From a virus: DNA of 24,526 bases. Numbering within the stretch: position 1 is the stretch's first letter; the number at the start of each line of letters is the position of its first letter. Positions 1 to 24,526 of the stretch are shown here, one piece after another. The translations under genes and the position numbers were made by a program. The stretch covers positions 1 to 24,526 of the IMG/VR virus record IMGVR_UViG_3300038701_001257; one strand, written 5' to 3'. Under the pieces are notes generated by a model. The model had not been told where the DNA came from. It did not search any database and was given only the letters and a program-made list of their open reading frames with translations.

Positions 1-1
1 T

Positions 2-15
2 TGTAAATAATTATG
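2..15. repeat. Recurrent palindrome, copy 1 (diverged)
   Basis: TGTAAATAATTATG, matching the GTAAWTAWTTAYG core; the last bases overlap the ATG at 13. It lies at the window edge before terS. Confidence 0.55.
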
Positions 16-690
16 AATAAGACCATGCACAATCAAGACCCCCATGCAAACTACTGTGGTGCAAAGACGCGGCACGGGCATCCTTGCAAGAATCGAGCGA
101 TGCCGAATGGACGCTGCCGGATGCACGGTGGCAAAGCGTTAAAAGGCGTGAATAGCCCGAATTTTAAGCATGGTCGGCACTCGAAATATATGCCTGAGGA
201 CTTATTACGGGTCTATGATGAAACGTCACAGGATACGCAATTATTGAGCTTGCGGGCAGAGATTGCGCTGATGGATGCCCTACTGGCTGGATTGCTGCCG
301 AAATTGGATACAGGCGAATCTGGTAAGGCATGGGATGAAGTGAAGAAGCTCATTAAGAAAGCCCGTATCGGCTACAAATCCGAGAACTATGCGACGTTGG
401 AAGAAGCCTTCCATGATATGGAGGACTTAGCGAATCAGCGAATCCTGCATTATGAGACACATCAGGAAATTAAAGATACAGTGGATACCCGGCGGAAGCT
501 GGTGGAGACAGAGACCAAGATTAGTATGCAGCATGAACGTGCGATTCCGGTGGAACAGTTGATGCTGTTGATGTCGCAGGTGCTGGGTGTGATACAAGCG
601 GTGGTGACGGATGATAAACAGCGGTATGCAATTGGAATCAAACTCCAAGAACTCATCAGCCTACCTTCTGGGTCTACAACGTCTGATTGA
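13..690 (+). CDS. terS: Putative terminase small subunit (HGG-motif family)
   Basis: Predicted 225-residue protein, probably the DNA-recognition subunit of the packaging terminase. The N-terminus has C15, C25, C35 and H38 in a CGAKTRHG...PCKNRAMPNGRC.MHGG pattern, a likely zinc-binding knuckle common in phage proteins encoded just before the large terminase. The rest is helical and charged, as expected for an oligomerising small subunit. The call rests on this motif plus the immediately following terL, whose frame overlaps it by 80 bases. No good Shine-Dalgarno precedes the ATG at 13, which lies inside a copy of the recurrent palindrome. An ATG at 25 would place the start at the same distance from that palindrome as in other genes here. 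The window edge truncates the upstream region. Confidence 0.72.
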   Translation: MNKTMHNQDPHANYCGAKTRHGHPCKNRAMPNGRCRMHGGKALKGVNSPNFKHGRHSKYMPEDLLRVYDETSQDTQLLSLRAEIALMDALLAGLLPKLDTGESGKAWDEVKKLIKKARIGYKSENYATLEEAFHDMEDLANQRILHYETHQEIKDTVDTRRKLVETETKISMQHERAIPVEQLMLLMSQVLGVIQAVVTDDKQRYAIGIKLQELISLPSGSTTSD

Positions 691-2107
691 TGGATTAAAG
701 GGAGGGGATGGGGATGATACTCCTGATTACCGCCAAGCGTATGAGGACTTCACAGATTATAAACAATTGATTCATAAGCGGTATCGGCGGGCGTTGCATC
801 TGGATAAGTTGGATGCGTTGTTGACGCGGGTTGCGCTGTATGTGGAGAGCAAGGGTACACACCCCGATGGGATACGGAACTTGATTGTGAGTATGCCCCG
901 TCGGTATGGGAAGACGTTGAGTGTGGGCATCTTGTTCCCAACGTGGTATCTGGGACGGAATCCGGATCATCGGGTTATGATGGCATCGTATGGGGCGAGT
1001 CTGGTAGAGAAGACCTCCCGTAAAGCTCGAAATATTATTAAGTCCCCGCGGTATCAATCGATATTTGGGCATGCCCTATCGGCTGACTCGGCTAGTGTTT
1101 CTAGTTGGGAGTTAGACGGTCATGAGGGTGGCATGGATGCGATGGGTATTATGGGGGGGGCGACGGGTAAAGGGTGGCATGTCCTGATTGTGGATGATGC
1201 GCTGAAAAACCGTGAAGAAGCCGAGAGTGAGACCATCCGCGATAAGGTGTGGGATGAGTTGGAAGATAGTTTCTTCAATGGTGCGGATGTCCCCTATGCG
1301 GCACGGATCATCTTTGCGACACGGTGGCATCCTGATGACCCTATCGGAAGATTGTTATTGCGGGAACCGGATGATTGGGTGAATTTTAAATTACCTGCGA
1401 TTGCGGGGGACGATGATGCGCTGGGGCGTGTGGCTGGGTCGGCATTGTGGGATTATAAGCACACGATTGAGCAGTTGCGCGAATTAGAGATTAAGATACC
1501 CCCCTATTCATGGTCTAGCCTATGGCAACAGGAGCCGACACCGGGTGAAGGTGGTTTCTTCAAGCGGGCATGGTTTACGGTGGTGAGTCAACCGCCGGAG
1601 ATTGTGTTTGCGGCGCGGTATTGGGATTTGGCGATGAGTGATAAGCCTACGGCAGACTTCACGGTCGGGTTAAAGATCGGGTTGGGGGTCGATGGGCATT
1701 ATTATATTTTGGATGTTGTGCGGAAGCGTGTGGATTGGGGCGAATTGGTGGACTTTATGGCGGGTGTGATGCTTGCCGATGGTCCGGCAGTCTCGCAGGG
1801 TGTTGAGAAGGCTGGTTACATGACACGGGCGGTTGGTGATTTGAATGCAGATCATCGGTTACACGGGTATAGTGTGATGGGCTATGAGGTTGATCGCGCC
1901 AAACATATCCGGGCACTTCCGGTACAGGGCAAGTTCCAAGCGGGGAAAATTGCGCTGGTACGTGCCCATTGGAATGATAGCTATGTGGATGAGATGTGTG
2001 CCTTCACGCCGAAAGGTGCGGTGCATGACGATCAAGTAGATGCGACCTCCGGCGCGTGGGTCATGATGGATGGTCAGGCGATGATGGAGGGGTATACGAG
2101 TTGGTAG
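611..2107 (+). CDS. terL: Terminase large subunit
   Basis: ATP-driven packaging motor and headful or cos nuclease, 498 residues, a normal length. The ATPase domain shows Walker A at about 95-102 (MPRRYGKT), Walker B at 191-196 (VLIVDD) and a coupling motif ATRW at 236-239. The C-terminal RNase H-like nuclease shows RYWDLA with D339, and a final acidic cluster HDDQVDA at 472-478. All key residues are present, so it should be functional. The start is uncertain: ATG 611 overlaps terS by 80 bases, and in-frame alternatives are ATG 626 and TTG 632. A run of eight G lies at 1153-1160, just before Walker B. Confidence 0.96.
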   Translation: MINSGMQLESNSKNSSAYLLGLQRLIDGLKGGDGDDTPDYRQAYEDFTDYKQLIHKRYRRALHLDKLDALLTRVALYVESKGTHPDGIRNLIVSMPRRYGKTLSVGILFPTWYLGRNPDHRVMMASYGASLVEKTSRKARNIIKSPRYQSIFGHALSADSASVSSWELDGHEGGMDAMGIMGGATGKGWHVLIVDDALKNREEAESETIRDKVWDELEDSFFNGADVPYAARIIFATRWHPDDPIGRLLLREPDDWVNFKLPAIAGDDDALGRVAGSALWDYKHTIEQLRELEIKIPPYSWSSLWQQEPTPGEGGFFKRAWFTVVSQPPEIVFAARYWDLAMSDKPTADFTVGLKIGLGVDGHYYILDVVRKRVDWGELVDFMAGVMLADGPAVSQGVEKAGYMTRAVGDLNADHRLHGYSVMGYEVDRAKHIRALPVQGKFQAGKIALVRAHWNDSYVDEMCAFTPKGAVHDDQVDATSGAWVMMDGQAMMEGYTSW

Positions 2108-2110
2108 CCC

Positions 2111-2124
2111 AGTAAATATTTACG
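2111..2124. repeat. Recurrent palindrome, copy 2
   Basis: AGTAAATATTTACG, perfectly symmetric over the inner 12 bases, 3 bases after the terL stop. Its last G begins the GAGG ribosome binding site of the next gene. Confidence 0.75.
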
Positions 2125-2134
2125 AGGATGTGTG

Positions 2135-2344
2135 ATGGCAAATCAGAAAGAAAAGCAACGTGTATTCAAGTGGTTGATCCAGCAATTGTTAAAGCAGACG
2201 GCATCTGGATTGCCGATTGAGGCACAAGGGTTTGTCGATCATCCGGTAGATGGTGAGGGAATGCCGACGATTGAGCATCGGCACGGGCGTGAGCGTCCTG
2301 ATTTTGTTGAGGCGGATAATATGGGGTGGGAGTCTTTGCAGTGA
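2135..2344 (+). CDS. Small hypothetical protein between terL and portal
   Basis: A 69-residue hydrophilic protein of unknown function. The N-terminal third is basic and helical (KEKQRVFKWLIQQLLKQ); the remainder is rich in His, Glu, Asp and Pro and looks extended. No membrane segment or known motif is visible. A good GAGG ribosome binding site at 2124-2127 sits 7 bases before ATG 2135; a GTG at 2132 in the same frame is less well placed. The recurrent palindrome lies directly upstream. The stop overlaps the portal start (GTGA at 2341-2344), which indicates translational coupling and supports it being a real gene. It may be a head-assembly accessory, but this is only inferred from position. 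Confidence 0.7.
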   Translation: MANQKEKQRVFKWLIQQLLKQTASGLPIEAQGFVDHPVDGEGMPTIEHRHGRERPDFVEADNMGWESLQ

Positions 2345-3978
2345 TTAAACGACTCTATAACAAGTTGAAGATAAATTATCAACGGTGGCAGGCACGGCGT
2401 GGGATGCAAACGTTAGTCGGGCATGTGGTGCAGAACCTGCATGATCCGGCGAAAATCCATGATTATGTGGATTATGCGCTGCCGATATTGCTACCGGATA
2501 GCTTGCGTGCGGATTTGGAGCGGAGCAATAAGTTATCCACGTTCATTACGGAAAGCTGGCGCGATGCGGTCAAGTTCCAATTTGATAGCCCGTATAAAGA
2601 TGACCTGCCGATTACCCCGGTGACAGAAGACCCCCTATCGGAGTGGGATTGGTCAACACGCAAATATATATTAGAGCGATGCCATGCGGCGTATAACCGG
2701 AATCCAGATGCAAAGATCGGCATTAATCACATTGCGAATTTTGCGACGGGTGAAGGTTTCCAGTTGACGACGTATCATCCGTTGATTGAGGAATTGTTGA
2801 ATGATTTTATTGATGATCCTCAGAACCGAATCCGTGAATATGAGCGTCAGGTATCGAAGGATGTTTTGATTGATGGTGAAGCGGTGGTGCGCTACTTCCA
2901 TAGCCCTGAGTTGGGTAAGACGGTTATTGTTCCCACCCGCCCGTGGGAATTGCAATCGATTGAAACGGAGATGGGTAATTATCGGAATATCCGCAAGTAT
3001 CATTTTAATTTCCAGCATGACGAGGGGGATTATCCCGGTAGTCGTCATGAGTCTGATATTACATCTGTGGATGCAAATGATGTGTTGTTTGTGGCAATTA
3101 ATAACCGTGCGTATGAGTTGCGCGGGCGGTCTGAGTTGTATGCTGCCCTGCCGTGGTTAAAAGCGCGTAAGGATTGGCTACAGAATCGGGCACGGATTAA
3201 TTATTGGTTGAGCGTGATTTTGTTCCGTGTGTCTGTGAATACGAATAATCAAGCGGCACTGGCTGCGGTGAAGGCGCGTTGGTCAACCCCCCCTACCCCC
3301 GGCAGTATTGCGGTGGAACATGCGGATGTGGGGATTGAGGCGATACAAGCTAGTCCAAATGCACCGGAAGCGGCGGACGATGGTCGTCAATTGCTGATGC
3401 AGATTGCGAAAAATTTCGGATTGGCGGAATACTTCCTCGGCGATGGTGAGAATGCAAACCTTGCGAGTGCGACACGGCAACAACTGCCCGCGCTGGTACG
3501 TTTTGAGGATCATCAACGGATGCTCTTGATGGAGTTGTGGGAGCCGATGTTCCGCAAGGTGATTCAACATGCGGTCGATGATGGACGGTTGCCCCTGCTA
3601 TTAGAAAAGCATGATGGGAACGGGGAGCCAATCAAGGGCGTAGATGGGGAATTGGAAATGATTGAATCCATTAAGGCGTTTGATGTTGAGTATGCGGATA
3701 TTATGCAAGAGGATATTTTGCAATTGACACAAGCCCTTGAGAAACAAGTGAGTAACGGGTTTACCAGCCGTCGTCAGGCGCGGTCTGAGTTGGAGCGTGA
3801 TCCCGACCAGACAGAGAAAGAAATACAGGAAGAACGCGAGCGTGATATGCTAGATATGGCACAGGGACGTATCCCGATGCCACCAACGATGCGTGATGAG
3901 GCGATGACTGGAGAGGATGAAGAAGAAGACCCTGAGACTCCTAAAGAAGAACAACCCCCTGTACCCGAACCATCGTAA
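2341..3978 (+). CDS. Portal protein
   Basis: Probable dodecameric portal at the packaging vertex, 545 residues from the chosen start. It follows terL and precedes the MuF gene, the usual order. Portal-like features include the segment YNRNPDAKIGINHIANFATGEGF followed by a clip/wing-like region (KDVLIDGEAVVRYF), and a long acidic, Pro-rich tail after about residue 480 ending in EEDPETPKEEQPPVPEPS. GTG 2341 is preferred over GTG 2326 because GGGAG at 2328-2332 lies 8 bases before it and because it overlaps the previous stop as GTGA. The stop codon TAA sits inside the palindrome at 3974-3987. Confidence 0.9.
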   Translation: MIKRLYNKLKINYQRWQARRGMQTLVGHVVQNLHDPAKIHDYVDYALPILLPDSLRADLERSNKLSTFITESWRDAVKFQFDSPYKDDLPITPVTEDPLSEWDWSTRKYILERCHAAYNRNPDAKIGINHIANFATGEGFQLTTYHPLIEELLNDFIDDPQNRIREYERQVSKDVLIDGEAVVRYFHSPELGKTVIVPTRPWELQSIETEMGNYRNIRKYHFNFQHDEGDYPGSRHESDITSVDANDVLFVAINNRAYELRGRSELYAALPWLKARKDWLQNRARINYWLSVILFRVSVNTNNQAALAAVKARWSTPPTPGSIAVEHADVGIEAIQASPNAPEAADDGRQLLMQIAKNFGLAEYFLGDGENANLASATRQQLPALVRFEDHQRMLLMELWEPMFRKVIQHAVDDGRLPLLLEKHDGNGEPIKGVDGELEMIESIKAFDVEYADIMQEDILQLTQALEKQVSNGFTSRRQARSELERDPDQTEKEIQEERERDMLDMAQGRIPMPPTMRDEAMTGEDEEEDPETPKEEQPPVPEPS

Positions 3979-3987
3979 ATAATTACG
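3974..3987. repeat. Recurrent palindrome, copy 3
   Basis: CGTAAATAATTACG, containing the TAA stop of the portal gene and merging into the GAGG ribosome binding site of the MuF gene. Confidence 0.78.
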
Positions 3988-3994
3988 AGGAAAT

Positions 3995-5086
3995 ATGACA
4001 TTATCAAAACGGCACATCAATCATGTGCTGAATGTGAAGGGGTATGCGTTTGTTGATCCGAACGAAGCCCCCAACTTGAGGAAGCGGTATGCGGAGTCTT
4101 ATATCCGTCGGCGGTCGTTTGCGCTGGAAGATGCGACGATTATTGCAATTTATGGCTTGTATAAAGATGCCTTCTACGAGATTCAATCGATGGCACATCG
4201 GCAAGCGGATGAATTGGGCATCCGTCAATTGGAGAACATTCCGGTTGGGGTTGAGTGGCGGCGACGGGTGAACCGATATGCCGACACCCGTTTGCGGCGA
4301 TTGGGTGACGATGTGGCAGCCCTAGCCTATGAGAAGGTTACGCTGGGGTATCTGGCAAATTATTACGGCAAGCTGTGGATGCTGGATAGCATGACAGTTG
4401 ATGATGTGATAAACATCCGGCGGATAAGCCCTGATGATGCTAGCCTTGCGGTGATGAATAAGCAGTTGCTTGAGGATGTCGGGAATAAAATTATTTACGA
4501 CAATCTGGGTGTGGAGTGGCGTGAACAGTTTGCGAATGAGATGGATGATGTCCTCTTGAAGATTCGCAGGCGATTGACCACAGGCATGGGCAACGGTGAA
4601 ACGATCAAACAATTGATGAACGGGGTAGCGGATACGCTGGGGGTTACGATTGACCGTCGGCGGACAGGCATCCCGAATGTGCGGGCGAACTTCAACCGTG
4701 TGCAGTCGATTACGCGGAGTTATTTTATAGATGCGAATAATCGGGCAGCCCTTGCAGCGTATCAAGCGAATGCTGATGTTGTGGGGGGTGTGGAGTGGTT
4801 GACTGCGAATGATGGGCGGGTATGCCCTACGTGCCAGCGATTGGCAGGGATGGTGTGGGCAGTGGATGATATTCATATGAAGCATCCTGTTACCGATACC
4901 CATCCGTTATGCCGATGCAGCTTGATCCCCGTCCTTCTGGATCAAATGCCGACGGGAGATGCAATCCTTGTGTTTGCAGATGATGAGCCACCTAGTCTCG
5001 GATTTAGGGGCTGGTTGATGGGACTCGGACTGGGTTTTATGCTGGCTGATTTTATTGGAATGGAATTGGATAGTAGTAGGATTTGA
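3995..5086 (+). CDS. MuF-like minor head protein (SPP1 gp7 family)
   Basis: A 363-residue minor capsid protein probably bound to the portal and involved in head assembly or DNA ejection. The diagnostic MuF region is at about 232-312: helix NRVQSITRSYFIDANNRAALAAY, then GVEWLTANDGRVCPTC (C277, C280), and HPLCRC at 303-308, a predicted metal-binding Cys/His set. The C-terminus (about 337-356) is hydrophobic (WLMGLGLGFMLADFIG) and could insert in or approach a membrane, which is not seen in every MuF protein. Start ATG 3995 has GAGG at 3987-3990. The stop TGA at 5084-5086 is just before the next start. Confidence 0.92.
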   Translation: MTLSKRHINHVLNVKGYAFVDPNEAPNLRKRYAESYIRRRSFALEDATIIAIYGLYKDAFYEIQSMAHRQADELGIRQLENIPVGVEWRRRVNRYADTRLRRLGDDVAALAYEKVTLGYLANYYGKLWMLDSMTVDDVINIRRISPDDASLAVMNKQLLEDVGNKIIYDNLGVEWREQFANEMDDVLLKIRRRLTTGMGNGETIKQLMNGVADTLGVTIDRRRTGIPNVRANFNRVQSITRSYFIDANNRAALAAYQANADVVGGVEWLTANDGRVCPTCQRLAGMVWAVDDIHMKHPVTDTHPLCRCSLIPVLLDQMPTGDAILVFADDEPPSLGFRGWLMGLGLGFMLADFIGMELDSSRI

Positions 5087-5088
5087 TT

Positions 5089-6135
5089 ATGGCAACCGAA
5101 TTATTTAGTGAATCGGTCGAGTATCTGAGAGAGAGCTTAGACCGAGATACCCGCACGGTCAAACAAATTATCATACGCGCGGGGATGAGCAAGAATAAAC
5201 GCAATTATCCTGAAACCGTCTTGAAAGAGGCGGTTTCTTTATTTGAGGGTGTGAAGACGTATGCTAATCACCCTGACCCTAAAGCTAAATCCGGACGCGA
5301 TGTAAGAGAAACTACGGGTTGGATTGCGGGGGTGCAGTTTGATGAGGGGATTAAGGCACTTGTCGGAACCCGTCATTTTTCGCGCAATTCGGCTGGTAAT
5401 GACATCTGGAACATTGTTGAGGATGTGATTAGTGGGAATGCCCCATCGTCGCTTATTGGTGGGTCGATCAATGCACTGGGGAATGGTAGACGTGCCGATG
5501 ATGGGACGTTGATGGTGGAATCGATTACGCGCGCGTTTAGTGTGGATGATGTCGATACCCCGGCTGCGGGTGGTGGATTTGAGAAACTGGTAGCCAGTGA
5601 GGGCGGGATTGTTGAGGCGGTCTTGTCTGAGGCGACATATGAAGAATGGTTTGAGGCGTGTCCAGAGCATACCAAACGCCTCCAAAAAGAGATGAAAGCA
5701 GTTCGTCAAACGGAAGCGGTTAAGGCTGCTACGGCAGAAGCTGACCAGCTACGCGAGACGGTTAATACCTTGCAAGTGGATGTGACTGAGGCAACGCAAG
5801 CCCGCGATGCTGCCCTAGCGGAATTGGCTATGGTAAGGCGTGAGTTGCAAATAGAGAAGATGATGCGTAAGGCTCATCTGCCGGAAGTTGTTGAGAAACC
5901 ACTGCGAGAACGTCTAGCCCAAGCGGATGAAGCGCAATGGGTGGACATTATTCACGAAGAAAAATTGAGAGCCAAGTATGATGCTGCAAAAGTACCTGTG
6001 TCGGGGGCTGGTCGGCGGGTTTCTAAGCCGTTACCGATTCCGTCACCGAGTTATGAAGGCGTGATGAATTGGATGGAGGTTGATACTCCTGAAAAGCAAC
6101 GTGCTTTAATGCAGCGATTGGCTAAGAAAGGTTAA
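5089..6135 (+). CDS. Capsid maturation protease fused to scaffold domain
   Basis: A 348-residue protein that looks like a prohead protease with a C-terminal scaffolding region. Residues 20-165 resemble the T4 gp21-type serine protease fold: NHPD with H61, GGSIN with S126, and SVDDVDTPAAGGG at 151-163, a typical end of the protease core. H61 and S126 are the candidate catalytic pair. Residues about 195-265 are a Glu/Ala/Arg-rich coiled coil, as in internal scaffolds, followed by a further helical, basic tail. A separate scaffold gene is not visible, which supports the fusion. ATG 5089 is chosen over TTG 5083 because it follows an AGGA sequence at good distance. Confidence 0.82.
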   Translation: MATELFSESVEYLRESLDRDTRTVKQIIIRAGMSKNKRNYPETVLKEAVSLFEGVKTYANHPDPKAKSGRDVRETTGWIAGVQFDEGIKALVGTRHFSRNSAGNDIWNIVEDVISGNAPSSLIGGSINALGNGRRADDGTLMVESITRAFSVDDVDTPAAGGGFEKLVASEGGIVEAVLSEATYEEWFEACPEHTKRLQKEMKAVRQTEAVKAATAEADQLRETVNTLQVDVTEATQARDAALAELAMVRRELQIEKMMRKAHLPEVVEKPLRERLAQADEAQWVDIIHEEKLRAKYDAAKVPVSGAGRRVSKPLPIPSPSYEGVMNWMEVDTPEKQRALMQRLAKKG

Positions 6136-6137
6136 CA

Positions 6138-6662
6138 ATGACAGTATCAGCAAATGGTCTTCGCAGCGGGACACCTGTTAGCGATGATATGTATGTAACC
6201 GTTCATGCCTCCGGTGTGGGGTTGGAAGTGAACCCCGGCGATTGGGTGAGCTTTAGCGGGCAGTATGGCATTGCCACACATGATGGTGTTGCGTACTTCA
6301 AAGCGTCCGGTGTGGGGGTTGCGTTGGATCGTAATCCGGCATACGACTGGGCGGGCAATCAAGTGGTTAATAGTGCGCTACTGGTGGCAACCCGTGGCAT
6401 CTTCCAAGTATCGGCTAACTTTAGTGGTGTGCCTAATCTAGGGGTGCTGGCGTTCCCTGATATGACAGGTAGCGCGGTGAATGCGCCGAGTGGTGTAACT
6501 GGTTTGGGTGCTATCTGGAATACGGGTGTGCCTGTGAGTGTTTCGGGCGCAACTGCCGCAGCCCCTGTTAAAGGTGTTGCACAAGTGATCGGATCGAATG
6601 GACCTTACCCAACCGGGCAATTGTCTATTCGTGTATTCCCGCGCAATGCGGATTATTACTAG
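6138..6662 (+). CDS. Putative capsid decoration or head-stabilising protein
   Basis: A 174-residue, Gly/Val/Ser-rich, beta-type protein with few charges. Two similar segments, ASGVGLEVNPGDWVSFSG and ASGVGVALDRNPAYDW, suggest an internal duplication. It lies between the protease-scaffold and the major capsid protein, where decoration proteins of the lambda gpD type or small head proteins usually are. No signature residue allows a family call, so the function is inferred from position, size and composition. AAAGG upstream of ATG 6138 serves as the ribosome binding site. The stop TAG at 6660-6662 overlaps the ribosome binding site of the capsid gene. Confidence 0.6.
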   Translation: MTVSANGLRSGTPVSDDMYVTVHASGVGLEVNPGDWVSFSGQYGIATHDGVAYFKASGVGVALDRNPAYDWAGNQVVNSALLVATRGIFQVSANFSGVPNLGVLAFPDMTGSAVNAPSGVTGLGAIWNTGVPVSVSGATAAAPVKGVAQVIGSNGPYPTGQLSIRVFPRNADYY

Positions 6663-6672
6663 GGGGTGTGTG

Positions 6673-7767
6673 ATGACAGTAGATAAAGCACAAATCATCA
6701 ATATTCTTGATGCTGAGCGTGGTGTTTTCACTGAGGAAACAATACAGGGTGAATCCCTCAACGGTCTGCAAGAAAATATGATCCCTTACCCACGTGATGC
6801 GCGCGGGCGGATGACAATCGACCATGAGCGACTGATGGAAGCTGCCACAACGGCAAAATTCCCTGATTTGCTGCGTATGGGTGTGCGTTTCGATGTATTT
6901 AATAGCTACAACGAAACCCCGGTGACTTATCCGTTATTTACACGGGATGTTCCCAGCACGAAACAAAAAGAAGAATACTTGAAAGATGCTGCGCTGGGAA
7001 TTGCACCGATTGTCGCTGAAGGTCAGCCCTATCCAGAAGTTGAGATGGAGCTTAATGACGGTGTAGAAGTCCCCAACCACAAACGCGGTTATATCATTCC
7101 GGTAACGGAAGAAATGCAACGGTTTGACCAGTTGGGCAAAGTACGTCAGTTATCTGAGAGCATCGGGCGATCCCTACGATTGACCGAAGAACTTGCCGTG
7201 ATGGACGTATTGACCACTACAGGGAACTACACCCGCAATAGCTCAACAGGTGACAATGACGAGGGTGCGAATACACAAACCCTAGCCTTCAGTGCAACCA
7301 GCTTGATTACAGCGTTTAACGTACTGTCTACGATGAAAGACCGTAAGACAGGAGTTAAGTTGGGTGTGATGCCGAATACGTTGATTATTGCACCTAAGCT
7401 CAAATGGGCAGCGGTACAGTTGATCCTGAGCCGTGAATTGCAGCGTGTCGGACAGGGTGCGGATAACGCGCAAAATGTCTATGGCGGAGGCACTAATAAC
7501 CCGTTCTTCAATATGGTTGACCAGATCATTGTCAGCCCTCATCTAGGGGATTCGTATCAATGGTCATTGATGGAGCGTAATCGTGCGATTTACTTCCAAC
7601 GGGTTGACCCGGTAGATGTACAGATTGCTGACCGTAGCATGATGAATGAGAGTTACATCACCCGTGATGTGATCCGGTATCGTGGGCGTACATGGTTTGG
7701 CGTGGGAATGGTCGATGATCGTTTCGCATTTTATTCCGATACCACAAGCGCACCTGAAATCAGTTAA
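6673..7767 (+). CDS. Major capsid protein (HK97-like fold predicted)
   Basis: A 364-residue protein with the layout of a large HK97-fold coat protein: a short N-terminal arm, an E-loop-like region around EGQPYPEVEMELNDGVEVPNHKRGYIIPVTEEM, a central helix region (LSESIGRSLRLTEELAVMDVLTTTG), and a C-terminal beta region ending VIRYRGRTWFGVGMVDDRFAFYS. It sits downstream of the protease-scaffold, as expected. The frame extends upstream to 6598, but ATG 6673 is chosen because AGGGGG at 6661-6666 is its ribosome binding site and the extension would overlap the preceding gene. A terminator hairpin follows the stop. Confidence 0.9.
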   Translation: MTVDKAQIINILDAERGVFTEETIQGESLNGLQENMIPYPRDARGRMTIDHERLMEAATTAKFPDLLRMGVRFDVFNSYNETPVTYPLFTRDVPSTKQKEEYLKDAALGIAPIVAEGQPYPEVEMELNDGVEVPNHKRGYIIPVTEEMQRFDQLGKVRQLSESIGRSLRLTEELAVMDVLTTTGNYTRNSSTGDNDEGANTQTLAFSATSLITAFNVLSTMKDRKTGVKLGVMPNTLIIAPKLKWAAVQLILSRELQRVGQGADNAQNVYGGGTNNPFFNMVDQIIVSPHLGDSYQWSLMERNRAIYFQRVDPVDVQIADRSMMNESYITRDVIRYRGRTWFGVGMVDDRFAFYSDTTSAPEIS

Positions 7768-7773
7768 TAATTT

Positions 7774-7796
7774 AGGGGGTGTATGCCCCCTTTTAA
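7774..7796 (+). terminator. Hairpin terminator after the capsid gene
   Basis: Stem AGGGGG/CCCCCT with loop TGTATG, followed by TTTT and then AAAG. It begins 7 bases after the capsid stop. The U-tract is short, so termination is probably partial, which would lower expression of downstream head genes relative to the coat protein. Confidence 0.6.
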
Positions 7797-7808
7797 AGTG
7801 AGGGACAC

Positions 7809-8273
7809 ATGGAAAATAAACAAGTAGATACGAAAGCCACGTTAGAATGGCTTGATGATGTTTGTTCTCAAGCATTAACGGAAGCCCGTCAAGGGGATAC
7901 CGCATTGGCAAATCGACTGGGGCAGCATCCGGCGTTAGCGCATTACTTTAATAATGTGCATACCACCAAGTCAATCCGTCCTGATACATGGACACAGATG
8001 TATAACCCGTATTTGCGTGAGGCGGATCGTTTGCGCCAACTGGCAGAGGCGGAAAGCCAACATGTGGAGACACAAGAACGGGTCAATACCCTTGAAGCTA
8101 AGCTGGATAAACTAACCAGCATGGTGGAATCGTTCATCGAAAGTCAGGAAACTCAAGAGCCTGTTGAAGAAGAACCCGCAAAGAAACCCCGTAAATCATC
8201 CAAGAAACCTGTTGATGTTGAAACAGAAGCGGATGAAACACCGGAAGATTCTGAGGGTGAAAGCGAAGACTAA
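7809..8273 (+). CDS. Acidic coiled-coil protein after the capsid gene
   Basis: A 154-residue protein of unknown function. Residues about 10-75 are helical and globular (WLDDVCSQALTEARQ...HPALAHYF). Residues 75-115 form a coiled coil (LREADRLRQLAEAES...VNTLEAKLDKLTSMVESF). The last 40 residues are a charged low-complexity tail of Lys then Glu/Asp (KKPRKSSKKPVDVE...EDSEGESED). GAGGG precedes ATG 7809 and the stop overlaps the next start by one base (TAATG). Proteins at this place can be head-tail joining or scaffold-like accessory factors, but no family is recognised. Confidence 0.7.
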   Translation: MENKQVDTKATLEWLDDVCSQALTEARQGDTALANRLGQHPALAHYFNNVHTTKSIRPDTWTQMYNPYLREADRLRQLAEAESQHVETQERVNTLEAKLDKLTSMVESFIESQETQEPVEEEPAKKPRKSSKKPVDVETEADETPEDSEGESED

Positions 8274-8776
8274 TGTTGACGACTGCTCAACAAGTCCGGT
8301 TGCGGATTCAAGATCAGCCGAAGTTAGCAAGAGACACATATACTGCCGATGGTGCAGCGACAGGTTTTAGCCTCCCCCACCGGAATATCACAAGTGCATC
8401 TGCATATGTAATGAACGCGGGGGCATGGTCGGCAACAGGGGCGATGTTTAGTGTGTCGGGTGAAGTGGCGTTTGCGGATGCGATTTCGGCACAGAGTGCG
8501 TTCCAAGTGGCGTACACCTATAGTGTGTTTTCCGATGAAGAAATCGCGGATTTTGTGACGGCAGGGGGTGGTATCCCCGGTGCGCGTCTGGAGGCTGTTC
8601 AAGCGTTGATGTTTGACGGATTGAAACGGTCGCGGTGGATGGCAGCGGATGGTACACAGTTTGATGATACGCAGGCTATGAGCCTTTTGAATCGTATGTA
8701 TGACCAGTTTTCCAAAGAAGCTGAGAATGATGCGCTGTTGGGTGGTGGATTGATCTCGTGGGCAGGTAATCAATGA
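8273..8776 (+). CDS. Putative head-tail connector (adaptor)
   Basis: A 167-residue protein placed where gp6/gp15-type connectors that attach under the portal are normally encoded. The N-terminal 85 residues look beta-rich with small residues (TADGAATGFSLPHRNITSASAYV). The C-terminal half is helical (DEEIADFVTAGGG...ARLEAVQALMFDGLKRSRW) and resembles the helix bundle of connector proteins. The beta insertion at the N-terminus makes it longer than the simplest connectors of about 100 residues. It overlaps both neighbours by a few bases (TAATG at its start and ATGA at its end), indicating a coupled cluster. Confidence 0.62.
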   Translation: MLTTAQQVRLRIQDQPKLARDTYTADGAATGFSLPHRNITSASAYVMNAGAWSATGAMFSVSGEVAFADAISAQSAFQVAYTYSVFSDEEIADFVTAGGGIPGARLEAVQALMFDGLKRSRWMAADGTQFDDTQAMSLLNRMYDQFSKEAENDALLGGGLISWAGNQ

Positions 8777-9144
8777 GTTATCGTGGACCACAATTTGACC
8801 GAATGGCACAACAGGCACAAGAGATTCGGCAGTATGCCGGACATACGGTAACATGGAAGCAATATGTCTCGGCTGTGACGGCTAATGCGGTGCTGGGGCT
8901 AGGTGATACATTGTATTATCGTGAGCAACCGATTACCGCCGTGATGTCATATCAAACGAATATGGAGCATCAAGCGGGGGTCGGGCAGATTGCTCGTGAG
9001 GTATTGTATGCAATGACCCCGTTTGAGATTGGAAGCCGTGATGAACTGGTGTGGCAGGGTGTGACATATCGTGTAGAAAGCGATAGCCAACCGTCACGGG
9101 TCGGAAGTCAATGGAAGTTCCGTTTGGAGCGGGGAGATAGCTAA
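8773..9144 (+). CDS. Putative head-closure (stopper) protein
   Basis: A 123-residue protein with a beta-barrel-like pattern: strands around HTVTWKQYVS, PITAVMSYQ, GDTLYYREQ and RDELVWQGVTYRVESDSQPSRVGSQWKFRLERG. The ending 'D.l.w.g..YrV.s....' is typical of gp16/HK97 gp7-type head-tail joining proteins, which plug the connector after DNA packaging. The N-terminal helix is short (QFDRMAQQAQEIRQYAG). Start ATG 8773 overlaps the upstream stop as ATGA, and its own stop overlaps the next ATG by one base. Confidence 0.65.
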   Translation: MSYRGPQFDRMAQQAQEIRQYAGHTVTWKQYVSAVTANAVLGLGDTLYYREQPITAVMSYQTNMEHQAGVGQIAREVLYAMTPFEIGSRDELVWQGVTYRVESDSQPSRVGSQWKFRLERGDS

Positions 9145-9548
9145 TGGGTACAGCGACTATTCATGCAGGTGGTGATTTGTTCCGCAACTTCCATCAGGCT
9201 GAAAAACGTCAGGTGCAAGTCGATTGGGCGGGACGCTTAATCGGCACAGAAGAACCAAATGGATTTACATGGTATGTCCCATCGGGGTTGAGTGCAGTGG
9301 CATCGGCTACGGCATTCACCTATGGTTTTTTTAATAGTGCAACGGCAAGCGGCGCGAATACCGCAAGTGCATCGGCATCCGCCATGTCATCTGGAACGGT
9401 CTATAGTCAGGTGACATTGAGCGGGCAAGCGAATTTTGCGACGGGGATGGCATATCCTATTAGCGGATCGATCACCACAGATGGTGGTAATCTATATATA
9501 GAGGCGTTTCTCGTTTGGTCGTGGAATGGCTTGAATGTTGATGGATAA
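9144..9548 (+). CDS. Putative fiber-tail adaptor-like protein
   Basis: A 134-residue beta-rich protein. Its layout, VQVDWAGRLIGTE near residues 22-35, TWYVPSGLS, then GTVYSQVTLSGQANFATGMAYPISGSITT and an aromatic C-terminal strand, resembles small phage proteins with a DY.vDW...L.gDtI..s.W.vP plan that are often labelled fiber-tail adaptors. The middle is an Ala/Ser/Thr-rich stretch (about 65-85) with low complexity. It is the last gene before the sugar cassette, and its stop is immediately followed by the palindrome at 9550. Attachment of a head or neck fiber is an inference from the pattern and position. Confidence 0.5.
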   Translation: MGTATIHAGGDLFRNFHQAEKRQVQVDWAGRLIGTEEPNGFTWYVPSGLSAVASATAFTYGFFNSATASGANTASASASAMSSGTVYSQVTLSGQANFATGMAYPISGSITTDGGNLYIEAFLVWSWNGLNVDG

Positions 9549-9549
9549 A

Positions 9550-9563
9550 CGTAAATATTTACG
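9550..9563. repeat. Recurrent palindrome, copy 4 (perfect)
   Basis: CGTAAATATTTACG, a perfect 14-base palindrome, 1 base after the stop of the fiber-tail adaptor gene and 9 bases before the GT4 start. It marks the left edge of the sugar cassette. Confidence 0.82.
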
Positions 9564-9572
9564 GGGAATACT

Positions 9573-10889
9573 ATGCAAAAAATCTTGTTAATCTCGGATA
9601 GCGGTGTGCCAACCGGATATGGTCGAATAGCTGATAATGTGGCGATTCGTCTCACACAACGTGGATTCCATGTGGTGGCGGCTTCGTTTGCGTATGATGG
9701 GTTGTTGCCTGCCATGATGAATGGGCATCCCCTGCCGTATCATGTTGCGACATTGCAGTTAAAACGGGCGATGGGTAACTGGGGCGAGGATGTTATGAAG
9801 CTGGTGGGGGCCGTGCAACCGGATGTGATTATGGTGATACAAGATGCGCCGTACGCGGAACAGGTGCGACACTTGCCGATTGATTGGAGCCAGCATAAGT
9901 TTGTGGTGGTTACCCCTGTGGATGGTGTGCCGATTGCACCGCAATGGGTTGAGTTACTGAAGCAATCCGATGCAGCCCTGAGTATTTCCGAATTTGGGGT
10001 AAATGCGTACCGTCAAGCGGGTGTGCCGATTACATTATGCCGTCCGGGTGTGAATCTCAATACATTTTATCCCCTGCATCCCCTACAAAAAGCTGAATTG
10101 CGGGCTAAATTAGGTGTTCCACAGGATGCGTTTATCTTGGGGACGATGGCACAGAATCAAGGGCGTAAGGCAGTGCCTAAGATGTTAGAAGCCTTCTTTA
10201 AGTTTGCGACAGATAAACCGAATGCCCTGTATTTGCTGGATATGGATAAGGTCAGTGCGATGGGTTGGAATATCCCTGATGTGTGTAAACAACGGGGATG
10301 GGATGTAAAGCGTTTGATCTTCCGTGAGGATTGCGAACGTCACGGGATTACTGAATTGCGCGAACGGTATAACCTATTGGATGCCCATGCTGTGATTAGC
10401 CACCGTGAAGGGTACGGTATCCCGTTGCAAGAGGCGATGGCGTGTGGTGTGGTCAGCATGGCACTAGACTATTGTTCGGGATCGGAGATTGTCGGGCAGA
10501 GCCGTGGATTGCTAATTCAACCTATTGATTATGATAATCCCTCGACATGGGGCGGTGCGAATGATCTATTCCCGGATGTTGATGATATGGTGGGTAAATT
10601 AAATTTGATTTACGAACGTCCCCATTATCGGGAGTATTTAGCACACAACGGGATGGTATGGGCACGTCAGCAAACGTGGGATAATGCAACGGATGCTGTG
10701 TATCAGGCGTTATGTGGGTTGTATGCGCCGAAAGTTGAGCCGATTATGATGCCTCCCCCACCACCAACGATTGGCCCCGATCAACCACCCGCCCCTATTC
10801 CAGAGCCAAAAGAGCCAACCCCTGATAAGCCGAAAGCAACGATTATTCATAGCAACGGTGTGATAGAGACACCACAGGGAGCGGATTAA
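9573..10889 (+). CDS. GT4-like glycosyltransferase (GT-B fold)
   Basis: A 438-residue glycosyltransferase. The N-terminal Rossmann domain starts KILLISDSGVPTGYGRIADN with a Gly-rich acceptor loop. The C-terminal donor domain contains ILGTMAQNQGRKAVPKMLEAF at 188-209 and the retaining-enzyme E-x7-E motif EGYGIPLQE (E279, E287) followed by ACGVV, where nucleotide sugar binds. The last 45 residues are a Pro-rich linker (PPPPPTIGPDQPPAPIPEPKEPTP) that could tether another factor. It opens a four-gene cassette: the stop overlaps the GT2 gene by one base. The sugar and acceptor cannot be read from sequence. GGGGA precedes the ATG, directly after the palindrome. Confidence 0.9.
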   Translation: MQKILLISDSGVPTGYGRIADNVAIRLTQRGFHVVAASFAYDGLLPAMMNGHPLPYHVATLQLKRAMGNWGEDVMKLVGAVQPDVIMVIQDAPYAEQVRHLPIDWSQHKFVVVTPVDGVPIAPQWVELLKQSDAALSISEFGVNAYRQAGVPITLCRPGVNLNTFYPLHPLQKAELRAKLGVPQDAFILGTMAQNQGRKAVPKMLEAFFKFATDKPNALYLLDMDKVSAMGWNIPDVCKQRGWDVKRLIFREDCERHGITELRERYNLLDAHAVISHREGYGIPLQEAMACGVVSMALDYCSGSEIVGQSRGLLIQPIDYDNPSTWGGANDLFPDVDDMVGKLNLIYERPHYREYLAHNGMVWARQQTWDNATDAVYQALCGLYAPKVEPIMMPPPPPTIGPDQPPAPIPEPKEPTPDKPKATIIHSNGVIETPQGAD

Positions 10890-11665
10890 TGGCGACCTTA
10901 TCGGTAGTGATCCCTGCTTATAATGATCCTCTTTCGGTATTGAGAGCGTTAAATAGTTTGCAGGGTACGGCAGATGGTGAGCATGAGTATATTGTGCAGG
11001 ATGATTATGTCTTAAATCCGATTGGGATTGAGGCAGTGATACCGCCATGTGCTGCGAGTGTCCGGCGGAATGCAAAGAACCTCGGTTTTGGGGGGAATTG
11101 TAATGCAGGGGCAGCGCGGGCAAATGGTGACATCCTGTTGTTTTTTAATCAGGATTGTTATGCGGTGCCGGAGTTGTCTAAAGGCTGGGATACGGAATTG
11201 CTCAAGGTGTTTGATAATCCACTGGTGGGGGTGGCAGGGGTTAAGTTACTGTTTCCCACAGGTGCGATTCAACATGCGGGTATTTGGTTTGATGGTCACT
11301 GTCAACCATTCCATCGGTATCTAGGTTATCAGGATCGGGATTATGCACCCGCGAATCAACCGGAGGAAGTGCCAGCGGTGACAGGTGCGGCGTTGGCTGT
11401 GCGGGCGGATGTGTTCCATCAGTTGGGTGGTTTTGATGCTGAGGCGTACCCCGGTGGATATTTTGAAGATATTGACCTGTGCGGGCGGGTAGCACAAGCG
11501 GGTTATGCGATCTGGTATCAGCCGACGATAACATTTATCCATGTGGTAGGGACATCGGGGGGTAATCCGAATTTTGCACGGAATGCACAGATGTTCAAAG
11601 CGCGATGGGTCGATGCGGGGAAGATTGAACCTGATGTGCGGGCAGTGAAGGAACGGTGGTGGTAG
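10889..11665 (+). CDS. GT2-like glycosyltransferase (GT-A fold)
   Basis: A 258-residue family 2 transferase resembling rhamnosyl/GalNAc transferases. It begins with the canonical LSVVIPAYNDP, has RNAKNLGFGGNCNAGAARANGD at 60-81, a metal-site equivalent FFNQDC at 85-90 in place of a plain DXD, VTGAALAVRADVFHQLGGFD at 164-183, and FEDIDLCGR at 192-200 as the acceptor/base region. No membrane helix is present, so it is probably cytosolic. The start overlaps the GT4 stop (TAATG) and the stop abuts the next ATG with no gap, so the three transferase genes are translationally coupled. Donor and acceptor are unknown. Confidence 0.9.
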   Translation: MATLSVVIPAYNDPLSVLRALNSLQGTADGEHEYIVQDDYVLNPIGIEAVIPPCAASVRRNAKNLGFGGNCNAGAARANGDILLFFNQDCYAVPELSKGWDTELLKVFDNPLVGVAGVKLLFPTGAIQHAGIWFDGHCQPFHRYLGYQDRDYAPANQPEEVPAVTGAALAVRADVFHQLGGFDAEAYPGGYFEDIDLCGRVAQAGYAIWYQPTITFIHVVGTSGGNPNFARNAQMFKARWVDAGKIEPDVRAVKERWW

Positions 11666-12553
11666 ATGAAAATATTACTTAGTTACATCCATTATCCGGT
11701 GTGTAGTGGACGATATGTCAAGGATGCGTTGATGCGTCTGGGGCATGATGTGAAGTCGTGCGGGTGGTCAACGGAGAATACCATCTGGGGGATGCAGGTT
11801 CATCCGAAGCATAATCATTACCCTGATGCGCCGATTGATGGTGCGATTGAGGGATGGACACCTGACCTAGTGATATTGATGGATAGCGCGTATACCTTCC
11901 ATCATCCGGTGTATGGAGATGTTCCGCATGTGGTGTATGGTGTGGATAATCACGTCCGAGATTACCGCCAAGATGGGATGACACATTATTTTGTAGCGCA
12001 CAAGTCATCCAGCCTGATGGATATGAAAGCCGATGATGTGACATGGTTGCCGTGCGGATTTGACCCTGAGGCGTTCACCCCGTCTGATATTGAGATGGAA
12101 TCACGGGATTATGATGTGACGTTGGTCGGCGTGTTGTATGAAAGCCGGGTGCGGATGTTAGAGGCAATGGCACAAGCTGATCTTGATGTATTTGCAGGAA
12201 CGGGTTTGTTGTATGAGGATTATGCACAGGCGTACCAGAATAGCCGATTTGCATTGAATGTATCGGTAAAGGGCGATTTGAATCAGCGTATTTTTGAAAC
12301 GGCTGCGCTGGGTTGTGTGGTGTTGACACAGCCGATACCCGATCTGGAGTTGATTGATTACCCGAAAGACCAGATTTTGACGTATAAGACGTGCAAGGGT
12401 GCGATAGAGATGGTGCGTAAGTTTAGCCCTACCCCGCTGGATTTGGCATGGTTGCAAGCGCATACGTGGGATGCCCGTATACAGGTTGTGATAGACTGGT
12501 ATCAAACAACGTGTGAGAAGAAAGCGACAAAACGTGCCAAAACCGATGCTTAA
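11666..12553 (+). CDS. CgeB-like glycosyltransferase
   Basis: A 295-residue GT-B type protein of the CgeB/Glyco_trans_1_2 kind. The N-terminal domain starts MKILLSYIHYPVCSGRYVKDAL and carries PDLVILMDSAYTFHHPVYGDVPHVVYGVDNH. The C-terminal domain has DVTLVGVLYESR, FAGTG, and the hallmark LNQRIFETAALGCVVLTQPIPDL at about 205-227. It lacks the exact E-x7-E of GT4 but has the E..A.G motif of this family. The start is adjacent to the GT2 stop and the 3' end overlaps the methyltransferase. It probably acts with its neighbours on one glycan. The basic C-terminal tail (KKATKRAKTDA) is unexplained. Confidence 0.82.
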   Translation: MKILLSYIHYPVCSGRYVKDALMRLGHDVKSCGWSTENTIWGMQVHPKHNHYPDAPIDGAIEGWTPDLVILMDSAYTFHHPVYGDVPHVVYGVDNHVRDYRQDGMTHYFVAHKSSSLMDMKADDVTWLPCGFDPEAFTPSDIEMESRDYDVTLVGVLYESRVRMLEAMAQADLDVFAGTGLLYEDYAQAYQNSRFALNVSVKGDLNQRIFETAALGCVVLTQPIPDLELIDYPKDQILTYKTCKGAIEMVRKFSPTPLDLAWLQAHTWDARIQVVIDWYQTTCEKKATKRAKTDA

Positions 12554-13196
12554 TCTGGGATGTGGAAAGATTATCCTACCGTGTGAGAAACCGGATCATC
12601 ATCAGTTGGTTGAAGATGAGATTTACAGCTATCCGCATTGGGTCAATATCGATAAGAATGATGCGGAGGGTGTTGATCGGTGTATGAACTTGTTCCAGTA
12701 TCCGTGGGATTTGGAAGATAATGCGTATAGTGGTGCATTGCTTAGCCATGTGTGTGAGCATATCCCACATGAGATACAGACATCCTTTGAAAGGACAAGT
12801 AATTGGGATCGGTGTCGAGAACTTCTTGATATGCAAGATGGTTGGTTTGCATTTTTCTCAGAGTTATATCGGGTGTTGGAAGATGGGGCGCGGGTGCATA
12901 TTATTAGCCCGTACCGGGGAACGGATGGTGCAGTGAGTGATCCGACACATACCCGACAGTTGAATGAGTATTCGTTCCAGCATAGCATGGAGCCGAACTC
13001 AGATGCCCCGTTTGATTATAATCGTAAGTTGCATTTTCGGGTGGATGACCATACACCGATGCGGGCAATGCCAGACTTCTGGGGAGAGCCTTATTTTGTG
13101 GATGGTGTGCCAACGGATGCTTTCTTCCATGCGGTGCGTACCCGATATAATGTCGTGCTTGATTTTTATGTGCGAATGACGGTGGTAAAAGACTAA
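12546..13196 (+). CDS. Class I SAM-dependent methyltransferase
   Basis: A 216-residue methyltransferase. It opens with motif I MLNLGCGK, which binds S-adenosylmethionine, followed by VNIDKNDAEGVDRCMNLFQ as motif II (acidic residue after beta-2), SHVCEHIPH as the motif preceding the active site, and FSELYRVLEDGARVHIISPY as the post-motif helix and strand. This layout matches small methyltransferases that accompany glycosyltransferases and often act on sugars. ATG 12546 is preferred because it begins exactly at motif I; GTG 12513 and GTG 12534 are in-frame alternatives. It overlaps the previous gene by 8 bases. Methylation of the sugar built by the three upstream enzymes is an inference. Confidence 0.84.
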   Translation: MLNLGCGKIILPCEKPDHHQLVEDEIYSYPHWVNIDKNDAEGVDRCMNLFQYPWDLEDNAYSGALLSHVCEHIPHEIQTSFERTSNWDRCRELLDMQDGWFAFFSELYRVLEDGARVHIISPYRGTDGAVSDPTHTRQLNEYSFQHSMEPNSDAPFDYNRKLHFRVDDHTPMRAMPDFWGEPYFVDGVPTDAFFHAVRTRYNVVLDFYVRMTVVKD

Positions 13197-13197
13197 C

Positions 13198-13209
13198 CGT
13201 AACCTTACG
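13198..13209. repeat. CGTAA/TTACG inverted repeat after the sugar cassette
   Basis: CGTAACCTTACG directly follows the methyltransferase stop. Its arms are those of the recurrent palindrome with a CC centre. It may be a diverged copy marking the right edge of the cassette, or chance. Confidence 0.45.
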
Positions 13210-13224
13210 ATAAGCATGTATATG

Positions 13225-13250
13225 AGGCTCCCTAACGGGGGCTTTTTTAT
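13225..13250 (+). terminator. Rho-independent terminator closing the sugar cassette
   Basis: Stem AGGCTCCC/GGGGGCTT with a TAAC loop (6 strong pairs plus two weaker), followed by a run of six T. The U-tract runs into TATTTGGAG, the ribosome binding site of the next gene, leaving no space for a new promoter. Confidence 0.85.
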
Positions 13251-13262
13251 TTGGAGATGCCG

Positions 13263-13643
13263 ATGTTAGATTTTAATTTTGATTCGACCGGATGGGAACA
13301 GCTTGAGAATGAGGCGAAAGGCACACCGGATAAGGTCAATAAGGCAGTGAAGTTTGTGCTGCGAAAAACAGCCTTTTGGGGTAAGCGAAAGGTTCAGCGT
13401 CAAATGCCTGTGGATTCGGGTGCGGCGCGGGCTAGCTGGGGTGCGGAAGGTGAAGCGGGCATCTGGTACTTTATGAATAATGACACAACACATGTGCAAG
13501 GGTCGAGATTACCTTATATCCAGCGATTGAATGAGGGGCATTCTAAACAGGCACCGGCGGGCTTTATTGATGTGATCGAAGAACAGATGATTGAGTTGTT
13601 TATCGATGATATGGCACGTGAGATGTTGGAGATATTAGGGTGA
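13263..13643 (+). CDS. HK97 gp10-like neck/tail-completion protein
   Basis: A 126-residue protein of the HK97 gp10 type, which acts at the head-tail joint. The typical pattern is present: FDSTGWEQLENEAKGTPDKVNKAVKFVLRKTAFWGKRKVQRQMPVDSGAARASW, in which the K...A...G..VDSGALR-like element (MPVDSGAARASW) is the family hallmark, followed by a YIQRLNEGHSKQAPAGFID strand-loop region. ATG 13263 is chosen because TTGGAG at 13251-13256 is 6 bases upstream; the ATG at 13257 is too close. The ribosome binding site abuts the terminator of the preceding cassette. The stop overlaps the next GTG start as GTGA. Confidence 0.82.
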   Translation: MLDFNFDSTGWEQLENEAKGTPDKVNKAVKFVLRKTAFWGKRKVQRQMPVDSGAARASWGAEGEAGIWYFMNNDTTHVQGSRLPYIQRLNEGHSKQAPAGFIDVIEEQMIELFIDDMAREMLEILG

Positions 13644-14158
13644 ATCCGTCAAATACATTCAATATTGAGACGAGCTTAAATAGCTGGCTTCAAACAGAAC
13701 TGGATAGCTATACCCCACCCGCGTTCTTCTCTGGTTTTCCGGGCAGTCGATTGATTATGAATATGCCTGAGGAGCCTGTGAATGTGCCTGCGTTTAGTTT
13801 GCACCATTTGCTGATTGGTGTGCGGAATGAACATCAAGGGCGGCGAACGGGTGTCAATGAGCGTGGGGGACTCTATGAGGCGTTTATGGATGTGTCGGCG
13901 TGGGTATCACGCAAGAATGTGAATTGGGTGGCAGATGGTCGGTGGATGTGTGCGATTGTGACGGACATTGTGGAAAAGACGACTGCGGTGCAAATCACGG
14001 ATTATTTGACCGATTATCCTGATTCGGACGATGTTGAGTATGCGATTTATATAGGGGATATTGATGCCCGGCAAACACAGCCGGATGACAACCCTGATTT
14101 TGAACGGCAACGATTTTTGATTAAGTATCATACGATTTTGAGGAGTGATGTATCATGA
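13640..14158 (+). CDS. Putative tail terminator protein
   Basis: A 172-residue alpha/beta protein in the position of the tail terminator (gpU-like), which caps the tail tube at the head end. An N-terminal helix (NIETSLNSWLQTELDSY) is followed by strands such as PAFSLHHLLIGVRN and EAFMDVSAWVSRKN, a helix (WMCAIVTDIVEKTTAVQITDYL) and a final strand FERQRFLIKYHTILR. This order is common in tail-terminator folds, but no residue-level signature is visible. GTG 13640 overlaps the upstream stop. The 3' end overlaps the next ATG by 4 bases (ATGA). Confidence 0.6.
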   Translation: MNPSNTFNIETSLNSWLQTELDSYTPPAFFSGFPGSRLIMNMPEEPVNVPAFSLHHLLIGVRNEHQGRRTGVNERGGLYEAFMDVSAWVSRKNVNWVADGRWMCAIVTDIVEKTTAVQITDYLTDYPDSDDVEYAIYIGDIDARQTQPDDNPDFERQRFLIKYHTILRSDVS

Positions 14159-14595
14159 GTGATGTATTTAATATGAGAGAAGGCATCCTATCATGGGTGT
14201 CGGCAAGTGGTAATAGTAATGCATGGGCAACCGGAGCAAGCTCCCCTAGTGGTTCGGCGATTGCGTTTATCCGCGACTTTACATTCGGGTCGGGGCAGAC
14301 GATTAACACGGTGATGAATCGTGGTGTGCCGAATCATCATAAGATTGTGGATGCCCAACCGATTTCGGTAAGTTTTACTTATGGGTATTCGGGATTGAGT
14401 GGTGTCCCTCATTATCCGGTACATCTGGAATTTAAGCTGCGTAACCCAATCACGGATGCGAGTGCATACTTCCACTTTCATAATTCCTTCCGCACCACCC
14501 ATGACTTTACAGAGAATGCCGAAGAAAATACACTGGCTGATGCGTTTGTTGCGCTGGGGATGACTCACGCGACGGCAAGCGGGTATCTGTCGTAA
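14155..14595 (+). CDS. Putative tail tube-type virion protein (first copy)
   Basis: A 146-residue beta-rich protein. It contains a Ser/Ala/Gly-rich segment (SGNSNAWATGASSPSGSA) and strands FIRDFTFGSGQTINTV, QPISVSFTYGYSG and PVHLEFKLRNPI, typical of tail tube subunits. It lies between the tail terminator and the chaperone genes, where the major tail protein belongs. The adjacent 131-residue gene has a related overall plan (strand-rich, 'V.vSFs.' motif), so one may be the tube protein and the other a companion. GAGGAGTG precedes ATG 14155. Which one forms the tube cannot be decided here. Confidence 0.58.
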   Translation: MSDVFNMREGILSWVSASGNSNAWATGASSPSGSAIAFIRDFTFGSGQTINTVMNRGVPNHHKIVDAQPISVSFTYGYSGLSGVPHYPVHLEFKLRNPITDASAYFHFHNSFRTTHDFTENAEENTLADAFVALGMTHATASGYLS

Positions 14596-14596
14596 A

Positions 14597-14992
14597 ATGG
14601 ACGGATTTTCATTTAGTGAGGGGCAATTGTGGTTGTGGACGGGGGTGAATCCGTCAAGTGCGATTGCCTATGTTGAAAATACCAATGTGAATATCACTAA
14701 GGGGGTGGCAAATCCACAGTCGGTGAATGGTACGTATTATAATACTGTGACCGGGCAACGGGTGGATGTGTCATTCTCGCTGGTATTTACACCGGATATG
14801 GCATTGTTCCGGATGTTTGATTCCCCGACGGCGGTTCATATGAAATTGGATCATCAGTATAACGGGATGTCTGCCGGGATGATCCTGTACAGTGGGATTT
14901 TTGATAGCTTTGCGATTAATGGTAATCAGGGCGGGATGTTCACCACCCCGTTACGATACCATGCGAATATATGGAGCGCGTATGGACGATAA
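14597..14992 (+). CDS. Putative tail tube-type virion protein (second copy)
   Basis: A 131-residue beta-rich protein: SFSEGQLWLWTGVNPSSAIAYVENTNVNITKGV, then TYYNTVTGQRVDVSFSLVFTP, then AVHMKLDHQYNGM and SGIFDSFAINGNQGG. The plan of a long N-terminal strand, 'VDVSFSLVF', and a C-terminal beta-hairpin fits a phage tail tube protein and parallels the preceding gene. It starts one base after the previous stop with no obvious Shine-Dalgarno, suggesting coupled translation. Its 3' end overlaps the chaperone start by 11 bases. Confidence 0.62.
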   Translation: MDGFSFSEGQLWLWTGVNPSSAIAYVENTNVNITKGVANPQSVNGTYYNTVTGQRVDVSFSLVFTPDMALFRMFDSPTAVHMKLDHQYNGMSAGMILYSGIFDSFAINGNQGGMFTTPLRYHANIWSAYGR

Positions 14993-15488
14993 TAAGACGC
15001 ATCAAGTGACAAAAGTAACGTCGTTTGTGGATTTGAAGAAGAACACGCCTGATACGGTTACGATGCAGGTGGCGTATGGTGATGACCTGATTGAATTTGA
15101 AGTGAAGACATTGGGGGCTGCCCAGTGGATGGAACTTGACCATCGTGTGGCGCATCCGACAAAGGTTCAGACGGGTGTAGGCTCATCGGGTCCTGTGTAT
15201 GATTACAATGATCCGGTGTATCAACAGGGATTGCGCCAGCGTCGGGATCGGGTGACATTGTTGCGCCTTGCCGCGTGTCTACAAGTGCAGATAGCTGGGG
15301 ATACGCTGGAAGATAAGGCGGATTGGTTGTATGACAACTTTGATGTTGGATTTTTGGCGGCGATTAGTGCGAAGTTGTCTGATTTGCATAATGAAGGGGA
15401 AGCGACGATCTTAGCCCGTCGGGATACGTTTCAGCGCAATGGACATCCGACGGTTGCGGGTGATGGAGACACTGAGGTTGACGCATGA
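14982..15488 (+). CDS. Tail assembly chaperone (gpG-like)
   Basis: A 168-residue protein that probably coats the tape measure during tail assembly. A beta N-terminus (TKVTSFVDLKKNTPDTVTMQVAYGDDLIEFEVKTLG) leads to a helical C-terminal half (VTLLRLAACLQVQIAG...DKADWLYDNFDVGFLAAISAKLSDLH), the usual plan for gpG-type chaperones upstream of the tape measure. ATG 14982 is chosen because GGAG at 14973-14976 lies 5 bases upstream; the open frame extends further upstream but inside the previous gene. The stop TGA at 15486-15488 lies within a second, +1 frame that continues to 15660, a layout reminiscent of frameshifted chaperone pairs. Confidence 0.68.
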   Translation: MDDNKTHQVTKVTSFVDLKKNTPDTVTMQVAYGDDLIEFEVKTLGAAQWMELDHRVAHPTKVQTGVGSSGPVYDYNDPVYQQGLRQRRDRVTLLRLAACLQVQIAGDTLEDKADWLYDNFDVGFLAAISAKLSDLHNEGEATILARRDTFQRNGHPTVAGDGDTEVDA

Positions 15489-15660
15489 GCAATGGTACAC
15501 CCTCCCCAAGTGGGAACGGGATACATGGCTCGCCCGTGAGATGTACAAGGAAGATTATTATCGCAAGCTGAAAAGTGCATTGATTGATAAGACCAGCCAG
15601 AAGTTAAGTAGTCCCCATGCGTTAGCCCCGGCTTATTATTTGCAGAGCCTACTGGTGTGA
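15463..15660 (+). CDS. Second tail assembly chaperone (gpT-like), possibly a frameshift product
   Basis: An approximately 65-residue product, ETLRLTHEQWYTLPKWERDTWLAREMYKEDYYRKLKSALID..., with the 'W..LP.WERD..LA' pattern of the downstream halves of gpG/gpGT-type chaperones. It overlaps the upstream gene in the +1 (equivalently -2) frame. The frame is open from 15415. Possible independent starts are ATG 15439, ATG 15463 and TTG 15478; the last has GGAG at 15465-15468 with 9-base spacing. No canonical slippery heptamer is visible in the overlap, so separate initiation and frameshifting both remain possible. The protein precedes the palindrome at 15663. Confidence 0.6.
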   Translation: METLRLTHEQWYTLPKWERDTWLAREMYKEDYYRKLKSALIDKTSQKLSSPHALAPAYYLQSLLV

Positions 15661-15662
15661 TT

Positions 15663-15676
15663 CGTAATTATTTACG
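15663..15676. repeat. Recurrent palindrome, copy 5
   Basis: CGTAATTATTTACG, the exact reverse complement of copy 3, 2 bases after the stop of the second chaperone. It marks the left edge of the secreted-protein unit. Confidence 0.78.
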
Positions 15677-15715
15677 ATTATGGGTACACTTTTAGAAAAG
15701 TATGGAGGTGTATCG

Positions 15716-16036
15716 ATGAAGCGTTGGATTCTTTTGCTATGTGCTCTGTGTTTGTTTGTGATGCCGATTGCGCCTGTGGTCGCTCAGGATCAATGGGTAT
15801 ACGGGATATTATTATGGCAACCGGATGCTGATGCCGACAATGAATATGTTTGGAATGTTTCAGGGTTGTATGCAAGTTTTGACCGTGACGATTTCAAAGA
15901 ACAGATTGATGAGATTGAGTCTCTCGATGGAACTCTGTTAGATTACATGGCTGTGTTTGGGTTGAATGGGTTTGAGTTAGTGGGAACGGTAGATAACCTT
16001 GCTTTCTCGATGTACATATTCAAGAAACCGTATTAG
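15716..16036 (+). CDS. Secreted small protein, DUF4177-like; inserted between tail genes
   Basis: A 106-residue exported protein. The N-terminus is a strong signal peptide: MKRW, a hydrophobic core ILLLCALCLFVMPIAPVV, and an AQ/D cleavage region near residue 24. The mature part ends LLDYMAVFGLNGFELVGTVDNLAFSMYIFKKP, which follows the DUF4177 plan (ln..g..GwElv.v......~fKkp). GGAGGT at 15704-15709 supports ATG 15716; an in-frame ATG at 15680 has no ribosome binding site and would bury the signal peptide. Phage tail operons do not normally encode secreted proteins here, so it looks like a moron, perhaps acting on the host envelope or on superinfecting phages (inference). Confidence 0.78.
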   Translation: MKRWILLLCALCLFVMPIAPVVAQDQWVYGILLWQPDADADNEYVWNVSGLYASFDRDDFKEQIDEIESLDGTLLDYMAVFGLNGFELVGTVDNLAFSMYIFKKPY

Positions 16037-16039
16037 AAC

Positions 16040-16059
16040 GGACACATGGTTATGTGTCC
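16040..16059. repeat. Extragenic palindrome, copy 1 (GGACACAT-GGTT-ATGTGTCC)
   Basis: A perfect 8-base-pair hairpin with loop GGTT, 3 bases after the stop of the secreted-protein gene, followed by CTACG. A second copy at 22033 has the same loop and flank with a compensatory pair change. See copy 2. Confidence 0.8.
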
Positions 16060-16070
16060 CTACGACATTG

Positions 16071-16096
16071 AAGCTCACCTGATGGTGGGCTTTTTT
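16071..16096 (+). terminator. Rho-independent terminator after the secreted-protein gene
   Basis: Stem AAGCTCACC/GGTGGGCTT with loop TGAT (9 pairs including wobble), then a run of six T. The U-tract passes into TATTTGGAG, the ribosome binding site of the tape measure gene. The 18-base junction GGGCTTTTTTATTTGGAG is identical to the one at the end of the sugar cassette. Confidence 0.85.
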
Positions 16097-16109
16097 ATTT
16101 GGAGCGATT

Positions 16110-18566
16110 ATGAGCCGCGAAGTAACCATCAAAATAAGCGCAACTGACAATTTCAGCACGGTGCTGAATAAATATAAGACCGCGCTTGATGGTGCTGGAG
16201 AGGCAACTGATAAAGCGGGGAAAGCTGCGAAGAAGAATAAAGGCTTATTCTCCGAGATGGGCACCGAACTTAAGGGGATGATTGCTGGTGTCGGTCTAGC
16301 CGGGGTGATTAAGCTGGGTGCGGAACTGAATGAGATGGGTATCCGCGCGAACAAAGCAAAATCGGTATTTTCTGAACTCACAACAGAGATGGGCGGGTAT
16401 GAATCGGCAATTGCACGATTGCGACAGACCACCGGAGGCGTAGTCGATGATACGCTGTTGATGGAATCGGCGAATAAGCTGATGCTGTCGGGGTTGACTG
16501 CCAATCAAGATGAATTAAATAAGGTGATTGAGTTATCGACTAAGCTAGGTGCGGCAATGGGTGAAGATGCTGCTACTAGTATCGAAAATTTTAGCCTTAT
16601 GCTACTTAACCAGAGTATCCCCCGTCTTGATACATTCGGTATTAGTGGTGCAAAAGTTCGTGCAGAAATTAATGAATTGATCCGCACCGGGCAAGCGGCG
16701 AATCGTGAAGAAGCGTTTAAACTTGCGGTGTTTGAGCAAGGTGCGCTGGCATTAGATAAATTAGGGGCTTCGGCAAATGTAGCAGAATCCCAATTGGGTA
16801 AATTGCAAGTTCGGGCGCAAAATTTTGCATCTGACTTTGGTGGTAATTTGGCGCAGGGGGTTGAAGGATTAGCGGGTATTGCGAATGCCGGACAGGATAA
16901 TACATTTGGTGATGTATTGCAGGCAACATTAAATGCCGTTAGTTCTGAAGTTACAGGCGATCAACTCAATCCAATGGCGATTGGGCAAGAGCGTCAACAG
17001 GAGCGTGAGAATTCACAGGGTGCAGCGCAATCGTTAAATGTGATTGATAACGCATTTGAGGCAATGGTCGATGAGCCAGCCCGTCAGCGTCGGCAACAAG
17101 ATGCACTGGTCGAGGGTGGCGCGGCATATCAGGCGATGTTAGATAGCTACGGTCAATCATGGGATCGGGCGAATAAAGCCGCCGAAAAGCAAGACCAGAA
17201 TGTCAGCCGGATGATTAGTGGCAGCGGGTATCAGTATCAGACAATGCTCGATGGGTTTATTGAGTCTCAGAATCGTGCAGGCATTGCAGCACGGGAACAA
17301 GAGACGGCATTTAAACAATCGCTGGCAGGTGGTGGCTACCAGTATCAGCAAATGTTAAGCGGTTTTGTTGAATCACAGGAACGGGCTGCACAGGCTGTCC
17401 GTGAGCAAGAAGTTGCATTCAAACAGTCGTTAGCGGGTGGCGGATACCAGTATCAACAGATGTTGAATGGCATTATGGAATCGCAGGAGCGGGCTGCACA
17501 GGCAACACGCGATCAACAAGCCCTCGGTATGGCGCGGGGGATGTTCGGTCAAGAGAGTGACGATTTTCAGGCAGCGTATGATAATCTTTCGCAGACGACC
17601 ATTTCCGGCAATGGGATGACCTTCACGAATCCTGAGGAAGTGCAGAATCTGCAAAATATCCTCGGCAGTGTCAACGCGCAGGTTGATGAGTTGGCACGGT
17701 TGAATGAGTTGGGTTTGATACCGGATGAAGAATTGGAACAAGCGCGACAGATGGCAGCGTCGTTTGGTCAGATGGCAAATGATGCCGAACGTACCGCCCG
17801 TAGCATTGAAGATTTATCATTATCGCAATTATTCGGTCAGGGGGATGGTGGTCAACTTGCGGAAATGGGTGCGCGGGTTGAGGGCTTGATCGGCGATACG
17901 GATATTGCAGGTGCTTATAATGATGAAATTGGACTGGCAAGCGGGTCTGAGACGTTAACATCACAGGCATTTGATGCACAGGTCGCCCCTGCCCTAGCAG
18001 GTATTGCAGAATCGCAGGGGGTTGAGGCGGCGCGATATTATACAGAAGCGTATTTGAATGCCATTCGTGAGGGTCAAACGGCTGGATTAGATCAACAGCA
18101 GCTTGTCAATGCGGGTCAAAGTGTCGTGCCGGGGCAGATGGGAGATGATGGGCAGTTTGTCCCACAGGCAATCTTTCCACAACCCACCGAGGAAGAAGGC
18201 GGGATTGCTCCCTTTGGTGGGGAGGGGTTTGGTACGGCGGAGGGCTTCTCGTTAGAGGGGTATGATATGTTATCGGACACGTTTGCGAGTGCGGCGGATG
18301 CGGCAGCCCAATTGTCTGAAACTGAGATCGAAGTGGATACGGATGCGGCACAGGAAGCGGTTGCTGGTCTGGAAACATTGTTACAGGCGGTTGTGAATAC
18401 GGCTTGGTCGGTGACGGTAGATGTAAAATATAATGATCCGGGAGCTCCTACGGGTGCGGTTGGTGGCGGCGGTGGTTCATCGGGTGGTGGTGCTGGTAGC
18501 GCACGGCGTACAGGTGGCAGTGTCCCCGGTGTAGATAGCCGGACGGGTCCCATACCTATAGGATAG
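16110..18566 (+). CDS. Tail tape measure protein
   Basis: An 818-residue protein that sets tail length; at roughly 1.5 angstrom per residue this predicts a tail of about 120 nm. The N-terminus reads MSREVTIKISATDNFSTVLNKYKTALDGAGEATDKAGKAA, the usual tape measure start (ATD.fS..l.k...al). A short hydrophobic stretch is at about 57-72 (GMIAGVGLAGVIKLGAEL). Residues 340-475 contain a tandem repeat of 34-36 residues, itemised separately. The tail end is Gly/Ser-rich (VGGGGGSSGGGAGSARR). GGAG 6 bases before ATG 16110 abuts the upstream terminator. Confidence 0.95.
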   Translation: MSREVTIKISATDNFSTVLNKYKTALDGAGEATDKAGKAAKKNKGLFSEMGTELKGMIAGVGLAGVIKLGAELNEMGIRANKAKSVFSELTTEMGGYESAIARLRQTTGGVVDDTLLMESANKLMLSGLTANQDELNKVIELSTKLGAAMGEDAATSIENFSLMLLNQSIPRLDTFGISGAKVRAEINELIRTGQAANREEAFKLAVFEQGALALDKLGASANVAESQLGKLQVRAQNFASDFGGNLAQGVEGLAGIANAGQDNTFGDVLQATLNAVSSEVTGDQLNPMAIGQERQQERENSQGAAQSLNVIDNAFEAMVDEPARQRRQQDALVEGGAAYQAMLDSYGQSWDRANKAAEKQDQNVSRMISGSGYQYQTMLDGFIESQNRAGIAAREQETAFKQSLAGGGYQYQQMLSGFVESQERAAQAVREQEVAFKQSLAGGGYQYQQMLNGIMESQERAAQATRDQQALGMARGMFGQESDDFQAAYDNLSQTTISGNGMTFTNPEEVQNLQNILGSVNAQVDELARLNELGLIPDEELEQARQMAASFGQMANDAERTARSIEDLSLSQLFGQGDGGQLAEMGARVEGLIGDTDIAGAYNDEIGLASGSETLTSQAFDAQVAPALAGIAESQGVEAARYYTEAYLNAIREGQTAGLDQQQLVNAGQSVVPGQMGDDGQFVPQAIFPQPTEEEGGIAPFGGEGFGTAEGFSLEGYDMLSDTFASAADAAAQLSETEIEVDTDAAQEAVAGLETLLQAVVNTAWSVTVDVKYNDPGAPTGAVGGGGGSSGGGAGSARRTGGSVPGVDSRTGPIPIG
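17127..17552 (+). repeat. Four tandem 34-36-residue repeats in the tape measure
   Basis: Repeat units start at Tyr codons at 17127, 17229, 17337 and 17445, spaced 102, 108 and 108 bases. Core motif: YQYQQMLxGFxESQERAAQAxREQ, with KQSLAGGG linkers in the last two. The last two units are nearly identical at the protein level. Unit gain or loss would alter tail length in steps of about 5 nm. Confidence 0.9.
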
Positions 18567-18574
18567 GATAAGAC

Positions 18575-20134
18575 ATGACAATACAGTATGAGCTTGAATT
18601 TGACATTGATTATGATGGACAATTTGCGAATCCTGATGGGCATATCGGGGATCGGTTGTTGAGTGCATCATGGTCGTTAGGTATGTCGGATGGTAATCAA
18701 TTAATTTCAAGCCCGATGCAAGCGAGTGCCACTATCTATGATCCTAATTTAGATTTTTCTCAAGATCGTGAGGATACCCCGTTTGGTATTGGCATTCGGG
18801 GTATGTTGGTTAGATTACGGGCAACGGTAAACGGAAATAGTTATACGCTTGTTACGGGCTGGATCAAAAATGTAGTATCGCATGAACATGCATCCCGATT
18901 TACGACTTCAATTACATTTGAAGATAAGATACTAGAATTACAAGATGCTGAGTACCTACCGATGTTATCAACCAATACACGGATTGATACAGAGTTGCAA
19001 AATTTATTTGATACGGGCATTGTAGCGTATCCATACGACCGCTCTTATTGGGTGATGGGGGCGAGTCAATTAGATATTGATACGGTGTTATATGATGAGC
19101 AAATTGTGGAATTGGATGAGTCTTTCACAACATTAGATTGGGTGGGAGATGCTGCGGATCGGGGGACGGGTGTATCCGGTATGGGGTATGTTACCGATTT
19201 GGTAAGTGCGGAGGTGGGAGGTAGATTTTTCACCAATCGTGCAGGGAAGTTTGTATTCCATAATCGGTATCGTGATTTTGACACGCTGGTATCTGACACG
19301 TTTAGTGCAGAGGACTACGATAACGCAGATGCTATACAAACGGAAGTCTTTAACGTTGTAACAGTGAATTATATGCCCCGTCAGGTAGGGACACCGGGGC
19401 AAGTGCTATTTTCGTCTCAAAATGTACCGTTTAGCATTCCTCCGTATGAAACACGGGTGATAAAAGGGCGTTACAATGACCCCGATAACCCGAATGCATC
19501 GGTCGGGGGGATGGATATAATTGATCCTGTTCCTGTAACGGATTATTTAGCGAATTTAGCAGAAGATGGTTTATCATCAGACGTTACAGGGTCACTGCAT
19601 GTTGCGGCAGAAAAAGGGGCAACCTCTGCCCAAATTTCTATCACAAATGGGTATCGGCGGACAGCATACATACAAAAATTGCAGATTCGCGGTACGCCAT
19701 TAATTACCCATCAACAAGAACAAGTTGAGTTTAAAGATGCGGAGAGCATTCAATTATATGGTGAAGTGCCTTTGCAACCTTACGAACTTAGATTTGTTAG
19801 CAACATTACATTAGCTGAAGGTTATGCACAAGAAATACTAAATCGATTTAAAGTCCCGCGCACCCGGTATAGTTGGATTGAATTTATATTAGGGAGCCGT
19901 GACGGGGTAAGAGATGATTTAGCTAACCGTGTATTATCATGTCGTGTAGGCGACAAAATCAATGTTTCAAATTCAGTAACCGGGCACACCCGCGATTATG
20001 TTATCGTTGGGGAACAGCATCAGGTAAATGGAATCCGTCATAGTGTGCGATATATATTGCGCCCCAGTAATAGAACAGCGATATGGGTACTAAATACATC
20101 ACGCTTGAATAACGATACAATTTTAGGATTATAA
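18575..20134 (+). CDS. Putative tail hub/distal tail protein
   Basis: A 519-residue beta-rich protein right after the tape measure, where the distal tail or baseplate hub gene belongs. It shows a first domain with strands ELEFDIDYDGQFAN, SASWSLGM and QASATIYDP (residues 5-55), a second 'TLVTGWIKNVVSHEH...ITFEDKILELQDAEY' typical of hub D1-D2, and a long C-terminal beta part with ILRPSNRTAIW near the end. No protease or lysozyme motif is seen. Codons are A/T-richer than in upstream genes (many TTA leucines), suggesting a separate history. Start ATG 18575 follows a GGATAGGAT stretch; the stop is followed by a strong AAGGAGGT. Confidence 0.62.
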   Translation: MTIQYELEFDIDYDGQFANPDGHIGDRLLSASWSLGMSDGNQLISSPMQASATIYDPNLDFSQDREDTPFGIGIRGMLVRLRATVNGNSYTLVTGWIKNVVSHEHASRFTTSITFEDKILELQDAEYLPMLSTNTRIDTELQNLFDTGIVAYPYDRSYWVMGASQLDIDTVLYDEQIVELDESFTTLDWVGDAADRGTGVSGMGYVTDLVSAEVGGRFFTNRAGKFVFHNRYRDFDTLVSDTFSAEDYDNADAIQTEVFNVVTVNYMPRQVGTPGQVLFSSQNVPFSIPPYETRVIKGRYNDPDNPNASVGGMDIIDPVPVTDYLANLAEDGLSSDVTGSLHVAAEKGATSAQISITNGYRRTAYIQKLQIRGTPLITHQQEQVEFKDAESIQLYGEVPLQPYELRFVSNITLAEGYAQEILNRFKVPRTRYSWIEFILGSRDGVRDDLANRVLSCRVGDKINVSNSVTGHTRDYVIVGEQHQVNGIRHSVRYILRPSNRTAIWVLNTSRLNNDTILGL

Positions 20135-20144
20135 GGAGGTCCAT

Positions 20145-20663
20145 ATGGCATGGACAACGCCTTCAACATGGAGTGTAGCTCAAAAAGTAACTGCCGATGA
20201 TATGAATGAACAAGTCCGTGATAATTTAACACATTTATATAATCGGCTAGAAAATAATGATTTGTACAATGCAGATGGTGCCGATTATACAACTACTTCG
20301 GGGTCGTTTGTTGCTGTCGATGCAACGAACTACAATTACACAATTACGACTAACGGCGGGGAAGTGATGTGTGGTTTCTTCGGGTGGTTTTATCAAACGT
20401 CGGGATCGTATCGTAAAGTAAGCCTGAATGTATATGTAGATGGGAGTCCATACGCAGGAGATGATGGCATTATTGGCGTGGAAATTCCTACAGATCGAGC
20501 ATTGCCGTGCGGATTTGTCATCCTAATTGAGGACTTATCGGAAGGTTCTCATACATTTGAATTGCGGTGGGAGAGCCAAAGCTCTGCAACAATCACGTTA
20601 TTCGCCGGGTCCGGCTCTACTAATCGAGATGTACACCCGCAGTTCTGGGTACAGGAGATATAA
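20145..20663 (+). CDS. Putative tail fiber/receptor-binding protein
   Basis: A 172-residue protein with a short N-terminal attachment motif MAWTTPSTWSVAQKVTADDMNEQVRDNL, which matches the 'W..P.TW..g..vta..lN..irdN' start of many phage tail tip proteins. The remainder is a beta-sandwich type sequence with alternating Thr/Val/Tyr (DATNYNYTITTNGGEVMCGFFGWFYQTSG, VYVDGSPYAG, SHTFELRW), as in receptor-binding domains. AAGGAGGT ending 7 bases before ATG 20145 is the strongest Shine-Dalgarno in the window, suggesting high expression. Function is inferred from the N-terminal motif and position. Confidence 0.68.
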   Translation: MAWTTPSTWSVAQKVTADDMNEQVRDNLTHLYNRLENNDLYNADGADYTTTSGSFVAVDATNYNYTITTNGGEVMCGFFGWFYQTSGSYRKVSLNVYVDGSPYAGDDGIIGVEIPTDRALPCGFVILIEDLSEGSHTFELRWESQSSATITLFAGSGSTNRDVHPQFWVQEI

Positions 20664-20664
20664 G

Positions 20665-21114
20665 ATGGATATAAACAAACAATTACTTTTCCCTAGTGAG
20701 GTTCTCAAAACAATATTATCCTCCAATATTCCATCGGCGGGTGGGGTTTCAACAGGTCCATATGGCACTATTATCCATTTGGAAGATAGCGCAAGTATTG
20801 CCGTCCAATTATTGGCACAAGCGATTCTAGACAACTGGGATGCATTAACAGTGCTTTCCACTAGTACGGAACTAACGGAAGGTGATACCGATCCGGTCAT
20901 TACGGTGGCATCGGGTATTGGCGCAACTGAAGAACTGGGTTATGCGGTTCTGTTGGATGGTGAGGAATATGACACGGGAGATGTCACGGCTGTGGCGGGC
21001 ACAGTGACGTTGAATCTAGTTTCCCCTGATACGGGGGTGTATGAGGTGTATGTGTATCGCAAGACGGACAATTATTATTCCGGACATGTCACAATTACGG
21101 TAAATGAGGCTTAA
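20665..21114 (+). CDS. Hypothetical tail-associated beta-sandwich protein
   Basis: A 149-residue protein of unknown function. The first 60 residues are mixed (MDINKQLLFPSEVLKTILSSNIPSAGG...ILDNWDAL). The rest (TELTEGDTDPVITVASGIGATEELGYAVLLDGEEYDTGDVTAVAGTVTLNLVSPDTGVYEVYVYRK) has regular alternating strands like an Ig- or fibronectin-type module. ATG 20665 is chosen because AGGAG at 20653-20657 lies 7 bases upstream; the frame is open upstream but overlaps the previous gene. Position after a putative tail fiber suggests an accessory fiber or tip protein. Confidence 0.62.
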   Translation: MDINKQLLFPSEVLKTILSSNIPSAGGVSTGPYGTIIHLEDSASIAVQLLAQAILDNWDALTVLSTSTELTEGDTDPVITVASGIGATEELGYAVLLDGEEYDTGDVTAVAGTVTLNLVSPDTGVYEVYVYRKTDNYYSGHVTITVNEA

Positions 21115-21116
21115 AG

Positions 21117-21308
21117 ATGAAAGATATTCAACCGAATAAGCAAGGTAAAGTCAAGAAGGCACAGAAGCGACTCAGACGGCATCAAACTGATTTGGGGAAT
21201 GCGGATCAGTTGACGGCGGGTCAACGAGATTTGTTGTTTGTGTCGGTATTGCAAGATTTAATCCGTATTGAATTATTCCGTCTCGGACGGTTGGAGGATA
21301 TAGAGTAA
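21117..21308 (+). CDS. Small basic hypothetical protein
   Basis: A 63-residue protein with a Lys/Arg-rich N-terminal half (KQGKVKKAQKRLRRHQ) and an amphipathic helix (LLFVSVLQDLIRIELFRLGRLEDIE). No membrane segment or family is recognised. It is 2 bases after the upstream stop, with GAGG before ATG 21117, and its stop overlaps the next start (TAATG), so it belongs to the late operon. A role in lysis regulation or tail assembly is possible but unsupported. Confidence 0.62.
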   Translation: MKDIQPNKQGKVKKAQKRLRRHQTDLGNADQLTAGQRDLLFVSVLQDLIRIELFRLGRLEDIE

Positions 21309-21565
21309 TGGAATTTGAACAAGTGTTACAGATATTGATTTTGTTGGTCGTGGTGCTGCTTTTCTGGTGGTCACATCGGAGCCTCCCACCTCAGCAAACG
21401 GCGCAATTAATCCAGCAATTAACGGAAGCTAGCGCAAAAACACAAACTCAACTGGATGATGTTCTGGTTAAGGTAGCTCATTTGCTATTGACTCAGATAC
21501 AGAATTCGTCACCTCCGACCGATGTTGTATCCGGTGACAAAGGCGGGGAATTATCCGAGGTATAA
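21308..21565 (+). CDS. Small membrane protein, possible holin or spanin-like
   Basis: An 85-residue protein with one N-terminal transmembrane segment at about 5-22 (QVLQILILLVVVLLFWW) and a cytoplasmic or periplasmic amphipathic helix (QTAQLIQQLTEASAKTQTQLDDVLVKVAHLLLTQIQ) followed by an acidic tail. One membrane span plus a coiled coil fits some single-span holins and i-spanins. It is the last gene of the rightward operon, as lysis genes often are, but no endolysin follows. Assignment is by topology and position only. Confidence 0.58.
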   Translation: MEFEQVLQILILLVVVLLFWWSHRSLPPQQTAQLIQQLTEASAKTQTQLDDVLVKVAHLLLTQIQNSSPPTDVVSGDKGGELSEV

Positions 21566-21637
21566 TGAAGGTATCGAATATTTAGTTATTCGGGAATCTA
21601 TAGTAGCGATACGTGTAGAGGTACACAATAATTTGGA

Positions 21638-21672
21638 GCGCGGGACTGGCTGAGGCTGGTCCCGCGTTTTTT
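21638..21672 (+). terminator. Rho-independent terminator ending the late operon
   Basis: Stem GCGCGGGAC/GTCCCGCG enclosing TGGCTGAGGCTG, then a run of six T. It separates the rightward late operon from the converging minus-strand genes and is the strongest hairpin in the window. Confidence 0.92.
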
Positions 21673-21688
21673 GCGTTTAGGGGGTGTA

Positions 21689-21698
21689 ACTTACTAGT
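21689..21698 (-). repeat. ACTTACTAGT repeat, copy 1
   Basis: Ten-base core ACTTACTAGT followed by CG, located 12 bases beyond the 3' end of the minus-strand zinc-ribbon gene at 21710. It is one of four copies in the right arm, all at gene ends. Confidence 0.7.
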
Positions 21699-21709
21699 CG
21701 GTTGTGGCT

Positions 21710-21988
21710 TTATTGGCAACCATCGTCACTATCACCATGCGTAACTACCGAATATTCGTCACCGTCCCAAATTATTTCGTGATGCAAATGGCGCGATATT
21801 TCTATTCCGCAATCATCACACTGATATGTAAAATCATGGTCTTTTATGTCGGATAAAATCAATCTATTTAAATTTGCATCCCATTCCCATCTAGTAATTT
21901 CTGTCACGATTACAGATTGCTCCCATCCGCATTCACAACATATAAAATCATATTCATGGATCATCTCTCTTTGACTATCTGGCTTCAT
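21710..21988 (-). CDS. Small zinc-ribbon-like protein
   Basis: A 92-residue protein with two CxxC knuckles: ICCECGW near residues 16-22 and CDDCG near 56-61, a likely four-cysteine zinc ribbon. Acidic and aromatic residues dominate the remainder (DHDFTYQ, HEIIWDGDEYSVVTHGD). It ends in DSDDGCQ. Such small proteins often act as nucleic-acid or protein-binding accessory factors in early phage regions, but no specific family is recognised. The start is uncertain: ATG 21988 has a weak ribosome binding site. The repeated leader AACGACATTAGTGGGG lies upstream. Confidence 0.68.
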   Translation of the reverse strand: MKPDSQREMIHEYDFICCECGWEQSVIVTEITRWEWDANLNRLILSDIKDHDFTYQCDDCGIEISRHLHHEIIWDGDEYSVVTHGDSDDGCQ

Positions 21989-22001
21989 GCTATATCTCTA
22001 T

Positions 22002-22017
22002 CCCCACTAATGTCGTT
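22002..22017 (-). repeat. AACGACATTAGTGGGG leader repeat, copy 1
   Basis: On the minus strand this 16-base sequence lies 13 bases before the start of the zinc-ribbon gene. An identical 16-base copy precedes another minus-strand gene at 23950-23965. Confidence 0.72.
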
Positions 22018-22032
22018 TTGATTTTAACTGGA

Positions 22033-22052
22033 GGACGCATGGTTATGCGTCC
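22033..22052. repeat. Extragenic palindrome, copy 2 (GGACGCAT-GGTT-ATGCGTCC)
   Basis: Same architecture as the hairpin at 16040: 8-base-pair stem, GGTT loop and following CTAC. The stem differs by one compensatory pair change (G-C instead of A-T), which preserves the fold. Located downstream of the minus-strand membrane protein gene. Confidence 0.82.
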
Positions 22053-22078
22053 CTACCGTACCAATCCTTTATTTCAAC

Positions 22079-23014
22079 TTATCCGTCACGCTTGACGATT
22101 TTTCGGGCTTTCCCAATTGAATCTTTCCCCGCATCGGGTATCAAATCAGCCAGTTGCCGCAGCGATAAATCAATCTTATCGGGATTATCTTTCAACCATT
22201 GGACGGCATTGTCTACCGCTGTCGATGATTTAGCGTAGCCAGCCCCAGACATCTGTCTATTGTCTGTCTGATTAGACGTAGACGCAGACAGACGCGGGGC
22301 ATTGACTGCGATGCCTGGCTGATTGTCTGTCGGTTTAGACACTTTAATCGACACGCCGTAATCTTTTTTCTTGCTATTCCACGATGAATCTAGTGATGTG
22401 TTCCACTTCTCAAGGGCTTCAATATAATCTTCTTCAAGTATGGCGTTTTGCCGTTGCATGTCGATTACACGGATCGCCAGAATTTCACCAGCGATGTAAG
22501 CATTTGCGGGAGCAATACAAGCGACCCACAAAAAGATCAGGATTCCTACTATTTCCCACAATCCACCCGACACTGTACCGCTTGTATTTAATACACCATA
22601 TATATTCATGGCAAACATTGCACCGACGACAATGAATAACCCAATGCGGACAGGCTTTTTGATACTAGGTGTTTCATCAATAGTAGTGTTCTCAATAATA
22701 TCTGTATACGCCAAATAGACGGCAGTCACTTCAACCATGATGAAGGTAATAAACGCTAAAAACCCTGCAAGAACGGGATTGATTTGATCCGGGTACGCTT
22801 TGAACACAACTAACAATGTATGTGAAGCCGAAACCAATGCACTGGCAATCAAAATAATGGTTACGACAACGTGATGCCATGAAATTAACATCTGTGCTTG
22901 GGGTTTTTGTGGTGGTGGATTGCGGAGACTGTATTTTTTAACATGTGCATTGTACGCAGATTCATATACTTGAGCGTGTTGAATAAACTTTTCAGTTTCT
23001 GGTTGCATCTCCAT
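22079..23014 (-). CDS. Four-helix membrane protein with HTH-like C-terminal domain
   Basis: A 311-residue protein. Four transmembrane segments are predicted at about 47-71, 81-104, 122-141 and 153-180, preceded by a 45-residue N-terminal cytoplasmic part. Residues 185-265 are a helical then Ser/Asn-rich linker. The C-terminus (266-308: NAVQWLKDNPDKIDLSLRQLADLIPDAGKDSIGKARKIVKR) resembles small winged-helix DNA-binding modules of the 'aL..LA..l..... .s..kArki' type found after linkers in phage regulators. A membrane-anchored transcription factor or signalling protein is possible. ATG 23014 has AGGA 10 bases upstream. No relative is recalled with confidence. Confidence 0.72.
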   Translation of the reverse strand: MEMQPETEKFIQHAQVYESAYNAHVKKYSLRNPPPQKPQAQMLISWHHVVVTIILIASALVSASHTLLVVFKAYPDQINPVLAGFLAFITFIMVEVTAVYLAYTDIIENTTIDETPSIKKPVRIGLFIVVGAMFAMNIYGVLNTSGTVSGGLWEIVGILIFLWVACIAPANAYIAGEILAIRVIDMQRQNAILEEDYIEALEKWNTSLDSSWNSKKKDYGVSIKVSKPTDNQPGIAVNAPRLSASTSNQTDNRQMSGAGYAKSSTAVDNAVQWLKDNPDKIDLSLRQLADLIPDAGKDSIGKARKIVKRDG

Positions 23015-23064
23015 AATGTTAAAATCCTGTTATACTGAGTTAAGCATATGTTTTATTTGATGTT

Positions 23065-23100
23065 GCAAACGACCTTGCAGGGTGTGCGAGGTCGTTTTGC
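23065..23100. terminator. Long hairpin, probable terminator between minus-strand genes
   Basis: Nearly continuous stem GCAAACGACCTTGCA/TGCGAGGTCGTTTTGC with loop GGGTG and one bulged T. It lies between the gene ending at 23176 and the gene starting at 23014. A U-tract is clear only on the plus strand (TTTTGCTTT), so direction is ambiguous. Confidence 0.6.
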
Positions 23101-23155
23101 TTTACCTGTATACATAGCGTAACACAGAAAAAGAGGGCATCGTTTGGGGGTCACG

Positions 23156-23175
23156 GTCAACGAACTTACTAGTCG
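23156..23175 (-). repeat. ACTTACTAGT repeat, copy 2 (extended form)
   Basis: The 20-base sequence GTCAACGAACTTACTAGTCG, identical to copy 4 at 24482-24501. It directly follows the 3' end of the zinc-ribbon gene at 23176. Confidence 0.8.
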
Positions 23176-23565
23176 TCATAGACTTTCAATATTGCTAATC
23201 CGATAAGTGCGCCAAGGTTCTGTATCATCATGTTTATCATCAGGGTCATCGTGATGCAACGTCCATGCAATCTTGCATTCATCACACTGAACCATTTCTT
23301 CTGTCCAGTCATCATTAGGGAAATCTGGCTGGCAAGATTCGCCACATATTGGACATTCGCCATAGTGATGATAGCTTTCCTCGTACTGTGATAAGACAAC
23401 TGGAGCTAACCACTCATGACCACGAGCGCATGAAAAAGTCACACGCGAGATAATTGCAATGTGGGTATTGGGCACATGATAATCACGCGGGAGTGAATTA
23501 CATTCAGGGCACTTATCCATCTCAATGTTTTTATAAGCATAAAACTCGTAGGGGTGTTTATTCAT
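23176..23565 (-). CDS. Multi-cysteine zinc-ribbon protein
   Basis: A 129-residue protein with several knuckles: CPEC (DKCPECNSLPRDYH), CARGH, CPICGESC and CDECKIAW, consistent with two tandem zinc ribbons. His and Asp-rich residues near the C-terminus (HHDDPDDKHDD) could bind metal too. No enzyme motif is seen, so a nucleic-acid or protein-binding adaptor is the likeliest role. ATG 23565 is chosen over ATG 23568 and TTG 23589 because AGAGG is 6 bases upstream. It overlaps the upstream gene's end by 8 bases, so the two are coupled. The extended ACTTACTAGT repeat begins right after its stop. Confidence 0.75.
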   Translation of the reverse strand: MNKHPYEFYAYKNIEMDKCPECNSLPRDYHVPNTHIAIISRVTFSCARGHEWLAPVVLSQYEESYHHYGECPICGESCQPDFPNDDWTEEMVQCDECKIAWTLHHDDPDDKHDDTEPWRTYRISNIESL

Positions 23566-23941
23566 CATAATCCTCTGGGGCTTCGTCAAAACGTCTGTTC
23601 CGTCTTTTCTGTTCGTGGTATTCGGTCAATCTTTCGTCATCACTTAAACCATATTGGCTGTCTGGTTGAAGAATGTTTGGTGAAGGAATACTCATATTGT
23701 CGTTAATAAGAACAACTTCTATAAATGGCTCGAAATCGCTCTTATAAGACACTAAAACCCCTTTTAACTCACCGAAAGTAACTGAGCAAAAACCCTCAAA
23801 GGGCTTATCAACTTGAGTCACAGTGCCCTCTGTGCCTTCTTCAATCTGATAGGGTTCATCGTCCCCATCCCATTCAACGCCTTCATACCAATCATCTTCT
23901 CTGATGCGTTGGGTTGTCTTTACTTTGTCTCCGATTTTCAT
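23558..23941 (-). CDS. SH3-like small protein with shared C-terminal tail
   Basis: A 127-residue protein. Residues 1-75 look like a small beta-barrel (MKIGDKVKTTQRI...EGTEGTVTQVD...FCSVTFGELKGVLVSYKSDFEPF), the plan of SH3-like or KOW-type folds. The C-terminus DERLTEYHEQKRRNRRFDEAPEDYDE is nearly the same as that of the neighbouring 24193 gene. GGGGAGAAGG precedes ATG 23941. The 16-base leader AACGACATTAGTGGGG lies just upstream, shared with the zinc-ribbon gene at 21710. Function unknown. Confidence 0.7.
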   Translation of the reverse strand: MKIGDKVKTTQRIREDDWYEGVEWDGDDEPYQIEEGTEGTVTQVDKPFEGFCSVTFGELKGVLVSYKSDFEPFIEVVLINDNMSIPSPNILQPDSQYGLSDDERLTEYHEQKRRNRRFDEAPEDYDE

Positions 23942-23949
23942 CCTTCTCC

Positions 23950-23965
23950 CCCCACTAATGTCGTT
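23950..23965 (-). repeat. AACGACATTAGTGGGG leader repeat, copy 2
   Basis: Identical over 16 bases to 22002-22017, lying 8 bases before the start of the SH3-like gene. Here it also forms half of a TGTCG-AGAA-CGACA inverted repeat (minus strand). Confidence 0.75.
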
Positions 23966-23977
23966 CTCGACATAAAT

Positions 23978-24193
23978 CTAATCCGTATCCACTTCGTCAA
24001 ATCGTCTATTTCGTACTTGCATCTCATGGTATTCCGTCAGGCGTTCATCGCCACTTGGCAGGCGGTTGAGATACTCCGCCCGTGATTGATAGAATGCTTC
24101 AATCCCGTCAATTTCTTTAAGCAATTCGTCCAGTGTGCCTTCGTGCTTTACATTTAATATCTTCTGGATCAAATGTAGCCGTTTTTCATCCAT
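23978..24193 (-). CDS. Small helical protein with shared C-terminal tail
   Basis: A 71-residue protein: MDEKRLHLIQKILNVKHEGTLDELLKEIDGIEAFYQSRAEYLNRL, a mostly helical body, ending SGDERLTEYHEMQVRNRRFDEVDTD. The tail DERLTEYHE...RNRRFDE is shared with the protein encoded at 23558, and the start MDEKRL resembles the MSEKRL of the next gene at 24237. AAGGAG 7 bases before ATG 24193 is a strong ribosome binding site; GTG 24196 is in frame but less well placed. The leader hairpin at 24202-24228 precedes it. Function unknown. Confidence 0.72.
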   Translation of the reverse strand: MDEKRLHLIQKILNVKHEGTLDELLKEIDGIEAFYQSRAEYLNRLPSGDERLTEYHEMQVRNRRFDEVDTD

Positions 24194-24201
24194 CACTCAT
24201 C

Positions 24202-24228
24202 TCCTTCCGGCGGATTGACCCGCCTACC
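24202..24228 (-). promoter_or_regulatory. Hairpin plus Shine-Dalgarno leader, copy 1
   Basis: On the minus strand: GGTAGGCGGGTCAATCCGCC then GGAAGGA. GGCGG/CCGCC form a 5-base-pair stem with a GTCAAT loop that ends directly against the ribosome binding site. It matches the copy at 24454-24480 at 26 of 27 bases. Confidence 0.75.
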
Positions 24229-24236
24229 CTGACGGC

Positions 24237-24446
24237 TTACTTACTAGTGGTATTGGTTAATTTCTCAATCCGTTCTTTAATATCTTTCCTTTCATGCCAA
24301 TAGTGACTGCCCAACGAATCATTGCGCTCACTAGGGGGTCTTAACATCAGTTTTTGCAGTTCTTCATCTATGAATTCAACAATAGACTCAAGAACTTCGA
24401 TTTTTGCAGGTTTTTCTTGGTACATCCCTAATCTTTTCTCACTCAC
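24237..24446 (-). CDS. Small charged helical protein
   Basis: A 69-residue protein, mainly helical: MSEKRLGMYQEKPAKIEVLESIVEFIDEELQKLML, then RPPSERNDSLGSHYWHERKDIKERIEKLTNTTSK. The 'PSERND...HERKD' part loosely resembles the shared tail of its neighbours. GTG 24446 is the start, with AAGGAG 7 bases upstream from the repeated leader hairpin. Its last three codons and stop (ACT AGT AAG TAA) lie within the ACTTACTAGT repeat. Function unknown. Confidence 0.68.
   Translation of the reverse strand: MSEKRLGMYQEKPAKIEVLESIVEFIDEELQKLMLRPPSERNDSLGSHYWHERKDIKERIEKLTNTTSK
24239..24248 (-). repeat. ACTTACTAGT repeat, copy 3
   Basis: Ten-base core, here followed by GG rather than CG, overlapping the last codons of the 24237 gene. 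Confidence 0.72.
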
Positions 24447-24453
24447 AGTCTAC

Positions 24454-24480
24454 TCCTTCTGGCGGATTGACCCGCCTACC
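24454..24480 (-). promoter_or_regulatory. Hairpin plus Shine-Dalgarno leader, copy 2
   Basis: The same minus-strand module as at 24202-24228: GGTAGGCGGGTCAATCCGCC then AGAAGGA, immediately before the 24237 gene. The stem and ribosome binding site are preserved. Confidence 0.75.
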
Positions 24481-24481
24481 T

Positions 24482-24501
24482 GTCAACGAACTTACTAGTC
24501 G
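24482..24501 (-). repeat. ACTTACTAGT repeat, copy 4 (extended form)
   Basis: GTCAACGAACTTACTAGTCG, identical over 20 bases to copy 2. It probably marks the end of a gene that continues past the right edge of the window; the final 25 bases hold nothing else I can call. Confidence 0.75.
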
Positions 24502-24526
24502 GCTTAGAGTACAGAACAGTATTATT

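Follow-up and report, generated by a model that had tools for sequence, protein, structure and literature searches.

Glycosylation of virion proteins by phage-encoded enzymes is exemplified by the Cluster O mycobacteriophages, such as Corndog, in which genes for an O-methyltransferase, two glycosyltransferases and a putative N-acetylglucosaminyltransferase are located between the portal and protease genes (PMC4351075). The enzymes of this cassette are made in infected cells and are not part of the virions (PMC4351075). Two papers that cite Freeman 2023 state that Corndog-type enzymes modify the capsid and the tail tube (PMC11600133; PMC12619734), and the second places the glycans at the C-termini of these proteins (PMC12619734); the modification of the capsid and tail tube by the Cluster O enzymes is also described in a later paper (PMC12363180). 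Virion glycosylation has been reported for the Cluster F phage Che8 as well (PMC12363180). The three tandem glycosylation genes of Che8 (gp108, 109 and 110) encode proteins that are 47-56% identical to gp33, gp35 and gp36 of the Corndog relative Firecracker.

Here we analyze a window of 24,526 bases, an IMG/VR fragment of a tailed phage that encodes small and large terminase subunits, portal, MuF-like, protease/scaffold, capsid, adaptor, Hc1, neck, tail and tape-measure proteins, the small genes being named from synteny. A cassette of four genes in the order GT4-GT2-CgeB-MT occupies positions 9573-13196 of the plus strand, between the head-closure and neck genes. The GT4 and GT2 open reading frames (ORFs) overlap by 1 base, the GT2 and CgeB ORFs abut, and the CgeB and MT ORFs overlap by 8-41 bases, depending on which of the three candidate starts of the methyltransferase (12513, 12534 or 12546) is chosen. 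The upstream border is formed by an Hc1-like head-closure protein (8773..9144, plus strand), for which the match to phrog_161 is weak (E 0.0027) and the position is kept in relatives. Between this gene and the GT4 gene lies a small Ser/Ala/Gly-rich ORF (9144..9548, plus strand) without a Pfam or PHROG family match and with counterparts only in the closest relatives (L002/L024 and L023/L052). The downstream border is a Neck1/HK97 gp10-like protein (13251..13643, plus strand; phrog_5, E 6e-13). A terminator-like hairpin, with a 9-pair stem followed by a T-rich tail, separates it from the methyltransferase gene (13224..13245, plus strand); this hairpin is not conserved, and in L002 the respective gap is just 5 bases. 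The initial annotation had named the four enzymes, described them as tightly coupled, and placed them within the virion structural operon, between head-closure and neck genes. The first two statements are borne out by the family matches and predicted folds given below and by the overlaps and abutment of the ORFs, and the third by the flanking Hc1-like and Neck1 matches.

The first gene (9573..10889, plus strand) encodes a 438 aa GT4-family glycosyltransferase of the GT-B type that matches PF00534 (E 5.7e-9) with 36.2 bits, above the curated cut-off of 26.4 bits, as well as phrog_2170 (E 9.5e-28). The residues R198-K199 and E279...E287, an E-x7-E type motif, are invariant across 13 homologues. 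The C-terminal tail of this protein, from about residue 391 to residue 438 (10743..10886, plus strand), is rich in proline, with 17 Pro among the last 60 aa, and had been proposed to tether partner proteins. In relatives, the protein either stops at the catalytic domain (L025, L040 and L050) or carries a Gly/Asp-rich or other tail, so a conserved tether role is unlikely, and the proposal does not hold for the lineage.

The second gene (10889..11665, plus strand) encodes a 258 aa GT2-family glycosyltransferase of the GT-A type, a candidate peptide-priming enzyme. It matches PF00535 (E 2.1e-13) with 51 bits, above the curated cut-off of 23.3 bits, and the motifs NQD at residues 87-89 (DXD-like) and ED.D at residues 193-196 (acceptor-side acidic) are invariant. 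The GT2 profile aligns with human-type polypeptide GalNAc-transferases over positions 7-246 of 262 (E 7e-10). The nearest NCBIfam model is that of the mycofactocin glycosyltransferase MftF (TIGR03965), an enzyme that glycosylates a peptide-derived cofactor; the score of 79.4 bits (E 2.5e-22) against an equivalog cut-off of 280 bits indicates a related protein that is not a member of this family. The likeness of the GT2 enzyme to both the GalNAc-transferases and MftF is, judging from these profiles, at the superfamily level. The proximity to MftF, together with the placement of phrog_2170 in the moron/host takeover class of PHROGs, could be taken to mean that the product of the cassette is a glycosylated host protein or a small molecule, serving counter-defence or metabolic takeover. 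We consider this improbable given the strict position of the genes in the virion operon and their co-divergence with the structural genes, described below, neither of which would be expected of an interchangeable takeover gene.

The third gene (11666..12553, plus strand) encodes a 295 aa CgeB-like glycosyltransferase of the GT-B type (PF13524, E 9.4e-13). Structure prediction had been proposed as a check of the enzyme assignments, and the AlphaFold model of this protein (pLDDT 87.7) indeed adopts a GT-B fold that resembles BshA, PimA and MshA over almost its entire length (Z 19-20), with BshA superimposed over 269 residues at Z 20.4 and rmsd 3.1 A. The same fold, at Z of about 18, is shared by T4 AGT and similar GT-B enzymes, which brings up the possibility that the cassette glycosylates the bases of the phage DNA and thereby evades restriction. 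This appears highly unlikely: BshA, PimA and many other GT4 enzymes are at least as near to the model as AGT, the genes lie among head-tail genes rather than replication genes, and no base-modifying synthase was found among ten proteins scanned from the other half of the genome of the closest relative.

The fourth gene (12513..13196, plus strand) encodes a predicted class I SAM-dependent methyltransferase of up to 227 aa. The window protein itself has no match in Pfam, PHROG or NCBIfam, and its profile has no sequence match among the sequences of solved structures; its identification follows from the predicted fold and from the family matches of its homologues. The predicted structure, of moderate confidence (pLDDT 76.7), is that of a class I SAM methyltransferase, in agreement with the expectation of the initial annotation (Foldseek best E 7.3e-6; best structural match 3l8d, Z 11.5 over 154 residues), and 7 of the 13 members of the alignment match Methyltransf_11 (PF08241). 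The motifs LNLGCG and EHIPH are conserved in the homologues. The substrate of this enzyme is presumably a sugar.

This set of genes had been called unusual for its site, which proved to be an overstatement, as Corndog (PMC4351075), S-CBS4 and phiPsal1 illustrate. Like the cassettes of Cluster O (Corndog, Firecracker and Dylan), that of the window combines three tandem transferases and one methyltransferase in a late structural operon; unlike them, it lies between the head-closure and neck genes rather than between portal and protease, and it belongs to a phage of an unrelated lineage with a host probably from a different phylum. The enzymes were compared through the Corndog relatives Firecracker and Dylan. 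In a 16-sequence set, the GT4, CgeB and methyltransferase profiles of the window gave no detectable match to the Che8 and Firecracker enzymes, whereas the GT2 profile gave weak, superfamily-level matches to Che8 gp109 (E 3.7e-6) and to Firecracker gp35 (E 2.4e-5), the latter annotated as a polypeptide GalNAc-transferase. A shared function would not require such homology. Che8, similarly, has three glycosylation genes in tandem; unlike those of the window, gp108-110 map to the right genome end, well away from the structural operon. The Pontimonas phage phiPsal1 and the Synechococcus phage S-CBS4 also carry GT4, GT2 and methyltransferase genes among structural genes, and their GT4 proteins are homologous to that of the window (26-27% identity; profile E 1e-27 to 4e-32). 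These clusters differ in gene order and insertion site and lack a CgeB gene, and their methyltransferases, 53% identical to each other, represent another family that is not matched by the methyltransferase profile of the window. In the Microcystis phage Mae-JY09, a GT4 homologue and three more genes are located between the capsid and head-tail adaptor genes, with an NAD-dependent epimerase where the window has CgeB and the methyltransferase. By gene content, putative clusters headed by a GT4 gene occur repeatedly among the structural genes of phages, as S-CBS4, phiPsal1 and Mae-JY09 show. On present evidence, the cassette of the window would resemble that of Cluster O in the way it works, with another enzyme set and another site.

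A search of relatives for the same cassette, proposed at the outset, gave a uniform picture. The first IMG/VR scan employed the CgeB pair as the query (an alignment of seven GT4 sequences proved too diverse for scanning) and yielded 13 loci, each of which carries the four cassette genes in identical order. Because a CgeB-based search finds only phages that bear the cassette, the scan was repeated with the adaptor (8273-8776) as a cassette-independent marker; a narrow scan with the terminase did not detect any relatives. Of the 31 IMG/VR records detected with the adaptor, 23 cover the region from Hc1 to neck, corresponding to about 18 distinct phages after removal of near-identical records, and the remainder are broken by contig ends. 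GT4, GT2, CgeB and the methyltransferase are present, in this order, in 23 of the 23 spanning records, and the close lineage yielded no member without the cassette; the records cut by contig ends that reach far enough beyond Hc1 each contain the expected cassette genes. Thus, the cassette, which had been described as inserted into the operon, is a fixed part of the lineage rather than a recent or random insertion. Variation within it includes the fusion of CgeB and the methyltransferase into a single 666-residue protein in L030 and the presence of two CgeB copies in L019/L049. In the nearest relative, the cassette proteins are 58-67% identical to those of the window, compared with 61-68% for portal, MuF and adaptor and 39% for the capsid protein.

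The evolution of the cassette parallels that of the virion genes. In the L009-L037 pair, the only one with a usable synonymous distance, GT4 and GT2, the two cassette genes covered by this estimate, have dN/dS values of 0.17 and 0.14, respectively, compared with 0.12 (capsid) and 0.18 (adaptor). The pairwise distances of the cassette genes correlate with one another (r 0.74-0.91) and with those of structural genes (r 0.39-0.77, the adaptor and tail-completion genes giving r 0.69-0.77), and none of the 2000 permutations reached any of the tested values. Given the correlation with the structural genes, the cassette is inherited together with the virion module. Purifying selection, co-divergence with the structural genes and presence in 23 of 23 records rule out a recent moron. 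In several relatives, small unrelated ORFs have been gained or lost between the cassette genes, as might happen if the whole cassette were selfish or drifting cargo without a function for the phage. These ORFs interrupt the cassette in genomes in which all four enzymes are still present, none of the 23 records has lost an enzyme, the catalytic residues are kept and dN/dS of GT4 and GT2 is in the range 0.14-0.18, leaving the cargo explanation with hardly any plausibility.

The four enzymes of the window contain no transmembrane-like segments, the highest 19-residue hydropathy being 1.37, and so the cassette encodes neither a flippase nor a polytopic transferase. In this respect, it is unlike the Gtr-type serotype-conversion cluster, with its polytopic membrane proteins (flippase and bactoprenol transferase). 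This bears on the possibility that the enzymes alter the host surface, by acting on a cell-wall polymer, S-layer or glycolipid, and confer superinfection exclusion or mask a receptor. The same glycosyltransferase families also make surface polysaccharides, and the closest relative encodes a possible serine recombinase, so a lysogenic phase and hence modification of the host surface are conceivable. However, the absence of membrane-spanning segments, the fixed location in the late structural operon of about 18 divergent phages, which is unlike that of lysogeny genes, and the failure to detect a tyrosine integrase in nine records of 35-49 kb make this explanation rather unlikely.

Of the readings of the locus, the best supported is that a virion protein carries a methylated glycan. 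The major capsid protein (6598..7767, plus strand; PF25209, E 4.1e-21; true start probably near 6673) ends in a Ser/Thr-rich tail, SDTTSAPEIS (7732..7764, plus strand), that is a candidate glycan acceptor. In 24 homologues, the last 11 residues contain 52% Ser/Thr, compared with 15% for the whole protein, and the Ser/Thr content of the tail has a median rank of 1.2% among the 11-mers of the same protein; the consensus in the lineage is a Ser/Thr/Pro segment, SSSTTAPTVS, typically YSSSTTAPTVS. No comparable Ser/Thr-rich end was found in any of the other virion proteins tested. Two remote Anaerolineae phage-like loci with a distant adaptor lack the cassette, and the protein in the capsid position, assigned by position rather than by established sequence homology, lacks the Ser/Thr tail in both (n=2). 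The tail was noticed post hoc, and it could instead be a structural arm. Taken together, the composition of the tail, the GalNAc-transferase-like profile of GT2 and the cassette-less loci without the tail suggest glycosylation of the capsid C-terminus, which we tentatively regard as the most likely acceptor, at less than even confidence; the proteins encoded at 6138-6662 and 9144-9548 and the tail tube are possible alternatives.

With a virion protein as the acceptor, which we infer from the observations above, the cassette would probably constitute a phage-encoded, cytoplasmic, late glycosylation pathway that places a methyl-capped glycan on this protein during assembly. In the cytoplasm, GT2 would put the first sugar on a Ser/Thr residue of the acceptor; GT4 and CgeB would then extend it by at least one sugar from host nucleotide donors, and the methyltransferase would cap or decorate the short sugar chain. 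The CgeB-methyltransferase fusion in L030 suggests that these two enzymes act in consecutive steps. A more specific and considerably more speculative version is a core, never-lost glycosylation step common to the entire lineage, in which the GalNAc-transferase-like GT2 primes the conserved Ser/Thr/Pro tail of the capsid protein on every capsomer, in a mucin-like O-glycosylation, the two GT-B enzymes extend the glycan and the methyltransferase adds the cap.

The window DNA has no match among 50,697 phage records, and its capsid protein has none among named phages. Among genome contigs, matches with about 40% identity occur only in three metagenome-assembled genomes (MAGs) of Anaerolineae/Chloroflexi, and when 396 genomes of the class were searched with the adaptor, one strong and two weak matches resulted. 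These matches point to Anaerolineae as the likely hosts, and the phage lineage, which is uncultured, probably infects members of this class; this assignment rests on three MAGs, two of them represented by short, possibly mis-binned contigs. The usual phage arrangement is seen in two of the three MAGs (L066 and L067). The Anaerolineae MAG G001 contains full-length genes for portal, protease/scaffold, a 6138-like protein, capsid, adaptor, Hc1, a further phage ORF, GT4, GT2 and CgeB, all on one strand and in phage order, distributed over three contigs and set about 2-11 kb apart by ordinary bacterial genes, including those for a P450, ABC transporter parts, an aldo/keto reductase, an AlkZ-like protein and a histidine kinase. 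No matches to the terminase, the methyltransferase or the tail tube were found in this genome. The array could represent a dispersed virion module that has been domesticated, or something stranger.

If the proposed pathway is correct, glycosylation of phage particles arose in a lineage unrelated to the Cluster O phages, by means of a different set of enzymes. As this lineage is far from antibody-making hosts, the modification would then have a different role, for example in stability, in adsorption, or in protection from proteases or phages' decoys. That the cassette has stayed fixed at a single site through deep divergence would suggest that, in these phages, glycosylation is integral to virion assembly.

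The order of the four cassette enzymes, the GT4, GT2 and CgeB-like glycosyltransferases and the SAM methyltransferase, is constant in seven related phages (L010, L011, L012, L013, L015, L017 and L018), and small unrelated ORFs that vary from phage to phage are interposed among these genes within the span from Hc1 to the neck. In another cassette, CgeB and the methyltransferase are fused in a single 666-residue protein (L030:8370-10370); two further cassettes each carry two tandem CgeB paralogues (L019:7938-9645 and L049:12981-14688).

In the window, the gap separating the methyltransferase from the neck contains a terminator-like hairpin (13224-13245), and a gap of this kind is absent in the closest relative, G507. 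This relative encodes a LamG-like lectin protein, adjoining the terminase genes, and, judging from a weak sequence match, a putative serine recombinase that might indicate lysogeny (L128:2355-3848 and L127:3208-4077 for the recombinase and the lectin protein). Elsewhere in the window, the minus strand, opposite to the structural genes, encodes a protein of 311 residues (22079-23014) that contains several hydrophobic segments and matches no Pfam family.

CgeB-like gene pairs, with members about 4-5 kb apart, recur on bacterial contigs of Nitrospirae/Leptospirillum MAGs (L068-L077, L081, L083, L084 and L089).

The Anaerolineae MAG G001 (L110, L114, L115, L121 and L122; contigs C69, C72 and C82) contains ten intact genes of the window's phage lineage, namely portal, protease, a gene resembling the one at window 6138-6662, capsid, adaptor, Hc1, a small ORF, GT4, GT2 and CgeB; no terminase, methyltransferase or tail tube was detected in this MAG. 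All ten share one orientation and follow the phage order, at a spacing of about 2-11 kb, and the spacers consist of ordinary bacterial genes. This arrangement is an "exploded" virion operon within a bacterial genome.
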